Positions 1 through 64,000 of a stretch of 64,000 nt of DNA are shown piece by piece. The first letter of the stretch is position 1, and each line of letters starts with the position of its first letter. The DNA lies in NCBI RefSeq assembly GCF_021390675.1, contig NZ_JAJEJV010000004.1:3658001-3722000 (forward strand), written 5' to 3'. The notes below the pieces were generated by a model. It had not been told where the DNA came from. It was given only the letters and a program-made list of their open reading frames with translations, and searched no databases. The DNA is from Dyella sp. 2HG41-7 (GTDB taxonomy: Bacteria > Pseudomonadota > Gammaproteobacteria > Xanthomonadales > Rhodanobacteraceae). A program made the translations under genes and the position numbers.

Positions 1-664
1 TGCGCATCGGCAGATGCAGCTTATTGTCTTGCCACACACCATCGAGTTCGTCCGGCGTAACGAACACCGGCGACAACGCAGAACGTGGCTTCGATTGCAG
101 AAAACCGAAACCCTTCGCAAGCTCGCCAGGAATAAGACCGCGCAAACTCACGTCGTTGACCAAGCCAACCAATTGGATGTGTTCAGCGGCCTGCGCAACG
201 GTCATCGCCATCGGCACGTCGTCAGTGATCACGACGACTTCCGCTTCCAGATCGATGCCGTAATCTTCGCTCGGCACCACCACCGGATCGCGTGGCCCCA
301 GAAAACCTGCACTGGTCGCTTGATACATCAACGGATCGACGTAGAACGATTCAGGAACTTCCGCGCCACGCGCACGACGCACACGTTCGACATGCGGCAG
401 ATACGCACTGCCGTCGACAAATTCGTAAGCGCGCGGCAACGGCGCGGCAAGCTTGGTCATGTCGAGCGCAAACGCGCCGGATGCCTTGCCTGCATTGAGC
501 TCGTCCGACAACGCATTCAAGCGCGGCGCGATGTTCGACCAATCGTCGAGCGCCGCCTGCATCGTCGCGGCGATGCCGGTCGCTTTCACCGCGTGCGTAA
601 GATCGCGACTCACCACGACCAGCGTACCGTCGCGACCGCCTTCCTTGAGACTGCCCAGTTTCAT
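1..664 (-). CDS. fahA: Fumarylacetoacetate hydrolase family protein (3' end outside window)
   Basis: About 221 residues from the start are visible; the C-terminal third lies beyond the left edge. The protein begins MKLGSLKEGGRDG and reads through the FAH fold, including the LEAEVVVITDDVP stretch that carries metal-ligand acidic residues and the VNDVSLRGLIPGE loop. FAH cleaves fumarylacetoacetate to fumarate and acetoacetate, the last step of tyrosine/homogentisate breakdown. It lies directly downstream of hmgA, and with hppD further upstream on the same strand this makes a tyrosine catabolic operon. Family is sure; the exact substrate is inferred from this context. Confidence 0.88.
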   Translation of the reverse strand, partial: MKLGSLKEGGRDGTLVVVSRDLTHAVKATGIAATMQAALDDWSNIAPRLNALSDELNAGKASGAFALDMTKLAAPLPRAYEFVDGSAYLPHVERVRRARGAEVPESFYVDPLMYQATSAGFLGPRDPVVVPSEDYGIDLEAEVVVITDDVPMAMTVAQAAEHIQLVGLVNDVSLRGLIPGELAKGFGFLQSKPRSALSPVFVTPDELDGVWQDNKLHLPMR

Positions 665-665
665 G

Positions 666-734
666 TCATTGCTCCGCCGGCTGCGCAACCGCGCGGCCTT
701 TCACGTAGTCGATGTGCAGCGATGCGCAGGTCAC
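666..734 (-). CDS. Candidate 22-residue micro-ORF between hmgA and fahA
   Basis: A GTG start overlaps the hmgA stop as GTGA, and the frame ends in TGA one base before the fahA ATG (TGACATG). It would encode about 22 residues including [10 protein letters not shown]. The exact fit between two genes suggests either a translated microprotein or a coupling device that carries ribosomes from hmgA to fahA. It has no recognisable family and is too short to judge by composition. It could be chance. Confidence 0.3.
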
Positions 735-2029
735 GCACGCTCCGGATTGAAATGCTTTTTGATGCCCTGCCAGCACGTGTAGTAATCGCGCTGCAGCAGC
801 GGCGTATCGAGCGCCTGCATCGTCGGATGAATGACTTTGCGCGTTTCGAACATAAACGCCATGGTGCCGGTGAGATGATCGGGCTTACTGATATCCGCGA
901 CCGTCGCTTTTTCGAAGCTCGCCGCATCCGGTCCATGACCGCTCATGCAGTTATGCAGACTCGCGCCGCCCGGCGCAAAACCGCCGGCCTTTGCGTCGTA
1001 CACGCCTTCGATCAAGCCCATAAATTCGCTGGCGATATTGCGATGGAAATACGGCGGACGGAACGTATGCTCGGCCACCAGCCAGCGCGGCGGGAAGATT
1101 ACGAAATCCACATTCGCGGTGCCGGGTGTATCGCTGGGCGAGGTAAGCACGGTGAAGATCGACGGATCTGGATGATCCACGCTGATCGAACCGACCGTAT
1201 TGAAGTGCGTGAGATCGTATTTGTAGGGCGCGTAATTGCCGTGCCACGCGACCACGTCCAACGGCGAATGATCGATGCTCGCGTTCCACAACGAACCTTG
1301 AAACTTCGCGATCAATTCGAAGTTGCCTTCCACGTCTTCGTACGCCGCGTGCGGCGTGAGAAAGTCGCGCGGCAAGGCCATGGAGTTAGCGCCGATCGGA
1401 CCGTTATCGGGCAGGCGCAGCAAGCTGCCGAAATTCTCCGCGACATAACCGCGCGCTTCGGCATCCATCAGTTCCACGCGAAAACGTACGCCGCGCGGAA
1501 TCACGGCAATCTCGAGCGGCTTGACGTCGAGCACGCCAAACTCAGTGGCGATGCGCAGTCGCCCAAGTTGCGGCACGATCAGCAATTCGCCGTCGGCGTC
1601 GTAGAAGAAGCGTCCCTGCATGGAACGATTCGCGGCGTAGATATGAATGCCGCAACCGGCCTGCTCCGCGGGACCGCCGTTGCCGGCGACCGTCACCAGA
1701 CCATCGACGAAATCCGTCGGCGGGCCCGGTATCGGCCACGGGTCCCAACGCAACTGATTGGGTGTCGGCGGCGCTTCGTCGAAGCGATTGTGAAAAGTGG
1801 TGTGCGGACGCGGCTCGAACGGCTTGTGCATGGCCGCCGGACGAATGCGATACAGCCAGCTGCGCCGATTGCTATGCCGCGGCGCGGTGAATGCGCTGCC
1901 GGAAAGCTGCTCCGCATACAAACCGTGCGCCACGCGCTGCGGCGAATTCTGGCCGACCGGAAGCACGCCCGGAATCGCTTCGCTGGCAAATTCGTTGCCG
2001 AAGCCGGATTGGTAGCCGTTCGAATGCAT
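731..2029 (-). CDS. hmgA: Homogentisate 1,2-dioxygenase
   Basis: 432 residues, the usual length for the family. The N-terminus ([13 protein letters not shown]) is the hallmark of HmgA, and the C-terminal cupin half has the iron-ligand region with [16 protein letters not shown] and the [11 protein letters not shown] segment. It opens the ring of homogentisate to maleylacetoacetate in tyrosine and phenylalanine degradation, in the cytoplasm. It sits between hppD upstream and fahA downstream, all on the minus strand. No maleylacetoacetate isomerase is visible in the window; it may lie beyond the left edge. Confidence 0.97.
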
Positions 2030-2157
2030 GTGAAGTGCTCTTGCCTAGCGGTTACTCCCTCGCGCTCCAGCGGAGTGAGGGGCCAATCGTGCTTGGAAGA
2101 AAATAACGAGCGATGGTTCTGTTGAAGTTCGGAGAAACCGTTTTCCCCTGCACTTCA

Positions 2158-2181
2158 CCCGTCTCCTATGAGGGAGACGGG
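2158..2181 (-). terminator. Stem-loop between hppD and hmgA
   Basis: CCCGTCTCC and GGAGACGGG form a 9-bp stem about a dozen bases past the hppD stop. There is no T-run on the minus strand, so it is more likely an attenuating or mRNA-processing hairpin between hppD and hmgA than a strong terminator. Confidence 0.4.
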
Positions 2182-2192
2182 CACGAAAAACA

Positions 2193-3287
2193 TTACAACA
2201 CGCCGCGCTTCATCTGGTCGCGTTCGATCGATTCGAACAGCGCCTGGAAGTTGCCTTCGCCGAAACCTTCGTTGCCTTTGCGCTGAATAATTTCGAAGAA
2301 GATCGGGCCGATATTGTTCTGCGTAAAGATTTGCAGCAGTTTGCGCTGCTTGGTTTCCGGATCGGCATCGATCAGGATCTTGTTCTTCGCCAGACGCGGC
2401 ACGTCTTCGCCATGGTTGGGAATGCGCATATCGATCACGTCGAAATACGTATCGGGCGTATCCAGAAACGCCACGCCCTTGGCGCGCATCGCTTCCACGG
2501 TGTCGTAGATGTTGTCGGTGAAACACGCGATGTGCTGAATGCCTTCACCGTGATACGCGTCGAGGTATTCGTTGATCTGGCTCTTCGGATCGCTCGACTC
2601 GTTAAGCGGAATGCGCACGATGCCATCCGGCGCCGTCATCGCCTTGGAGACGAGGCCGGTCTTCGCACCCTTGATGTCGAAGTAGCGAATCTCGCGGAAG
2701 TTGAACAGGCGCTCGTAGTAATCGGACCACTTCTGCATGTTGCCGAAGTAGAGGTTGTGCGTGAGGTGATCGATAAAGGTCAGCCCGAAACCGGCGGGAT
2801 GTTGTTCGGCGCCCGGAATCGGCTCGTAATTGCCGTCGTAAATCGACCCGGCGTCGCCGTAACGATCGATCAGATAAAGCATGCAATCGCCGATACCCTT
2901 CACCACCGGCGCCTGTACGGCTTTGCTTTCGGCCTTGTGCGTCAACGCCTCGCCACCGTTGCCCAGAACAACCTTCAGCACGTCGGCCGCGGGCTTCTGG
3001 AAGCGGATCGCAAAGCCGCACGCGCAAGGCCCGTGCTGCGCAGCGAAGTCGGCGGCGAAGGAGTCGGGATCTTCGTTGATCAGGAAGTTCACGCCGCCCT
3101 GGCGATACACCGTGATGGGTCGGCTTTTGTGCTTGAGCACCGCCGAAAAGCCCATGTTCTGGAATAACCTATGCAACTCGCCGCCTCGGCCCGCCGGTGC
3201 GGCGAATTCAACGAATTCGAATCCGTTGATGCCCATGGGGTTCTCGAAAGTGGTCACGTGCATGCCGAGGTTGGGCTGGGCGTTCAT
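2193..3287 (-). CDS. hppD: 4-Hydroxyphenylpyruvate dioxygenase
   Basis: 364 residues, normal for bacterial HPPD. It converts 4-hydroxyphenylpyruvate to homogentisate. Two VOC-type domains are present; the C-terminal catalytic one carries the iron ligands in TFIDHLTHNL, GIQHIACFTDNI and GPIFFEIIQRKG, followed by the typical GFGEGNFQALFESIERDQ tail. The start (MNAQPNLGMHVTTFENP) follows a purine-rich stretch. It is the first gene of the hppD-hmgA-fahA series and faces a divergent MarR regulator across a 113-bp gap with a palindromic operator candidate. Confidence 0.97.
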   Translation of the reverse strand: MNAQPNLGMHVTTFENPMGINGFEFVEFAAPAGRGGELHRLFQNMGFSAVLKHKSRPITVYRQGGVNFLINEDPDSFAADFAAQHGPCACGFAIRFQKPAADVLKVVLGNGGEALTHKAESKAVQAPVVKGIGDCMLYLIDRYGDAGSIYDGNYEPIPGAEQHPAGFGLTFIDHLTHNLYFGNMQKWSDYYERLFNFREIRYFDIKGAKTGLVSKAMTAPDGIVRIPLNESSDPKSQINEYLDAYHGEGIQHIACFTDNIYDTVEAMRAKGVAFLDTPDTYFDVIDMRIPNHGEDVPRLAKNKILIDADPETKQRKLLQIFTQNNIGPIFFEIIQRKGNEGFGEGNFQALFESIERDQMKRGVL

Positions 3288-3362
3288 AGCGCTCTCCTGA
3301 AGTAAGTCGATGCGCGACGGCGACTGCGACAGCGTGCCACCATCGGGATCAGGCCACCGTTA

Positions 3363-3380
3363 TAGTTACAATTGAAACTA
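3363..3380. promoter_or_regulatory. Near-palindromic operator between hppD and marR
   Basis: TAGTTACAATTGAAACTA is an 18-bp dyad with 16 of 18 positions symmetric around CAATTG. It lies in the divergent gap, about 20 bp before the MarR start and 75 bp before the hppD start. Size and AT-rich symmetric form are those of MarR-family sites, so it is the likely binding site for the adjacent regulator. Confidence 0.6.
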
Positions 3381-3400
3381 ATTGCAAGGAACACTGCCGC

Positions 3401-3889
3401 ATGTCGCATTCGCGTAAGCCCGCCCCCGCCGGAGCCGAGCACGCTCCCTTGGAGCTGGAGCACTTCCTGCCCTACCGGCTGTCGATTCTGTCGAACACGG
3501 TGAGCCAGGCGATCGCGAACGACTACCAGCGACGTTACGACCTCAGCATGACGGAATGGCGTGTGATGGCCGTGCTGGCGCGCTTCCACGGCCTCTCCGC
3601 TCGCGAAGTAGCCGAACGCACCGCGATGGACAAGGTCGCCGTCAGCCGTGCCCTGGCCCGTCTGGTGGAGGCCGGTCGCGTGCACCGCGAAACGCACGGC
3701 GGCGACAAACGCCGTTCCGTGCTGAATCTCACTGAGGCCGGATGGCTGATCCACGACGACATCGCGCCCATGGCGCGGGCACGCGAGCGGGATGTGCTGG
3801 CGAAGCTGGATACCGACGAGCAGCAATGGCTGACGCGAATTCTCGACAAATTGCTTGGAGCACCCAAAAACGAAAACGGCGAGCGATAA
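3401..3889 (+). CDS. MarR family transcriptional regulator
   Basis: 162 residues. The winged-helix domain spans roughly residues 30-140, with the recognition region LSAREVAERTAMDKVAVSRALARLVEAGRV and the wing RETHGGDKRRSV. It is divergent from hppD, and the shared gap has an 18-bp palindrome, so it most likely represses the homogentisate pathway and itself, with an aromatic intermediate as inducer. That role is inference from position. Its stop codon lies inside the stem of the downstream terminator. Confidence 0.9.
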   Translation: MSHSRKPAPAGAEHAPLELEHFLPYRLSILSNTVSQAIANDYQRRYDLSMTEWRVMAVLARFHGLSAREVAERTAMDKVAVSRALARLVEAGRVHRETHGGDKRRSVLNLTEAGWLIHDDIAPMARARERDVLAKLDTDEQQWLTRILDKLLGAPKNENGER

Positions 3890-3904
3890 AAATCGCTCGC
3901 CGTT
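3875..3904. terminator. Bidirectional terminator between marR and the POT transporter gene
   Basis: AACGGCGAGCGAT and ATCGCTCGCCGTT form a 13-bp perfect stem around an AAAA loop. It overlaps the marR stop codon and lies between convergent genes. Confidence 0.8.
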
Positions 3905-3932
3905 GTTCTTTAGTTGCGAGATTTGTGCGACG

Positions 3933-5441
3933 TTATTTCACGCCGTGCATCAGCCGGTTGATCAACGGCGAGACCAGCAACAACAACACGCCGGCGCCCA
4001 CTAACAGCCAGAAGCCGAAGGTGAACCCGCCCAGGGCAGAAGCAGCCGTCATGCCGTTGGCGCCGCTGATATAGCTGGCCACCATGCCGGACAAATTGCC
4101 GCCCACGGCCAACGACAAAAACCATCCGCCCATCGCCACGCCGACCAGTCGCGGCGGCGCCAGCTTGGTGACCATCGACAAACCGATTGGCGACAAGCAC
4201 AACTCGCCGACGGTCTGCAGCACGTAACACAGCGCCAGCGGCCAGAACGGAATCAAGTTTCCGCCTTCGCCGATCAACCGCGACAACGCAAACATCAGGC
4301 CCGCGAATCCAAGCCCATTGAAGATCAGGCCCAGGCCGAACTTGCGCGGAATCGAAGGCTCCCTATGCCGCTTGCTGAGCAGGCCCCAGGTCAGCGACAC
4401 CACCGGCGCCAACACAATGATCGCGAGCGGGCTGACCGACTGGAACCACGCCGTCGGGAAAACCCAGCCGCCCGGCATCCGGCGGTCGACAAGATTTTCC
4501 GCAAGGAAATTGAACGAGGTGCCGAGCTGGTAATAGAACGTCCAGAACAGCACGTTGAACGCGAAAATAATCAACATCGCGATAACGCGATCGAGCTGCG
4601 CTTTGTCGTGACGTTTCGCTTCGACGATCAGCGATGCTGCCACGATCACGAACAACGGCGCCAATACCAGCGAAAGACGTTCCGCCGCGAACTTCAACAG
4701 CAGGTACACCAGCGGCACGGCAATCGCGATGCCTACCAGCACCCACACCACACGCATCAAACTTTCCGCACCCGGCGCCGGACGCCCCACGCCGCGAAGG
4801 CCGCGCCGACCGAACCAGAACCAGAGCAGGCTCAAGGCCATGCCGATACCTGCGGCCGCGAACACCACCCTGTAGTTCTGCTGCAACGGCGTGCCGGTGA
4901 AATACGCAGCCATCCATCCGGTCAACAGCGGCGCGATCAACGCACCGAAATTGATGCCCATGTAGAACAGCGTAAAACCACGGTCGCGGCGCTCGTCGCC
5001 GACGCCGTACAACTGCCCGACCATCGAGGAAATATTCGGCTTGAACAAGCCGTTGCCGACAATCACCAAAGCCAACCCGACCAAAAGCAGATCTTTGTCC
5101 GGCAGCATCATCACGAACAGGCCGAGGCCCATCACCGCCGCACCGACGAGGATCGAGCGCTGGTAGCCGATCACTTTGTCCGCGACATAACCGCCGAAAA
5201 TCGCGCTGCCGTAAACCAGCGCGGTGTAGGCGCCGTAAATCGTGCTGGCCCAGGCTTGGCCGGACGCGTTGCCGTGATAGAACTGCGCCACGATATAGAA
5301 CGCCAACGACCAGCTCACGCTGTAGAACGCGAACCGCTCCCAGAACTCGGTCATAAACAACATCCACAACGGACGCGGATGGCCAAGCGTCTGCGGAAAG
5401 TCGGGCGCGTTGCCCACGCCGGCTTCGGAACTCTGGCTCAC
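3933..5441 (-). CDS. Proton-dependent oligopeptide transporter (POT/PTR family)
   Basis: 502 residues with a 12-14 helix MFS layout. The N-terminus has the POT signature region: MTEFWERFAFYS (the E-x-x-E-R-like proton-coupling motif in TM1), then YGAYTALVYGSAIFGGYVAD and FYMGINFGALIAPLLTG. It imports di- and tripeptides with protons across the inner membrane. Placed beside aromatic amino acid catabolism, it may supply peptides as amino acid sources. The C-terminal end meets marR at a bidirectional terminator. Confidence 0.93.
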   Translation of the reverse strand: MSQSSEAGVGNAPDFPQTLGHPRPLWMLFMTEFWERFAFYSVSWSLAFYIVAQFYHGNASGQAWASTIYGAYTALVYGSAIFGGYVADKVIGYQRSILVGAAVMGLGLFVMMLPDKDLLLVGLALVIVGNGLFKPNISSMVGQLYGVGDERRDRGFTLFYMGINFGALIAPLLTGWMAAYFTGTPLQQNYRVVFAAAGIGMALSLLWFWFGRRGLRGVGRPAPGAESLMRVVWVLVGIAIAVPLVYLLLKFAAERLSLVLAPLFVIVAASLIVEAKRHDKAQLDRVIAMLIIFAFNVLFWTFYYQLGTSFNFLAENLVDRRMPGGWVFPTAWFQSVSPLAIIVLAPVVSLTWGLLSKRHREPSIPRKFGLGLIFNGLGFAGLMFALSRLIGEGGNLIPFWPLALCYVLQTVGELCLSPIGLSMVTKLAPPRLVGVAMGGWFLSLAVGGNLSGMVASYISGANGMTAASALGGFTFGFWLLVGAGVLLLLVSPLINRLMHGVK

Positions 5442-5525
5442 GGATTTCCCCTAGGGCTTCAAAGGCAAGAGATGTAACGAGCTGAGCACACTTCCGTCAA
5501 ATGCATTGCAGCAAGGTCGGCCGAT

Positions 5526-5647
5526 CGTCATTCCGGCGAAGGCCGGAATCCAGTTCGAACATGGTGTGCGAAGCACTCAACAAAAAGACGTTTCGCGTGC
5601 TGCGCACTACGTAATTCAACTGGATTCCGGCCTTCGCCGGAATGACG
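5526..5647. repeat. Inverted pair of REP-like repeats
   Basis: A 28-bp unit beginning CGTCATTCCGGCGAAGGCCG (5526-5553) is repeated exactly in inverted orientation at 5620-5647, with 66 bp between. Each unit is itself a hairpin. A close variant pair with the same layout is at 58590-58668. This is the BIME arrangement of REP elements, which are usually mobilised by RAYT transposases; none is in the window. It sits downstream of the dioxygenase gene and upstream of the transporter gene. Confidence 0.85.
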
Positions 5648-5660
5648 ATCCAGTGTGAAT

Positions 5661-6509
5661 TTAGCTTCCCAGCACCGTGCGAACGTCCAGCAGCTCCGGA
5701 AAGAACTCCAGATCCAGCGCTTTTTTCAAGAACGCCACGCCCGAGGAACCACCGGTGCCACGACGGTGTCCGATGATGCGCTCGACCACTTTCATATGGC
5801 GGAAACGCCAAAGCTGGAAACTCTCTTCGATATCCACCAGCTGCTCGCACATGTGGTACTCCGGCCAAAACTCGGTCGGCGCTTCGTAGATGCGCTTCAA
5901 CACCGGCAACAAACCTTCATGACGTTGATAAGGCTCGCTCCAATCGCGCTCCACCCGCTCCGCCGGCACCGCATGGCCGCGACGCGCGAGATAACGCAGA
6001 AATTCGTCGTACAGCCCTGGGGTTTCCAGCGTTTCGCGCAACGTCGCCTGCGCAGCGGGGTCGTAATCGAACACCTGCAGCATCTGCGCGTTCTTGTTGC
6101 CCAGCATGAATTCGATTACGCGGTATTGCAGCGACTGAAAACCCGACGAAGAACCCAGCACGTCGCGAAATTCCAGATATTCCGACGGCGTAAGCGTTTC
6201 CAGCACGGCCCATTGCTCGAACAGTTGCCGTTGAATGTGCTTCACCCGCGCAAGATCTTTGAGGCTGCTGTTCAAGTCATCGGTGCGCAAGTTTGCGACC
6301 GCGGACTTCAGCTCGTGGATCATCAGCTTCATCCACAGCTCGGCTACCTGGTGCATCAGGATGAACAGCGTTTCGTTGTGAAGCGGAGGCTGGCTCAAGG
6401 GTTGCTGGGCGCTCAGCAGCTGGTCCAGGCGCAGGTAGCCGCTGTAGGTCATCCGGCCGTTCAGGTCGAGCTCGATGCCCGCCTCGAGGTCACGCTTATT
6501 GTCGGTCAT
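5661..6509 (-). CDS. kynA: Tryptophan 2,3-dioxygenase
   Basis: 282 residues, the normal bacterial size. Conserved features include [16 protein letters not shown] near the N-terminus, the heme-pocket segment [18 protein letters not shown] and the C-terminal substrate loop [13 protein letters not shown]. It oxidises L-tryptophan to N-formylkynurenine in the kynurenine pathway. No kynurenine formamidase or kynureninase is nearby. It is divergent from the dehydrogenase operon; together with hppD-hmgA-fah it makes this end of the window an aromatic amino acid degradation region. Confidence 0.96.
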
Positions 6510-6664
6510 GTGGCCCGCAAACCCGCAAAAAGACTCAACTTACCCGCCACGGTACTGACCCGTGCGCGGGCGCTCATGCTGCAGTGTACCTTGCGACGCA
6601 ACATGCCGGCCTGCTAAAAAATGGCGTTTGTCTGGGTCAAAAGGTGCGCTTTGGACTACACACA

Positions 6665-6686
6665 TTACGTGGTGACGCCCACGTAA
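6665..6686. promoter_or_regulatory. Perfect 8-bp inverted repeat upstream of the E1alpha gene
   Basis: TTACGTGG-N6-CCACGTAA lies 92 bp before the E1alpha start and 155 bp before the divergent kynA start. The symmetry and the spacing of half-sites (one helical turn and a half, centre to centre) suggest a dimeric repressor site. No cognate regulator gene is adjacent. Confidence 0.45.
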
Positions 6687-6778
6687 AATAAGTCAAAGCA
6701 TCCTAGCGCGTTCGGCCCCACTGGATGGGCCGCGCCTCCCCCGCAGTGTTTCCCCTTACCCTAATACGGGAGCGAGTC

Positions 6779-7864
6779 GTGTCCATCGCCGCCAAGTTTG
6801 AAATCGAATATCTGCAATATCTCGATGCCGAAGGCAAGCAGGTCCGTGACGATCTGCCTGCATTCGCCAAAGACCTCGACCATATGGTCGAGCTGTACAA
6901 ATTGATGATGTCCACCCGCGTGTTCGACGCGAAATCGGTGGCACTGCAACGTACCGGCAAGCTGGGCACTTATGCAAGTTGCCTGGGTCACGAAGCCGCA
7001 CACGTCGGCATCGGCAGTTCCATGAAGCCTGAAGACGTGCTCGCCCCGAGCTATCGCGAATACGGCGCACAGCTCTATCGCGGCGTGCAGCCGCGCGAGG
7101 TGTACATGTATTGGGGCGGCGACGAACGCGGCAACGATTATCAGAAAGAACCGGCGCGCCACGATTTCGCATGGTCGGTGCCGATTGCCACGCAGTGCCT
7201 GCACGCCGCCGGCTCCGCGCTCGCCTTCAAGATTCGCAACGAAAAGCGCGTTGCCGTGTGCACGATCGGCGACGGTGGTTCGTCAAAGGGCGACTTCTAC
7301 GGCGCCATCAATATCGCCGGTGCGCAAAACCTGCCGATGGTCGCGGTGATCGTCAACAACCAGTGGGCGATTTCGGTGCCGCGCAAGATCCAGTCCGGTG
7401 CGCCGACACTGGCGCAGAAAGGTATCGCCGCAGGCCTCTACTCCATCCAGGTCGACGGCAACGACATCATCGCCGTGCGCAAGGCGATGGAAGATGCGCT
7501 CGAACGCGCGCGTTCCGGCCAGGGCGGCAGCGTGCTTGAGCTGGTGACGTATCGTTTGAGCGATCACACCACCGCCGATGACGCACGCCGTTATCGCGGC
7601 GAACAGGAAGTGAAAGACGCCTGGGCGAAAGAACCCATGAAGCGCCTGCGCAACTGGCTGGTCGCCAAGAAAGTGTGGGACGACAAGAAAGAAGAGGCCT
7701 GGAAAGCCGAGTGCGACGATTGGATGGATAACGAGGTGAATGCGTACCTCGAAACCAAAACCCAACCGGTCACGGCGATGTTCGACTACACCTTCGCCGA
7801 AGTTCCGGCAGATCTCGCCAAACAGCGCGACCTCGCGCTCTCGCTCGACAAGAAGGCGCACTAA
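6779..7864 (+). CDS. pdhA: 2-Oxo acid dehydrogenase E1 alpha subunit (pyruvate or branched-chain type)
   Basis: 361 residues from a GTG start that follows CGGGAG at good spacing; a frame-open extension to 6725 lacks such a site. The thiamine diphosphate motif GDGGSSKGDFYGA...VNNQWAIS is intact, and SCLGHEAAHVGIG and SYREYGA are typical of heterotetrameric E1. With E1beta it decarboxylates a 2-oxo acid and passes the acyl group to the E2 lipoyl domain. Gammaproteobacteria of this group usually also have a homodimeric AceE, so this copy may serve branched-chain 2-oxo acids, supplying primers for iso fatty acids. The substrate cannot be settled from sequence alone. Confidence 0.9.
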   Translation: MSIAAKFEIEYLQYLDAEGKQVRDDLPAFAKDLDHMVELYKLMMSTRVFDAKSVALQRTGKLGTYASCLGHEAAHVGIGSSMKPEDVLAPSYREYGAQLYRGVQPREVYMYWGGDERGNDYQKEPARHDFAWSVPIATQCLHAAGSALAFKIRNEKRVAVCTIGDGGSSKGDFYGAINIAGAQNLPMVAVIVNNQWAISVPRKIQSGAPTLAQKGIAAGLYSIQVDGNDIIAVRKAMEDALERARSGQGGSVLELVTYRLSDHTTADDARRYRGEQEVKDAWAKEPMKRLRNWLVAKKVWDDKKEEAWKAECDDWMDNEVNAYLETKTQPVTAMFDYTFAEVPADLAKQRDLALSLDKKAH

Positions 7865-7867
7865 GCC

Positions 7868-8848
7868 ATGGCACAAATCACTCTTATCGAAGCCGTCACC
7901 CAGGCTCTTGCATATGAAATGGCGCACGACGAAAGCGTCGTCGTGTTGGGCGAAGACGTCGGCGTGAACGGCGGCGTGTTCCGCGCCACACAAGGTCTGC
8001 AGGAAAAGTTCGGCGAGTTGCGCGTGCTCGACACGCCGCTGGACGAAACCACCATCGCCGGCGTCACCGTCGGTCTCGCCGCACAAGGCATGAAGCCGGT
8101 GGCTGAAGCGCAGTTCGAAGGCTTCATCTATCCGATGATGGAACAGATCGCCTGCCATGCCGCGCGTCTGCGCAACCGCACGCGCGGTCGCATCACCGTG
8201 CCGGCCGTGTGGCGCGCACCGTGGGGCGGCGGCATTCGCGCGCCGGAGCATCACTCCGAAGCGAACGAACATCTGTTCACCAACATTCCCGGCCTGCGCG
8301 TAGTGATGCCTTCCTCGCCCGCGCGCGCTTACGGTCTGCTGCTTGCCGCGATTCGCGATCCGGATCCGGTGATGTTCTTCGAGCCCAAGCGCATCTACCG
8401 CCAGTACAAAGAAGAAGTGCCGGACGACGGCGAAGCCTTGCCGCTCGACGTGTGCTTCGTACTGCGCGATGGCACCGACGTCACCATCGTGACGTGGGGC
8501 GCGCAGGTGAAAGAAGCGCTGGAAGCTGCTGACGCGCTGGCCGAAGAAGGCATCAGCGCCGAAGTGATCGACGTCGCCACGCTTACGCCGCTGGATTTCG
8601 ACACGATCGCCGAATCGGTGCAGAAAACCGGTCGTTGCGTGATCGTGCACGAAGCGCCGAAGACCGCCGGTTTCGGCGCCGAAATCGCCGCGCGCGTCGC
8701 CGAAGAATGTCTTTACGAATTGCTGGCGCCGGTCGAACGCGTCACCGGTTACGACACGCACATTCCGCTGTTCCGCTTGGAGATGAAATATCTGCCGAGC
8801 ACGGAACGCGTGGTCGAAGCCGCCAAGCGTACGCTCGCAGCAAGCTGA
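7868..8848 (+). CDS. pdhB: 2-Oxo acid dehydrogenase E1 beta subunit
   Basis: 326 residues starting 3 bp after the E1alpha stop. The transketolase pyrimidine-binding domain is at the N-terminus (VLGEDVGVNGGVFRAT, DTPLDETTIAGVTVG) and the C-terminal transketolase domain follows (VTWGAQVKEALEAA, EAPKTAGFGAEIAARV). It completes the alpha2beta2 E1. It ends about 75 bp before E2, with a small hairpin repeat in that gap. Confidence 0.95.
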   Translation: MAQITLIEAVTQALAYEMAHDESVVVLGEDVGVNGGVFRATQGLQEKFGELRVLDTPLDETTIAGVTVGLAAQGMKPVAEAQFEGFIYPMMEQIACHAARLRNRTRGRITVPAVWRAPWGGGIRAPEHHSEANEHLFTNIPGLRVVMPSSPARAYGLLLAAIRDPDPVMFFEPKRIYRQYKEEVPDDGEALPLDVCFVLRDGTDVTIVTWGAQVKEALEAADALAEEGISAEVIDVATLTPLDFDTIAESVQKTGRCVIVHEAPKTAGFGAEIAARVAEECLYELLAPVERVTGYDTHIPLFRLEMKYLPSTERVVEAAKRTLAAS

Positions 8849-8857
8849 TGCTCTCAG

Positions 8858-8885
8858 CCTCTCCCCCTGCTTGCAGCGGGAGAGG
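8858..8885. repeat. Hairpin repeat between E1beta and E2 genes
   Basis: CCTCTCCC and GGGAGAGG flank CCTGCTTGCAGC. It belongs to the family of CTCCCCTGC(N)TGCAGGGGAG hairpins also found at 32276 and 43036. Inside the operon it could tune E2 expression. Confidence 0.55.
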
Positions 8886-8922
8886 TCAAAAAACGAATCA
8901 TCCACTTTTCGGAACTCCGAAC

Positions 8923-10287
8923 ATGGCCGACATCAAAACGTTCTATCTGCCGGATCTCGGCGAAGGCTTGCCCGACGCCACCGTCGTCGAATGGCACGTA
9001 AAAGTAGGCGACACCATCAAGCTCGACGCGCCGCTCGTGTCGATGGAAACCGCCAAGGCCGTCGTCGACGTGCCCTCGCCTTACACGGGCAAAGTCACCA
9101 AGTTGCACGGCGCTGCCGGCGACGTGATCGAAACCGGCGCCGCGCTGGCCGAATTCGAACCCGACCCGAACGCCAAGCAGCGTGCGGAAGCGGAATCCAC
9201 CGGCCATCATCACGGCCCGAAGAAAACCGCTCCCGCCGCCGAACCGAAGAAAGTGGTCGCCTCCGATGAAGGCGGCGAAATCGAAACCGATCGCGAAGAC
9301 GAAGGCACCGTCGTCGGCGCCATGGTCAGCGGCAGTCACGTGCACGTCGAACAGACGTCCAGCGCCGGTGGCGTGAAAGCCGTGCCGGCTGTGCGCGCGC
9401 TGGCGAAGAAAATGAAGGTCGACATCACGCGCGTGCGCGGCACGGGTGCCGATGGCGTCATCACCATGCAAGACGTGAAGAACGCTGCCGCTAACGGTAG
9501 CGCTGCGCTCGGCTCCGCGCCGGCACGCGCTGTGCCTGCTTCGGCTGGTCGTCACCTCGCACCGGAACTGCCGCAACCGGAAGCGGCGCGCACCGCCGTG
9601 TCGCTGGCCGGCAAGCCCGTGCGCACGGCTCCGCCGAGCGTGAAAGCGAGCGGTCAGCCGGAACAACTCAAGGGCGTTCGTCGCAACATGGCGCGCGTGA
9701 TGGCCGACGCGCACGCCAACGTGGTGCCCACCACACTGGTGGACGATGCCGACCTGCACGCCTGGATCGGCAAGCAGGACATCACCGCACGCCTGATCCG
9801 CGCCATCGTGACCGCATGCAAAACCGTGCCCGCGCTCAATGCCTGGTTCGACGGCAAGAACCTCACCCGCACGCTGCATCCGCATGTCGATATCGGTATC
9901 GCAGTCGATACGGAAGACGGTTTGTTCGTACCTGCATTGCGTAACGCCGACATGCTCGACGGCGCCGGCGTTCGCGCCGGCATCCAACGCCTGCGTGCGC
10001 AGGTGGAAGACCGCACCATTCCGTCCACGGAGCTGAGCGGCTACACCATCAGCCTGTCGAACTTCGGCATGTTCGCCGGTCGTTATGCAACGCCTGTCGT
10101 GGTGCCGCCGTGCGTCGCCATCATCGGCGCCGGCAAGCTGAGCCACGATGTGGTGGCGGTGATGGGCGGCATCGAAGTGCATCGCCGCATGCCGATCAGC
10201 CTCACCTTCGACCATCGCGCAGCAACCGGCGGCGAAGCGGCGCGCTTCCTGAAGGCGTTACTGGACGATTTGTCGGCGCCGAACTGA
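8923..10287 (+). CDS. pdhC: Dihydrolipoamide acyltransferase, E2 component
   Basis: 454 residues. One N-terminal lipoyl domain (about 1-80, lipoyl lysine near K45 in METAKAVVDV), a linker rich in Ala/Pro/Glu, a peripheral subunit-binding domain (about 155-195, VPAVRALAKKMKVDITRVRG), a second Ala/Pro linker and the catalytic domain to the end. The active-site motif normally read as DHRxxDG is DHRAATGG here, so the Asp of HxxxDG is replaced by Thr (near residue 435) while the His is kept. One lipoyl domain and this motif fit a branched-chain-type E2 better than a classic AceF. No E3 gene follows; a terminator ends the operon. Confidence 0.9.
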   Translation: MADIKTFYLPDLGEGLPDATVVEWHVKVGDTIKLDAPLVSMETAKAVVDVPSPYTGKVTKLHGAAGDVIETGAALAEFEPDPNAKQRAEAESTGHHHGPKKTAPAAEPKKVVASDEGGEIETDREDEGTVVGAMVSGSHVHVEQTSSAGGVKAVPAVRALAKKMKVDITRVRGTGADGVITMQDVKNAAANGSAALGSAPARAVPASAGRHLAPELPQPEAARTAVSLAGKPVRTAPPSVKASGQPEQLKGVRRNMARVMADAHANVVPTTLVDDADLHAWIGKQDITARLIRAIVTACKTVPALNAWFDGKNLTRTLHPHVDIGIAVDTEDGLFVPALRNADMLDGAGVRAGIQRLRAQVEDRTIPSTELSGYTISLSNFGMFAGRYATPVVVPPCVAIIGAGKLSHDVVAVMGGIEVHRRMPISLTFDHRAATGGEAARFLKALLDDLSAPN

Positions 10288-10306
10288 TCACCGGCTTGCC
10301 TGAAAT

Positions 10307-10337
10307 AAAAAAGCGCCCTGACTGGGCGCTTTTTTTA
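10307..10337 (+). terminator. Intrinsic terminator of the dehydrogenase operon
   Basis: AAAAGCGCCC-TGACT-GGGCGCTTTTTTT, about 20 bp past the E2 stop. Strong stem with a T-run; A-run on the other side gives some activity on the minus strand too. Confidence 0.9.
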
Positions 10338-10855
10338 TGTGCGCAACCTAGCGATGAAGTCCTCGACAGGGTGTAACGGCTCGAGGGCAAACCAACGCAA
10401 AAAATCTGAACCACGTCGCAGGGAAACAAACATCGGCAGTGCAATGCGGAGCGTGACTCAAAGGTGACGCGGCAGCTTTCTTTCGATGTCACACCATCAC
10501 AAAACCTTCATCTATCCGACGGCAGAGTAGAAATTACAGGGTCCAGGTCTAAAAAGTTGTCTGCTCGCCAAGCACGCTCGTCCATGCATACGTGGGTGAG
10601 GAAAGCTTGTGGTTTTTCTGCAGAACTTGGGGATTTACGGTTGCATTAGCTTGGCTGTCTAAGAGGCACACAGTTGCCTGATAGGCAGTCCTCAGCCCGT
10701 GGGGAGGGGTCGAGCTGTGCTGTCTTCTCGCGATCCAGGCGTATCGTCGCTCGCTATCGTTGCGATGTTAGACACGCGTCGTACTGGGATGCGCACCTAT
10801 CGCGTGTTGCTCGCTTTCGCCCGCATTAGCACTGTGCAGTCATAGAAAGGATGCC
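10338..10855. other. 518-bp gap before the lipid cluster
   Basis: No convincing gene. By eye it is less GC-rich than the flanking operons. It must hold the promoter of the following desaturase gene; a TTGCAT-like hexamer occurs near 10641 but no confident -35/-10 pair can be named. The last bases give AAAGG just before the desaturase ATG. Confidence 0.6.
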
Positions 10856-11818
10856 ATGATGTATTCCGCGCTCACGGAGGTCGACGCGTTTCTTGCTGCA
10901 GTCGATGCCGAGCCGCATACCAAGCGAGCCCGCGCCATTCTGCGGCAACACCCTGAAGTGAAACGCCTGCTAGGTCCAAGTGCGTGGACCATGCTGCTCA
11001 CCGTGACGCTCGTCGCAGCGCAAGTAACTATCGCACTTTGGATTCACCGGGCACCATGGTGGCTGCTGGCACTGATTGCCTACACGATCGGCGCCGTCAT
11101 TAACTGTGCCGTGCTGAACATGATCCATGAGGCATGCCACAACCTCATCTTCCGCTCGACGAAGTGGAATCGTTTCGCCGCCTATGTCGCCAACCTCGGC
11201 GCGTTCTCGCCCTATGTAGAGACGTTCTATCACTACCACTTACCGCACCATCGTTACTTGGGTAACTACGACCGCGACATGACGATGGCAAGCGACTGGG
11301 AGGCACGCTGGGTTGGCCGCAGCATCTTGCGCAAAGCGCTTTGGTTTCTGTTCTTTCCGATGATCTATCCGTTTCGTGTGGCGCGGTCGAACTTACGCAA
11401 ACCGGCTCGTCATCGATTGCTATTGAACTTTGGCATTCAACTGACCTGGCTCTGCCTGCTCTTTTATTTGGGCGGCTGGCCTGCCATCGCTTACATGATG
11501 TTGTCGTTCTACTTCCACTTTGGCTTGCATCCGCTCAATGCAATCGCCTTACAAGAGCATTTTTTCGTCCAGCACGGCGAAGAGAGCTACAGCTATTACG
11601 GCATCGGCAATTGGATCACGTTCAATGCAGGCTACCACGTCGAACACCACGACATGCCGTTCATTCCGTGGTTTCGACTGCCTGCGCTCAAACGCGCGGC
11701 GCCCGAGTTCTATCGGGGGCGGCACAGCTATCAGTCCTGGACAGGACTGATTCTACGTTTCGTCTTTGATCGTCGCTGGAGCCTGTGGGCTCGCGTTGCA
11801 CGGTCACGCGTCAACTGA
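10856..11818 (+). CDS. Membrane fatty acid desaturase, sphingolipid delta4-desaturase (DEGS)-like
   Basis: 320 residues with several hydrophobic helices and the three histidine boxes of membrane di-iron desaturases: HEACH at 91-95, HLPHH at 128-132, HVEHH at 261-265. The third box region, ESYSYYG...NAGYHVEHHDMPFIP, followed by RLP and a PEFY segment, is what the eukaryotic dihydroceramide delta4-desaturase family shows, rather than acyl-CoA or acyl-lipid DesA types. Expected to act on a lipid acyl or long-chain-base chain in the inner membrane using O2. It starts an apparent four-gene run with an aminotransferase, a Pcs-like transferase and a phosphatase. The true substrate is unknown. Confidence 0.85.
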   Translation: MMYSALTEVDAFLAAVDAEPHTKRARAILRQHPEVKRLLGPSAWTMLLTVTLVAAQVTIALWIHRAPWWLLALIAYTIGAVINCAVLNMIHEACHNLIFRSTKWNRFAAYVANLGAFSPYVETFYHYHLPHHRYLGNYDRDMTMASDWEARWVGRSILRKALWFLFFPMIYPFRVARSNLRKPARHRLLLNFGIQLTWLCLLFYLGGWPAIAYMMLSFYFHFGLHPLNAIALQEHFFVQHGEESYSYYGIGNWITFNAGYHVEHHDMPFIPWFRLPALKRAAPEFYRGRHSYQSWTGLILRFVFDRRWSLWARVARSRVN

Positions 11819-11886
11819 CAAGAAAAGGTATTTCGCGCACGGCTATTCCTCGAAACATCCATAACAGCAACCAACGGGGGATCACG

Positions 11887-13221
11887 ATGAACCTGACTGT
11901 GGTGAACGAGCAGATCCTTGCACAGCCGAAGGGGGACGCGAGCACGGAAGACTCTGCACTGGCCTATCCAGTCGCGGCGCTTCCCAAATTTGTCTCGGCC
12001 GAAGGTTGCTATCTCGTCGAAGCGAACGGCATGCGCTATTTGGACGGCTGTGCGGGCACGTTCAACGTCAATCTGGGATACGGGCATCCCGCAGTGACAC
12101 GCGCAGTGAGCGACGTCCTGTCGACAGGGCTGTTACATCTATCCAGTTCGTTTCAACACCCCGAAGTAGAAGCCGCAGCACGCGCATTGGTAGATGTCGC
12201 ACCTCGCGGCTTAACGCATTGCCACTTCAAAGGTTCGACAGGTGGCAGCACCGCGGTAGAACAAGCTATTCGTCACGCGTGGGCCGCGACTGGCAAGCGA
12301 AGCTTGATAACGTTTCGCGCAGGACACCATGGCCAGACCATTGCGACGACCAGCGTGTCCGGCATGCCATTTAGATGTAACAGACTGCCGATATCGCCCC
12401 TGCCGGCGGTGCATGTGGATCCGCCGGATTGCTATCGCTGCCGCTGGCACCGCGAGCCCAATACGTGTCATTTGGAATGCATCGATGCGATTGAGCATGC
12501 CGTCGACGCAGCGCCGACGGGCGAGAACGATACGGCAGCGTTCGTCGGGGAACCCATTTTGGGTGCCGGCGGCGGGATCGCACCGCCCAAACATTGGTGG
12601 GCGGCGCTGCATAGCCGCCTGCGTCGACGAAACGTGTTGCTGGTGCTGGATGAAATCCAGACTTTTGGCCGAACCGGTTCGTTCTTTGCGGCCGACTATT
12701 ACGACGTCGAACCCGACATGATCGTCGTCAGCAAAGGTATCAGCGGCATCGGCGTTCCCGGCGCGGCCGGCGTACTGATGAAAGAGCCTTTGCGCCAATT
12801 GAACGCGGGAGAGCGATCGTTAACGTCGGCATCTTCCGTGATCTCCATGGCGGCAGTGCGTGCGACAGTGGATGTGATGCGCACGCCAGGCTTCTTCGAG
12901 TCCGTGCGATATGTCAGCGAGATTCTGGCTCATCGCCTGCAGTCGTTGCAGCGCGATTTCGCCTGCGTCGGCGTCGTCCGCGGATTTGGACTGATGACCG
13001 GCATCGAGTTGGTCAAAGACAGAACGAGCAAAGAACCTGATGTCGCGCTGGCTCATCGCGTCGTCGAGGAATGTTTGAAGAACGGCCTTCTGCTGCGCAT
13101 CAGCATGTATGACCGCGGCGCGTTCGTGAAGGTGAGGCCGCCACTCGTTATCAGCGAAGACGAAGTGCACGAATTGTGCGACGTACTTGGCTACTCTCTG
13201 AGGGCAGCATGCGAAGCGTAG
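11887..13221 (+). CDS. Class-III PLP-dependent aminotransferase
   Basis: 444 residues from the ATG that follows a GGGGG ribosome site. Landmarks: YLDGCAGTFNVNLGYGHP near the N-terminus, GSTGGSTAVEQAIRHA (PLP phosphate loop), FRAGHHGQT, the LVLDEIQTFGRTGS cofactor Asp region and the likely PLP lysine in VVSKGISG. A Cys-rich insert (PPDCYRCRWHREPNTCHLEC, about 175-195) is shared with a subset of omega-aminotransferases. Members act on omega-amines, amino alcohol phosphates or aldehydes. In this cluster it may make or remove an amine on a lipid or headgroup precursor; that is inference. Its end overlaps the next gene by 13 bases. Confidence 0.88.
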   Translation: MNLTVVNEQILAQPKGDASTEDSALAYPVAALPKFVSAEGCYLVEANGMRYLDGCAGTFNVNLGYGHPAVTRAVSDVLSTGLLHLSSSFQHPEVEAAARALVDVAPRGLTHCHFKGSTGGSTAVEQAIRHAWAATGKRSLITFRAGHHGQTIATTSVSGMPFRCNRLPISPLPAVHVDPPDCYRCRWHREPNTCHLECIDAIEHAVDAAPTGENDTAAFVGEPILGAGGGIAPPKHWWAALHSRLRRRNVLLVLDEIQTFGRTGSFFAADYYDVEPDMIVVSKGISGIGVPGAAGVLMKEPLRQLNAGERSLTSASSVISMAAVRATVDVMRTPGFFESVRYVSEILAHRLQSLQRDFACVGVVRGFGLMTGIELVKDRTSKEPDVALAHRVVEECLKNGLLLRISMYDRGAFVKVRPPLVISEDEVHELCDVLGYSLRAACEA

Positions 13222-13976
13222 CGCAAGCAAGCAGCAGCGGCGCTGCCGTTGTGACGCATTGGCAACGCATCTGCGCGATGATGGTTCACGCATATACCGC
13301 CGTAGGCGGTTTGCTGGCATTCCTTGCGTTGGTCGCGGCGGCAAATCGGCGTTTTGAAATCTGCCTAATGTTATTGGCGATCGCATTTGCCGTCGATGGG
13401 ACAGACGGATACTTTGCGCGCAGGCTGCACGTTCGCCGCGTGTTGCCTACCATCGACGGCGGCATACTGGATCTGGTCATCGACTTCATCACCTTTGCGG
13501 TGGCGCCCGTGTTCTTACTGTGGCAAGCGCACCTGCTTCCGCACCCTGGTCTTCTGTGGGCTAGCATCATTCTCTTCGCGGCGCAGTACGACTTTGCGAA
13601 CGTCCATCCGCTCAAGGATCGAGGCCTTTATACAGGGCTGCCCGCCCTTTGGAATGTCTACGCGTTTCACGTGTTTTATATCCATCCGCCGGAAACCGTA
13701 CAGATGGTCGTTATCCTTGTATTGGCGGGGCTGACGTTCGCCCCGGTGCACTTCATCTGCTTGTCGCGTTTACCGTTTCTGCGACGATTGAACGTGCTCG
13801 CCGCAGCCACCTATATAGCGGTTGTTTTGCCAATAACTCTGGGCATGGTGAGCGACGTACGAACATGGTCGATAGTGGCGTTGGCATACCCACTGTGGTA
13901 CTTGGGTTCTTCGCTCTGGGCCGACCGATGCTTTCGTAAGGGACGATTGCCGTTAGCGCAGCTATCCGAGACATGA
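13209..13976 (+). CDS. pcs: CDP-alcohol phosphatidyltransferase, phosphatidylcholine-synthase-like
   Basis: 255 residues, about eight hydrophobic segments. The start at 13209 follows GAGGGC and overlaps the aminotransferase end. The catalytic motif is D66-G-x2-A-R-x12-G-x3-D-x3-D92; the 12-residue spacer in place of the usual 8 is the form known for bacterial phosphatidylcholine synthases. The later part (LYTGLPALWNVYAFHVFYI, then LAGLTFAPVHF) also looks like Pcs. Pcs joins choline to CDP-diacylglycerol in the inner membrane. Whether choline or another alcohol is used here is open, given the aminotransferase and phosphatase beside it. Confidence 0.82.
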   Translation: MRSVAQASSSGAAVVTHWQRICAMMVHAYTAVGGLLAFLALVAAANRRFEICLMLLAIAFAVDGTDGYFARRLHVRRVLPTIDGGILDLVIDFITFAVAPVFLLWQAHLLPHPGLLWASIILFAAQYDFANVHPLKDRGLYTGLPALWNVYAFHVFYIHPPETVQMVVILVLAGLTFAPVHFICLSRLPFLRRLNVLAAATYIAVVLPITLGMVSDVRTWSIVALAYPLWYLGSSLWADRCFRKGRLPLAQLSET

Positions 13977-13999
13977 GTCAGGAGAAAAGGAACCGACGG

Positions 14000-14671
14000 A
14001 TGCACATAGACGCTGTTATTTTCGACATGGACGGCCTGATGGTCGATACCGAAAACTTGGCGATCGAGGCATGGCAAGCCGCTGCACAAGCTCACGGAGT
14101 CGAGATGCCTCGCGCGGTCTGTACCGCCTTGATCGGGTTAAATCAACGCGATTCGGAACGGTTCATTGCCAACGCACTTGGCCCGGCATTTCCGCTTGAG
14201 GCCGTTCGCGACGACTTTCTTCATCGCCTCCAACAACGCGTGGATTCCGGCGACGTGCTCGCCAAGCCGGGCCTGCACGAACTGCTGGATTTCCTCGAAG
14301 AACATGCCATTCCCAAAGCCGTAGCTACCTCCGCGGAACGTGGCGAGGCACGCAAGAAACTTGAAGCGGTGCACGTATTACATCGATTTCCGGTACTCGC
14401 CACGTCGGATCAAGTGCATCGCGGCAAACCCGCGCCCGATCTATTCCTGCTTGCCGCCGAACGTTTGGGTGTGTCGCCCGTGCGCTGCACTGTCCTGGAG
14501 GATTCGGAGGCTGGCATTAAGGCCGCTGCTGCTGCCGGAATGCGCGCCATTTTAGTACCGGACATCAAACATCCGTCACCAGATGTGGCGGCCATGGCAG
14601 CACATATCTGTCCTTCACTGGTACATGTGCGGGAGGTGCTGGCGCGCGAGAAGGTGCCGACGGTGACATAG
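14000..14671 (+). CDS. HAD-superfamily phosphatase (beta-phosphoglucomutase/GPP-like)
   Basis: 223 residues from the ATG preceded by AGGAGAAAAGG; an upstream in-frame ATG at 13973 overlaps the Pcs stop as ATGA. HAD motif I is FDMDGLMVDTE, motif II lies in VATSAERGEARK, motif III in the HRGKPAPDLFL lysine and motif IV is VLEDSEAGIKAA. The cap domain between I and II is of the C1 helical type. It should dephosphorylate a small phosphorylated sugar, polyol or amino alcohol. Closest context is the Pcs-like gene, suggesting release of a free alcohol for headgroup transfer or turnover of a phospho-intermediate. Confidence 0.87.
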   Translation: MHIDAVIFDMDGLMVDTENLAIEAWQAAAQAHGVEMPRAVCTALIGLNQRDSERFIANALGPAFPLEAVRDDFLHRLQQRVDSGDVLAKPGLHELLDFLEEHAIPKAVATSAERGEARKKLEAVHVLHRFPVLATSDQVHRGKPAPDLFLLAAERLGVSPVRCTVLEDSEAGIKAAAAAGMRAILVPDIKHPSPDVAAMAAHICPSLVHVREVLAREKVPTVT

Positions 14672-14732
14672 CGATTCAGATGCGTGACCGCGGCACGCAA
14701 TATTCGCGAACGTCGCATATTGCATGCTGCGA

Positions 14733-16115
14733 TCACGCGTTTTTCGTGACTGCAGCCATCGGCAAACGAATAGACACTTCAAGGCCGCCGCCGTCCGCGT
14801 TTTTCGCGACCACCTGACCGTCGTGCGCTTGTATCACACGCTGAACGATAGCCAAGCCAAGGCCATGACCGTCAGCCTGCGCTGCATTGCTACCGCGAAA
14901 AAATGGTCGAAATAACAACTCAAGTTCTTCTAAAGGAACGCCAGGACCCTGATCGCGAATGCCCACCACGATGTGCTGATCGTCGTGCGCAATGGTCATC
15001 TTTACAATGCTGCCTTGCGGACTGAACTTAATGGCGTTCGCTAACACGTTGTCCAAAGCTCGTTCCAGCAAAATGCCGCTTCCTTGCACCACGGCAGATT
15101 CATCGCCAATTACCTGCAACGTGATCTTGCGCGCCTGAGCATCGATTCGTGCCGCTTCCGCGCGATCGTTGACAACTTCCGAGATATCGACGGGTTCACG
15201 CATCATTCCTGGCAAACCGCTTTCCAATCTGGATAACGCCAGCATTTCCGACGTGATGCGATCCATACGCACGATTTCTCGTTCGGCGCGCGCGAAATGC
15301 TCGGCCGCATCACGCGAATTCGCGCTGTGCTGTGTCAAGTCGAGTATTAGATGAAGACGCGCCAAAGGCGAGCGTAGTTCGTGCGAGAGATCCTGCAATA
15401 CGCTGCGCTCATGCGTTACTAGCGTATCGATACGTTCCGCCATGCTATTGAAATCGCGTGCAAGCTGTCCGAGATCATCCTGCGCATTACTCCAGCGCCG
15501 ATCGACACGCGTGGCGAACTCGCCCGTCGCCATTTTCCGCGTTGCGGCGCGCATGGCTTCCACGGGCCGCGACACGCTGCGCGCCACCCACCAACCGATG
15601 ATGCCGATAGTCAACAACGAAAGTGCAAGCTGCACGGCGAGCAGAATCTTTTCGCGCGTGCGCGGCGGAATGCGCGTACGCGAACTGCTTACCGCAACAA
15701 GTTGACGCGCTTGACCATCTGGACCGGTAACGTTCTGCACGGCGATGTAGAAGCCGGGCCAAGGACGCAACGCCACATCGTGACCGGACGAGAGCCAGTC
15801 GGGAATCATGTGACGAACGGGCGATGGAAAGCGCACCTCACGCAACGGCTCGCCACCTTGGTACAGCGTGGCGTCCACGCCTTCCTCGCGCTTCTGTCTT
15901 ATCCAATCATCCAGACCGTTGTTGCCGCTTTTTTCGAACGCATCGTTTGCTGATTGCGCCATGGCAGGCCAATCGAAATCCTGTTGCATGGAGAAATCAA
16001 GGAAACTGCGCGTGAGCAAACTCCCCAACATCAGCACCAGCAAGTTGGCGATGCACACGGAAATCAGCAAACGCCAGAACAGTGGACTACGAAACGGGCT
16101 TTTGAAGGTCGTCAT
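14733..16115 (-). CDS. Sensor histidine kinase, CpxA-like
   Basis: 460 residues. Start overlaps the regulator stop as ATGA. Two transmembrane helices (about 12-35 and 165-190) flank a periplasmic sensor of roughly 130 residues, then HAMP, the HisKA dimerisation helix with LQDLSHELRSPLARLH, and an HATPase domain with DNVLANAIKFS and DQGPGVP, GHGLGLAI. It pairs with the OmpR-type regulator just upstream. The divergent Spy/CpxP-like gene with a Cpx-type box makes an envelope-stress role likely. Confidence 0.92.
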   Translation of the reverse strand: MTTFKSPFRSPLFWRLLISVCIANLLVLMLGSLLTRSFLDFSMQQDFDWPAMAQSANDAFEKSGNNGLDDWIRQKREEGVDATLYQGGEPLREVRFPSPVRHMIPDWLSSGHDVALRPWPGFYIAVQNVTGPDGQARQLVAVSSSRTRIPPRTREKILLAVQLALSLLTIGIIGWWVARSVSRPVEAMRAATRKMATGEFATRVDRRWSNAQDDLGQLARDFNSMAERIDTLVTHERSVLQDLSHELRSPLARLHLILDLTQHSANSRDAAEHFARAEREIVRMDRITSEMLALSRLESGLPGMMREPVDISEVVNDRAEAARIDAQARKITLQVIGDESAVVQGSGILLERALDNVLANAIKFSPQGSIVKMTIAHDDQHIVVGIRDQGPGVPLEELELLFRPFFRGSNAAQADGHGLGLAIVQRVIQAHDGQVVAKNADGGGLEVSIRLPMAAVTKNA

Positions 16116-16807
16116 GCTTGCGCGCCGCTGTGGGGAATAAGCACGTAACCCGCACCGCGAACCGAGTCGATGCGCGGCGATTGCGGCGACGCCTCGCTCA
16201 GCTTGTGACGAAGACGACTGACATGCACGTCGATGCTGCGATCGAAGCGCTCCAGCTCGCGACCCAGCGCTACGCGCGTCAACGAGGATTTGTCGATTAC
16301 TTCCCCGGCGCGCTGCACCAGCATCAGCAACAACGCGAATTCGGCGCCGGTTAGATTGAGTTCCTGCTCGCCGGCAAACGCACGACGCTCGCCGGGCAAC
16401 AAACGCAAAACGCCCGTTGTCAGTTCGCCAACGCTTTCCACCGTGTGCCGACGCAATTGCGCACGCACGCGCGCAAGCAGTTCGCGCGGCAAACACGGCT
16501 TGGAGAGATAGTCGTCCGCACCCAACTCCAGACCCACGACGCGATCCACCGGCTCGCCGCGTCCGGACAACATGATTACCGGCAAACGATATTGCGCACG
16601 CAATTCGCGCAACGTATCCAAGCCGCTGCGACCGGGCATCATCACATCGAGTATCAGCAAATCAGGGCGCAAGGCCGGATCGCGCAAGCGCGTCAGCACG
16701 GCTTCGCCGTCGTGCACGACGTCCACGTGCAAGCCTTCCCGGAGCAAATACTCCGAAAGCAACGCGCACAGTTCGCGGTCGTCGTCACCAATCAATATTC
16801 GAGACAT
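16112..16807 (-). CDS. OmpR-family response regulator, CpxR-like
   Basis: 231 residues. Receiver domain (about 1-115) with the acidic pocket DDD, the phospho-acceptor Asp in LLILDVMMPG and Lys in DDYLSKPC; winged-helix output domain from about 130 (LTGAEFALLLMLVQRAGEV, VHVSRLRHKL, RIDSVRGAGYVL). Co-transcribed with the kinase. It faces a Spy/CpxP-like gene across a gap holding GTAAA-N5-GTAAA, the consensus of enterobacterial CpxR, which supports calling it a CpxR orthologue or close functional relative. Confidence 0.93.
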   Translation of the reverse strand: MSRILIGDDDRELCALLSEYLLREGLHVDVVHDGEAVLTRLRDPALRPDLLILDVMMPGRSGLDTLRELRAQYRLPVIMLSGRGEPVDRVVGLELGADDYLSKPCLPRELLARVRAQLRRHTVESVGELTTGVLRLLPGERRAFAGEQELNLTGAEFALLLMLVQRAGEVIDKSSLTRVALGRELERFDRSIDVHVSRLRHKLSEASPQSPRIDSVRGAGYVLIPHSGAQA

Positions 16808-16890
16808 ACAGCAGGCGTATCTTCAACGTGGACGTAACTACTATCGCATGACAACCGCCGCGCGCCTTGCATGGCTTACGACAGCCACCC

Positions 16891-16905
16891 TTTACCCTTC
16901 TTTAC
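16891..16905 (-). promoter_or_regulatory. CpxR-type box (GTAAA-N5-GTAAA)
   Basis: On the plus strand the sequence reads TTTAC-CCTTC-TTTAC; its complement is GTAAA-GAAGG-GTAAA. It lies 76 bp before the Spy/CpxP-like start and 84 bp before the regulator start, so it could serve both the target gene and autoregulation. Confidence 0.7.
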
Positions 16906-16980
16906 ACACTGGCAAAGATCTTAAACGCGCTCCTGCATTCCAATAATCACCAACACCCCTCACCCAAGCAGGAGCTTGAT

Positions 16981-17481
16981 ATGCGTAAGACTATGACCCT
17001 GTCGCTCGTCCTTGCCGCGGCCCTTGGCTGCTCCGCGCTGGCCCTCGCCGGCCCGGGTGGACAGGAAGGCGGCTTTGGCGGCCACCACCACGGCGCGGAA
17101 GCCGGCCTTTCGTTCCGCGGCATGAACCTGACGGATGCCCAGAAGGCTCAGATCAAGCAGATCGTGCAGCAAAGCCGCACCTCGCTGAAATCGCAGGGCG
17201 AAGCGGTGCATCAGCAGCGCGAAGCGTTCGAACAGTTGTCGCCGAGCTCGTCCGGCTATCAGAGCGCAGCCGCAAGCCTAGCCCAGGCTGAAGCCGCATT
17301 CACCAGCGCTCGCATCACGGCTCGCGCCGCCGCCACCGCGCAGATCTACAACACCGTGCTGACCAGCGCGCAGCAGACGCAGTACACCAGCAACAAGGCT
17401 GCGTTCGAAGCGCGCAAAGAACAGTGGCAGCAGTTCAAGGCGCAGCATCCGGTGCCGAGCTCGGCCAGCACTGCGCAGTAA
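16981..17481 (+). CDS. Spy/CpxP family periplasmic protein
   Basis: 166 residues. A signal peptide (about 1-22, ending ALALA) leads to a His/Gly-rich short stretch and then a helical LTDAQKAQIKQIV segment, the LTxxQ motif of the Spy/CpxP family, with further helices up to a Ser/Pro tail. Family members are periplasmic chaperones or negative modulators of Cpx-type kinases, and some bind metals; the HHHGAE cluster here might do so. Placement beside cpxR/cpxA-like genes and a CpxR-type box gives the classic cpxP-cpxRA arrangement. Confidence 0.88.
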   Translation: MRKTMTLSLVLAAALGCSALALAGPGGQEGGFGGHHHGAEAGLSFRGMNLTDAQKAQIKQIVQQSRTSLKSQGEAVHQQREAFEQLSPSSSGYQSAAASLAQAEAAFTSARITARAAATAQIYNTVLTSAQQTQYTSNKAAFEARKEQWQQFKAQHPVPSSASTAQ

Positions 17482-17541
17482 CTCACAACAAGCAAGAAAA
17501 CCGGTTAGTCGATTCTTAGCGGACGTTCTAACTGGACTTTC

Positions 17542-17577
17542 AAGCGATCGCCGCTGCAACCGGCGATCGCTTTTTTA
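17542..17577 (+). terminator. Intrinsic terminator after the Spy/CpxP-like gene
   Basis: AAGCGATCGCCG and CGGCGATCGCTT form a 12-bp stem around CTGCAAC, followed by a run of T. Confidence 0.9.
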
Positions 17578-17688
17578 TTGTCTGGACGCGAAATTTCCGC
17601 TTCGTTTCACGATGACGACCGGCGCTGTCACGCGTTTGTCTTGCGCAACGCTTAGCTTTCGTGATGCTGATCACAAAGGGGCACGCTC

Positions 17689-19272
17689 ATGCAGACGGAA
17701 GCCACTGTTGCCAGTACCGCGACATCCACACAGGGTTCCGGACGCGTATTCGGCATTTTATTCTGCGTCATCTTGATGATCGGCGCGGTTTACGCCGGCA
17801 TGCATCTCATCAACGATCTTTCCATCGTGCGTACGCATTCTGCGGCGCCTTTCGTCTTGCTTGGCATCGCGCTATTGATTGCGCTGGGCTTCGAATTCGT
17901 CAACGGTTTTCACGACACCGCCAATGCGGTGGCGACGGTGATTTATACGCATTCGCTGCCCGCGAATCTCGCAGTGATTTGGTCGGGCGTCTTCAACTTT
18001 CTCGGCGTGCTGAACTCATCCGGCGCAGTGGCGTTCACCGTCGTGTCGCTGCTTCCGGTGGAATTGATTCTGCAAGTAGGCAACGACGCGGGCTTCGCGA
18101 TGGTGTTCGCGTTGCTGCTCGCCGCCATCATCTGGAATCTCGGCACCTGGTATTTCGGTTTGCCGAATTCGTCGTCGCATACGTTGATCGGATCGATCAT
18201 CGGCGTAGGTCTGGCCAACCAACTCACCGCCGTGAAGTCAGGCACCAGCGGCGTGGATTGGACGCAAGCAATGGGCGTGCTGCGCGGCTTGATCTTCTCG
18301 CCGATCGCCGGCTTTCTGCTCGCGGGCTTGTTGATGCTGCTGCTGAAATCGTTGGTGAAAATTCCGGCGCTATATCGCGCGCCGGAAGGCAACAAGCCGC
18401 CGCCGTGGCCGATCCGTCTGTTGCTGATTTTGACCTGCACCGGCGTCAGCTTCAGTCACGGCTCCAACGACGGCCAGAAAGGCATGGGCTTGATCATGCT
18501 GATTCTGATCGGCACCGTGCCTACGGCGTATGCGTTAAATGGCGCCGTCTCCGGCAATCAGGTGAGCGCTTTCCACCAAGTGTCGGTGCAAGCTCAACAA
18601 GCGCTGAGCGTGATCGACCATGGCGCCGTGGTGAACGGTAATCCGCGCGACATCGTCACCGCGACGCTGCAACAGCGCAAACTGCAGGCGGACACCGTAC
18701 CTGCGCTTTCGGCGCTCATCGCCGATATCGATCATCAAGTCGCGAACCGCGCATCACTCAGCGCCGTGCCGCAGGATCAGATGAGCAACGTGCGCAACGA
18801 TATTTACCTCGCCAACTCAGCGATACCGCTTGTTCTAGCTCAACCAGGATTACCCCAAGATCAAGCCAGCACGCTCAAGGCGTGGCAAGACATCGGCAAG
18901 AAAGCGACGCAGTTCATTCCGCCGTGGGTGAAGGTGGCCGTAGCGCTCGCGCTGGGCTTGGGCACGATGGTGGGCTGGAAGCGCATCGTGGTGACGGTGG
19001 GCGAACGCATCGGCAAAGAGCATTTGACGTACGCACAAGGCGCCTCCGCCGAATTCGTGGCCATGGGCCTGATTCAAGCCGCCGACATGTATCACCTGCC
19101 CGTCAGCACCACCCATGTGTTGACCTCCGGCGTCGCCGGCACGATGGCGGCGAACGGTTCAGGCTTGCAGTGGGCAACCGTGCGCAATCTGCTGATGGCG
19201 TGGGTGCTGACGCTGCCAGCGTCGATTCTGCTGGCAGGCATTCTGTTCGTAGTGCTCAAGCATCTGTTCTGA
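17689..19272 (+). CDS. pitA: Low-affinity inorganic phosphate transporter, PiT family
   Basis: 527 residues with about ten membrane helices. Both copies of the PiT signature are present: GFEFVNGFHDTANAVATVIY near residue 70 and GVSFSHGSNDGQKGMG near residue 255. A hydrophilic loop of roughly 120 residues separates the two halves, followed by the C-terminal helices with VSTTHVLTSGVAGTM. It moves metal-phosphate with protons across the inner membrane. Stands alone; a hairpin lies about 30 bp past its end. Confidence 0.94.
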   Translation: MQTEATVASTATSTQGSGRVFGILFCVILMIGAVYAGMHLINDLSIVRTHSAAPFVLLGIALLIALGFEFVNGFHDTANAVATVIYTHSLPANLAVIWSGVFNFLGVLNSSGAVAFTVVSLLPVELILQVGNDAGFAMVFALLLAAIIWNLGTWYFGLPNSSSHTLIGSIIGVGLANQLTAVKSGTSGVDWTQAMGVLRGLIFSPIAGFLLAGLLMLLLKSLVKIPALYRAPEGNKPPPWPIRLLLILTCTGVSFSHGSNDGQKGMGLIMLILIGTVPTAYALNGAVSGNQVSAFHQVSVQAQQALSVIDHGAVVNGNPRDIVTATLQQRKLQADTVPALSALIADIDHQVANRASLSAVPQDQMSNVRNDIYLANSAIPLVLAQPGLPQDQASTLKAWQDIGKKATQFIPPWVKVAVALALGLGTMVGWKRIVVTVGERIGKEHLTYAQGASAEFVAMGLIQAADMYHLPVSTTHVLTSGVAGTMAANGSGLQWATVRNLLMAWVLTLPASILLAGILFVVLKHLF

Positions 19273-19302
19273 ATGCTTGAGCCTTTGAATCGTGCAGCGC
19301 GA

Positions 19303-19330
19303 GCAACGTTCGCACAAACGGCGAACGTTG
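19303..19330. terminator. Hairpin after pitA
   Basis: GCAACGTTCGC and GCGAACGTTG form a stem of about 10 bp with a short loop, without a clear T-run. Likely 3' end structure of pitA. Confidence 0.5.
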
Positions 19331-19503
19331 TATTGCCGACACCACGACATCGCTGAACAGACGCAACCTTCCTTGACGTTTCGCAACAGCGCTTTTCACG
19401 CGGCATCTGATGCCATGCGGCTGCGGATCGAATGCGATGCGCCTGCCCGCTGGCAGCTGCGTTGATGGCGGGCAGACCGAAGCTGATCAAGGAGACTGCC
19501 ACT

Positions 19504-20079
19504 ATGCGTAACCTGTCTTATCTGCGCAAATCCCTCGCCACCGGTATCTTGATGGCCTTTACGGCGGCGCCGTTCTGCCTGATGGCACAGAGCGCATCAT
19601 CGCCATCATCCATGCCGCAGCAACAACAGCCGTCGTCGATGCAGCAGCAACAAGCACCATCGTCGATGACGCCGTCGTCGACCTCGGATCAATCGACTTC
19701 CAGCAACAGTTCCAGCAACGAAACGGTTCCGGGCAAAGTCGACGACACCTGGATTACAACCAAGGTGAAGTCCAAATTCGCCGCTGCCAAGGGCATCAAG
19801 GCGTCCGATATCACCGTGAATACCTCCGATGGCGCCGTCACGTTGACCGGCACGGCCACTTCGAAATCGGAGAAGAACCACGCGGTTCGCCTCGCTAAAG
19901 GCGTGAAAGGTGTGAAGACCGTGGACGCGTCGGGCCTGACCGTAGGCAGCTCGTCGAGCAGCTCATCCGGCGGCAGCTCATCGGGTAGCGAGAGCAGCAG
20001 CCCGTCTAGTGGCGCCACCAATCCGTCGGGCGGTAGTACCAATCCTTCGGGTGGCAGCCCTAACCCATCTGGCGGGTAA
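19504..20079 (+). CDS. BON-domain periplasmic protein with low-complexity ends
   Basis: 191 residues. Signal peptide of about 28 residues, then a Gln/Ser/Pro-rich linker, a single BON domain (about 75-145, DITVNTSDGAVTLTGTATS, KGVKGVKTVDAS) and a Ser/Gly tail ending in repeats of the type NPSGGS. BON domains bind phospholipid and are typical of OsmY/Kbp-type stress proteins. The start is set by GGAG at the expected distance. Nothing else in the region suggests a specific partner. Confidence 0.85.
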   Translation: MRNLSYLRKSLATGILMAFTAAPFCLMAQSASSPSSMPQQQQPSSMQQQQAPSSMTPSSTSDQSTSSNSSSNETVPGKVDDTWITTKVKSKFAAAKGIKASDITVNTSDGAVTLTGTATSKSEKNHAVRLAKGVKGVKTVDASGLTVGSSSSSSSGGSSSGSESSSPSSGATNPSGGSTNPSGGSPNPSGG

Positions 20080-20113
20080 TCGCCGCGAATAAGGTTTGAA
20101 ATGGCGGCTAGAC

Positions 20114-20146
20114 CGAGCCGGATGGCGTTCTGCAGCATCCGGCTCG
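20114..20146. terminator. Hairpin between convergent BON and trpS genes
   Basis: CGAGCCGGATG and CATCCGGCTCG form an 11-bp perfect stem with an 11-base loop. No long T-run. Confidence 0.55.
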
Positions 20147-20174
20147 ACGGAGGGTGACTCGCCGCGCGACGCGT

Positions 20175-21548
20175 TTACTCGGCTTTTTCTTGTGCGGCGA
20201 GCATATCGAGTGCCACACGCAGATACGTAATGGCTTCATCCCGCGCCAGATCGCCGGAATAATCCGGCGCCGTGGCGACAGGTTCGCCGTCGAGTTCCAA
20301 CACCAGGGAGTTGGGCAAGGTGTGCACCGTCGCGGCTTCGCCGCCTAGCGTTTTTAAACGCTTCTGCACGGCGCCGGCATCCTTGGGATTTTTGAAGGGC
20401 TTGGACAGCAGCAATTCTTCGCCTTCCGCCGAGAACAGGCGGAAGCGGAAGCTGCCGTCGGTGTCGCGGAAACTCGCAAAGCGCGGCGCCCTCACCGCCT
20501 TGGAAGCCGGCTTGGATTTGCGCGTCGCAACGGGTGCAGATGTCATGCCGCGCAAGCCGATTGCATCGCGCAGCTCGGCAATTTTCGGCGACGCGATCGC
20601 ACGCGCTTTGCGCGCGCCTTCTCGCAGAATCTCTTCGATCTCGGCAGGGCGGGCGATCAGCGTCTCGTAGCGTTCGCGCATCGGCGCGATATCGGTTTCG
20701 ACGCGCTCGAACAAAATCTGCTTGGCTTCGCCCCAACCGATGCCCTCTTCCAACGCAACACGAAATGCTGCGCTTTCGGCTTCGCTGGCGAATGCGCGGA
20801 AAATCGTAAACAACGCCGAGCCTTCCGCATCTTTCGATTCACCCGGCGCACGCGAGTCGGTAACGATGCGAAGAATGGTTTCGCGCAATTGCTTGGCGCC
20901 GCCGGCGAACAACGGAATGGTGTTGTCGTAGCTCTTGGACATCTTACGGCCGTCCAAACCCGGCAACGTCGCCACTTGTTCTTCGATCACCACTTCCGGC
21001 AACACGAAAAATTCGCGGCCATAGATGTGATTGAAACGCTGCGCGATATCGCGCGCCATTTCGATGTGCTGAATCTGATCGCGTCCCACCGGCACCTGTT
21101 GCGCGTTGAACGCGAGAATGTCGGCCGCCATCAGCACCGGATACATATACAAGCCGGCGGTGACGCCTGCATCCGCGTCTTCGCCGGATTCCGTGTTTTT
21201 ATCCACGGCGGCTTTGTACGCGTGCGCGCGATTGAGCAAGCCTTTCGCGGTGACGCAGGTGAGGAACCAGGTGAGTTCCGGAATTTCCGGGATATCCGAC
21301 TGGCGGTAGAACGTTACCTTCTCCGGATCGAGCCCCGCCGCCAGCCACGTGGCGGCGATTTCCAGGCGCGAACGTTCGATGCGGGCCGCGTCGTCGCTCT
21401 TGATCAGCGCGTGATAGTCGGCCATGAAAAAAAACGCATCCACATCGGCGCGACGGCTGGCGGCGATCGCCGGGCGAATCGCGCCGACGTAATTGCCCAG
21501 ATGCGGGGTGCCGGTGGTGGTGATGCCTGTGAGAACGCGGGTTTGCAT
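20175..21548 (-). CDS. trpS: Tryptophanyl-tRNA synthetase with C-terminal extension
   Basis: 457 residues; ordinary TrpRS is about 330. The class I signatures are TTGTPHLGNYVGA (HIGH-type) and GRKMSKSYDNT (KMSKS). The extra 115 residues follow a Lys/Ala/Pro linker (near 345) and contain FASFRDTDGSFRFRLFSAEGEELLLSKPF, which looks like a YegP/DUF1508-type beta domain, then an acidic helix. Such extensions are seen in TrpRS from related bacteria; their task is not known to me. The gene stands alone. Confidence 0.95.
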   Translation of the reverse strand: MQTRVLTGITTTGTPHLGNYVGAIRPAIAASRRADVDAFFFMADYHALIKSDDAARIERSRLEIAATWLAAGLDPEKVTFYRQSDIPEIPELTWFLTCVTAKGLLNRAHAYKAAVDKNTESGEDADAGVTAGLYMYPVLMAADILAFNAQQVPVGRDQIQHIEMARDIAQRFNHIYGREFFVLPEVVIEEQVATLPGLDGRKMSKSYDNTIPLFAGGAKQLRETILRIVTDSRAPGESKDAEGSALFTIFRAFASEAESAAFRVALEEGIGWGEAKQILFERVETDIAPMRERYETLIARPAEIEEILREGARKARAIASPKIAELRDAIGLRGMTSAPVATRKSKPASKAVRAPRFASFRDTDGSFRFRLFSAEGEELLLSKPFKNPKDAGAVQKRLKTLGGEAATVHTLPNSLVLELDGEPVATAPDYSGDLARDEAITYLRVALDMLAAQEKAE

Positions 21549-21620
21549 GCGATGAAATCGGATGGGTGCAAGAATAAGGAATCCGCGTCACGCGCGGGTT
21601 GGATTTCGCAGTGTAAGGAC

Positions 21621-22541
21621 TCAGTCGGGCTCGCGCATCAAGGTGGATTTGCCGAACAACGACTCGACCAACTCCACCGCCAGCTTCGCCGTGGCGTTGC
21701 GCTTATCGTAGGCCGGGTTCAATTCCACGATATCCAGCGAAGCCAAACGACCGGTATCGGCGATCATCTCCATGCACAGCTGGGCTTCGCGATAAGTCGG
21801 ACCGCCGCGCACCGTGGTGCCGACACCGGGGGCGATGGACGGATCGAGAAAATCCACGTCGAAGCTCACATGCAGATGCGTGTTTTCGTCGACGCCATCG
21901 AGCGCCTCTTCCATCGTGCGCTTGATGCCCACTTCGTCGATGTGGCGCATGTCGTAGATGTCCATCTTTGCTTGACGCACCAGACGCTTCTCGCCCTCAT
22001 CCACCGAGCGAATGCCGATCTGGCGAAAGACGTCCGGCGTGACCGATGGCACGTGATCGCCGATTTCCACCAGTTCGCGTGGACCGTTTCCGCACAGACA
22101 CGCCACCGGCATGCCGTGAATGTTGCCGGACGGCGTGACTTGCGAGGTGTTGAAATCGGCATGCGCATCGAGCCACAGCACGCGCAACGTGCGGCCCTGT
22201 TCGCGACAATGACGCGCTACCGCGCTGATCGAACCGATCGCCAAGCAATGATCGCCGCCCAGCATGATCGGCAAGCGTCCGGCCTGCAGTTCGTGATGGA
22301 TCGCGCCGTGCACTGCGGTGTTCCACGAGATCACTTCCGGCAGATGGCGATAACCGTTTTCCGGCGGCTGCCACGGATTCATCGGGCCGTGCAGATTCCC
22401 GCGATCAATCACGTCCAGGCCGCGACGGCGCAACTTCTCCGCCAGCTGCGCCACGCGCAGCGCTTCGGGCCCCATGGAAGCGCCCCGATGCCCCGCACCG
22501 ATGTCAGTCGGCACGCCGACCAGCGCAACCTGCTTTTTCAT
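21621..22541 (-). CDS. rocF: Arginase
   Basis: 306 residues from MKKQVALVGVPTD. The dimanganese ligands are present in GGDHCLAIGSI, WLDAHADFNT and SFDVDFLDPSIAPGVGT. It hydrolyses arginine to ornithine and urea in the cytoplasm. The N-terminal region (DIGAGHRGASMGPEALRVAQL) is like bacterial arginase rather than agmatinase. An open frame continues 27 codons upstream to 22622 but has arginase similarity only from the chosen start. Lies upstream of trpS on the same strand with a 72-bp gap. Confidence 0.94.
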   Translation of the reverse strand: MKKQVALVGVPTDIGAGHRGASMGPEALRVAQLAEKLRRRGLDVIDRGNLHGPMNPWQPPENGYRHLPEVISWNTAVHGAIHHELQAGRLPIMLGGDHCLAIGSISAVARHCREQGRTLRVLWLDAHADFNTSQVTPSGNIHGMPVACLCGNGPRELVEIGDHVPSVTPDVFRQIGIRSVDEGEKRLVRQAKMDIYDMRHIDEVGIKRTMEEALDGVDENTHLHVSFDVDFLDPSIAPGVGTTVRGGPTYREAQLCMEMIADTGRLASLDIVELNPAYDKRNATAKLAVELVESLFGKSTLMREPD

Positions 22542-22702
22542 AGCGTTTTTCTCGTGATGTCTTGCATGGATAGACAAGTGTAGCGGGTCCGCGCGGGGTG
22601 GCCCAACCGGGGAGGCCGGCAACCGATTACGCGCAACCGGCTTCTGCTATAACGGCGAAACAGGGCGAAACGGCGCCATTTCGCGCCATCCAGGGGGACA
22701 AC

Positions 22703-23815
22703 ATGACGTGTTCGGTATGCGGGGCGGAGACTTCCGCCGGCTCAACGGTTTGCCGTTCGTGCGATTTGATCGTCGGAAAGGCCCGCCATCCGGGCGCCAA
22801 TTCGGGCCGGTATACGCCCCGCGCACGCGCGACCGGCACCACCGGGGCCGACGTGTCGCCGATCATCGCAACGATCTGGTTTATCGCGCTGCTGGTCGCA
22901 ACGATCTGGTGCGGCAACCGGCTTTATGGGCAGTCGTCGGACGCCTACCACGTCGGTCTGCAGGGCGGTCACGTCGTCGGCAATTTGTTGTTCGCGGCGT
23001 TGATTGCCGGCGTTTTGCGTTGGCTGGCGAAATTTCATTATGTACGCACGTTTCTCGTCACGTGGACGGTGCTCGTGCCGCTGACGTTTTTCTCCGTGGC
23101 GGTCGACAACCAACGAGAACGCAGTCGCGGCGAGCATGACGCCTTGCTCGCGCTGAACAACATCGCCACCAACAAAACGCCTGCCTCCAGCACGTCCGCC
23201 GCATCCGGCGCGCCGTCGATCGACGGCGGCGAAAAATCGCCGATGCAAATAGCGCTTGAGCAGATGACCCAAAACACGGCCGCCTTCAAGCAGCAAGAGA
23301 AAACGCGCGAGCAGACGCGACGCGATCTTCATATGGAGCTTGTTTTGACGCCGGAACGCTTGGTATCCGCCGAGGGCATCGCGCAAAGCCGAGCTTCGCT
23401 CGCGCAATATCGCACTCTGATCGACGAGCACCGCGCGGCGCTTCTGGCTTTCGAAGATCGGAATCAAGCGACGCTGACGAACATGCCGGCTGCGCTGGAA
23501 GGATTCAAATCATCACGCCTCAACGCCGACCAGGCGTTCGGCCGCTACTTCGACGTGGAAATCCGTTACATCGATACCGCCAACCAAGTGCTCGACGTCG
23601 CGCAACGCGCGGTCGGTCGGTCGTCCATCGATAAAACCGGCGTGCTTCGACTTCCTCAACCGATGCTCGGCCAGATTCAGCAATTGTCGCAAACGGTTCA
23701 CGCGGAAGTCGTCGAAGAAGATGCCGCGCAAAAGAATCTGCAGGTGCTGAACGCGCAGCATCGCGAAGCGATGAATCGTTTGCTGCAGCAAAGCCAGACG
23801 GCGAACGCCCAGTAA
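22703..23815 (+). CDS. Zinc-ribbon inner-membrane protein of unknown function
   Basis: 370 residues; the ATG follows CAGGGGGA. An N-terminal zinc ribbon (C3-x2-C6 and C17-x2-C20) precedes three hydrophobic segments (about 52-70, 85-105, 115-132) and a long soluble C-terminal part with helical, Gln/Glu-rich sequence that may form coiled coil. Topology suggests the ribbon in the cytoplasm and the coiled part in either compartment. I recognise no family beyond the zinc-ribbon. It ends at a strong terminator next to tRNA-Thr. Confidence 0.8.
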   Translation: MTCSVCGAETSAGSTVCRSCDLIVGKARHPGANSGRYTPRARATGTTGADVSPIIATIWFIALLVATIWCGNRLYGQSSDAYHVGLQGGHVVGNLLFAALIAGVLRWLAKFHYVRTFLVTWTVLVPLTFFSVAVDNQRERSRGEHDALLALNNIATNKTPASSTSAASGAPSIDGGEKSPMQIALEQMTQNTAAFKQQEKTREQTRRDLHMELVLTPERLVSAEGIAQSRASLAQYRTLIDEHRAALLAFEDRNQATLTNMPAALEGFKSSRLNADQAFGRYFDVEIRYIDTANQVLDVAQRAVGRSSIDKTGVLRLPQPMLGQIQQLSQTVHAEVVEEDAAQKNLQVLNAQHREAMNRLLQQSQTANAQ

Positions 23816-23840
23816 CGAATCCGTTTTGCAGCAATGCATA

Positions 23841-23870
23841 AAAAAAGCCCGCAGCAATGCGGGCTTTTTT
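23841..23870. terminator. Bidirectional intrinsic terminator between zinc-ribbon gene and tRNA-Thr
   Basis: AAAAAAGCCCGC-AGCAAT-GCGGGCTTTTTT, a 12-bp perfect stem; works for the gene on the plus strand and the tRNA on the minus strand. Confidence 0.92.
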
Positions 23871-23878
23871 GTTGAATC

Positions 23879-23954
23879 TGGTGCCGACAGTCTGACTCGA
23901 ACAGACGACCTACCGCTTACAAGGCGGTTGCTCTACCAACTGAGCTATGCCGGC
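23879..23954 (-). tRNA. tRNA-Thr (anticodon TGT)
   Basis: 76 bases including an encoded CCA. Acceptor GCCGGCA pairs with TGTCGGC (one G-T); D-arm with AGCTCAGTTGGTAGAGC; anticodon arm CCGCC-TTGTAAG-GCGG gives anticodon TGT; T-arm has GTTCGAGTC. Reads on the minus strand and ends at the shared terminator. Confidence 0.95.
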
Positions 23955-23983
23955 GTGGGCCGTCTATTCTAACAGGCTCTCAC

Positions 23984-24706
23984 TCAAAAACAGCCCGTAC
24001 TATGCGACCCGATCCCCGGGTCGTGAATCCGGCTGCGCCAATCGAAATGCTTGCTATCCAGCGGAATCAGATCCAGCCAGTATTCCGGCACGGTTTCGGT
24101 GCGCTCGCTCATCTGCGCCGGGAAGCCAGCGGCGACGATATCGTCGCGGCGTTTGCGCGCGTTGGCCGGATCTTTGAATAGGCCCAACGACACGGTGTTC
24201 TGGTTGTCGCCGGAACCGACGACGAAATAATCCTGGATATTGCGCGCGCCCAGTTGACGAGCCTGCGCCAGCGCGGCGGCATGACTCGGGCTGGGTGGCA
24301 AATACACCCACCAGCCGCGCGATTCCGTAATTTGTTCCTGACGCGCGCGCATGCGCAGCGTCTGCGCGCCGAGTTCGTTGCGCACGATGCGCAAATCTTC
24401 CTGCGTTGCGAACGGTCCCAACGCCATGCAGGTATAGCTCAGCGCATTCGCGTTCGGCGATGCGGGCGTCAATGCGTTCGACGCGGCGACCGCGGGCGAG
24501 GACGCGGAGGTTGCGGCCGACGGTGTGGACGACGCTGCGTGGGCGACGGTGGTGGCAGGCGGCGGTAATTCCGAAAGCAATTTGAGTTTCGGCACGCCCG
24601 GATCATTGGCGAAGCTGCGATGCGCTTCGTTCTGCCCAAGCAGCAGCCACGCGCCGACGGCGATATTCAAAGCAATCAACAGAACAAATAGCAGGCGCAG
24701 AACCAT
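23984..24706 (-). CDS. SPOR-domain membrane protein
   Basis: 240 residues. One N-terminal membrane helix (about 3-22), a Pro/Ala/Ser-rich linker, and a C-terminal SPOR-like repeat (CMALGPFATQEDLRIVRNEL, then SLGLFKDPANARKRRDDIVAAG). SPOR domains bind denuded peptidoglycan at division sites. The ATG is preceded by AGGGGGAA. It lies 26 bp downstream of coaX in the birA-coaX-SPOR operon, an order common in this group. Confidence 0.88.
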   Translation of the reverse strand: MVLRLLFVLLIALNIAVGAWLLLGQNEAHRSFANDPGVPKLKLLSELPPPATTVAHAASSTPSAATSASSPAVAASNALTPASPNANALSYTCMALGPFATQEDLRIVRNELGAQTLRMRARQEQITESRGWWVYLPPSPSHAAALAQARQLGARNIQDYFVVGSGDNQNTVSLGLFKDPANARKRRDDIVAAGFPAQMSERTETVPEYWLDLIPLDSKHFDWRSRIHDPGIGSHSTGCF

Positions 24707-24732
24707 CGGCTTCCCCCTGGACGTCACCGATT

Positions 24733-25491
24733 CTAGGAGGTTGCGCGCAGCGGATGTGAGGCCGACCACACAAGCAGTCCACGCAGCACGCTGTCGGCCG
24801 CCAGCTCGGCAGATACGCCAAGCAACGGCAGCAATGCCGCCGCATCGCCGCCATCCATCAACACACGTTGCGTGCCATTGGGATGCTGCTTGGCGATGTT
24901 TGTGGCGAACCGGTCGATCAGGGCGGCGACCGCATGCCAGCAGCCGGATGCCACGGCGTCGGCCGTGTTGTCGGCGATATCGCGAATGGCGCCCGGATGT
25001 TCGGGACGCACGCGCGCGGTCGCGCCGAGCAAGGATTGCTGCATCAGCCACGGACCGGGCGCGATCAATCCGCCCAGATGCTGGCCGTCGGCGGTCAATG
25101 CATCGAGCGTGAGCGCAGTGCCGATACCGGCAAGTACGCACGGTGCTTTGCCTGTTGCATGCGCGGCGACCATCGCGAGAAAACGATCCACGCCCAGCCG
25201 TTGCGGATCAGCGTATGCGATGCGCACGCCGCACGCTTCGGCCGGCGTGCGCACCCATTCGGCGCGCAGCGCAAACACTTCGAGCGCAACGCGTTCGACG
25301 TGAAGCTCGCGCTGGGTATCCACCACGGAAGCGCCCAACACGCGTTGCGGACGTTCGAGCGCGTTCCATGCCTGCGCCAGCGCGGCGGAGACATCGACGT
25401 CCCACGCCACCGCGCCCTGTGCGATCCATCGATCGCCATCGACCATCGCCCATTTCAGTCGCGTATTGCCCAGATCGAGTAGCAATTTCAT
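24733..25491 (-). CDS. coaX: Type III pantothenate kinase
   Basis: 252 residues. The ATP phosphate motif DLGNTRLKWAMVDG opens the protein; GVDRFLAMVAAH and GIGTALTLDAL are the other conserved blocks of the CoaX actin-like fold. It catalyses the first step of coenzyme A synthesis. Its ATG overlaps the birA stop as ATGA, so translation is coupled. Confidence 0.95.
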   Translation of the reverse strand: MKLLLDLGNTRLKWAMVDGDRWIAQGAVAWDVDVSAALAQAWNALERPQRVLGASVVDTQRELHVERVALEVFALRAEWVRTPAEACGVRIAYADPQRLGVDRFLAMVAAHATGKAPCVLAGIGTALTLDALTADGQHLGGLIAPGPWLMQQSLLGATARVRPEHPGAIRDIADNTADAVASGCWHAVAALIDRFATNIAKQHPNGTQRVLMDGGDAAALLPLLGVSAELAADSVLRGLLVWSASHPLRATS

Positions 25492-26459
25492 GTGCGCCGC
25501 ACCGTGATGTCGGCGCTGTCGATACGTTGCAGGCCGGTTGCCGTTTGCAGTTGCAGCGCGCCGCGCACATCGATGCCCGCGCCCGTGCCATCGAGATCGC
25601 CCGCCGGTCCACTGACGCGCAGCGGCACGCCGTGCAAGGCGTCGTGTTCGGCGTATTCGTCGAGGAACGCTTCGAAGCCGTCGCGCTCGAATTGATTCAG
25701 CCCTTCGACCAGGCTGGCGATCAACGCCGCCGCCGCGCGATTGCGATCGGGCGGTGTTCCCTGGGCGAGCTCAGCCAGATCGCACACCGGTTGACCGGCC
25801 TGCTCGCGCAACGCATCGGTGAGCCGCAGATTGAGGCCGATGCCGATCACCGCCGCGCAGGGACCCTGATATTCGCCACTGAGCTCGACCAGAATGCCGG
25901 CCAGCTTGCCACCGTCGGCCAACACGTCGTTCGGCCACTTCAGGCGCGGGCCGTGAATGCCGAGCGCGTGCAGCGCGCGCAGCACGATCACCCCAGTGGC
26001 GAGCGACAAGCCCGACAACGCGGCGAACCCCGCGTCGAATCGCTTCAGACAGGAGATATAGATGTTCAGTCCAGGCGGCGACAACCAACTGCGCCCGCGT
26101 CGGCCGCGGCCCGCCGTCTGCGTTTCCGCCATCACGATACTGAAATCCGGCGCGCCGCCGCCGCGGCGTTGCAGTTCGCTGGAGGTGGAATCCAGCTCCC
26201 AGTAGAGGTCGAGCGCACCCAGGGACCGACTGACGGCCACAGGCAGGTCGCTGCGGATAAACGCCTCATCCAACATCTGGATCGTCCAGGGCAGCCGGTA
26301 GCCCGCCGCGCCGGCGGATTCGATGGGCACGCCACGGTGACGCAGCGCCTCGATCTGCTTCCAGATCGCCGCGCGGGTAATGCCCGATTCGGCGGCCAGC
26401 CGGGAGCCAGAAAGCGTCTCCCCGGAAGCCAGTGCGGCCAGAAGGTCTTGCGGCTGCAT
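25488..26459 (-). CDS. birA: Biotin-[acetyl-CoA-carboxylase] ligase / biotin repressor
   Basis: 323 residues. The N-terminal winged helix (about 1-65, SGSRLAAESGITRAAIWKQIEALRHRG) marks the bifunctional repressor form. The ligase core has ETQTAGRGRRGRSWLSP, then LKWPNDVLADGGKLAGIL and the C-terminal SH3-like domain. It activates biotin to biotinyl-AMP and attaches it to carboxylases. First gene of a three-gene operon. Confidence 0.95.
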   Translation of the reverse strand: MQPQDLLAALASGETLSGSRLAAESGITRAAIWKQIEALRHRGVPIESAGAAGYRLPWTIQMLDEAFIRSDLPVAVSRSLGALDLYWELDSTSSELQRRGGGAPDFSIVMAETQTAGRGRRGRSWLSPPGLNIYISCLKRFDAGFAALSGLSLATGVIVLRALHALGIHGPRLKWPNDVLADGGKLAGILVELSGEYQGPCAAVIGIGLNLRLTDALREQAGQPVCDLAELAQGTPPDRNRAAAALIASLVEGLNQFERDGFEAFLDEYAEHDALHGVPLRVSGPAGDLDGTGAGIDVRGALQLQTATGLQRIDSADITVRRT

Positions 26460-26662
26460 GGTCTCAGGAATCCAGGAGACAAATGGCCGGCGCGGGCTGC
26501 ATCGGCATGGAAAGGCGGAAATATCGCATCGGGGGATTTTAGGGCCATGCCAACAACGCGGACAGGCCCCAGGCGAGCCCCTACAGCCAGGGCACTGGCA
26601 ACCTGACAGGGATCGTGGGACCATCCGAAGGATAGGCATTATGCCTACGGGGGCTTTACGCC

Positions 26663-27025
26663 ATGCGCGCCACACCATTGCTGCTCGGATGCTTGCTGAG
26701 TTTTGGGGCCATCGCCAATGCGGCGGCCGCAGGCGCTGCTGCAGCCGGAAACAGCGTCAGCGCAGGCTGCACCGGCCATAGCGGCAGCGATCGCAGCAGC
26801 AGTCACGAGACGTCTTCCGCGTCCAACGGGGACAGCGTGAGCGTGCCGCGCACCAACAGCACCTCGTCCGTCCCGTCCACCAACAGTCACGTGTCGAACG
26901 CATCCAACAGCACGATGGATGACAGCCCGGCGCACCTGGGCGGCGCCGACGCCACACCGGACGGTTCGTCGCGTGGAGCTTCTGGACTGAGCTGGCAGTC
27001 TCTGTTGCCCGGTTCGATCCAGTAA
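26663..27025 (+). CDS. Small secreted Ser-rich protein, unknown
   Basis: 120 residues. A signal peptide (MRATPLLLGCLLSFGAIANA) is followed by an Ala-rich run and a Ser/Asn/Thr-rich, repeat-like disordered region with two short Gly-rich patches. No folded domain is evident. Codon use is as in the neighbours and the signal peptide is convincing, so I keep it as a gene; function unknown. Convergent with the PhoQ-like kinase gene 13 bp away. Confidence 0.6.
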   Translation: MRATPLLLGCLLSFGAIANAAAAGAAAAGNSVSAGCTGHSGSDRSSSHETSSASNGDSVSVPRTNSTSSVPSTNSHVSNASNSTMDDSPAHLGGADATPDGSSRGASGLSWQSLLPGSIQ

Positions 27026-27038
27026 TCGGTAATCGCCG

Positions 27039-28466
27039 CTAAGTCGGCGGCAACACCACGCTAAACCGCGCGCCGCCGAATTCCGGGGAACGATCCACGG
27101 TCAGCTCGCCGTTATAGGCGCGCACGATGTCCTGCACGATCGACAAGCCGATACCGTGTCCTTTGACGCGCTCGTCGCCGCGCACGCCGCGCTGCAGAAC
27201 TTTTTCTACCTTGTCTTCGTCGATGCCGGGACCGTCGTCTTCGACGCTGAGCGATAACCCCGGGCGCGAACGCCCCGACTGTTGCCGCATCTGCACGACC
27301 AGCAAGACGTGGTGACCCGCCCACTTGAATCCGTTTTCGAGCAGGTTGCCCATCAGCTCCAGCAAGTCGCCCTGCTCGCCGTAAAACGCCGCGCCGTCTT
27401 CGATATCGAATTCGCAAAGGACATTCTTTGCGGCGTAGACCTTTTCCAGGCTTTGCACGAGATCTTCCGCGTGGCCCGCAATCGGCACCGCGCTGGCGAA
27501 CGTCTGGCGTCCCGTCGTGGCGGCGCGTGCAAGCTGATACGCCACCAACTCGTCCATGCGCCGCACCTGATCCAGGATCGGCGTGCGCGTCGCGCCAGGT
27601 AAATCGCTGGACGATTCCACTTGCGAGCGCATCACCGCCAACGGCGTTTTCAAGCTGTGCGCGAGATCGGCGAGCGTGTTGCGATAACGCGTGCGCTGTT
27701 CGCGTTCGCTTTCGATAAACGCGTTGATGCGTTCGGTGAGACCGGTGAGTTCGGCGGGGTATTGGCTATCCAGATGATCGCTGTTGCCGCGTTCGACGCG
27801 GCTCATATCGCTGGCCACTTTGCGCAACGGCGTAAGGCTCCAACGCAGCAGCAACAATTGCAGCACGATCAACATCACGCCGAGCGTGGCGAGCCATCCG
27901 ACCAGGCTGCGCCGGTAGACCGCCATGTTGCTTTCCAGTTCTTCTTCAGTTTGCGCCACCGTAAAGGTGAGATGCACGGGCGCGCGATCAGGCACATCGA
28001 GCGCGACGCCGAAGCTGTAGTAATACAGCCGTCCAAGTTCGGTATCGACCGGACCGATAAATTGCTGCTGCCCCGGCTGCAACGGATGCAGAAAACTGAA
28101 ATCGCGCTGCAGCGCCGACGACGATTCCCAATGGAATCCGTTCTCGCCCAGCACCACGGCGTATAAGCCGGAACCCGGAATCGCGAACATCGGATCCGGT
28201 GGCGAATCGGGCAGGATGGGCGTGCCGTCGCGACGCGGGTCGGTGCCGGCAATGTACGTGATGGTGTAGTCGTGCAGGCGATCCTGCAGCTTATTGAGTT
28301 CGCCGGCCGCGTACGTGCGCGACAACGTCCACCCGATGGCGCCTAGAAAGGCGGCCAGTACGAGTCCCGTCGTGAGCGCTGCGCGCGCCGCCAGCGAAAA
28401 CGGGCGGCGCGCGGCTGCTTCATTCGTCTTCGCTGCGAGGGATGGCAAAGCGGTACCCGCGTCCAC
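27039..28466 (-). CDS. phoQ: Sensor histidine kinase, PhoQ-like
   Basis: 475 residues. Helices near 28-48 and 190-210 bound a periplasmic sensor of about 140 residues that includes acidic stretches; then HAMP, HisKA with LADLAHSLKTPLAVMRSQ (His-x-Leu-Lys-Thr-Pro, the PhoQ-type variant) and HATPase with LLENGFKWA, DDGPGI and GHGIGLSIVQ. The frame overlaps the regulator gene by 47 bases; no better internal start is seen, so the exact N-terminus is uncertain. With the PhoP-like regulator it likely responds to divalent cations or envelope-active agents. Confidence 0.9.
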   Translation of the reverse strand: MDAGTALPSLAAKTNEAAARRPFSLAARAALTTGLVLAAFLGAIGWTLSRTYAAGELNKLQDRLHDYTITYIAGTDPRRDGTPILPDSPPDPMFAIPGSGLYAVVLGENGFHWESSSALQRDFSFLHPLQPGQQQFIGPVDTELGRLYYYSFGVALDVPDRAPVHLTFTVAQTEEELESNMAVYRRSLVGWLATLGVMLIVLQLLLLRWSLTPLRKVASDMSRVERGNSDHLDSQYPAELTGLTERINAFIESEREQRTRYRNTLADLAHSLKTPLAVMRSQVESSSDLPGATRTPILDQVRRMDELVAYQLARAATTGRQTFASAVPIAGHAEDLVQSLEKVYAAKNVLCEFDIEDGAAFYGEQGDLLELMGNLLENGFKWAGHHVLLVVQMRQQSGRSRPGLSLSVEDDGPGIDEDKVEKVLQRGVRGDERVKGHGIGLSIVQDIVRAYNGELTVDRSPEFGGARFSVVLPPT

Positions 28467-29106
28467 GCACCGTCTCGATGGGTTTCAACGTGCCTTCCGG
28501 ATCCAGCTTTCTGCGCAGGCGTCCGATGAAGACTTCCAACACGTTCGAATCGCGATCGAAATCCTGTTGATAGATGTGTTCGGTCAAATCGGCTTTGGAC
28601 ACCAGCTCGCCGGCATGCAGCATCAGGTATTCCAGCACTTTGTATTCGTAGCTGGTGAGATCCACTGGCTTGCCTTCCACGGTAACCGTTTGCGCGGTGG
28701 TGTCCAGCTTGATCGGGCCGCACGCCAACACCGGCTTCGACCAGCCGCTCGCGCGACGCACGAGTGCGTTGATGCGCGCCAGCAGTTCTTCCACATGGAA
28801 CGGCTTGACCAGGTAGTCGTCGGCGCCGTGCTTGAGGCCTTCGACCTTGTCCTGCCAGCTGCCGCGCGCGGTAAGAATCAGGATCGGATAGCGTTGGCCG
28901 GCTTCGCGCAGCGCCTTGACCAGATCCATGCCCGACATCTTGGGCAAGCCCAGATCGATGATCGCCAGATCGAACGGCACTTCGCGGCCGAGGTAGATGC
29001 CCTCTTCGCCGTCCTGGGCGGCGTCCACGGCAAACCCGTCGCGTTTGAGTCGAGCCGCAAGCGTTTCACGCAGCGGCGCTTCGTCTTCGACCAGGAGGAT
29101 GCGCAT
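28420..29106 (-). CDS. phoP: OmpR-family response regulator, PhoP-like
   Basis: 228 residues. Receiver with EDE acidic pair, Asp in LAIIDLGLPKMSG and Lys in DDYLVKPFH; winged-helix output domain from about 125 with LTSYEYKVLEYLMLH and VFIGRLRRKLD, ending RGRGYRFAI. Its start shares a base with the stop of the PepSY gene (TGATG), so PepSY-phoP-phoQ is one operon. Confidence 0.94.
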   Translation of the reverse strand: MRILLVEDEAPLRETLAARLKRDGFAVDAAQDGEEGIYLGREVPFDLAIIDLGLPKMSGMDLVKALREAGQRYPILILTARGSWQDKVEGLKHGADDYLVKPFHVEELLARINALVRRASGWSKPVLACGPIKLDTTAQTVTVEGKPVDLTSYEYKVLEYLMLHAGELVSKADLTEHIYQQDFDRDSNVLEVFIGRLRRKLDPEGTLKPIETVRGRGYRFAIPRSEDE

Positions 29107-29423
29107 CAGTGTTTCTCCTTCTTGCTTCCGCCGTTAGGGGATTTCTTGGTGGATTGTGCCGCAGGCGGCACATGCGTGGCATCCGAGGACACGGCGATGA
29201 CCCGCACGTGCCCATCGGGCGTGAGCACCTTGATCCGGTACTCCGTTCGACGACCGATATGCCGGGGCTCTGCCGACAGTACTTTTCCGCCAACCTGCTG
29301 TTGGACTTGTGTGACGGCCTGGTCAAGCGTCAGGCCCGGTTGCTGCGGCGATGACTGGGCGGCAACCGCACCGGCTATCAACAGCCCGGCTGCGGCCATC
29401 CATGCGAGGTGCTTCAAAGCCAT
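29106..29423 (-). CDS. PepSY-domain periplasmic protein
   Basis: 105 residues: signal peptide (about 1-22), a PepSY domain (TLDQAVTQVQQQVGGKVLSAEPR ... YRIKVLTPDGHVRVIAVSSD) and a basic Lys/Ser tail. PepSY proteins in this position are common first genes of PhoPQ operons in the Xanthomonadales and may inhibit proteases or feed signals to the kinase. Longer in-frame reading upstream lacks a signal-peptide start. Confidence 0.88.
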   Translation of the reverse strand: MALKHLAWMAAAGLLIAGAVAAQSSPQQPGLTLDQAVTQVQQQVGGKVLSAEPRHIGRRTEYRIKVLTPDGHVRVIAVSSDATHVPPAAQSTKKSPNGGSKKEKH

Positions 29424-29557
29424 ATTCCCATGTGGTTGAGGCCAGCAGGAGCCGGCTGACGGGACATACTGAACAACTGGGGCTGAATAGCGGCCGGACG
29501 GCTGAACGGACCCTGGAGCTGCCCCATGACCAGACAGGCGCCTGTGCCGTGCTCGCG

Positions 29558-30538
29558 CTAAGCGACCGCCAGCATCGGCGCCATCGCCTGCTCGATCAGC
29601 GGCCACCCCGCCCCCGGCAGATGCGCCCCTTCGCTCAAGGTCCGTCGGAAGCCACGCGCGCCCGGTTCCCCCTGATACAACCCGAGCAGATGGCGGCAGA
29701 TGTGCTTGAGCGCGGTGCCGCGTGCCAGCTCCGCTTCGATATACGGCCGCATATGCCGCATGACGCTTTCGCGGGCGGGCAGCGGTTCGTCATAGAGCGC
29801 CGCTTCCACGCGGGCGAGCACATACGGGTCGTGATACGCCGCCCGCCCAAGCATCACCCCATCCACGTGCGCCAGATGTTCTTGCACTGCCTCCACCGTG
29901 GTGATGCCGCCGTTGATCACCACCACCAGCTGCGGAAACTCGCGCTTGAGGCGATACACGCGCTGATAATCGAGCGGCGGAATCTCGCGGTTTTCTTTCG
30001 GCGACAAACCTTCCAGCCACGCTTTGCGCGCATGCACCACCAACACTTCGACGCCGGCTTGCAGCATCGTCTCGGTGAAATGCTGCAGGTCCGCGTAGTC
30101 GTCCTGATCGTCCACGCCGATGCGACACTTCACCGTTACTGGCACCGTCACCGCATCGCGCATCGCTTTGACGCAATCGCCCACCAAGGCCGGTTCGCGC
30201 ATCAGGCACGCGCCAAAGCGACCCGATTGCACGCGATCGGACGGGCACCCGACATTGAGATTGATTTCGTCGTAACCGGCCTGCGCGCCGTAACGCGCCG
30301 CTTCCGCCAGCTCGTGCGGATCGCTGCCGCCCAATTGCAGCGCGACCGGGTGTTCTTGCTGACTGTGTTCAAGCAGCCGCAACTGCTTGCCACGCACCAG
30401 CGCCGCGCTGGTCACCATTTCGGTGTAAAGACGCGCGTGGGGCGAAAGCAGGCGATGGAAATAACGGCAATGCCGGTCCGTCCAGTCCATCATGGGTGCG
30501 ACGGAAAGCCGGTAATCGAGTGCGTTGATGCTGTGCAT
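29558..30538 (-). CDS. dusA: tRNA-dihydrouridine(20/20a) synthase
   Basis: 326 residues. FMN-dependent TIM barrel with VAPMMDWTDRHCRYFHR, the catalytic-Cys segment NLNVGCPSDRVQSGRFGACLM and VVHARKAWLEGLSPKENR, which is the DusA-specific form. It reduces U20/U20a in tRNA D-loops using NADPH. Single gene; start chosen at MHSINALDYRLSVAPM. Confidence 0.95.
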   Translation of the reverse strand: MHSINALDYRLSVAPMMDWTDRHCRYFHRLLSPHARLYTEMVTSAALVRGKQLRLLEHSQQEHPVALQLGGSDPHELAEAARYGAQAGYDEINLNVGCPSDRVQSGRFGACLMREPALVGDCVKAMRDAVTVPVTVKCRIGVDDQDDYADLQHFTETMLQAGVEVLVVHARKAWLEGLSPKENREIPPLDYQRVYRLKREFPQLVVVINGGITTVEAVQEHLAHVDGVMLGRAAYHDPYVLARVEAALYDEPLPARESVMRHMRPYIEAELARGTALKHICRHLLGLYQGEPGARGFRRTLSEGAHLPGAGWPLIEQAMAPMLAVA

Positions 30539-30607
30539 GGCTCGGCATTTTAGCGGCACGGCCATCACCCTGCGGCCGATCTCGCATCGAAAACCGTCGG
30601 AAAACCC

Positions 30608-31246
30608 TCAGTCGAGCTTTTTCGCCGCGCTTTCCAGCCGCCGGGTCGCAATGCGCAGCGCAATCCCGACTATCACCGCAGCACCCGCCAACACCTGCCA
30701 ATGAATGCTGAAAAGCGCGACCGCGCCAAACAGCACCACCACAAACAAGTCTTCCAGCAACCATGCCCACGCACGCGGCCGCGGGACGCTGGGTGCAAGT
30801 CGGGCGATAAACGCCGCGTAACCCCACCCCACGAACAACGACAGATACGTGGCCATCAACAACAGTGCATACAGCAGCATGCCGTTGACGTTAGCGGTGT
30901 TTTCGTCGGTCAGCATTTCGCGAATGAAAACCGGCGTCAGACCCACCAGGCTCAGCATCAGCAAGCTCGACAGCGTCACGAACAGATCCGTCTTCTGCAG
31001 ATGCGCCAACGTGCGCCGATGTCGCGCCCAGACGCCGCTGACGATAAAAAAGCATAGAAAATAGATGCCCAGCGGCGTCGCCCAGATCTGCGCAAGGCTT
31101 TTGCCCGGCGACATCTCGGGCTTCAACTCCACGGCGGACAAAGTCAGCGCGATCGCGAAAATGCCGTCGGAAAGCATAACCAGCCGGTCGAAATGACGCT
31201 GGTGGACATGGTGCGGGTGCACTTGATGCGGCGCTTGTGTATCCAT
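30608..31246 (-). CDS. TMEM175/DUF1211-family membrane protein (potassium channel-like)
   Basis: 212 residues, about six helices. The first helix has the family signature RLVMLSDGIFAIALTL (R...[FL]SDGxFAIxxTL). Bacterial members form K+-permeable channels with two-fold more subunits than the animal forms. A His-rich N-terminal tail (HQVHPHHVHQRHF) precedes the signature. Divergent from the ferredoxin-NADP reductase gene. K+ selectivity is inferred from family. Confidence 0.88.
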   Translation of the reverse strand: MDTQAPHQVHPHHVHQRHFDRLVMLSDGIFAIALTLSAVELKPEMSPGKSLAQIWATPLGIYFLCFFIVSGVWARHRRTLAHLQKTDLFVTLSSLLMLSLVGLTPVFIREMLTDENTANVNGMLLYALLLMATYLSLFVGWGYAAFIARLAPSVPRPRAWAWLLEDLFVVVLFGAVALFSIHWQVLAGAAVIVGIALRIATRRLESAAKKLD

Positions 31247-31456
31247 ACATCCCCTTTCGAGTTCGGCCCCGCGGCATTCTGCCCGGATTCGATAGACCGT
31301 CGCTATGGGTCGGTACAGGCGCGGGTGCGGGCAATCGCGTAAAATGCGCGGGCGACCACGATCCCCCAGTCAGCACGCCAGGCGCGCGGCAAGCGCGATC
31401 CCCGCACGAAACAGTGGCTCGCATCTCCCCTTTTGCAACCCGAGAAGACCTTCACC

Positions 31457-32233
31457 ATGGTGGCTTTGGCGACCGAACAAGTTATCGACGTTCATCACTG
31501 GAACGACAACCTTTTCAGCTTCCGCACCACGCGCGACCCCGGCTTTCGTTTCGACAGCGGACAGTTCGTGATGATCGGCCTGGAAGTGGACGGCCGTCCG
31601 CTGATGCGCGCGTATTCGATCGCCAGCGCCAGCTGGGAAGAACATCTGGAGTTCTTTTCGATCAAGGTGGAAAACGGTCCGCTCACCTCGCGTCTTCAGC
31701 ATTTGAAGCCGGGCGAGCAACTGACCGTCAGCCGCAAGCCCACCGGCACCCTGGTATTGACCGATCTGAAGCCCGGCAAACATTTGTATCTGCTCGGCAC
31801 CGGCACGGGGCTCGCGCCGTTTATGAGCGTCATCCGCGATCCGGAAACCTACGAGCGTTTCGACAAAATCGTGCTCGCGCACGGCGTGCGTAACGTCAGC
31901 GATCTCGCTTACGCCAATTATCTTGAGAACGAACTGCCTCAGCACGAATTGCTCGGCGAACTGGTGCGCGAAAAGTTGATCTACTACCCCACCGTCACGC
32001 GCGAACCGTTCCGCAATCGCGGCCGCATGACCGACAACATCGTAGACGGCGCGATGGCCGCTACCATCGGCCTGCCGACGCTCAATCCCGACACCGATCG
32101 CGTGATGTTGTGCGGTAGCCCTGCGATGCTCGACGATCTTTGCGCCTTGCTCGATGCGCGTGGTTTTCAGGCGTCGCCGCGCACGCGCGAGCCGGGTGAT
32201 TATGTGATCGAGCGAGCGTTCGTCGAGAAATAA
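31457..32233 (+). CDS. fpr: Ferredoxin/flavodoxin-NADP+ reductase
   Basis: 258 residues. FAD-binding beta barrel with RAYSIASA, then the NADP-binding half with GTGTGLAPFMSVIRDP and the C-terminal aromatic-EK end (ERAFVEK). Length and end fit the subclass I bacterial FPR. It moves electrons between NADP(H) and ferredoxin or flavodoxin, often in oxidative stress. Start at ATG 31457; eight upstream codons in frame add nothing conserved. Confidence 0.93.
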   Translation: MVALATEQVIDVHHWNDNLFSFRTTRDPGFRFDSGQFVMIGLEVDGRPLMRAYSIASASWEEHLEFFSIKVENGPLTSRLQHLKPGEQLTVSRKPTGTLVLTDLKPGKHLYLLGTGTGLAPFMSVIRDPETYERFDKIVLAHGVRNVSDLAYANYLENELPQHELLGELVREKLIYYPTVTREPFRNRGRMTDNIVDGAMAATIGLPTLNPDTDRVMLCGSPAMLDDLCALLDARGFQASPRTREPGDYVIERAFVEK

Positions 32234-32275
32234 GTTCGGCCTGTCGCCGCCAACACAACATGCGAATGTCGCATC

Positions 32276-32404
32276 ACTCCCTCCCCTGCTTGCAGGGGAG
32301 GGCTGGGGTGGGGTTGCTTGTGCGTGCCGCATCGCTGGAATTCACGGCGAGGTTGCTTCACTTCACCCCACCCCAACCCTCCCCTACTACACGTAGGGGA
32401 GGAG
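32276..32404. repeat. Inverted pair of CTCCCCTGC-type hairpin repeats
   Basis: The left arm (32276-32314) has the hairpin CTCCCCTGCTTGCAGGGGAG followed by GGCTGGGGTGGGG. The right arm (32361-32404) is the inverted form, with CCCCACCCCAACCC then CTCCCCTACTACACGTAGGGGAG. The same architecture recurs at 43036-43162. It lies between the fpr end and the kinase gene end, so both may use it as a 3' structure. Confidence 0.75.
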
Positions 32405-32460
32405 GCAGATTCGGTGCGTAGATACGTGACGCTGACGAACACGAAATGGGTCAGCAGCGC

Positions 32461-33186
32461 TCAATCCCGCACGCGACCTTTCCCCTCGTTATCCCAATAA
32501 CCAAACACGCGACGCGCAATCAGCTTGTAAAGCCGCTTGCCGGTCGCGCGCCATAAACGCGAATGCGGCGCCGGCGTATTCAACATGGTGCGTTGGCGCG
32601 CGCTGAGCGCATGTGCGCAATACGTGCGTTTGTGCTTGAGCAGATGACGCACATCTTCGCGCGCCAGCATGCGGAACAAACGACCGCGTTTTCCGCGCGT
32701 CCAGGCGATTTGAAAATCCACCAGCGCCGGACGCCCGTCGTCCTGCACCAGCCAGTTCGGTTCTTTCGCCAAGTCGTTATGCACGATGCCGCGCCGATGC
32801 AGTTGCGCAAGCAAGCGTAGCGCGTCGCGGTAATACCTCGGATCGGCTGGCTGCGCCTGCTGCATCGGCTTGCCGGCGATATAGCTGCGCAGCAGTTCGT
32901 GTCCATTCCACGCCAGCAAGCGTGGCACGCCATCGATACCGTCCAACTTCGCCAACGCCCGCGCCTCGCGCGCGGCGGCGCGATAGGCGAACAGGCGCGC
33001 CCACCACCGCGCCGCGCGAATATCGCGCCGAATGCACCGCACCCCGTCGCATTCGACGATCTCGATGCGGCCCAGTTCATCGGCCTTCAGCAGGGTGGGG
33101 TTATCTAGCACGGGCTTGTCGATCAAATGAGTATTAGGCTCGATCGCCGAAAAACGGCGAGCGATTATTGTCGCCGCTCCCACCAA
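32461..33186 (-). CDS. RIO-like small protein kinase family protein
   Basis: About 225-241 residues. A kinase core is seen: VPRLLAWNGHELLRSYIAGKP (hinge), the catalytic loop RGIVHNDLAKEPNWLV with Asp and Asn, and the metal Asp in ALVDFQIAW (DFG replaced by DFQ). This resembles RIO1-type or lipopolysaccharide-core-kinase-type atypical kinases found in this order. The start is unclear: the frame opens at a TTG at 33186 (GTG at 33183), while similarity appears to start near 33120. Substrate unknown. Confidence 0.75.
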   Translation of the reverse strand: MVGAATIIARRFSAIEPNTHLIDKPVLDNPTLLKADELGRIEIVECDGVRCIRRDIRAARWWARLFAYRAAAREARALAKLDGIDGVPRLLAWNGHELLRSYIAGKPMQQAQPADPRYYRDALRLLAQLHRRGIVHNDLAKEPNWLVQDDGRPALVDFQIAWTRGKRGRLFRMLAREDVRHLLKHKRTYCAHALSARQRTMLNTPAPHSRLWRATGKRLYKLIARRVFGYWDNEGKGRVRD

Positions 33187-33196
33187 GGATTACAGC

Positions 33197-33691
33197 ATGT
33201 TGATCATGGATATCTTCCTTTACGTGCTCGCCGTCGCCTTGATCGTGGGCGGCTTGATCGGCACGGTGGTGCCGAATGTGCCAGGCGTGCCGATGATCTT
33301 CGGTGGCATCTGGCTGGCCGCGGCCTTGGACAACTACCAGCATCTGGGCATGGTGTGGCTGATCGTGCTGGGCGCGCTGGCCGTGCTTGGGGTAGCGATG
33401 GACTTTATCGCCGCCTCGCTTGGCGCCAAACGGGTCGGTGCGAGCTCCACGTCCATCTGGGGAGCTTCCATCGGCACGATCGTCGGCATGTTCTTCGGTC
33501 TGCCCGGGCTTATCTTCGGGCCATTCGTGGGCGCTTTGGTCGGCGAATTGGTCTCCAGCAAAAGCGTGCTTCGATCCGCGCACGTGGGGATCGGCACCTG
33601 GCTCGGCTTGCTGTTCGGCGCCCTGGTGAAACTGGTGATCTCGCTAACGATGGTGGCGCTAGCGGCGGGTGTCTGGCTGTTCCATATGTAA
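33197..33691 (+). CDS. DUF456 family membrane protein
   Basis: 164 residues, four or five hydrophobic segments with many Gly. The repeated small-residue pattern GTVVPNVPGVPMIFGGIWLAA and FFGLPGLIFGPFVGALVGEL is what DUF456 proteins show. AAGGA precedes the ATG at good spacing. Function unknown. Divergent from the kinase gene; a small hairpin (TCGCCG-AAAAA-CGGCGA) lies between. Confidence 0.88.
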   Translation: MLIMDIFLYVLAVALIVGGLIGTVVPNVPGVPMIFGGIWLAAALDNYQHLGMVWLIVLGALAVLGVAMDFIAASLGAKRVGASSTSIWGASIGTIVGMFFGLPGLIFGPFVGALVGELVSSKSVLRSAHVGIGTWLGLLFGALVKLVISLTMVALAAGVWLFHM

Positions 33692-33780
33692 GGTCTGTGT
33701 GGCGTATCCCATTCGGTACATGGCGCACGCGGCGCCACAGCGAATAAGCTCGCTGGACCACACGCATGGGGATATTGGTC

Positions 33781-35556
33781 ATGATCAAACGTCTCGCCCT
33801 CGCCGCGGCGATCGCCCTGGCTGCCACCGGATCGGCTTACGCTCAAGGCACGCCGGCGCAGTCCTGGGTCGAACGTAGTAACAGCGATGCCAAGGTATTG
33901 CTGGATGCCATCGCCCGCTTCCAACCCGAAACCGCCACGCAACTGGGTCTGCCCGGTTACGACGACAAGGTGATCGACCTGAAGCCGAATTCGGATGCGC
34001 GTCTGCGCGCCGCCTTCGCCGATGCGCGAACCAAGTTGCAAGGCATGCTGGCCACCGAGAAAGACACCAACGTTCGCCAAGATCTGCAAATCATGATCAA
34101 GGCGGCGAATCTCAATATCGAAAGCATCGATCTCAACGACAAATACATGCTGCCGTATCAGGATCTGGGTCAGCTTATTTTCAACGGCGAATTCTCGCTG
34201 CTACGCGACGAGATCGACGCCAAGCGTCGGCCGAACGCGATCAAGCGCCTGCAATGCTATGTCGGTACCGCTCCGGGCTGCACGCCGATGATCAAGCTGG
34301 TCGAAGCACAAACCCTCGCCCGCATGTCCGATAAAAAGCTGCTCGGCCCCTACAAAGGCAATGTCGACCAGCAGCTGAGCAACAGCCAGCGCTACGCGCA
34401 AGGCATCCGGCAATTGTTCGTCAAGTACAAGCTCGACAACGCCGATGCCAAGGCGGCGCTCGATGCGATGGACGCGCAATTCAAGGACTACGACAGCTGG
34501 GTGCGCAGCACCATCGTGCCGCGTCAGCGCACCGATTTCCGTTTGCCGGAACCGTTGTACGCGTACAACCTCAAAGCGGTCGGCATCGATATTTCGCCGG
34601 AAGATCTGATCAAGCAAGCGCAAATGGAATTCGTCGAGGTTCGCTCGGCGATGCAGATGATGGCGCCGGTCGTCGCCAAGGACGAAGGCTTCAGCTCCAA
34701 CGACTATCGCGATGTGCTGAAAGCGCTCAAAAAGCAGCAACTCGGCAGGAATGACGTCGAGCCGTGGTATCACGACGTGATCGGCAAGATCGAAGACATC
34801 ATTCGCAGCAAAAATATCGTGACGCTGCCGCAGCGGGCGATGCAGATGCGCGTAGCCTCCGATGCGGAAACCGCCAACCAACCCGCGCCGCATATGGATC
34901 CGCCGCCGCTGATCGACAATCACGGCGAGCGCGGCACGTTTGTGCTGACGATGGGCAATCCGACGCAGAAAGGCGCCTCGTCCGACAGCAGCTACGACGA
35001 TTTCACCTTCAAAGCCGCCGCGTGGACGCTCACCTCGCATGAAGGACGCCCCGGCCACGAGCTGCAGTTCTCCGCGATGGTGGAGCGCGGCGTCTCGCTG
35101 GCGCGCAGCGTATTCGCCTTCAACAGCGTCAACGTGGAAGGCTGGGCGTTGTATGCGGAATCGGAAATGCAGCCGTATGAGCCGCCGGCCGGGCAGTTCA
35201 TCACGTTGCAGTTCCGTCTGGTGCGCGCCGCGCGTGCGTTCCTCGATCCGATGTTGAATCTCGGCCTGATCACCAAAGAGCGCGCGCACGACGTGCTGCG
35301 TTATGACGTCGGCCTGTCCGAAGCGATGACCAACGAAGAACTGGATCGCTTCACCTTCAACAGCCCAGGTCAGGCCACCGCGTATTTCTACGGCTACATG
35401 CGTATCCAGCAAACGCGTTTGCAAACCGAACTGGCGCTCGGCAAGGACTTCAATCAGAAGGCCTTCAACGATTTCATCATCGGCCAGGGCCTGCTGCCGC
35501 CGGATCAATTGGCGGAAGCGGTTCGCACGCAGTTTATTCCGTCGCAAAAGAAGTGA
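33781..35556 (+). CDS. DUF885 family secreted metallopeptidase-like protein
   Basis: 591 residues from the ATG giving a signal peptide (MIKRLALAAAIALAATGSAYA). A helical all-alpha protein of the DUF885 family; the zinc-type motif is TSHEGRPGHELQFSAM near residue 420, followed by NSVNVEGWALYAESEM, which supplies the downstream Glu. Similar proteins are probable carboxypeptidase-like zinc peptidases in the periplasm. An in-frame ATG five codons earlier would not alter the signal peptide much. Ends at a long perfect palindrome. Confidence 0.88.
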   Translation: MIKRLALAAAIALAATGSAYAQGTPAQSWVERSNSDAKVLLDAIARFQPETATQLGLPGYDDKVIDLKPNSDARLRAAFADARTKLQGMLATEKDTNVRQDLQIMIKAANLNIESIDLNDKYMLPYQDLGQLIFNGEFSLLRDEIDAKRRPNAIKRLQCYVGTAPGCTPMIKLVEAQTLARMSDKKLLGPYKGNVDQQLSNSQRYAQGIRQLFVKYKLDNADAKAALDAMDAQFKDYDSWVRSTIVPRQRTDFRLPEPLYAYNLKAVGIDISPEDLIKQAQMEFVEVRSAMQMMAPVVAKDEGFSSNDYRDVLKALKKQQLGRNDVEPWYHDVIGKIEDIIRSKNIVTLPQRAMQMRVASDAETANQPAPHMDPPPLIDNHGERGTFVLTMGNPTQKGASSDSSYDDFTFKAAAWTLTSHEGRPGHELQFSAMVERGVSLARSVFAFNSVNVEGWALYAESEMQPYEPPAGQFITLQFRLVRAARAFLDPMLNLGLITKERAHDVLRYDVGLSEAMTNEELDRFTFNSPGQATAYFYGYMRIQQTRLQTELALGKDFNQKAFNDFIIGQGLLPPDQLAEAVRTQFIPSQKK

Positions 35557-35563
35557 TGCAACC

Positions 35564-35592
35564 GTTCCCTCTCCCCAGAGGGGAGAGGGAAC
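35564..35592. terminator. 29-bp hairpin after the DUF885 gene
   Basis: GTTCCCTCTCCCC-AGA-GGGGAGAGGGAAC, a 13-bp perfect stem 7 bp past the stop. It has no T-run; it is also a member of the CTCTCCCC hairpin repeat family seen near 45303. Confidence 0.6.
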
Positions 35593-35599
35593 GTGTAGT

Positions 35600-35809
35600 T
35601 CAGCGCTCGATGACGATTGCATCCCACGCCATACCGAAATTCCGGCATAGCCTCTCATTGCGAGCCGCATAAATTGTCGAAGAGATCACGAATCGAGATT
35701 CGTGAAGACCGTCATCACATAGCTTGCACGCGACTCCAAGCCGCATTTTCACAAACTCTTTATCGCGGATGTCGCCTCCCCGATATCCGCAAATCCTGCA
35801 GCCCCGCAT
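35600..35809 (-). CDS. Candidate 69-residue double-CxxC protein
   Basis: A frame on the minus strand starts MRGCRICGYRGGDI and contains a second pair CKLC about 25 residues on, then an Ile/Arg/Asn-rich end (AARNERLCRNFGMAWDAIVIE). The two CxxC pairs at zinc-finger spacing and a less GC-rich third codon position than in the neighbours make a coding reading possible. Against it, no good ribosome site is seen, and its first codons lie in the stem of a plus-strand terminator. Could instead be non-coding. Confidence 0.3.
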   Translation of the reverse strand: MRGCRICGYRGGDIRDKEFVKMRLGVACKLCDDGLHESRFVISSTIYAARNERLCRNFGMAWDAIVIER

Positions 35810-35829
35810 TCCCGTGCGGGGTTTTTTTT
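35802..35829 (+). terminator. Plus-strand intrinsic terminator
   Basis: CCCCGCA-TTCCCG-TGCGGGG then eight T. No annotated plus-strand gene ends nearby (DUF885 ends 250 bp earlier with its own hairpin), so it may end an untranslated RNA from about 35593. Upstream of it TCACGAAT-CGAG-ATTCGTGA and GCGGAT...ATCCGC are further hairpins. Confidence 0.75.
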
Positions 35830-35832
35830 CGC

Positions 35833-35868
35833 AAAAAAACTCCCCCGGCGGCTAGCCGCGCGGGGGAG
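35833..35868 (-). terminator. Minus-strand terminator of the secreted glutamic-peptidase-like gene
   Basis: Read on the minus strand: CTCCCCC-stem with GGGGGAG around a GC-rich loop, followed by seven T. It is 16 bp past the stop of the gene ending at 35885. Confidence 0.85.
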
Positions 35869-35884
35869 CGTATCGAGGTCGACG

Positions 35885-36895
35885 TCAGTACCTGAGCGTG
35901 ACGCTGCTGGAGGTCGTCGACACGTTGTAGCTGCACTGCGGCGTACCCGATCCGATCGGATAATCCGCACCCCACGGCGTGCTGGATATCTTGCTGAAAG
36001 CGGTGTTGTAAACCGCAATGCTTGAGTACACCAAAGGCGAACTGGCAGGCAGTTCGTTGCAACTGCTGACGCCGTAAACCTCCATCACGCCGCCAAACAC
36101 CCAGCGCAGGTTGCCGTAAGGATCGGTGTTGAGCGTAGTGCTCTTACCAGTCGTGACATCTTTGGACGTGATCGCCCAGGTGCCGCAACTGTTGGCTGCT
36201 TTGCACGCGGTGGTGCCGAGAATCGTGTCGCCCACGTTGACGTTGATGGGACCGCTGTAATACGTGGTGCCGCTTACGCAGCAGTTCCAACTCGACAGCG
36301 TCCATGTGGTGCCGCTGAAAGCGTCATAGCCGAGCACCGGCTGCAGAATGCTTTCTACTGTCGGCAACTGTTCCAAGCCCGGGAAAAAGTAATCGGTCTG
36401 GCCGGATTGTTTGCTCGGCGTGCTCGGCACTTTCCATGTCGCCACGATCTTGCCGATATTGACGGAGCTATCGTAGTTGGCGTCTTCCACCCAGCCGTTG
36501 ATGGTGGGATTGGCGCGCGCATCGATCGGCGGCATCGAGAAACTTCCGTTGGGCTCCACACGCGTGCCGTCGAACCGGAAGTGCGCTTGCGTGCATGCCG
36601 CGGGTTTGCGCAACGTGCCGTCGGCCGCTTCGATGCTGCCGTCCCCATGCAGCTTTTCGTTTTCCTGCACGCGTTGCACGCACGATGGGGCGAAGAAGCC
36701 GTTCGGCGTGACAACGTAGTCGGTCGGCACGCCTTGCGGTCGCGCTTGCGCGGTGAATTCGTTGACGGCCTTGGGCGTAAACGTTGTCGTTGCGCCATCA
36801 GCGGCGGCGGCCACGCCGCACGCCCCGACGATTGCTACGAGTGCGAGCGCGCAAGCGCTCTTCCACGATATCCGCCATGGATTGGTTGGTTTCAT
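35885..36895 (-). CDS. Secreted protein resembling G1 (eqolisin)/neprosin glutamic peptidases
   Basis: 336 residues with a signal peptide (about 1-32, ending VAAAADG). A pro-region of about 100 residues precedes a beta-rich domain with KIVATWKVPSTP, DYFFPGLEQL, ESILQPVLGYD, WTLSSWNCCVSGTTYYSG and VNVGDTILGT. The pattern of VP-S, a glutamine strand and a second W-rich strand is like the concanavalin-type sandwich of glutamic peptidases (G1 and neprosin). Several Cys may form disulfides. I cannot place the catalytic Glu/Gln pair surely, so peptidase activity is a guess. Divergent from a TonB-like gene. Confidence 0.65.
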   Translation of the reverse strand: MKPTNPWRISWKSACALALVAIVGACGVAAAADGATTTFTPKAVNEFTAQARPQGVPTDYVVTPNGFFAPSCVQRVQENEKLHGDGSIEAADGTLRKPAACTQAHFRFDGTRVEPNGSFSMPPIDARANPTINGWVEDANYDSSVNIGKIVATWKVPSTPSKQSGQTDYFFPGLEQLPTVESILQPVLGYDAFSGTTWTLSSWNCCVSGTTYYSGPINVNVGDTILGTTACKAANSCGTWAITSKDVTTGKSTTLNTDPYGNLRWVFGGVMEVYGVSSCNELPASSPLVYSSIAVYNTAFSKISSTPWGADYPIGSGTPQCSYNVSTTSSSVTLRY

Positions 36896-37229
36896 GACTT
36901 GCGTATCCCTCTTCCAATGTGAGTGAACGCGCTCCTTCGCTCACGAAGGGTCTCTCACCACCGAGGTGTCGCAGCTTAGGTAAATCCCCGAAGGCGCTCT
37001 GGCCCATCAACCGTCCTTGTCGGCCCCGGCCTGGGCCGAAGCCACGGCACTGTCGCGGCAGGGGCGTTTATCGCCAGTGAAAAAGTCGATGTTTTTTCAC
37101 GCGGTTTGGACGGCTATTGCACAAACCGAGAAATCAGGCATACGCTGAAGCCGCACCGGCCACGATCCCCCGTGTCCCCACACGCCGTGTTTGGTGCCTA
37201 CAACCACATCGTCGTCAGGAGGTCGTCTT
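36896..37229. other. 334-bp divergent promoter region with a GTGAAAAA inverted repeat
   Basis: Holds the promoters of the secreted peptidase-like gene (left) and the TonB-like gene (right). GTGAAAAA-N8-TTTTTCAC (37077-37100) is a perfect 8-bp inverted repeat. CCTTCGTGAGCGAAGG is a hairpin near 36940. The right end carries AGGAGG for the TonB-like gene. No coding frame is convincing. Confidence 0.55.
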
Positions 37230-37886
37230 ATGTCGTCCGCAAGCCTGGCTGTCGCTCGTCGTCCGCAACCAGACATGGTGCGGATTGCTGCACTCAGTGC
37301 AGCCATCGCGTTCAATCTCGCTGCCCTGCTTTTTGCTCTGCGTCCGTTGGCGCCGCAGTTCGCCGCCGTCATCGAAACGTCCAGACCCACCACCATCGAT
37401 TTCCACATGCCACCGCCGAAGGTGGAGCAGCCGCCGGCAATCGACATCAAACCGTTCCACAAACCTGTGCCCGTCGTGGCGCCCAAGCCCGTGGTGCACC
37501 AGCAACCGCTAACACCGCCGGTCATCGCGCCAACCGTGACCGAACCGTCGCACAACGCCCTGCCTTCTGCGCCGCCGTCGACGCAAGGGCCGCCCAGCAT
37601 CGCGCCCGGTGTGGTGTCGCTCGCGTATCGTTCCGCGCCGTTGAAATTCCCGGCGCAAGCCGCGCGCATGCACATGCAAGGCACCGTGCTGTTGCGCGTG
37701 CTGGTTGATGAAACCGGCAAGCCGGTCGACGTAGTGGTCGAACACACTAGCGGTTATCCCTTGCTGGATAAAAGCGCGCGCGACCAGGTGCTTGGATCGT
37801 GGCAATTCCAACCGGCCGTGATCGACGGCCATGCCGTGAAAGCGTGGGCGCGCGTGCCAGTCGATTTTGCGTTGCAGGAAATGTAA
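37230..37886 (+). CDS. TonB-like energy-transducer protein
   Basis: 218 residues; the ATG is set by AGGAGG 7 bases upstream (an earlier ATG at 37191 lacks one). One N-terminal membrane helix (about 20-45), a Pro-rich periplasmic span, and a C-terminal TonB domain (about 130-215: LKFPAQAARMHMQGTVLLRVLVDETGKPVDV, WQFQPAVIDGHAVKAWARVPVDF). It lacks ExbB/ExbD neighbours. It should couple the proton motive force to outer-membrane receptors or serve as a stand-alone TonB paralogue, common in this order. Confidence 0.9.
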   Translation: MSSASLAVARRPQPDMVRIAALSAAIAFNLAALLFALRPLAPQFAAVIETSRPTTIDFHMPPPKVEQPPAIDIKPFHKPVPVVAPKPVVHQQPLTPPVIAPTVTEPSHNALPSAPPSTQGPPSIAPGVVSLAYRSAPLKFPAQAARMHMQGTVLLRVLVDETGKPVDVVVEHTSGYPLLDKSARDQVLGSWQFQPAVIDGHAVKAWARVPVDFALQEM

Positions 37887-37898
37887 ACCCAAGAATAT

Positions 37899-37935
37899 TG
37901 CCCGGTTTGCTTTTCGGCAGACCGGGCATTTTTTT
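37899..37935. terminator. Intrinsic terminator between tonB-like and the small membrane protein gene
   Basis: TGCCCGGT...ACCGGGCA stem with inner TTGC/GCAG pairing, followed by seven T on the plus strand. Confidence 0.88.
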
Positions 37936-37956
37936 AACGATTCAACTGCGCGACGA

Positions 37957-38241
37957 TCAGCGCGCTACAGACGTTGTCGTTGGACGGCGTGCGAAGTGCA
38001 CGACAGCCCAGATCAATCCAAACAAAATCAGCGCGGGTAGAAACACCGGCAGCAACGACAGCGCGATTAGCGGCAACACCAGCAACATCACCAGTCCGCC
38101 GATAAACAACCCCACTGCGCCCGCGAGCAGGTGAAAAACGCCACCGATCAAGCCGAAAACAAGCTTGAACATCAAGCCGACTATCGAGCCGACGACCCAT
38201 AGCGCGCCCACGACTAGGGCGATTCCCATCAATTCGATCAT
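37957..38241 (-). CDS. Small hydrophobic membrane protein, unknown
   Basis: 94 residues. GGAGGA lies 7 bases before the ATG at 38241 and only one base before an upstream ATG at 38247, so the inner start (MIELMGIALVVG) is right. Three hydrophobic segments with many Gly/Leu cover most of the protein; the end is Arg/Thr-rich. Similar small proteins of this kind are frequent in Xanthomonadales; no function is known to me. Confidence 0.75.
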   Translation of the reverse strand: MIELMGIALVVGALWVVGSIVGLMFKLVFGLIGGVFHLLAGAVGLFIGGLVMLLVLPLIALSLLPVFLPALILFGLIWAVVHFARRPTTTSVAR

Positions 38242-38464
38242 GTCCATTCCTCCTACATCGGTCGTGCGTGAGATGCATGCCATCCGATAAAGGTTTAAGA
38301 AATTGTCCGCAGAGTGTGTGCAGTCAATTTCATGTCCGGAATAAGCATAGGCCGACGTGTTCCGCGTTACATGCTTCGGAAGTCATAGTTATACAGTTTC
38401 GCCTTACGACCATTTAACGCTGCGCATGCTCCACTGCCACCATCTATGGCTGCCTACGAACCTT

Positions 38465-39043
38465 ATGCGTACGTACCGTCACAGCCTCAAGGCTTTACGT
38501 GATATCGCGCTTGACCAAGGGCGCGAAAAAAATCCGGATCTCGCTTCGCTCGCACGCGAACTCGGCGCCATCATTCATCACAACGCGCAAGCGTTGGCCG
38601 ATGGGTTGCACGATCTGCGTGCGCGCAATCGCGGATTCGAACGCTGGTTGCTGGCGCGCCGTGGGCGTCCTGGCGTTAGCGTATTGGTGATGGCGTGGCC
38701 GCCGGGCTACAGCTCGCCGTCGCACGATCATGCTGGTTTGTGGGGTATCGAGTTGAGCTTGTATGGCGCGCTCGAAGTGGAATCGTGGTCGCGTGCGAGC
38801 ACATCCGAACCGTGGCAATTGCGCGGGCGCGATTGGCTAGGCCCGGGCGATGCGACGTGGTTCGACGCCGATCCGCCGTACATGCATCGCTGTCGCAATC
38901 TTTCGCGGCAAGAAACCGCGCTGACCTTGCACGTCTACGGTGGCGACCTCGACGATTACGCCACGTACGAGCAAGTCCAATCCGAACCGTACTGGTTGAG
39001 CCAGCCGCAACGCGCACGGATTGCCGGACCGCTTCGCGTCTGA
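38465..39043 (+). CDS. cdo: Cysteine dioxygenase
   Basis: 192 residues from MRTYRHSLKALRD; upstream in-frame starts at 38357 and 38426 are possible. Cupin iron site: PPGYSSPSHDHAGLWGIELS (two His of the 3-His site) and the third His in ALTLHVYGGDLDD. It oxidises cysteine to cysteine sulfinate. The following FAD protein 47 bp downstream is a usual neighbour of bacterial CDO. Confidence 0.88.
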   Translation: MRTYRHSLKALRDIALDQGREKNPDLASLARELGAIIHHNAQALADGLHDLRARNRGFERWLLARRGRPGVSVLVMAWPPGYSSPSHDHAGLWGIELSLYGALEVESWSRASTSEPWQLRGRDWLGPGDATWFDADPPYMHRCRNLSRQETALTLHVYGGDLDDYATYEQVQSEPYWLSQPQRARIAGPLRV

Positions 39044-39090
39044 TATCAACAGCACTACCCGTCTAGCTGAATCCGAACACAAGGAGTGAC

Positions 39091-40458
39091 ATGTTTCGAC
39101 GCGTCGCCATTATTGGCGGCGGCGCCGCGGGAGCTACGCTGCTCAGCGAATTGCTGGAGCGTCCCGTGTCGCAGCCGCTGCATCTGGATTGGTACACCGG
39201 CGGCGGCACGCCCAGCCGCGGTTTGGCGTACGGCACGCGTTCGCAACGTCATTTGTTGAATGTGCGCGCCGCGTCGATGGGCATGTTTGCCAATCGTCCC
39301 AGCGGCTTTCTGGAATACATGCAAAAGCGCGATCCCAACATTGCCGGCACGGATTTCCTGCCGCGATGTTGGTACGGCGAATACCTCGAAGCGGAAACGA
39401 CGGCGGCGCTCGCACGCGCTAAAGAGAACGGCCACGACGTACGCATCGTGCCGTACGAAGTCGATGCGATGGTGCCGGAAAACAGCGGCGTCACCATCTT
39501 TCAGGGCGAAACCGCCACAGAAGTCGAAGCCGCTGTGCTTGCGCTCGGCACGCTGCCGCCACAGGCGCTGCCGCAGGTGGACGAAGCCGCGCTCGCCAGT
39601 GGCCGCTATGTCACCAAACCGTGGTCGTTGCTGGCCGACGCCAAACCGGATACGCAAGCGCATCACGTGTTGGTGATCGGCCTTGGCCTTACCGCCGTCG
39701 ATGTGATCATCGAGCTGGCCGCGCAATGGCCAAATGCGCGTTTCACCGCCATTTCCCGGCACGGCCTGTTGCCGGAAGTGCATCAATCCAGCGCAGCGCT
39801 GCCTTACGAGGACAGCGACGAACTCATCGAATCCATGCGCGACGCACCCGATGTGCGCACGTGGATGCATCTGATGCGCGACGCCATCGAACAAGCCGAC
39901 GATTGGCGCCTCGTGGTCGATTGCCTGCGTCCGCACACGCAAGCTTTGTGGGGATTGCTGTCGCAGGCCGATCGCGCACGCTTTCTCCGCCATGCGCGCT
40001 CGACGTGGGAGCGTGCGCGTCATCGCTTGCCCCCGCCCGTTGCGCAAGCGATCAAAGCCTTGGAAAAGGAAGGGCGACTACAACGCATCAGCGGCCATGT
40101 GCACAGCGTTTCGCTCGCCGAGAACGGTTTGCGCATGACGTATTTGCCGAGAGGCGAAAATCAGGAACGCACGCTGGACGCCGACCTGATCGTGCAAAGC
40201 ATCGGTCTGGACAACGATATTCGCCGCACGCCGCATACTTTGTTGCAGCAATTGGTCACCAACGGCCATATCCACTCCGATCCGTTCGGGCTCGGCATCC
40301 AGGCCGCACCAGACGGGCGCATCGTGCATGGCGGTACGCCGTGGCCGCGTTTCTTCGCCATCGGCAGCATGCTGCGCGGCACCCTGTGGGAATCCACCGC
40401 CATGCCGGAAATTCGCCAGCAGGCGCGACAGCTTGCGGAGCGATTGCTCGGCGATTGA
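39091..40458 (+). CDS. FAD/NAD(P)-binding protein (COG4529 type)
   Basis: 455 residues. The dinucleotide fold VAIIGGGAAGATLLSELL opens the chain, RHLLNVRAASMGMFANRPSGFLEYM is typical of this group, and a second nucleotide fold is at HVLVIGLGLTAVDVIIEL. The end has GLGIQAAPDGRIVHGG and the FAIGSMLRGTLWESTAMPEIR segment. ATG follows AAGGAG. It is coupled with cysteine dioxygenase; a role in sulfur or cysteine-sulfinate oxidation is inferred from that pairing only. Confidence 0.88.
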   Translation: MFRRVAIIGGGAAGATLLSELLERPVSQPLHLDWYTGGGTPSRGLAYGTRSQRHLLNVRAASMGMFANRPSGFLEYMQKRDPNIAGTDFLPRCWYGEYLEAETTAALARAKENGHDVRIVPYEVDAMVPENSGVTIFQGETATEVEAAVLALGTLPPQALPQVDEAALASGRYVTKPWSLLADAKPDTQAHHVLVIGLGLTAVDVIIELAAQWPNARFTAISRHGLLPEVHQSSAALPYEDSDELIESMRDAPDVRTWMHLMRDAIEQADDWRLVVDCLRPHTQALWGLLSQADRARFLRHARSTWERARHRLPPPVAQAIKALEKEGRLQRISGHVHSVSLAENGLRMTYLPRGENQERTLDADLIVQSIGLDNDIRRTPHTLLQQLVTNGHIHSDPFGLGIQAAPDGRIVHGGTPWPRFFAIGSMLRGTLWESTAMPEIRQQARQLAERLLGD

Positions 40459-40538
40459 CCCCTGGCCTCACGCCAGACGTTGCGGTGAGAGCCTGATCTG
40501 GGTGATCGTTGCGCAGGACCGAATCGCGCGCACCCATC

Positions 40539-41939
40539 ATGGCTCTCACGCAGATCCTCACGACACTGGCTCTTCTGTTGCACGTGGCGGGCATTCTCGC
40601 CGCGATGCATGCCGTGATGCACACACGCACGCCGCAAGGCGCGTTTGCATGGGTGCTGGGTTTGAGCTTGCTGCCCTATGTCACGTTGATTCCATATCTG
40701 TATCTGGGGCGTAGTCACTTCTCGGGTTATGTGTCGTTGCACCGCACGCATCGTCAGCGCTTGCGACAAGCCTCACCACGCGACGAACCCACCGGCACGC
40801 CCGAATCGTGCATGCGCTACGACGCGCTCGCACAGATGCTGCACGGCACGTTTCATCCGGGGCAAGAGCTGCAACTGCTGATCGACGGCGATGCGACGTT
40901 TGACGCGATCTTCAAAGCCATCGCCCAAGCGGAACAATGCATCCTTGTGCAATTTTTTATTTTCCACGACGACCAGCTTGGCCGACGCATGCAGCACGCA
41001 TTGCTTGAACGTGCTTCGGCAGGCGTGCGTGTTTTTGTGCTGTTCGACGGCATCGGCAGTCACGCGTTGCCCAAGCATTACGTGGAAACGCTGCAGCAAG
41101 GAGGCGTAGCCATCCACTCCTTCGACACGCGGCGACACAGCAACCGCTTTCAACTCAATTTTCGCAATCACCGCAAGATCGTGGTGGTCGACGGTCATGT
41201 GGGTTTTCTCGGCGGACTCAATGTCGGCGACGAATATCTCGGCCTGAAACCGCCGCTCGCACCGTGGCGCGATACGCATCTGCAACTGTCGGGCCCCGCC
41301 GTGTTCGATCTGCAACGCAGCTTTGCCGAAGATTGGCACTGGGTCACCGGCGAACTGCCGCCGCTGCTGTCGCCGCTCGCCGCGCACGGGAGCGCGTATA
41401 CCTTGATCGCACCCACGGGGCCGGCCGATCCACAAGAAAGTTGCTCGCTGTTCTTCACCGTGGCGATCAACGCCGCGACCCAACGGCTATGGCTGACATC
41501 GCCCTACTTCGTACCCGACCAGGCCGTGCTCTCGGCATTGCGCCTGGCGGTGATGCGCGGCGTGGACGTGCGTGTGCTGATTCCCTCGCGTCCGGACCAT
41601 CACGCGGTGTTTCTTGCTTCCACGCTGCATGCGTACGACGCCATCGAAGCGGGCATCCGCATCTTCCGTTATCAACCAGGATTCGTGCATCAAAAAGTGA
41701 TCTTGATCGACGACGACACCGCCTGCGTCGGCAGCATGAATCTGGACAACCGATCGTTCCGGCTCAATTTCGAAATCGGCGCGTTGAGCGTGGATCGCGC
41801 GTTTGCCGAGGCGGTGGAACGCATGTTGATCGAGGATTTCGACAAAGCCGTGGAAATCACGCGCGACGAATATCGCAACGCCGCGTACCCGCGACGCCTC
41901 GCTATGCATGTTGCGCGTTTGTTCGATCCGATCCTGTAA
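40539..41939 (+). CDS. cls: Cardiolipin synthase (phospholipase D type)
   Basis: 466 residues. Two N-terminal membrane helices, then two PLD domains with HKD motifs: FRNHRKIVVVDGHVGFLGGLN and FVHQKVILIDDDTACVGSMN. LTSPYFVPD between them is usual for Cls. It condenses two phosphatidylglycerols to cardiolipin in the inner membrane. Its stop is 3 bases from the end of the convergent gene. With the Pcs-like gene at 13 kb it is one of two phospholipid headgroup enzymes in the window. Confidence 0.94.
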   Translation: MALTQILTTLALLLHVAGILAAMHAVMHTRTPQGAFAWVLGLSLLPYVTLIPYLYLGRSHFSGYVSLHRTHRQRLRQASPRDEPTGTPESCMRYDALAQMLHGTFHPGQELQLLIDGDATFDAIFKAIAQAEQCILVQFFIFHDDQLGRRMQHALLERASAGVRVFVLFDGIGSHALPKHYVETLQQGGVAIHSFDTRRHSNRFQLNFRNHRKIVVVDGHVGFLGGLNVGDEYLGLKPPLAPWRDTHLQLSGPAVFDLQRSFAEDWHWVTGELPPLLSPLAAHGSAYTLIAPTGPADPQESCSLFFTVAINAATQRLWLTSPYFVPDQAVLSALRLAVMRGVDVRVLIPSRPDHHAVFLASTLHAYDAIEAGIRIFRYQPGFVHQKVILIDDDTACVGSMNLDNRSFRLNFEIGALSVDRAFAEAVERMLIEDFDKAVEITRDEYRNAAYPRRLAMHVARLFDPIL

Positions 41940-41942
41940 ATT

Positions 41943-42326
41943 TCAATCGCCGCGAAACGCGCGTCGCCAATCGCCACCGCGCAGAATCCACCCCAACGCC
42001 GCGCCGACGAACGCGCCCAGCAATTCCCAGAACACGCGCAGGCCGATGTTGTCCGGATCGTGCACCTGCGCCAAGCGCACTTTCAAAAACTCGATCGAAT
42101 CCATGCGCGCGTAGCTGAAATAAAGCAGATCCCACAAATCGCCGCTGGCGGTGAACAAGACAGACAGCAAGAAGGCGATAGTGATCTCGCGCAACGGCGT
42201 CCAACCATTCCGGCGACCGAACGCGTGAACGATCCAATACAACACCAATGCCACGACCGCGCTGATGGCGCCGGCCTCGAGGCCGCCCACCAGTCCGTAG
42301 CCCATCCACGATTGGTCGTAATGCAT
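41943..42326 (-). CDS. Membrane protein of unknown function
   Basis: 127 residues; GGGGGA precedes the ATG giving MHYDQSWMGYG. Three or four hydrophobic segments (about 10-30, 45-62, 95-115), with a charged central loop DLLYFSYARMDSIEFLKVRL. Ends 3 bases from cls, convergent. No family recognised. Confidence 0.7.
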   Translation of the reverse strand: MHYDQSWMGYGLVGGLEAGAISAVVALVLYWIVHAFGRRNGWTPLREITIAFLLSVLFTASGDLWDLLYFSYARMDSIEFLKVRLAQVHDPDNIGLRVFWELLGAFVGAALGWILRGGDWRRAFRGD

Positions 42327-42388
42327 CGGTTCCCCCACGCCAGAAGTAGCGCTTGCATTATGCCGCCGATCCGAAGTGGAATCATGCG

Positions 42389-43024
42389 ATGCATCCCAAC
42401 GCCGCCCTGATTCTTGTCGACGTGCAGCCGGATTTTATGCCCGGCGGCGCGCTGGCCTGCCACGACGGGGACGCCATCGTTCCCGGCATCGACCGACTGC
42501 TGCGCCGTCGCCTGTTCCGGCAAAACGTGGCGACGCAGGACTGGCACCCGCCTGGGCACATCTCCTTCGCCAGCACGCACGCTGGGAAAAGCCCATTCCA
42601 GACGATACCGCTGTACGGCCACCCGCAAACGCTATGGCCCGATCACTGTGTCCAAAACACGCCCGGCGCAGCGTTGCACCCTGCGATCGACTGGTCGCCG
42701 GTGGATCTGGTGCTGCGCAAAGGCAACCGGCCGGACGTGGACTCCTACAGCGCCTTTCGCGAAAACCATGGCCCGGACGGCCAGCGCCCGAATACCGGGC
42801 TTGCCGGCTGGCTACGGGAGCGCGAGGTCAGCGAGATTTATGCCGTGGGTCTGGCGCGCGATGTGTGCGTGCTGTGGACCGTGCAGGATGCGTTGGCGCT
42901 GGGTTTCCGCGCGCATGTGGTGTGGGATCTGACGCGGCCGGTGACACCGGAGAGCGATGTGGCGACGCGCGCGACGCTCGAGGACTTGGGCATCGGCATC
43001 GTGGATTCGTCCCAGTTGTATTGA
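42389..43024 (+). CDS. pncA: Nicotinamidase
   Basis: 211 residues. The isochorismatase-like fold keeps the triad: Asp11 in ALILVDVQPDF, Lys in LVLRKGNRPDVDSYSAF and Cys in AVGLARDVCVLWT. The metal motif is in TQDWHPPGHISFAS. It hydrolyses nicotinamide to nicotinic acid for NAD salvage. The ATG at 42389 is within a few bases of the divergent membrane protein promoter; a start 12 codons earlier is unlikely. Confidence 0.95.
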   Translation: MHPNAALILVDVQPDFMPGGALACHDGDAIVPGIDRLLRRRLFRQNVATQDWHPPGHISFASTHAGKSPFQTIPLYGHPQTLWPDHCVQNTPGAALHPAIDWSPVDLVLRKGNRPDVDSYSAFRENHGPDGQRPNTGLAGWLREREVSEIYAVGLARDVCVLWTVQDALALGFRAHVVWDLTRPVTPESDVATRATLEDLGIGIVDSSQLY

Positions 43025-43035
43025 TTCGCGATTCG

Positions 43036-43162
43036 CTCCCTCCCCTGCGTGCAGGGGAGGGCCGGGGTGGGGTCGCACGAGCTTGCCAAACAGCAGAAAC
43101 ACCGCGCGAAAAGCGCGCTTCACCCCACCCCAGCCCTCCCCTACTGCACGTAGGGGAGGGAG
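43036..43162. repeat. Second inverted pair of CTCCCCTGC-type hairpin repeats
   Basis: Left arm 43036-43073 with the hairpin CTCCCCTGCGTGCAGGGGAG and GGCCGGGGTGGGG; right arm 43122-43162 inverted, with CCCCACCCCAGCCC and CTCCCCTACTGCACGTAGGGGAG. The spacer (about 48 bp) contains a third hairpin, GCGCG-AAAA-GCGCGC. Same plan as 32276-32404, different spacer, so it is a dispersed composite repeat. Confidence 0.8.
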
Positions 43163-43177
43163 CCGTTCGCGGCGGAG

Positions 43178-43366
43178 TCAAACGTCGTCTTCGCCTGTCG
43201 CACTCACATGCACATCCTCATCCGCATCGATCCACACCTCGATGCTGATCGGCCGGCAACACACCTGACAGTCTTCGATGTAGCTCTGATCGCCAGCCGA
43301 AGCATCGACAACGATCCCGATGCGCTCGCCGCAATACGGACATTGAATGGCGCGTTCCGTCAGCAT
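43178..43366 (-). CDS. CPXCG-motif cysteine-rich protein
   Basis: 62 residues from MLTERAIQCPYCGERIGI. Two CxxC pairs (CPYC and CQVC) make a zinc ribbon, followed by an acidic C-terminus. This is the CPXCG family, of unknown function, common in gammaproteobacteria. It starts 8 bp after the HAD gene stop on the same strand, so the two are co-transcribed. Confidence 0.88.
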   Translation of the reverse strand: MLTERAIQCPYCGERIGIVVDASAGDQSYIEDCQVCCRPISIEVWIDADEDVHVSATGEDDV

Positions 43367-43373
43367 GTTCGCC

Positions 43374-44093
43374 TCACATCGCCGAGCGTTCGACCAATTG
43401 CGCAATCGCGGCGGGAATGCCGTCCGGCGCCTCGACGGTGAGCATGCGCGGTGCATCCGCATCGCCCAAACCGTTTTCCATCTCGTGCTCCCATGTGACG
43501 TGATAAGGCATATGCACGCCCCACCCGCCCATGCGAATCACCGGTTCGATATCCGAACGCAACGAATTGCCCACCATCGCGAACTGCGCGGGCTCCAGCG
43601 AAAACTCGGCAAGCACACGGCGATACGTGGCGATATCTTTTTCCGATACGATTTCGATGCGATGAAACAAATCCGCCAGGCCCGACTGCGCCACTTTCTT
43701 TTCCTGGTGGAACAGATCGCCTTTGGTGATCAACACCACCTCGTGATGTTCCGCCACCTTCGCCACCGCATCGCGCACGCCCGGCAGCAATTCCACCGGA
43801 TGTTGCAGCACGGTTTTGCCGGCTTCCACCAAGTGATGAATATCGGCCGCGGAAATGCGTCCTTCGGTAATCGCGATGGCGGTCTCCACCATCGACAGCG
43901 TCATGCCCTTGGCGCCGTAGCCGAACAACTTCAGATTGCGCCGCTCGGTCGCCAGCATGCCGGCCTGCACGTGGGTGTCGCTCACGTCCACATAGCGCCC
44001 GATGATCTCGACGAAGCGCGCGCTGGCGTCGCGGTAATAGCCCTCGCTATGCCAAAGCGTGTCGTCGCCGTCGAAACCGATAAGCCTGAGCAT
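43374..44093 (-). CDS. HAD-superfamily hydrolase
   Basis: 239 residues. Motif I is GFDGDDTLWHSEG (DxDDT form), motif II lies in VVLITKGDL, motif III Lys in the EKKVAQSGL area, motif IV is MVGNSLRSDIEP. A helical cap of about 75 residues sits between I and II. The DDT-L-W opening is shared with a HAD subset acting on phosphate monoesters or haloacids; substrate unknown. Heads a small operon with the CPXCG gene. Confidence 0.88.
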   Translation of the reverse strand: MLRLIGFDGDDTLWHSEGYYRDASARFVEIIGRYVDVSDTHVQAGMLATERRNLKLFGYGAKGMTLSMVETAIAITEGRISAADIHHLVEAGKTVLQHPVELLPGVRDAVAKVAEHHEVVLITKGDLFHQEKKVAQSGLADLFHRIEIVSEKDIATYRRVLAEFSLEPAQFAMVGNSLRSDIEPVIRMGGWGVHMPYHVTWEHEMENGLGDADAPRMLTVEAPDGIPAAIAQLVERSAM

Positions 44094-44221
44094 GAGACGC
44101 TACCGTCGGGTGGGGCCAGCAAGCTTACCGCGCCGACTGGCTGCGCGCGCAACGGATGCCGGGCGGCATCGGGCCAGCGCTACAATCCCTTCACGGTAAC
44201 GAGAACACGGAGTTTTCGAGG

Positions 44222-45136
44222 ATGGGCGTCAAGCGCAAGTTGGCATTCTGGCTGCGACCGCGCGTCGTCACGATCGGCGGACGTCCGTTCGTTTCCGAAG
44301 GGCTGAACGAGCGTCTCTGGGACGACTTCTACCACCGCGCGCTTACCATCAGTTGGCCGGCCTTTTTCGGCGTGGCGGTGAGCGTGTTCCTGATGTTCAA
44401 CGCCGTGTTCGCGATGGTCTACCAGATCGATCCCACCGGCATCGCCAACCAATATCCGAAGGGCTTGGCCGGCGCGTTTTTCTTCAGCGTGGAAACGCTC
44501 GCGACCGTGGGTTACGGCGACATGCATCCGGCGTCGGTGTACACCCATGTGGTGGCGACGGTGGAAATCATCGTCGGCATGGGCAATATCGCCGTGTTCA
44601 CCGGTTTGATCTTCGCGCGCTTTTCGCGGCCGCAAGCGAAGATTCTGTTCGGCAAACATCCCATCGTACGCATGATCGACGGCAAGCAAACGCTGATGAT
44701 GCGCGCGGCCAATATGCGCCAGAACCTTATCGCGCAGGCCTCCGCGCAATTGCATCTGCTGCGCTTGTATACCTCGCCCGAAGGTTTTCAGATTCGCCGC
44801 ATCGAAGATTTAAAACTGGTGCGCAACGAGCACCCCGTCTTCGTGCTGAGCTGGAGCCTGATGCACGTCATCGACGAAACCAGCCCGCTGTTCAACGAAA
44901 CACCCGAGAGTCTTGAAGGAAGCGAAACCTCGCTGCTGCTCACCATCGAAGGGATGGACGAAACCACTTCGCAATCGATGATGGCGCGCACGCAGTGGAG
45001 CATCAAAGAAGTGCGCTGGAATCACCGTTATGTCGATCTAGTGCGCCGGAACGAAAACGGTGTAAATGTGATCGACTACAGCATCTTCGACGATGTATTG
45101 CCGTTGGATGAGGAAGAGGAAAAGCCGGTGACTTGA
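44222..45136 (+). CDS. Inward-rectifier potassium channel (KirBac type)
   Basis: 304 residues. A slide helix precedes TM1 (about 42-65), pore helix with filter ETLATVGYGDMHP, TM2 (about 115-140), and a C-terminal immunoglobulin-like cytoplasmic domain (LRLYTSPEGFQIRRIEDL ... VFVLSWSLMHVIDETSPLF) of Kir channels. It passes K+ and is gated by lipid or ligand in known KirBac proteins. GAG site precedes the ATG at 44222. Divergent from the HAD gene. Confidence 0.93.
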   Translation: MGVKRKLAFWLRPRVVTIGGRPFVSEGLNERLWDDFYHRALTISWPAFFGVAVSVFLMFNAVFAMVYQIDPTGIANQYPKGLAGAFFFSVETLATVGYGDMHPASVYTHVVATVEIIVGMGNIAVFTGLIFARFSRPQAKILFGKHPIVRMIDGKQTLMMRAANMRQNLIAQASAQLHLLRLYTSPEGFQIRRIEDLKLVRNEHPVFVLSWSLMHVIDETSPLFNETPESLEGSETSLLLTIEGMDETTSQSMMARTQWSIKEVRWNHRYVDLVRRNENGVNVIDYSIFDDVLPLDEEEEKPVT

Positions 45137-45146
45137 GCTGCTCTTG

Positions 45147-45328
45147 CTCCCTCTCCCCTTTGGGACGCGGGGAGTGGCCATGGATGGCCGCGCTTTGAGG
45201 AGCGAGGAAGAGGGCTGGGGCGAAGGGTCAACCTCGACTGATATTTCTTTCATCAAAGAATGTTCGGTTGAGGTTTCCCGCAAGCCCGACCCCTCACCCT
45301 AACCCTCTCCCCGAAGGGGAGAGGGAAC
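45147..45328. repeat. Diverged inverted pair of CTCTCCCC hairpins
   Basis: Left arm CTCCCTCTCCCCTTTGGGACGCGGGGAG (45147-45174 region); right arm ends with CCCTCTCCCCGAAGGGGAGAGGG (45303-45325). The same plan as the pairs at 32 and 43 kb but with more mismatch. Occupies most of the gap between the convergent channel and YCII genes, likely serving as 3' structure. Confidence 0.6.
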
Positions 45329-45339
45329 TAAAAGCAACG

Positions 45340-45714
45340 TCACGCGCCCACGCGCCGACGCTCCGCATCGATATCCCGCACCGGACGCACCTCGATGCAC
45401 CCCGTCGCCGCCCACGGAAACGACTGTGCGATACGAACGGCCTCATCGATATTCGCCGCTTCGATCAGATTGAAGCCGCCCAGGTATTCCCGCGCCTCCG
45501 CAAACGGCCCGTCGACCACCGTGGTGCGGTTGTTGCGCACGCGCACGGTCTTGGTTTTGGCGGGCGGCTCCAACTGCATGGAGTCCAGCAAATGCCCTTC
45601 CGCACGCAATTCGTCGGCGTGCTTGAAGCAGCCGTTCATCATCGTGTCGTACTGGCCGGCCGGCAGGGCGTCCAGCAGGGTGTCGTCGTTGTAGATCATC
45701 ACCAGAAATTTCAT
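45340..45714 (-). CDS. YCII/DGPF-domain protein
   Basis: 124 residues from MKFLVMIYNDDTLLD. The DGPF motif is in TTVVDGPFAEAREYLGGFNLIEA, and the end (TGCIEVRPVRDID) matches the YCII-related dimeric ferredoxin-like fold. In many genomes such genes neighbour ECF sigma factors; none is seen here. The MITE-like element begins 57 bp upstream, in its promoter region. Confidence 0.9.
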   Translation of the reverse strand: MKFLVMIYNDDTLLDALPAGQYDTMMNGCFKHADELRAEGHLLDSMQLEPPAKTKTVRVRNNRTTVVDGPFAEAREYLGGFNLIEAANIDEAVRIAQSFPWAATGCIEVRPVRDIDAERRRVGA

Positions 45715-45771
45715 GGCATTCCCAAGCGAGTGGCGGAAAGGTCGCTGACAACCGGCGCAGCGTAGACTGGG

Positions 45772-46042
45772 TAAGGATGCTCTGACCCATTCTACGTAGG
45801 CGTCACCGGCTTGTCCGTTTGCAGGCCACAGGACCATCGGTGAAGGCAGACTGGCTGTCTGTCGAGACGATGGGCCGAAGGCATGCAAACGGACAAGCCG
45901 GCCCGAAGGGTGATGTCCAGAGGGCTCGCAGGCTGCGCCGCGTGGCTTGAACAGACGGCCAGTCTGCCCTGCGCCACGCAACACACCCTGCGAGCCCTCT
46001 GGACATCATGCCGCCTACGTAGAATGGGTCAGAGCATCCTTA
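45772..46042. mobile_element. 271-bp MITE-like element with perfect 31-bp terminal inverted repeats
   Basis: The termini at 45772-45802 and 46012-46042 are exact inverted copies, beginning TAAGGATGCTCTGACCCATT. The outermost TA at both ends may be a TA target duplication, as left by IS630/Tc1-type transposases. Inside, 45806-45823 pairs with 45884-45901 (18 bp, perfect) and 45912-45932 pairs with 45987-46007 (21 bp, perfect), and the two internal hairpins share a related inner segment. The whole can fold as a three-way junction. No coding frame is convincing. Probably non-autonomous and multi-copy; its transposase is not in this window. Confidence 0.8.
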
Positions 46043-46190
46043 GGCCGAGGTCCATAGACCGGAAGCCAGGGCATTTGAGCGGCCTCGCGGCTCACCGTTC
46101 GAGACGCGTTCGACGTCCCTGTCTTATAGTTCGCATGTTTACCCCTGGAAAAGGGCGGAATCCCGCCTCTACCGCCTTCGAGAAACCTGA

Positions 46191-46490
46191 ATGGGAATGC
46201 TCAACAACGCCTGGCTGGTGCTGGGATTGATCGGCCAGACCGTGTTTTCCGGCCGGTTTCTGCTGCAGTGGATCTACAGCGAATACAAGCGGCGCAGCGT
46301 GATGCCCATGGCGTTTTGGTACGCCAGCGTCATCGGCGCGGTGCTGCTGCTTTGCTACGCCTGCTACAAGAAAGACCCGGTGTTTATCGTGGGCCAGGTC
46401 GGCGGCCTGTTGATCTACCTGCGCAATCTGCAGCTGCATCGCCGAGTAAAAAAAGAACCGGTGACCGACGCGTCGGGGCTCGCCTCGTGA
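46191..46490 (+). CDS. Lipid A biosynthesis N-terminal (LABN) domain membrane protein, first copy
   Basis: 99 residues, three hydrophobic segments. The pattern GQTVFSGRFLLQWIYSEY, then PMAFWYASVIGAVLLLCYA and VFIVGQVGGLLIYLRNL is the LABN domain, a small PQ-loop-like (SemiSWEET-type) fold. A second copy follows 49 bp downstream. LABN proteins often accompany a lipid-linked sugar transferase; none is adjacent. Possibly involved in lipid or sugar flipping; that is inference. Confidence 0.85.
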   Translation: MGMLNNAWLVLGLIGQTVFSGRFLLQWIYSEYKRRSVMPMAFWYASVIGAVLLLCYACYKKDPVFIVGQVGGLLIYLRNLQLHRRVKKEPVTDASGLAS

Positions 46491-46539
46491 CTATTCGTCC
46501 CTGTTTTGCCGCCCCGCTGCCGATTTCCTGGAGAACGAC

Positions 46540-46815
46540 GTGTCGCTAAGCACCCAAACCTTGTGGGTCGGCGCTGGACTGATCGGTCAGATCATCTTCG
46601 GCGCGCGCTTTATGGTGCAGTGGCTGTATAGCGAATCGCGCGGCCAGAGCCTGATTCCGCCGATGTTCTGGTATCTCAGCGTGGCCGGCGGCGTGATCTT
46701 GTTGAGCTACGCCATCCATCAGCGCGAAGCGGTTTTCATTATCGGCGAAGCGGTGACCTTGGCCATTTTTCTGCGCAACCTCGTTATGCTGCGGAAAGAA
46801 CCCGATTCGGACTGA
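46540..46815 (+). CDS. LABN-domain membrane protein, second copy
   Basis: 91 residues from a GTG that follows CCTGGAGA. The same three-helix pattern: GQIIFGARFMVQWLYSES, IPPMFWYLSVAGGVILLSYA, AVFIIGEAVTLAIFLRNLVML. About half the residues match the first copy by eye. As SemiSWEET-like folds act as dimers, the pair may form a heterodimer. Followed by the GH89 gene 93 bp on. Confidence 0.85.
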   Translation: MSLSTQTLWVGAGLIGQIIFGARFMVQWLYSESRGQSLIPPMFWYLSVAGGVILLSYAIHQREAVFIIGEAVTLAIFLRNLVMLRKEPDSD

Positions 46816-46908
46816 GCGTCAGCAAGCGCATTTGCGCCTTAGATTTGCTGGAGCTCCAAGCAGGAAGCACGCCCGAACGCCCCCGTACCGCTCATCGTGC
46901 CTTCCGCC

Positions 46909-49185
46909 ATGCGTAAACGTTTCTTCCGGTTTTGGTGTGCCGCTGTCGTCCTGACGTTTGCTAGCGCGGGCATCCACGCGCAAGCAGCGCCGGCCACCGC
47001 CTTCAACACACAACCCGAACAAGCCGTGCTGACGCGCTTGCTGCCGCACCAGGCGTCGCAGTTCGAACTCGGCACGATGATCTCGCCCAACGGTCACGAA
47101 CGTTTTCGCATTTCGAGCGACAACGGCCGCATCAAGGTGGAAGGCAGCACGCCGAGCGCATTGCTGTTTGGCGTGAACTGGTATTTGAAATATGTCGCGC
47201 ACGTGCAGATCTCGCCCAATGGCGATCGCGTCGGCGCTGCCGCCTTCCCCTTGCCCACCGCGGTGATCGAAAAGGAAACGCCGTACACCTATCGCTACGC
47301 GTTGAACGAAAACGTCGACGGCTACACCTCGCCGTATTGGGATTGGGCGCGCTGGGAGCGCGAAATCGACGTACTGGCGCTGTCGGGCGTCAACGCGATG
47401 ATGATCGAACGCGGCACCGATTTCGTGCTTTACCAAACCTTCCGCGATTTCGGCTATGCCGATGGCGACATCCGCAACTGGATCACGCAACCCGCACATC
47501 AGAACTGGCAGTTGATGGGCAATTTGTGCTGCTTCGACGGGCCGATCAGCAGCGTGCTGATGCAAAAGCGCGTCACATCTGCGCAGAGGATCATCGCGCG
47601 CCTTCGGGAGCTCGGCATCACACCCGTTCTGCCCGGTTTCTACGGCGTGGTGCCGGCGGATTTCCAAACACGATTCCCGAAATCGCATGTGGTGCCGCAA
47701 GGCGAATGGGCCGGATTCACGCGTCCCGGCTGGCTCGATCCGCGCGATCCGATGTTCGCAAAACTGGCCGCCGCGTTTTATCGCCATCAACGCGAGTTGT
47801 ACGGCGATAGCACTATCTACGACATGGAAGTATTCCAGGAAGGCGGCGACTCCGGCGACGTGCCCGTACCGGAAGCGGCGCGCGATGTGCAAAACGCGCT
47901 GCTCGCCGCGCATCCCGGCGCGCGATGGATGATGCTGGCCTGGCAAGGCAATCCTCGGCAGGATCTGCTTTCGGGCGTGGATCGCAATCATCTTCTGATT
48001 ATCGATATCGATCACGACCACGTGCCGCGCGACGACCGCCAGAAAGATTTTCAGAACGCGCCATTCCTGTTCGGCGGCATTTGGGAATTCGGCGGACGCA
48101 CCACGCTGGGCGCCAACACGCAGAACATCACCGAGCGACTGCAACGCCTGGGTCGCACCAACGGCAATATGATCGGCACGGCGCTGTTTACCGAAGGCAT
48201 GAACACCAATCCGTTCGCCTTCGATCTGTTCACCGAAATGGCGTGGCGCAGCGAGCCTATCGATATCGCCGCATGGACAGCGGATTATGTGCAACGCCGC
48301 TATGGAGCTGCCGATCCGCATGCGCTGGCGGCGTGGAATGTGTTGTTGCATACCGCATACGATCTGCACATCACCGATGTGCCGTTCAACAGCGAGCGCG
48401 ACGCCGCGCAGGAATCCTTGTTCGACGCGCAGCCCAGCCTGACCGTCAATCGCGCGTCGAATTGGTCGCCTGAGGCGTTGCGCTACAGCGGCGATGTGTT
48501 CAAGCAAGCCCTGCCCGCTATGTTGCAGGTCGCGCCGGAACTGCGCGTGAGCGAAACCTATCAATACGATCTGGTGGATATCGCGCGCCAAACACTGGCC
48601 AACGAAAGCCGCATGCTGTTGCCACAGATCAAGGCCGCGTACGACGCCAAAAACGAATCGCGCTTGCACACGCTGACGCAGCGCTGGTTGCAATTTATGG
48701 ACCTGCAAGATCAGGTGCTGGCGACCAACCGCTACTTTCTTGTCGGCAACTGGTTGAACCAGGTGCAACCGTGGGCATCGACGCCCAATGAACTAGTACG
48801 CCTGAATTACGACGTGCGCTCCCTGCTCACCACGTGGGGCGATCGCAAAGCGAGCGAAGGCGCGAGCCTGCACGACTACGGCAACAAGGATTGGGCGGGC
48901 CTCACGCGCGACTACTATCGCCTGCGCTGGCAAACCTACTTTCAGTCGCTCGACGAATCGCTGCGTTCCGGCGCGCCACCCAAGACCATCGACTGGTTTG
49001 CGATGGGCGACGCCTGGAACCACGGCGCGCAACGCTACACCGATCAACCGGTCGGCGATGCCTATCAGGCCGCGACGCGTGTCGCCGATGCGTTACAAAT
49101 GACCAGCACCAGCTACACCGTTCGCGACGCTTCCACCGGCGACACGTTGGATGCGCGCCAGGCCGGCACGAAAACAGCGGACTGA
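46909..49185 (+). CDS. Alpha-N-acetylglucosaminidase, GH89 family
   Basis: 758 residues with a signal peptide (MRKRFFRFWCAAVVLTFASAGIHA). The N-terminal alpha/beta domain is followed by the TIM barrel with NENVDGYTSPYWDWARWEREID, RGTDFVLYQTFRDFGY, WAGFTRPGWLDPRDP, YDMEVFQEGGDSGDVP (probable acid/base Glu) and FTEGMNTNPFAFDLFTEMAWR (probable nucleophile region). A long helical C-terminal domain follows. GH89 removes terminal alpha-GlcNAc, as in mucin-type or heparan glycans. The last 73 bases overlap the 3' end of the convergent permease gene. Confidence 0.93.
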   Translation: MRKRFFRFWCAAVVLTFASAGIHAQAAPATAFNTQPEQAVLTRLLPHQASQFELGTMISPNGHERFRISSDNGRIKVEGSTPSALLFGVNWYLKYVAHVQISPNGDRVGAAAFPLPTAVIEKETPYTYRYALNENVDGYTSPYWDWARWEREIDVLALSGVNAMMIERGTDFVLYQTFRDFGYADGDIRNWITQPAHQNWQLMGNLCCFDGPISSVLMQKRVTSAQRIIARLRELGITPVLPGFYGVVPADFQTRFPKSHVVPQGEWAGFTRPGWLDPRDPMFAKLAAAFYRHQRELYGDSTIYDMEVFQEGGDSGDVPVPEAARDVQNALLAAHPGARWMMLAWQGNPRQDLLSGVDRNHLLIIDIDHDHVPRDDRQKDFQNAPFLFGGIWEFGGRTTLGANTQNITERLQRLGRTNGNMIGTALFTEGMNTNPFAFDLFTEMAWRSEPIDIAAWTADYVQRRYGAADPHALAAWNVLLHTAYDLHITDVPFNSERDAAQESLFDAQPSLTVNRASNWSPEALRYSGDVFKQALPAMLQVAPELRVSETYQYDLVDIARQTLANESRMLLPQIKAAYDAKNESRLHTLTQRWLQFMDLQDQVLATNRYFLVGNWLNQVQPWASTPNELVRLNYDVRSLLTTWGDRKASEGASLHDYGNKDWAGLTRDYYRLRWQTYFQSLDESLRSGAPPKTIDWFAMGDAWNHGAQRYTDQPVGDAYQAATRVADALQMTSTSYTVRDASTGDTLDARQAGTKTAD

Positions 49186-50339
49186 CCGAGCAACACCACC
49201 GCGACGACGCCGACGACCAGATACGCAATCGACAACCTCTGCATTTCGAAGCGATCGATCAGCAACACATTGAGCAACACCGTCAGCACGGCGCCGAGCA
49301 TCACGCCGCCCGTGCTGATCAACAGGTTTTCGGTGCAAAAGTAGCTGAGAATGTCGCCCTTCGTCGCGCCCAACGCCCGGCGCACGCCGATATGCTTGCG
49401 CCGCTGGCTCACCCAGAAACTGGTCAGGCCGACGATGCCCGCAGCCGTCGTCGCCAACAGCACCGCGCAAATCACGCCCATCAAGATCGCAATACCGCGA
49501 TCGCTTCGATAAGCGATGGTGCGAATCTGGCCGTACGTCATCACATCTTTCGGACCGATCACGCGCTGCGGATTCGCCGCGATAAGCGCCTGCGACGCCG
49601 CCTGCACGACGCTTGCCATCGCACCGGGCTGCACGTGCACCATGTAGGTCGTCGTGCTTGCGAGCAGGCGAAATGGCACAAGCGTGGAGCGTTCGACCCA
49701 GGCTTCGGAAAAACTGCCGATCCAGGTTTGCATACGCTCCACAACGCCGATGATGATGCTGGGCGGCGCACTGCCGACGCATATTTGCTGCCCGACCGCG
49801 TTGCCGCCCGGAAACAATTTGTCCGCCAACGCCCGGGTGACGATGATCGTGCGCGGCGTCAACACATCGCGTGCGCCCATGTCGCCGATCTCGTCCGCAC
49901 GAAAATTGCGCCCGGCGACGAGTTTCAGGCCGAGCGTCGCCAGCGTGTGCTCGTCGGCAAAATAAATGCCTGTCGGCGACGTCGCGCTTTTCTGATCCAT
50001 CGTATAGCGCACGCCTTTGGACCAACCGCCGTTGCCGAGCGGATAGGCATTGGTGGCGTAGACATCGCCGACGCCGGGCAGGCGACGCAAGGTTTGCAGA
50101 TCGGACGCCATCAGCGCCTGCAGCTGCGCCGGCGCCTGTTGGCCGATCCATTGATTCTGGATCACCAGCACATTCGCTTCGTCGACGCCGCTGGGTCGCG
50201 ACAGACGCACCACGCGTTGATGGATGATAAATAGCGCATTGCACACGATCGCCAGCGTCAGCGCGATCTGCAGCACGATCAACGCGGTGCCGGCTTTGTG
50301 ATGCCACAGCGCGGACAAAATGGGCCTTATTTGCATCAC
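49113..50339 (-). CDS. FtsX/MacB-type ABC transporter permease, second of pair
   Basis: 408 residues. An N-terminal helix (about 18-38), a periplasmic MacB_PCD domain of about 220 residues, then three C-terminal helices with SQRRKHIGVRRALGATKGDILSYF, the FtsX coupling region, and the PAWRASNVSPVEASR end. It starts 7 bp after its partner. The 3' end overlaps the GH89 gene tail on the other strand. No ABC ATPase is seen near. Confidence 0.9.
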   Translation of the reverse strand: MMQIRPILSALWHHKAGTALIVLQIALTLAIVCNALFIIHQRVVRLSRPSGVDEANVLVIQNQWIGQQAPAQLQALMASDLQTLRRLPGVGDVYATNAYPLGNGGWSKGVRYTMDQKSATSPTGIYFADEHTLATLGLKLVAGRNFRADEIGDMGARDVLTPRTIIVTRALADKLFPGGNAVGQQICVGSAPPSIIIGVVERMQTWIGSFSEAWVERSTLVPFRLLASTTTYMVHVQPGAMASVVQAASQALIAANPQRVIGPKDVMTYGQIRTIAYRSDRGIAILMGVICAVLLATTAAGIVGLTSFWVSQRRKHIGVRRALGATKGDILSYFCTENLLISTGGVMLGAVLTVLLNVLLIDRFEMQRLSIAYLVVGVVAVVLLGQSAVFVPAWRASNVSPVEASRTV

Positions 50340-50346
50340 GCTCGCC

Positions 50347-51666
50347 TCACTGCGATTTCAGCTGCCACGACGGCTGCACGTGCGCCGCCCGCCACGCGGG
50401 ATACAAGCCCGCAATCACCGTCGCCACCACCGCCAACGACACGGTCACGCCAATCAGGCCGACAGTGAGATGCGCCAGCTTGGCGATGTCCGGCTCGAAC
50501 AAAAGATCCGTGCCGCGCATGCCCAAGGCCGTCAACAGCAAGCCCAGCAATCCACCCGATATACCGATCACGGTCGCCTCGGCGACAAACTGCCGATAGA
50601 TTTCGCCACGCGATGCGCCCAAGGCGCGGCGCACGCCGATCTCGCCCGCGCGCCGCATGATTTTCGCCAGCAGCAATCCCACGGTATTGACCAGGCACAC
50701 CAGCAGAAAACCGCCCGCCACCAACAGCGATACCGTGGTTTCTGGCGGCGCCACGCCTTCGTGGTCTAGCCAATCCATCAGATTGAACAAGCGCACGTTG
50801 CTCGCCCAATGAAACCGGCCGTGCCGCTGCTGATCCGCGGCGTAGCCACCCAGAAATTGCTGGTAACGCAACGCAGCCGCTGCATTGGGCAATTCCAGCC
50901 ACATCGACACCCACACGCATTCCGATTGCAGCCAGCCGTTCCAGCCCGGCGATAGCGCTTTGAGCGAACCGGCGCAGTTATTGTTGCCGTTGCTGCCGAT
51001 TTGCAAATCGATGGCGCGCGTAAACGGCACGTAGTAATCCGGCGCGTCGCCGAAGCTGTATCCGTTGTTGACGTCGTAGAAACGCGGCTGCGGATTCCAA
51101 TGATCGACGACGCCGACGATGCGATAGTCGTGCCCGTCCACGTCGAGCGTGCGACCGACGCTGTTCGCGCCGCCGAACAGCGCGCGATTGAGTTGGTCGC
51201 TGATCACGATCACGCCGGCATGGCGCTGATCGTCGCCATCGTTCCAAGCGCTGCCGTATTCGAAAGGCGTCTCGAACATCGGAAAGAAATCCGCATACGC
51301 TGCATAACCGTTTGCCGCGAACGGACGATGCGATCCGTCTTGCGGCACCACCGTGCCGACGATCGGATAGATGGCCGTTTGTCGTGTGGCAACGTGCGCC
51401 TGCATCAAGGCCATGGCGTCGGTATACGTCAGCGCATCGGGCAAGTTGTTGCGCGTCGAGCCGTTTTGCGGACCCCGATTGTCGATCTGCGGCACGAACA
51501 GTTGCGCCGATTTGTCCGGCAACGGATTGCCGGATACGGCGCGAAACACAGCATATGTCGTCATCGACGCGGCCACGCCGACACCCATGATGATCACCAT
51601 CAATGCCGTCAAACCCGGGCTGCGCCGAAAGCTGTGCAGCGCCAGCAGTAAGTAATAGCCGAACAT
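50347..51666 (-). CDS. FtsX/MacB-type ABC transporter permease, first of pair
   Basis: 439 residues; helix near 18-40, periplasmic MacB_PCD domain of about 260 residues with several Cys and Trp, then three helices with MRRAGEIGVRRALGASRGEIYRQF and the usual PAWRAAHVQPSWQLKSQ end. Such pairs usually work with a LolD/MacB-like ATPase, to move peptides or antimicrobials out. Regulated probably by the upstream LytTR system, 148 bp away on the same strand. Confidence 0.9.
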   Translation of the reverse strand: MFGYYLLLALHSFRRSPGLTALMVIIMGVGVAASMTTYAVFRAVSGNPLPDKSAQLFVPQIDNRGPQNGSTRNNLPDALTYTDAMALMQAHVATRQTAIYPIVGTVVPQDGSHRPFAANGYAAYADFFPMFETPFEYGSAWNDGDDQRHAGVIVISDQLNRALFGGANSVGRTLDVDGHDYRIVGVVDHWNPQPRFYDVNNGYSFGDAPDYYVPFTRAIDLQIGSNGNNNCAGSLKALSPGWNGWLQSECVWVSMWLELPNAAAALRYQQFLGGYAADQQRHGRFHWASNVRLFNLMDWLDHEGVAPPETTVSLLVAGGFLLVCLVNTVGLLLAKIMRRAGEIGVRRALGASRGEIYRQFVAEATVIGISGGLLGLLLTALGMRGTDLLFEPDIAKLAHLTVGLIGVTVSLAVVATVIAGLYPAWRAAHVQPSWQLKSQ

Positions 51667-51814
51667 CCGTCGTTCGCTCCTCGATAGACCGTGCGCCTTG
51701 GAGGGCGTGATTCGGCCGCAGCCGTTACCTTCGGGCGACGTCGGACATGGAGCACGTTATTTGTGACGATCGGTCGCGCCTTGGGGCGAGCGGTCGATGG
51801 ATCGCGGCAAGCGG

Positions 51815-52567
51815 TCAGCGAATGCCGAGCGCGAGCCGCGCCGCATTGCGGAATCGGCGGCTCAAATCCAGGCGCGTGCCGTCGTGCAACACCACTTCGG
51901 CATGTCCTTGAAACAGTGTGTGCACTTCGCGAATGCGATTCATATTGACCACGATGCTGCGGTGAATGCGCAGAAAGTGATTCGGGTCCAGCGTCTCGCA
52001 CAAATGGCGCAGCGTTTCGCGATGCAGATACGAATGACTACCCACATGAATGCGCACATAGTTGTCGTCCGCGCGTACCCAGTCGATATCCGCCACCGGA
52101 ATCACCACGCTGCGCTCGTCGGTCTGCACGCTGATGCGCTTGATATAGTGACCGTTGCCATCCGCCGACGCCGGCCGACGGTCGCGCTGCAATCCGTGCC
52201 AATGTTTTTTGACGCGATCCATCGCTTGATCGAAACGTGCTTGGTCGATCGGCTTCAGCACATAGTCGATGGCGTTGACGTCGAACGCTTCCAGCGCGTG
52301 ATTGGCGAATGCCGTCGTGAAAACGACCAAGGGCAAGTCGGTGGCGTCGTGGTCGCGCAGCAGGGTGAAACCGTCGCCGCCGGGCATCTGGATATCCAGA
52401 AACAACAGATCCGGCGACAAGGCGGCGATAGCCTGCGCCGCTTCCTGCACGTTGCCGCACTCCCCCACCACGTCGACATCCGCATGCGTGGCCAACGCTT
52501 GACGCAACGCTACGCGCGCAAGCATTTCGTCGTCGACCAGCAAGGCGCGTAGGCGCGCTATCGTCAC
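51815..52567 (-). CDS. LytTR-type response regulator
   Basis: 250 residues. Receiver domain (about 5-120) with DDE acidic residues, Asp in LLFLDIQMPGGDG and Lys in DYVLKPIDQ; LytTR DNA-binding domain from about 145 (VQTDERSVVIPVADIDWVRADDNYVRIHV, then HFLRIHRSIVVNMNRI). The GTG start overlaps the kinase stop as GTGA. LytTR regulators bind direct repeats. Likely controls the downstream permease genes. Confidence 0.93.
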   Translation of the reverse strand: MTIARLRALLVDDEMLARVALRQALATHADVDVVGECGNVQEAAQAIAALSPDLLFLDIQMPGGDGFTLLRDHDATDLPLVVFTTAFANHALEAFDVNAIDYVLKPIDQARFDQAMDRVKKHWHGLQRDRRPASADGNGHYIKRISVQTDERSVVIPVADIDWVRADDNYVRIHVGSHSYLHRETLRHLCETLDPNHFLRIHRSIVVNMNRIREVHTLFQGHAEVVLHDGTRLDLSRRFRNAARLALGIR

Positions 52568-53652
52568 GAGCTGCTCTCCGCCACAAAGGGAAAGCGCAAC
52601 TCCACGCGTGTGCCGCCACTCGCGCGGCGCGACAGATCCATGCGCGCTTTATCGCCGAACATCGCCTGCAAGCGCTCGCGCGTATTGCTCAAACCCACGC
52701 CTTCCACCGGACCCGTAGGCGGCAAGCCGAGGCCATCGTCTTCCACGGACAGATGAAGGTCGTCGTCGATGCGACGCGCAACGATATGCAAGGCGCCGCC
52801 GTCCGTCTTGGCGAGCAAGCCGTGGCGCAACGCGTTTTCCACCAGCGGCTGCAAAATCAGGCTAGGCACCATCGCATGGCCGGAGTCGCCCACGTCGACA
52901 TGCGTCACCAGTCGATCCTGAAAGCGCACCTTTTGGATGCCCAGGTACGATTCGAGAAATTGCATTTCGCGCGACAACGGCACTTGTTGGGCGTGTCGCT
53001 CCTCCAGCGTCAAGCGCAGAAAATCGCTGAGGCGCGCAATCATCAGTTTCGCCTGCGCCGGATCGGCGATCGTCAGCGCCGAAATCGCATTGAGCGTATT
53101 GAACAAGAAATGCGGCTGCAGCTGCATGCGCAACACTTGCAGTTGCGATTGGGCCAGCCTCGTTTCCAGCTGCGCATTGCGCACCCGCTCATCGCGCAGC
53201 GAGCGCCACGACGCCAAGCCGCGCAGCACCACCAGCATGATCCAGTACGTCAGCAGCGAGAGATGGAATTTGTAGACGCCCTCGTTGTGCAGCAGATCCG
53301 TCAACGTCAACACGTTGCCTTTGGGGTTGGGACCGCACCACGCGAAGAAAAGGCAAAGCATCACCGCGCTTTGCGCGGCGGCGAGCAGCACGCTGCATGG
53401 AATGTGCACGGCGCAGAACCGACGCCAGCTTTGCGCGCCCACCTGGCCCAGCCAGCTCACCAGCGGCGTCAACGCCATCCACAAATAGAAATCGATCAGA
53501 TTCCACGACAGCGGACGGAACCAAGTTTCGGGTCGACCTTCGCTGATGCTGCCGAGCACGGAACTGGCGGCGTACGACAACGCCAGCACCGTCCAGAACG
53601 CGAATGCCAGTGCCACGATTTTCAGCTTGTGCGTGCGATCGGTCTCGCTCAT
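52564..53652 (-). CDS. LytS/YehU-type sensor histidine kinase
   Basis: 362 residues from MSETDRTHK (a longer frame to 53724 lacks conserved sequence). Four membrane helices fill the first 155 residues; then His_kinase domain with LQPHFLFNTLNAISALT, the LytS-type phospho-His site, and HATPase with QPLVENALRHGL and EDDGLGLPP, VGLSNTRERLQ. No sensor domain outside the membrane is evident, so it may sense through its helices or through the permeases. Confidence 0.92.
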   Translation of the reverse strand: MSETDRTHKLKIVALAFAFWTVLALSYAASSVLGSISEGRPETWFRPLSWNLIDFYLWMALTPLVSWLGQVGAQSWRRFCAVHIPCSVLLAAAQSAVMLCLFFAWCGPNPKGNVLTLTDLLHNEGVYKFHLSLLTYWIMLVVLRGLASWRSLRDERVRNAQLETRLAQSQLQVLRMQLQPHFLFNTLNAISALTIADPAQAKLMIARLSDFLRLTLEERHAQQVPLSREMQFLESYLGIQKVRFQDRLVTHVDVGDSGHAMVPSLILQPLVENALRHGLLAKTDGGALHIVARRIDDDLHLSVEDDGLGLPPTGPVEGVGLSNTRERLQAMFGDKARMDLSRRASGGTRVELRFPFVAESSS

Positions 53653-53856
53653 GCCCTTCACGCGTATCGTTGCGCCATGTGTCGCGGTTAGTGTGCGAAC
53701 TCTCCGCCCGCTTGGGAAGTGCAAAAAGACGCGTTGCCGCTTACCCGCCGGAATAGACCGCTCACCCCACTACCAAGGCCTTCATCACAAAGCGCGTGCT
53801 GTCTGCGCGCCTGCCTAGGATGCTTCGCTCACCTTTTCGCCCCAACAGGAACGTCT

Positions 53857-54381
53857 ATGGCTACCCCCAATAACCGCCGCTCGCTGGTTGGCGCACTTGT
53901 CGCCGTTGCGCTGCTCGCTTTCGTAGTGTTCGAACCGCATACGTCGAACGTTTACGCGCAGGATTCCATGTCCGGCACTGCCGACGAAACGCAGCAAACC
54001 GAAGCGGCCGTGATGGCCGTGGACAGACACTGGAGCATCGCCGAACTGACCGGCGACACGGCATGGCTCGATCAGATGCTGCTGCCCGAATACCGTTCCG
54101 TGGGCAATACCGGCGTCGCACACTCGAAAGCCGAGATCGTGACTGGCGCCGCCAAGCGCAAAGGCACCGACCTCGCCACGGCGCAGCAGAAAATGGCGGC
54201 GTATGAGAAAGAACATCCGTATGGCAGCGCGGTGCTGATCCACGGTAACACGGCCGTTATTTCGTTCTACGACCCGGCGCTGGGTCCGCAGAAAGGCGTG
54301 AAGTCGTCCGATATTTTTGTGTATGTCGATGGACATTGGCATGCGATGTATTCGCAGCACACGGCTGTGCAAAAAAGCTGA
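53857..54381 (+). CDS. DUF4440/SnoaL-like secreted protein
   Basis: 174 residues. Signal peptide-like start (about 1-35, VGALVAVALLAFVVFEP ... VYAQ), then an NTF2-like fold: VMAVDRHWSIAELTGDTAWLDQMLLPEYRSV and the later SDIFVYVDGHWHAMYSQHT. DUF4440 members include ketosteroid-isomerase-like and unknown proteins; the role here is not known. Ends at a strong hairpin shared with the convergent racemase gene. Confidence 0.82.
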   Translation: MATPNNRRSLVGALVAVALLAFVVFEPHTSNVYAQDSMSGTADETQQTEAAVMAVDRHWSIAELTGDTAWLDQMLLPEYRSVGNTGVAHSKAEIVTGAAKRKGTDLATAQQKMAAYEKEHPYGSAVLIHGNTAVISFYDPALGPQKGVKSSDIFVYVDGHWHAMYSQHTAVQKS

Positions 54382-54403
54382 GCAAGAGATTTATTGCTGA
54401 AGC

Positions 54404-54433
54404 GCATGCGCCTCGACCGTGCGAGGCGCATGC
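54404..54433. terminator. Bidirectional hairpin between DUF4440 and racemase genes
   Basis: GCATGCGCCTCG-ACCGTG-CGAGGCGCATGC, a 12-bp perfect stem between convergent genes. Confidence 0.75.
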
Positions 54434-54441
54434 CTTGTCGA

Positions 54442-55137
54442 CTAATCATCGCCGAGTGCGAAATCCACCGCCGCCTGCGCATGGATGCGCGTGGTGTCGA
54501 ACAGCGGCACAGCTGAATCTTCGGGCGTCACCAACAAAGCGATTTCCGTGCAACCAAGAATGATCGCTTCGGCGCCCTTGTCGACTAGCGCCGCCATGAT
54601 GCGCCGATACTCCGCCCGCGACGGCTCCACGAATTTGCCCACGCACAATTCTTCGTAAATCACACGATGCACGATGTCGCGATCGGCCTGATCGGGCGTG
54701 ATCACGTCCAAACCCTGTTCTTTCAGGCGATCGCCATAAAACGCCTGCTCCATCGTAAAGCGCGTCCCTAGCAAGCCCACTTTTTTAAATCCCGCCGCAC
54801 GGATTTGCGCCGCGGTCGCATCCACTACGTGCAGCAGCGGAATATGCACTTCCAATTCGATGGCAGGCGCGACCTTATGCATCGTGTTGGCGCAAATCAT
54901 CAAGAAATCCGCGCCCGCCATTTCCAGCCGACGCGCTGCCTTGGCGAGCGCTTCCCCGGCTGTTTCCCATTCCCCGCTGCGTTGCAGTTGTTCGATCTCG
55001 TGAAAGTCGACGCTGTAAAGAACGATCTTGGCCGAATGCAGACCGCCGAGCCGCGCTTTGACCGCTTCATTGATCAAGCGGTAGTAGGGAACGGTGGATT
55101 CCCAGCTCATCCCGCCAATTAGACCTATGGTTTTCAT
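54442..55137 (-). CDS. Aspartate/glutamate racemase family protein
   Basis: 231 residues from MKTIGLIGGMSWEST. The two catalytic Cys are in FLMICANTMHK and IILGCTEIALL. GMSWEST at the start and the later DTTRIHAQAAVDFAL fit the YgeA/aspartate racemase branch. It may racemise aspartate or homoserine-type amino acids without PLP. Single gene. Confidence 0.92.
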   Translation of the reverse strand: MKTIGLIGGMSWESTVPYYRLINEAVKARLGGLHSAKIVLYSVDFHEIEQLQRSGEWETAGEALAKAARRLEMAGADFLMICANTMHKVAPAIELEVHIPLLHVVDATAAQIRAAGFKKVGLLGTRFTMEQAFYGDRLKEQGLDVITPDQADRDIVHRVIYEELCVGKFVEPSRAEYRRIMAALVDKGAEAIILGCTEIALLVTPEDSAVPLFDTTRIHAQAAVDFALGDD

Positions 55138-55384
55138 CGTAATTCGTTCCATCCCATCGTTATCGGCCACACGGCCAGACCTCGCCTAGCATGCCTTGCC
55201 GGCCGGCCCATTAGCGACCGGAAACCGGGCCGAGTTCGAGAAATCGGCCGAGCCCTTCAGCTGAGCCCTAACTCGGGCAAAACCTGGTCCCCCAAGGCCT
55301 TGAGCCCGAGCGCTGAAGTTTCCGCCACCCAGGTCGATAACCCCTATGTGAACCCGCGCCCCTCAGCCGCTTGTGGAGACCTGC

Positions 55385-56008
55385 ATGATCAGCGCCCGTC
55401 CCAATCTCGCTTACCTCAAGGCTGCCTGGGCGGCGCACGCCGGCATCAGCGCGGAAAACTGCAAGCAGAGCTACGACGCCGCGGGCATCTCGTTCGAGCG
55501 CATCAATCATTCGTGGATCGTGCGCAAAGACGAGACGCAAGTCTCCACCATGCCGCTGCGCTACACGCGGCAGGAACTGCGCATGGGCTTTCTGGGACGC
55601 ATCGAGATGGAAGCGCGCAAAGCCGCTGCCGAGATCGAAGCCGTGCTGCTGCGCGACCTGGAACTGCCGGAAGAACACGCGCTGATCGTGGAACTGGAAG
55701 AAACCATGCGCCATCTGCGCCGCAAAGGCCATCGCGCACTGGCGATGTTTATCGTACCCACGCAGGCGGCCGATCCGTCGCAACGTTTCTGCGTGGAAGT
55801 GCAAATGTTTCTGGATGCGCCTCGGGCCTGCGTGTACGCGCATCGCATCGACCCGAACGGTTTCGCCGGCACGGACCTGCTCGCCGGACACAGCAAGCGC
55901 GAACGTCATCCGCGCGCAGCCACCTATGCCGAACTGGGGCAACGCATCGTCGCCACCGTTCATGCCGCGTTGGAGAGGTTGGACGCTGACGCGTTCGCGC
56001 ATGCTTGA
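55385..56008 (+). CDS. Protein of unknown function
   Basis: 207 residues; GGAG lies 7 bases before ATG 55385. A mixed alpha/beta soluble protein with a helical start (MISARPNLAYLKAAWAAHAG), a central acidic helix (EEHALIVELEETMRHLRRKG) and a C-terminal part with YAHRIDPNGFAGTDLLAGHSKRER. No signal peptide, no helix in the membrane, and no family I recognise. Stands alone before the hybrid kinase gene. Confidence 0.7.
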   Translation: MISARPNLAYLKAAWAAHAGISAENCKQSYDAAGISFERINHSWIVRKDETQVSTMPLRYTRQELRMGFLGRIEMEARKAAAEIEAVLLRDLELPEEHALIVELEETMRHLRRKGHRALAMFIVPTQAADPSQRFCVEVQMFLDAPRACVYAHRIDPNGFAGTDLLAGHSKRERHPRAATYAELGQRIVATVHAALERLDADAFAHA

Positions 56009-56149
56009 TTAGTTTACGGGCGGCCTGTTCCACTCCGCGCGCGACAACCATCACGTCCGCCCCATAAAGGCCGCTTCACGGTCCCTTCACCATCCCAGGC
56101 GGCATCGTCGTACTCCTACAGGTGGGCGATCTTCGAAAGGGCGGGCAGT

Positions 56150-58534
56150 GTGCGTAATGAAGCAGTGCCGGCATCGGCCATCGAGACCGTGTTGTCCGGC
56201 GATCAGCTGCTGAAAAAACTCCCCACAGCGGTCTATACGACCGATGCGGACGGGAACATTACGTTCTTCAACGACGCCGCCGTGCAATTCGCCGGCAGCA
56301 CGCCGAAGCTGGGCGAACCGTGGCATTCGATGTGGCGTCTAATTCGGCCCGACGGCTCGCCCATGCCGATCGACCAAAGCCCCATGGCGATCGCTTTGCG
56401 CGAACGCCATCCCGTTCGCGGCGTGAGCCTGGTTGCGCAACGACTTGACGGTACGCGCGTGTCGTTTATGCCCTACCCCACGCCGCTGTTCGACGACCAC
56501 GGCAGGCTGATCGGCAGCATCAATGTATTGATGGATTTATCCGAACTGTCGGAGGTCCCATCGGTCACCGTGTCGATCGCGAAAAACAACAAAGACAGCG
56601 CGGATAAACTCGCGCAATCCGAACGCGATTTCGAGCTGCTGGTGCGCAGCGTTACCGATTACGCGATTTTCATGCTGGATACGACCGGCCACATCATCAG
56701 CTGGAACAGCGGCGCGGAAAAAATCAAAGGCTATCGCGCCGACGAAATCATTGGCCATCATTTCTCCCGCTTTTACACGCCGGAAGATCGGGCGGCGAGC
56801 ATTCCGCAACATGCGCTGAGCACGGCGCTGCGCGAAGGTCGCTACGAATCGGAAGGATGGCGCGTTCGCAAAAACGGCACGCGCTTCTGGGCGAACGTGG
56901 TGATCGATCCTGTGTGGGACAACGGCGAATTCGTCGGCTTCGCCAAGGTCACGCGCGACGCGACCACGCGCCGCCACGCCGAACTGGCGCTATTCGAAAG
57001 CGAGCGCCGTTTTCGCGGCATTGTAAATACCGCGCTGGATGCGTTTGCCCAGATCGACGAAGCCGGCCGCATTACCGAATGGAATCCACAAGCGTGCGAA
57101 CTGTTCGGTTGGACGCGCGACCAAGTGCTGGGCAAGGTGCTGGCGGATCTTTGTCTTGCGCAGGACGATTCGGCCACATCCAGCTGGTTGCGCGCCGTTT
57201 GGCAAGAGCACGCCACGCGTAAAACCCATCAAGTCACCGCCGTCAATCGCGCGGGCAAACGCTTCGCCGCCGAGCTCAACGCCAGCGTGCTGACGCTGGC
57301 ATCCGGTCCGCTGATGAATATCTTCATGCGCGACCTTACCGAAAGAATGCAGATGGAAACGCAGCTGCGGCAGTCGCAGAAGATGGAAGCGCTGGGACAA
57401 CTCACCGGCGGCATCGCGCACGACTTCAACAATATTCTGCAGGCGATTTCCGCTTCGCTGGAAGTGGTGGAAATGATTGGCGAGCGGGAAGGTTTCAACT
57501 CGGCCGACAAGCATATCCAGAACGCGCTGAGCAGCGTGCGACGCGCCGCCGGTCTTACGCATCGTTTGCTTGCCTTTGCGCGTCGACAAGCGCTTGCGCC
57601 CAAAGCGGTCGCCGTGAACGGACTAATCACCGGCATGAGCGAATTGCTGCGACATTCGATCGGCGAAAACATCGCATTGGATTTGACGCTGCCCGACGAT
57701 GCATGGACCGCCCATTGCGACACAAACCAACTCGAGAACGCGATCCTCAATCTGGTGATCAACGCACGCGATGCGATGCCTCACGGCGGGCGTTTGCGTA
57801 TCGCCGTGGCCAACGTCGACGGTACCGATCCGGCCGCGCTCGGCGTACTCGAGCCCAACCGAACCTTCGTCAGGATCACCGTGAGCGATAACGGCAGCGG
57901 CATGCCGCCCCATGTGAAGGAGCGCGCGTTCGATCCGTTCTACACCACCAAGTCGGTGGGACAAGGCACAGGCTTGGGCCTGTCGATGGTCTATGGCTTT
58001 GCGCGCCAATCCGGCGGTCATTGCGCAATCGAAAGCGAACTCGGCGAAGGCACCTGCATCACCGTGCTGCTGCCGCGTTACGAAGGTCCCACGCAGCCGG
58101 CCGTGGAAAAGTCAGCCATTGCGGGCCAGCCGTCCACCACCGGTGAACACATTCTGCTTGTGGAAGATCAGGATGTAATCCGCACCGTCATCACCGAAGT
58201 GCTGGTCAAACAGGGATACGCCGTCACGCAGGCTTCCGATGGTTTGGAAGGCGTTTCCATCGCCATCGCCGGCGAGCCGTTCGATTTGATCGTCACGGAT
58301 ATCGGCTTGCCCGGCATCAACGGCCGCAGCCTCGCCGACACCGTGCGCGGACGCCAGCCGTACGTGCCCATTCTGCTAATGACCGGCTACGACGCCACCG
58401 CCACCAGCACCACCACCAGCCTGCCCGACGGCATGTCGCTGCTGTCCAAGCCGTTCAATGTCGACAGCCTGATCGAGCAGGTGCGCAAGTTGATCGAGTG
58501 GCGGCATGTGCAGATGGAAGCGGGGCATCGTTAA
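56150..58534 (+). CDS. Multi-PAS hybrid sensor histidine kinase
   Basis: 794 residues from a GTG after GAAAGGG. Three PAS domains without membrane helices (about 18-130, 150-265 with DYAIFMLDTTGHIISWNSGA, 275-395), then HisKA with GQLTGGIAHDFNNILQAI (His424), HATPase (NLVINARDAMPHGG, GTGLGLSMVYGFARQSGG) and a C-terminal receiver with Asp717 in LIVTDIGLPGING. The second PAS has the YRADEIIGHHFSRFY pattern usual for such kinases. Soluble and cytoplasmic; cue unknown. A REP pair lies just downstream. Confidence 0.93.
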   Translation: MRNEAVPASAIETVLSGDQLLKKLPTAVYTTDADGNITFFNDAAVQFAGSTPKLGEPWHSMWRLIRPDGSPMPIDQSPMAIALRERHPVRGVSLVAQRLDGTRVSFMPYPTPLFDDHGRLIGSINVLMDLSELSEVPSVTVSIAKNNKDSADKLAQSERDFELLVRSVTDYAIFMLDTTGHIISWNSGAEKIKGYRADEIIGHHFSRFYTPEDRAASIPQHALSTALREGRYESEGWRVRKNGTRFWANVVIDPVWDNGEFVGFAKVTRDATTRRHAELALFESERRFRGIVNTALDAFAQIDEAGRITEWNPQACELFGWTRDQVLGKVLADLCLAQDDSATSSWLRAVWQEHATRKTHQVTAVNRAGKRFAAELNASVLTLASGPLMNIFMRDLTERMQMETQLRQSQKMEALGQLTGGIAHDFNNILQAISASLEVVEMIGEREGFNSADKHIQNALSSVRRAAGLTHRLLAFARRQALAPKAVAVNGLITGMSELLRHSIGENIALDLTLPDDAWTAHCDTNQLENAILNLVINARDAMPHGGRLRIAVANVDGTDPAALGVLEPNRTFVRITVSDNGSGMPPHVKERAFDPFYTTKSVGQGTGLGLSMVYGFARQSGGHCAIESELGEGTCITVLLPRYEGPTQPAVEKSAIAGQPSTTGEHILLVEDQDVIRTVITEVLVKQGYAVTQASDGLEGVSIAIAGEPFDLIVTDIGLPGINGRSLADTVRGRQPYVPILLMTGYDATATSTTTSLPDGMSLLSKPFNVDSLIEQVRKLIEWRHVQMEAGHR

Positions 58535-58589
58535 GAACTCAAAACGGTGGCAGCTTGCGTTTTTTCTGAAACATTTCCCACCTTACCGT

Positions 58590-58668
58590 CGTCGTCCCGG
58601 CGAAAGCCGGGACCCAGCGACTTATGGATCGTCAAAGCCACTGGGTCCCGGCTTTCGCCGGGACGACG
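58590..58668. repeat. Second inverted pair of REP-like repeats
   Basis: A 28-bp unit starting CGTCGTCCCGGCGAAAGCCG (58590-58617) is inverted exactly at 58641-58668, with 23 bp between. It differs from the 5526 unit at a few positions (GTCGT for GTCAT, GGGACC for GGAATC), a second subfamily. Lies between the hybrid kinase and RidA genes. Confidence 0.85.
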
Positions 58669-58765
58669 AGCGTTGTTTCATGCCGTAACAAAATAACGCC
58701 CCAGGCAAAATCGCCCGTAGCGTGCTATCTATCCCCGCCTGGAGTGGTCCCAAGGAAAGTTACCG

Positions 58766-59254
58766 ATGAAACTCTTCCCCGCGCTCGCACTCGCCCTGCT
58801 CGCCGCGCCCTCGTTTGCAGGCGATCAGACCCCGCCGGTGCGACACATCAATCCCACCACGCTCGACGCACCGCACGGCTATACCCATGTGATCACCGTC
58901 GACGGCGGGCGCACGGTATATATCGCGGGCCAGGCGCCGCTCGACCAACACGGCAAACTGGTCGGCGCCGGCGATTTCGCCGCGCAAACGAGGCAAACCT
59001 TCGAAAACCTGAAAGCCGCGCTCGCTGCAGGCGGCGCGACGTTTTCCGATGTGGTCGAAATGACCACCTATGTCACCGATATGTCGCAAGTCGATGCGTA
59101 TCGAAACGTGCGCAACCAATACATGAGCGATCCGCTGCCCACGGCGAGCTTGGTAGAAGTGAAGGGCTTGTTTCGCAAAGACGTGATGATCGAAGTCAGT
59201 GCCGTCGCCGTGGTGTCCGCCACGACGGCGCACCAGCCTCACGCAACTCCGTAG
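58766..59254 (+). CDS. RidA family protein with signal peptide
   Basis: 162 residues. A signal peptide (MKLFPALALALLAAPSFA) precedes the RidA/YjgF fold: VYIAGQAPLDQHGKLVGAGDFAAQTRQTFENLKAAL, VVEMTTYVTDM, and LVEVKGLFRKDVMIEVSAVAVV at the end. The Arg of the enamine deaminase site (usually R105 in KxxLFxxxxLxEI context) is replaced here: the region is PTASLVEVKGLFRKD. Cytoplasmic RidA quenches 2-aminoacrylate; an exported one must do something else. Followed by an AhpD-like gene. Confidence 0.88.
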   Translation: MKLFPALALALLAAPSFAGDQTPPVRHINPTTLDAPHGYTHVITVDGGRTVYIAGQAPLDQHGKLVGAGDFAAQTRQTFENLKAALAAGGATFSDVVEMTTYVTDMSQVDAYRNVRNQYMSDPLPTASLVEVKGLFRKDVMIEVSAVAVVSATTAHQPHATP

Positions 59255-59307
59255 CGCAGGCGGGCGGCATGAGCCCAACGTTCAATCTTCAGACCGAGGA
59301 CTTTTCC

Positions 59308-59652
59308 ATGTTGAATTGGCTGGAATACCGCAAAGAACTGATGGGCCGCATCGGCGAAATCGGCAAGCTGAGCCCCGACACTGTCGCCGGTTACCAAACC
59401 TTGTCCAAGGCCGGCCAGAAAACCGGCCATCTGGACGCCAAGACGCGCGAGCTGATTTCCCTGGCGGTGGCCGTGACCACGCGTTGCGACGGCTGCATCA
59501 CCGTGCACACCGCAGAGGCCCTGAAACACGGCGCAACCCAGGAAGAAATCGCCGAGGCGCTGGGCGTGGCCGTCGCCATGAACGCGGGCGCGGCCTTGGT
59601 GTACTCGGCCAGGGTGATGGACGCCGTGGGCGCCTATCAGGCGGGGCACTAA
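59308..59652 (+). CDS. AhpD/carboxymuconolactone decarboxylase-like protein
   Basis: 114 residues; GAGGA is 7 bases before ATG 59308. The AhpD-like helical fold has the redox pair CDGC followed by ITVHTAEALKHGAT, the C-x2-C-x3-H active site. Members reduce peroxides or act as alkylhydroperoxidase partners. Probable operon with the RidA gene 53 bp upstream. Confidence 0.92.
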   Translation: MLNWLEYRKELMGRIGEIGKLSPDTVAGYQTLSKAGQKTGHLDAKTRELISLAVAVTTRCDGCITVHTAEALKHGATQEEIAEALGVAVAMNAGAALVYSARVMDAVGAYQAGH

Positions 59653-59798
59653 GTTTTACCCCGCAAGTCCAGGGCGGCGCCGAGCCAGAAGGCGCCGCCG
59701 GGTGGATCGAGGGCCCATTTCAAAAGTTTCCGACTTAAACGTCGATAGAACGATGGGGAGGTATTTCCCGCTCTGGCCATTCGCGAGGACGTGACGCC

Positions 59799-60098
59799 GT
59801 GTTTTTGACTGTCGAACAAATCGAGCAGCGGCTTGCCGAACTGGGCCGCTCCATCCCACGCCTGCTCAGCGAAAACGAAGGCGCCGAATTCTGGATCGAA
59901 TTTCTGGAGCGCGCGGACGCTATCAAGGACCATGTGTCGCTCGATCACTACGACTGGGTCACGGAGCGGATTTACGAAGCGCTCGCTATTTACGGCATTG
60001 CGGCGCCGTCGCGGTGGATTCTCGCGACCTTGGCGGAGGCCGAACAGCCACAGATCGCGACCGCCAAACGGGCCGCCTCGGGCAAATTCACCGCATAA
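59799..60098 (+). CDS. Small helical protein, unknown
   Basis: 99 residues from a GTG (GCGAGGA lies upstream). MFLTVEQIEQRLAELGRSIPRLL, acidic helical centre, and an end rich in Ala (ATLAEAEQPQIATAKRAASG). No signal peptide or membrane segment. Not recognised. Confidence 0.65.
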   Translation: MFLTVEQIEQRLAELGRSIPRLLSENEGAEFWIEFLERADAIKDHVSLDHYDWVTERIYEALAIYGIAAPSRWILATLAEAEQPQIATAKRAASGKFTA

Positions 60099-60213
60099 CG
60101 GGTTACTCGCGGGTGGCCTGTAAAAGGCCCCCGGCCAGCTCGCTCAAGAAATCCCTCTATCGACCGATAGCGTTATCAGGGTCCCTTTTTCGCGGGGCCT
60201 TGGGGGTTTCACC

Positions 60214-60387
60214 ATGAGCACATCGGTCGTTGCGGTCTTGATGCTTCACAACCAGTCCTGTTCCCAATGCCGCATGGGCGAACCCTGCGCGGCGTCCGAG
60301 CGCATTCAAGATGAATGGCTGCGCCGGGAGACCATCGCGAAGGCGGGGACCTCCGCGCCGCACTGGCCGACCGAAGACGCCGCCTAA
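60214..60387 (+). CDS. Small Cys-containing protein, unknown
   Basis: 57 residues, preceded by GGGGG at good spacing. MSTSVVAVLMLHNQSCSQCRMGEPCAASERIQDEW contains CSQC plus one more Cys six residues on, then a basic/acidic helix ending in DAA. It might bind a metal or be redox active. Codon use matches the neighbours. Confidence 0.5.
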   Translation: MSTSVVAVLMLHNQSCSQCRMGEPCAASERIQDEWLRRETIAKAGTSAPHWPTEDAA

Positions 60388-60467
60388 CGCCTGCCCCTTT
60401 GCGTAACCCGCATTGCCGCTAAGCTAGGCCCACTCCAATGGGGAGCCTACGGGTGAGCGAGGGGGTT

Positions 60468-60656
60468 ATGCATCCACATCCAATATTTGGATTATTCGCG
60501 GCCATTCTGGCCGTCATTCCCGCCTGGAAAATCGTCTCGAAAGCGGGCTACAACGGCGCGTGGTCGCTGCTGATCTTTGTGCCGCTGGTGAACATCATCA
60601 TGATGTACGTCTTTGCGTTCAGCCAATGGCCAACGGAACGGTCGCGCACGCCGTAA
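60468..60656 (+). CDS. Small membrane protein
   Basis: 62 residues; GAGGGGG immediately precedes ATG 60468 (an ATG at 60438 is less well placed). Two hydrophobic helices (FGLFAAILAVIPAWKIV and WSLLIFVPLVNIIMMYVFAF) separated by SKAGYNGA, a pattern seen in small DUF805-like proteins. Ends before a strong hairpin. Confidence 0.75.
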   Translation: MHPHPIFGLFAAILAVIPAWKIVSKAGYNGAWSLLIFVPLVNIIMMYVFAFSQWPTERSRTP

Positions 60657-60681
60657 CCGTTGTTCCCTGAAAACCGGGCTT

Positions 60682-60725
60682 AAACACTACGCCCCGCGTT
60701 CTTCACAACGCGGGGCGTAGTGTTT
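60682..60725. terminator. 19-bp perfect hairpin terminator
   Basis: AAACACTACGCCCCGCGTT and its exact complement flank CTTCAC. Strong stem just after the small membrane protein gene. Confidence 0.9.
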
Positions 60726-60892
60726 TGAGACGGTCGGTGGAATGCGTGTGAACTGCGCTATTCCAGCGCGGATCGCGGCGCATTCAACACGCTTAGGAAG
60801 CACTTGACCCCGCTTTTTAAGACTCCACGTATTGCATCAAAACCGGACCCATTACGCCGGGATGGCGAACAAGACGTCAAGAAAGGTTTGTC

Positions 60893-61309
60893 ATGAAAAT
60901 GATCGCTTTCGCCTGCGGCCTGCTTATTTTGCTCACCGGCATCAGCGGCATCATCTCGCCCGCTTCGCTGCAACCGCTAACGCAACTCACCACCAGCACC
61001 GGCGCATTCTTGCTGCTCGCTGCGATCCGCATTGTGCTGGGTCTTATTTTGATACTCGGCGCGCCGCAATCGCGCATGCCTAGCACCATCCGGGTGATCG
61101 GCTTTATCGTGTTGATGATCGGCATCGCCACCGCCATCACCGCGTTTATGGCGCTGGAGCAAGCACGCGAGATCGTCAGCCAATGGATGCAAATGGGCGA
61201 TGCCGTGATACGGCTTACCGGCGTGGTGCTCGTTGTCGTGGGCAGCTTTATCGTTTTCTGTTTTGCGCCGGAGCGAACGCAAGTGGATGGCACGAAAGCC
61301 GACAGCTGA
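60893..61309 (+). CDS. Membrane protein of four helices, unknown
   Basis: 138 residues. Hydrophobic stretches at about 3-22, 38-58, 66-88 and 105-128; short charged tail. Many Ile/Leu/Gly. GAAAGG lies before the ATG. No motif identifies a family; similar small inner-membrane proteins occur widely. Confidence 0.75.
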   Translation: MKMIAFACGLLILLTGISGIISPASLQPLTQLTTSTGAFLLLAAIRIVLGLILILGAPQSRMPSTIRVIGFIVLMIGIATAITAFMALEQAREIVSQWMQMGDAVIRLTGVVLVVVGSFIVFCFAPERTQVDGTKADS

Positions 61310-61358
61310 TTTCACGCTCGATGCCGGACGCAAACAGGAATCGCTTTACCGAGGCTGC

Positions 61359-61910
61359 CTACTGCGACAAGCAAAAGCGATTCATACGAATCTGCCAATA
61401 CTCGCGGGGAGTCCGCCACCGCAGATAATCGGCATACGAGCCAAATTCATCGAGCTTGGGCAGAACAAAGGAATCCATATCTGGGCGAATTTCTTTGTCG
61501 ACGTACTCTTCGACGTCAAGCCCGTCGCGTAGTACGTACCAGCCGTTCCATGCTTCTTTCTCGATCTTTTCTTTCAATCTCCCCTCGGGCAGGTAGTCCG
61601 ATGCCGAGAGATAGTCGAGCGCCTTTCCCGACGCAAAATCCAACAAGCTCGTGACGTTGAAATGCTTTGGATTGCAATTCTCAGGTCTATGGTGAACGCC
61701 GATGCGGATCTTAAAGGCGATCTCATTCGAGATTGCCGCCGTTGTTTGGACGGAGGCATAGTTATGGATCGTTTGAACCATATCCAATCGCACTCGCCAC
61801 CATAATTTTTTACCTTTCCGCTCGAAGCCGCTGTTCTTCAGGGCAAACGCAAAGTAATTCTCTTTGATGAACTCGAAGTACTCATTAACGCGGTTTTTTG
61901 GATCGGACAT
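61359..61910 (-). CDS. DUF4304-like protein
   Basis: 183 residues. NSGFERKGKKLWWRVRLDMVQTIH near the N-terminus and the aromatic/acidic rest are like DUF4304 proteins, which are often lone or linked to toxin immunity and phage-defence regions. Third codon positions are clearly less GC-rich than in neighbouring genes, suggesting transfer. No partner toxin gene is next to it. Function unknown. Confidence 0.75.
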   Translation of the reverse strand: MSDPKNRVNEYFEFIKENYFAFALKNSGFERKGKKLWWRVRLDMVQTIHNYASVQTTAAISNEIAFKIRIGVHHRPENCNPKHFNVTSLLDFASGKALDYLSASDYLPEGRLKEKIEKEAWNGWYVLRDGLDVEEYVDKEIRPDMDSFVLPKLDEFGSYADYLRWRTPREYWQIRMNRFCLSQ

Positions 61911-62029
61911 AAGAAGCGGCGCCAGTCACTAAAAAGGCAAGGTGCACCCCATACATCGTAGGCATTCGAATGAGCTCGAGATATAGGACTTGGCCGAATT
62001 TGGTGCGCTTCTAAATGGGAACGCGCGTT

Positions 62030-62116
62030 TTAGGCCAACATCGCTGCCAACGTCGAGACACACAGCGCAACGCAAACGGCGAAGAAGCTATTCAGCATCA
62101 GAGTTTCGAATTTCAT
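62030..62116 (-). CDS. 28-residue membrane peptide
   Basis: A strong GGAGAG lies 6 bases before the ATG. The frame encodes MKFETLMLNSFFAVCVALCV and then a hydrophobic end, a single membrane segment. The ribosome site and start context suggest it is translated. Its promoter region holds the TGTCCG dyad array at 62244-62291. Confidence 0.55.
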   Translation of the reverse strand: MKFETLMLNSFFAVCVALCVSTLAAMLA

Positions 62117-62443
62117 GACGGCTCTCCAAGAAGTAAGTGAGTGAGGCTTTCGAGATAGGTATTGCAATCTCGATGCCAACTGCACAATTAGCTTGAAAAC
62201 CGCATAGCCAAGCCGTTTTTGCGAATACGCCGAAATGCGCGAATTTGTCCGCGGACAGATGTCCGCAGTGTCCGGACATCATGCGGACAAAGCACGTCAT
62301 GACTAAAGTCATACGCGTCAAACGACGCGATATTGCAGCAACGTTTCAAGGGTGTCGGCACGAAAAAAAGAGCGACAGACGCCGCTCTTTTTGTCATCTC
62401 ATGCAGTCTCGCCACGCAACGCAATGAAATCCGCGACGCGCTC
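62117..62443. promoter_or_regulatory. 327-bp gap with TGTCCG dyad array, a second palindrome and a terminator
   Basis: TTTGTCCGC (62244-62252) and GCGGACAAA (62283-62291) are inverted copies enclosing the perfect palindromes TGTCCGCGGACA (62246-62257) and TGTCCGGACA (62269-62278). ATGACT-AA-AGTCAT follows at 62299-62312. These could be repressor sites for the small peptide gene on the left. AAAAAGAGCG-N8-CGCTCTTTTT (62365-62392) is a bidirectional terminator, serving the glycosidase gene that ends at 62444 on the minus strand. Confidence 0.55.
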
Positions 62444-64000
62444 TCAATGCGCAAACAAACCGATGCTCGCGCGACCCAATCGCTTCGGTTGTTGCGCGGG
62501 CATGCCTGTCACCGGAGCAAACGCCCAGGACTTCATCGATGCCGGTCGCAGCAGGTAGTTCACGCTCTGCTTCGTCGATAGCGCAAATATCGCCTTGCCC
62601 GCGGGCACCGTGAACAAACGCGTCGTCCCTGCCATGACATCGACCGCTTCGCCGGACCATGGATTGCGAATGTCCAGAGACGATGTCGATCCCGCTTCGA
62701 TCACCACATTAGTTACCTGCCCGTGGCGCACTTGCACGTCTACTCTCGACTGCCCGTCGATATAGACCTGACCGTCGGCATCCCAGTCCTTCGGCCATGC
62801 TTGCGCGATACGAATCAGGCCATCGTCGCCCTGCCACACCAAAGCCGCCTGCAATGCAGCGGATACGACGGCGCCCTGCTCGACGTAGAAATCCGCGCGT
62901 CGCTTCCAGCCGAATAGGGATGCGAAGCCGTTGGGAAAGGCTTGAAACCGATCCGTAAGCGCGTAGAGCGTGGACGCCACATCATCGGGCTTTTGCAGCA
63001 ACGCGGCTTGCAGCGGATCAAAGCTCCAGTCGATGGCGACGGGATGGGGGCGACGCTGAAACGTGCGTTGCGCCAGCGCAAACAGCGGTGACGCGTCGTT
63101 GATCGTTTCGTAAGGCCACACCGGCTCCAAACCGATGTTTTCGATGTTTTGCGCTTCGGCCGCAGGTTGATACGACGCGGCGATCACGTCTGTACCGGAA
63201 ACATCCGCATTGGCCGCCAACATTTGTTTCTGCGTGGCCGCATCGGTGCGCGGTAGCGGCGGCAATTTCTTGAGCGCGGCCTGCATCTGTTCCACCAGCG
63301 GCGCGTCTTGTCCGAGTTGTTTGGCCGCATCGCTGGTTGCGGCGAATAGCGCGCGCATCGCGGCAAGATCCGTCGTGGGATCGCGTACGTCCCATTGCGT
63401 TTCGTGCGCATTCGACGGCGCCGTATGCAGCAAGCCGTCATCGCCGGGTTTGGCGTAGCTGAGCAAAAAACGTGCGGCTTCGGCCATCCATGGATAATGC
63501 TCTCGCAGAAATGCCGTATCGCCGGTCACGCGATATTGGCGCCAGATCCACAACGCCACTTCCGCGCCGGTGGACAGCGTGCGCGCGTTGTAGAAGGGCT
63601 CGGATTGCGCATCGCAATCCAACGCGGTCTGCGGTGTCGCCCAAGTTTCGAATTCGTAGCCTTGGCCGTTGAAGCGCATGGTCTCGGGAACGCAGATGCC
63701 GTCGCGTTGCATATGCGTGCGCGTCCATTGCTTCAACGCGTCGAGGTTTTCGAGATACAGATGAAAGTACGGGAGGTTGGCGTTCGCCAGGCCAGCGCCG
63801 AGATTCGCCGCAATCTGCCCCCGCAAATTCCAGTGCCAGAATGCGGCCGGATCCCACGCGTGCTGGTCGCGTCGCGAGGAGAACAGATCGCCCATACCGG
63901 CTTGCGAACCCGGATGATCGTCGCCGCGTTCGGCGACGGCGGCATATAGATTGATGGCGCGCAGATTTTCCATGTATTGCGCGACGCCATCGGCCGATTG
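62444..64000 (-). CDS. Six-hairpin glycoside hydrolase, GH95-like (N-terminus outside window)
   Basis: The C-terminal 518 residues are visible; the start lies beyond the right edge. The (alpha/alpha)6 barrel has FWHWNLRGQIAANLGAGLAN, NLDALKQWTRTHMQRDG, ALWIWRQYRVTGDTAFLREHYPWMAEAARFLL, DWDADGQVYIDGQ, and a C-terminal beta domain (VRHGQVTNVVIEAGSTSSLDIRNPW). This resembles GH95 (alpha-fucosidase/galactosidase) more than GH65, but the catalytic residues cannot be set from the part seen. With GH89 14 kb away it suggests use of complex glycans. Confidence 0.75.
   Translation of the reverse strand, partial: QSADGVAQYMENLRAINLYAAVAERGDDHPGSQAGMGDLFSSRRDQHAWDPAAFWHWNLRGQIAANLGAGLANANLPYFHLYLENLDALKQWTRTHMQRDGICVPETMRFNGQGYEFETWATPQTALDCDAQSEPFYNARTLSTGAEVALWIWRQYRVTGDTAFLREHYPWMAEAARFLLSYAKPGDDGLLHTAPSNAHETQWDVRDPTTDLAAMRALFAATSDAAKQLGQDAPLVEQMQAALKKLPPLPRTDAATQKQMLAANADVSGTDVIAASYQPAAEAQNIENIGLEPVWPYETINDASPLFALAQRTFQRRPHPVAIDWSFDPLQAALLQKPDDVASTLYALTDRFQAFPNGFASLFGWKRRADFYVEQGAVVSAALQAALVWQGDDGLIRIAQAWPKDWDADGQVYIDGQSRVDVQVRHGQVTNVVIEAGSTSSLDIRNPWSGEAVDVMAGTTRLFTVPAGKAIFALSTKQSVNYLLRPASMKSWAFAPVTGMPAQQPKRLGRASIGLFAH

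Follow-up and report, generated by a model that had tools for sequence, protein, structure and literature searches.

Four genes lie in one direction in the window (the whole 64,000-nucleotide stretch of the Dyella sp. 2HG41-7 genome that was analysed), encoding a desaturase (DES), a class III aminotransferase (AT), a phosphatidylcholine-synthase-like transferase (PCS) and a phosphatase (HAD), and they raise the question of whether they form one pathway and what it makes. The initial annotation rightly saw an unusual lipid cassette here, and the link to azasugar enzymes described below was missing from it. The reading proposed here, with a probability of about 0.45, is that of a transferable pathway for an aminophospholipid, where AT, HAD and PCS would build an amino-polyol head and DES would modify the lipid.

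Table 1. Features of the cassette and its upstream boundary; identities to L044, the Phenylobacterium locus discussed in the text, are given over the aligned parts.
Feature	Position	Strand	Evidence
DES: membrane desaturase, sphingolipid delta-4 type, three His boxes	10856..11818	+	PF00487, PF08557; 66% to L044
AT: class III aminotransferase, putative azasugar type, PLP lysine K283	11887..13221	+	PF00202; tree; 14 shared residues; 68% to L044
PCS: phosphatidylcholine-synthase-like CDP-alcohol transferase	13209..13976	+	PF01066; five Pcs models below cut-off; 59% to L044
PCS catalytic motif D63-xx-D66-G67-xx-A70-R71-x12-G84-xxx-D88-xxx-D92	13395..13484	+	present in 7/7 aligned proteins
HAD: sugar-phosphatase-type HAD hydrolase	13973..14671	+	PF13419; NCBIfam matches below cut-offs; 67% to L044
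Terminator of upstream dehydrogenase E2 gene	10307..10336	+	read from sequence
Intergenic stretch 5' of cassette, 54% GC	10343..10855	.	no consensus promoter found

Pfam searches bear out the enzyme identities assigned initially, with matches to FA_desaturase and Lipid_DES, Aminotran_3, CDP-OH_P_transf (barely) and HAD_2. The same-strand arrangement, with a 68-bp gap between DES and AT and a 13-bp overlap of AT and PCS, also stands; the 23-bp gap formerly placed between PCS and HAD does not, as HAD most likely starts at the ATG at 13973 and overlaps the PCS stop in an ATGA of 4 bases. The block is flanked, as had been described, by the terminator of the E2 gene on one side and by a convergent two-component sensor gene on the other, and similarity to the sister genomes stops near that terminator, with the alignments ending at 10295–10357. 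Scans gave no promoter-like sites (2.2 expected) and three terminator-like sites, all within genes (4.9 expected), the E2 terminator being absent from the scan output; the only repeats were short imperfect pairs, taken as chance. The GC content is 57.6% in the cassette, 54.0% in the upstream gap and 60.4% in the window, and the GC3 values are 0.60–0.69 in the cassette genes and 0.59 in the sensor gene; since the latter is equally low, composition is at most a weak sign of acquisition. The sole tRNA in the window is located at 23879–23954.

A first contig scan with the single DES protein as query found 12 stretches that fit the pattern and no relatives, and a second scan with a four-row DES alignment found 324 stretches and 250 relatives, the best 80 of which were kept; the scan is blind to members without the two scanned peptides. 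With L036–L038 added, 83 loci of DES relatives were available. The closest relative among the best 80 of 250 (66% identity; the next best shows 46%) is encoded at L044, in an uncultured Phenylobacterium MAG, and at this locus all four cassette genes are arranged and oriented as in the window, including the ATGA overlap of PCS and HAD. Its flanks, by eye a helicase and an M20-type peptidase gene, are unlike those in the window, and the GC3 values of the four genes (0.90–0.92) are near those of these flanks (0.93–0.94), which gives no hint of a wrongly binned fragment.

The same order in L044 means that the four genes belong together, as had been proposed, and are not chance neighbours. The idea of four unrelated genes adjoining by accident could draw on the scarcity of the combination: at E ≤ 1e-8, homologues of AT and of PCS were each found in one of the 83 loci, L044, so that DES is usually apart from both, and homologues of HAD in two, L044 and L056; a laxer blastp search (E ≤ 1e-3, 80 loci) added a weak Pcs-like match in L058 (5e-4) and HAD matches in L056, L067, L079 and L105. 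Order, direction and the PCS/HAD overlap are, however, identical in L044, in another class and between different flanks; this contradicts accidental neighbourhood, which was rejected as highly improbable. The initial annotation would have been undermined by homologues always found apart; they are together in L044, the one second carrier found, whose genome is a MAG.

The cassette is rare. At E ≤ 1e-10, the source genome itself is the only one with DES among 233 genomes of the family and among 369 of the class; at E ≤ 1e-8, 10 of 398 phylum genomes gave matches, the best three others with 38–39% identity. AT occurs in 1/398 phylum genomes in a search with a two-row profile at E ≤ 1e-75 and, in another search at E ≤ 1e-45, in 88/385 genomes of the class of G594 (none better than 2.7e-56), both counts with at most four first-look candidates scored per genome; this class is taken to be Alphaproteobacteria, since L037 groups with Beijerinckiaceae. 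In the family of L044, AT passed E ≤ 1e-60 in one genome of 129, that of L044 itself. A Pcs-like gene (E ≤ 1e-3) was found in 14/61 relatives, where the best match beyond the source genome has an E value of 2e-25 (36% identity) and no other is better than 1.6e-6; the source genome has one such gene.

The insertion site was compared in 14 of the 15 other genus genomes (G013 was left out). Two are near-empty, with the similarity to the E2 and sensor genes 19 (L183) and 53 bases (L177) apart; four carry 0.3–2.3 kb of other DNA; and eight have parts of another block in common, about 4.2–4.7 kb for nearly all pairs, the sensor gene lying beyond the fetched stretch in three of them. None of the 12 inserts longer than 100 bases contained cassette-like DNA at the DNA level. 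The cassette has most likely come in from elsewhere, at a site whose content varies between the genomes, and the suggestion of an acquired block looks right, given DES in 1/233 family genomes and the near-empty site in two sister genomes.

AT is one of five class III aminotransferases in the source genome. Its best matches among the plasmid matches listed, a near-copy aside, are enzymes of Paenibacillus polymyxa and Streptomyces (both 39%). Two class III trees, of 38 and 45 sequences, which were built without RtxA and most characterised azasugar enzymes, group the window and L044 AT with these two (100/99 and 100/98). Fourteen residues are common to the four proteins, each of them seen in no more than 5% of the 41 others of class III; none of the 820 control pairs of the others reaches 14 (maximum 5), and an earlier set gave 12 such residues, with 0/561 control pairs (maximum 2). 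They include Thr122 (Glu or Asp in 37/41 others), His147 (Tyr, Trp or Phe in 40/41), Lys415 and Arg417. When aligned to dialkylglycine decarboxylase, His147 is opposite a Trp that stacks on the cofactor, and Lys415 is opposite an Arg that binds the substrate carboxylate. The Cys-rich insert of AT, listed initially among the features of a lipid enzyme, is found in the Paenibacillus and Streptomyces relatives too and is, thus, no evidence for a lipid substrate. AlphaFold 2 models made from two-row alignments were unusable (mean pLDDT 36.0 for AT and 47.9 for PCS).

The P. polymyxa locus has the order MFS transporter, aminotransferase, GutB1, HAD phosphatase, which is the azasugar arrangement, and PMC8382821 names P. 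polymyxa DSM 365, a strain other than that of the plasmid match, as an azasugar producer; there, the aminotransferase is described as using a phosphoketose, after which a phosphatase acts, of the HAD type in Paenibacillus. The gene beside the Streptomyces relative encodes an alcohol dehydrogenase and no annotated phosphatase is among the neighbours shown, so an azasugar role of this enzyme is only a guess. The consensus SGNXFRXXXFPNXXXXXXXLXVPXPYCXRC (PMC8382821) is followed by the P. polymyxa enzyme; in the window AT, SG, FR, P, C and RC are retained while N, F, N, P and Y are replaced, and the Streptomyces relative departs too. Among NCBIfam models, HAD comes closest to the phosphatase portion of the bifunctional MtlD, to the beta-phosphoglucomutase models (PGMB, bPGM) and to hexitol phosphatase HxpB, all below the cut-offs, and the HAD of the P. 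polymyxa azasugar locus matches the same phosphatase families. Judged by clade and shared residues, AT is kin of the azasugar phosphoketose aminotransferases, and this kinship makes an amino-polyol the more likely head, with HAD acting before the transfer. The cassette thus resembles azasugar clusters of the 1-deoxynojirimycin type (gabT1, phosphatase, gutB1) in the clade of AT and in having a phosphatase of the same families beside it, but it lacks an aminopolyol dehydrogenase and includes genes for a desaturase and a phospholipid transferase besides. Because neither the window nor L044 gave a GutB1 homologue at E ≤ 1e-3, and the consensus is followed only in part, the gene content indicates that it is not an azasugar cluster.

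PCS exceeds the CDP-OH_P_transf cut-off narrowly (22.6 bits, cut-off 22). Five NCBIfam phosphatidylcholine-synthase models match it (best E 4e-37) with 99–128 bits versus cut-offs of 300–440, and the L044 protein is likewise far under them. Five references were used for comparison; three carry a Pcs or phosphatidylcholine/phosphatidylserine synthase annotation and two carry none. As in bacterial Pcs, the CDP-alcohol motif, given in its consensus form in PMC8633023, is intact and has the same spacing; 25 positions fixed in the references, every motif residue among them, are kept, whereas eight fixed positions (32, 101, 125, 135, 141, 144, 185 and 254, the last in a poorly aligned tail) are altered in both cassettes. 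An acceptor-site comparison through the citrate-binding residues of the MjPSS structure was dropped, as PMC8633023 calls these residues not conserved and without effect. We take PCS to be a relative of Pcs, probably with another acceptor; the eight changed positions favour the non-choline head that had been suggested for this lipid.

The desaturase passes the Lipid_DES cut-off (33.3 bits versus 23) and also matches FA_desaturase; Lipid_DES is found in DES and in the four relatives scanned. His residues 91, 95, 128, 131, 132, 261, 264 and 265 are invariant in a six-row alignment, and DES shares the two domains and three His boxes with the DEGS-family sphingolipid delta-4 desaturases. Its bacterial relatives other than L044 show 37–46% identity, and the cassette DES forms a separate long branch in a rapidly built tree, which has a weak root and in which long branches are flagged. 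In the 83 loci, an alpha-oxoamine synthase homologue occurs near 31 DES relatives (30/82 without the query locus L037), a homologue of an unassigned 400-aa protein of L037 near 26 (25/82) and a fatty-acid-hydroxylase homologue near 30 (29/82), all counts being lowered by short loci; in L037, the desaturase, synthase, 400-aa protein and hydroxylase genes stand in a row. The L037 synthase, which reaches neither the BioF nor the serine-palmitoyltransferase cut-off, can be guessed from context to be a serine palmitoyltransferase. With it as query, no serine palmitoyltransferase was found in the source genome or in the L044 MAG, which may be incomplete, unlike what the DEGS-family likeness of DES would suggest; the alpha-oxoamine synthases found were BioF and Kbl in the former and BioF in the latter, all three passing the cut-offs of those families. 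An ordinary sphingolipid pathway was rejected, with only BioF/Kbl-type enzymes found in both carrier genomes. Neighbouring biotin genes were identified by eye. With no such transferase found in the two genomes, DES may act on one of the chains of the proposed phospholipid or on a ceramide-like compound made another way.

In the proposed aminophospholipid pathway, AT would act on a small phosphoketose, aminating its keto group to give an amino-polyol phosphate, and HAD would dephosphorylate this. From the resulting amino-polyol and CDP-diacylglycerol, PCS would make a phosphatidyl-amino-polyol, which DES would then desaturate or hydroxylate. The first guess for the phosphoketose is dihydroxyacetone phosphate, which would yield serinol phosphate and finally phosphatidylserinol, because RtxA is known to lead from dihydroxyacetone phosphate to serinol (PMC3222319); fructose-6-phosphate or another ketose phosphate would also be possible. 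Here we infer all substrates and the order of the steps, above all the target of DES, and the scheme does not need DES in order to work. Against it count the partial agreement of AT with the azasugar consensus and the Streptomyces reference, which is not a proven azasugar enzyme, and PCS could still use choline.

That last option, an ordinary diverged phosphatidylcholine synthase beside AT, HAD and DES with other operon roles, agrees with the matches to all five Pcs models (E 4e-37 at best) and with the retained motif and 25 fixed positions; the low scores in both cassettes and the eight altered positions speak against it, and it gives no reason for the conservation of the four genes in one order, which makes it improbable. 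It seems unlikely, too, that the cassette makes a sphingolipid-like lipid without serine palmitoyltransferase, where AT would aminate a long-chain or polyol ketone, DES would add a delta-4 type double bond to the base, PCS a phospho head, and HAD would trim a phosphate. The sphingolipid-desaturase domain of DES, the alpha-oxoamine synthase homologues near its relatives (31/83; 30/82 without L037) and the BioF/Kbl-type synthases of the carriers fit such a route, but the kinship of AT points to small phosphoketoses, the cassette has no acyltransferase, and the L044 genome is a MAG that may be incomplete. A soluble bioactive amino-polyol, azasugar-like or, with a desaturase step, rhizobitoxine-like, or a lipid-anchored form of one, would account for the resemblance of AT and HAD to the first two azasugar steps; the rhizobitoxine pathway (rtxA, rtxC), as described in PMC3222319, makes serinol from dihydroxyacetone phosphate and has the desaturase last. 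This likeness, of an aminotransferase acting on a phosphoketose, dephosphorylation and a desaturase, is one of concept, drawn from the description, whereas AT is a single-domain protein of 444 aa, unlike the two-domain RtxA-type aminotransferase, and the cassette has a phospholipid transferase. No homologue of GutB1 or of the azasugar-type MFS transporter was found in the window or L044, and the CDP-alcohol transferase points to a lipid, so this reading is improbable.

Beyond the pathway proposed above, it is possible, as a tentative extension, that its product represents a phospholipid class new to science: a phosphatidyl-amino-polyol whose head would derive, through chemistry of the azasugar type, from central sugar phosphates and whose tail a sphingolipid-type desaturase would modify. 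This would amount to a membrane lipid resembling sphingolipids that needs no serine palmitoyltransferase and whose genes spread among bacteria. The literature searched, which has most subscription journals outside its coverage and offers no proof of absence, contained no mention of phosphatidylserinol and no report of the combination of Pcs, aminotransferase, desaturase and phosphatase. A membrane lipid with an amino-alcohol head derived from a sugar phosphate would be out of the ordinary. If the proposed reading is right, aminophospholipid heads would come from a source other than serine, ethanolamine or choline, azasugar-type enzymes would have been redeployed for membrane lipids in a portable four-gene system, and sphingolipid-type desaturases would be active in bacteria without an evident sphingolipid pathway.

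What separates the dehydrogenase E2 gene from the sensor gene varies among the 14 sister genomes (L173-L186): two are almost empty at this site, four have small inserts there, and the remaining eight share parts of another block.

Coordinates of the compared features
Feature	Position	Content
Variable site in the genus	window 10343-14757	between E2 and sensor genes
Streptomyces plasmid cluster	L022:7280-13421	glycogen-synthase-like gene, epimerase, azasugar-type aminotransferase, alcohol dehydrogenase, glycosyltransferase
Desaturase gene and small ORF	L036:9181-10577	116-aa ORF
Desaturase gene and small ORF	L105:8992-10307	118-aa ORF
Four-gene row	L037:6707-10883	alpha-oxoamine synthase, 400-aa protein, sphingolipid-type desaturase, fatty-acid hydroxylase
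Four-gene row	L038:6706-10964	as in L037

The Streptomyces cluster possibly makes a glycosylated amino-polyol. In L036 and L105, the small ORF directly follows the desaturase gene, overlapping it; by eye, its predicted product resembles a diacylglycerol-kinase-type membrane protein.

The four-gene row, whose unassigned 400-aa protein has no Pfam match, is kept in two genomes of the same family, and, among the 83 loci with desaturase relatives compared, many from Verrucomicrobia have similar desaturase neighbours; the genes of the row may let bacteria make ceramides that are unsaturated and hydroxylated.
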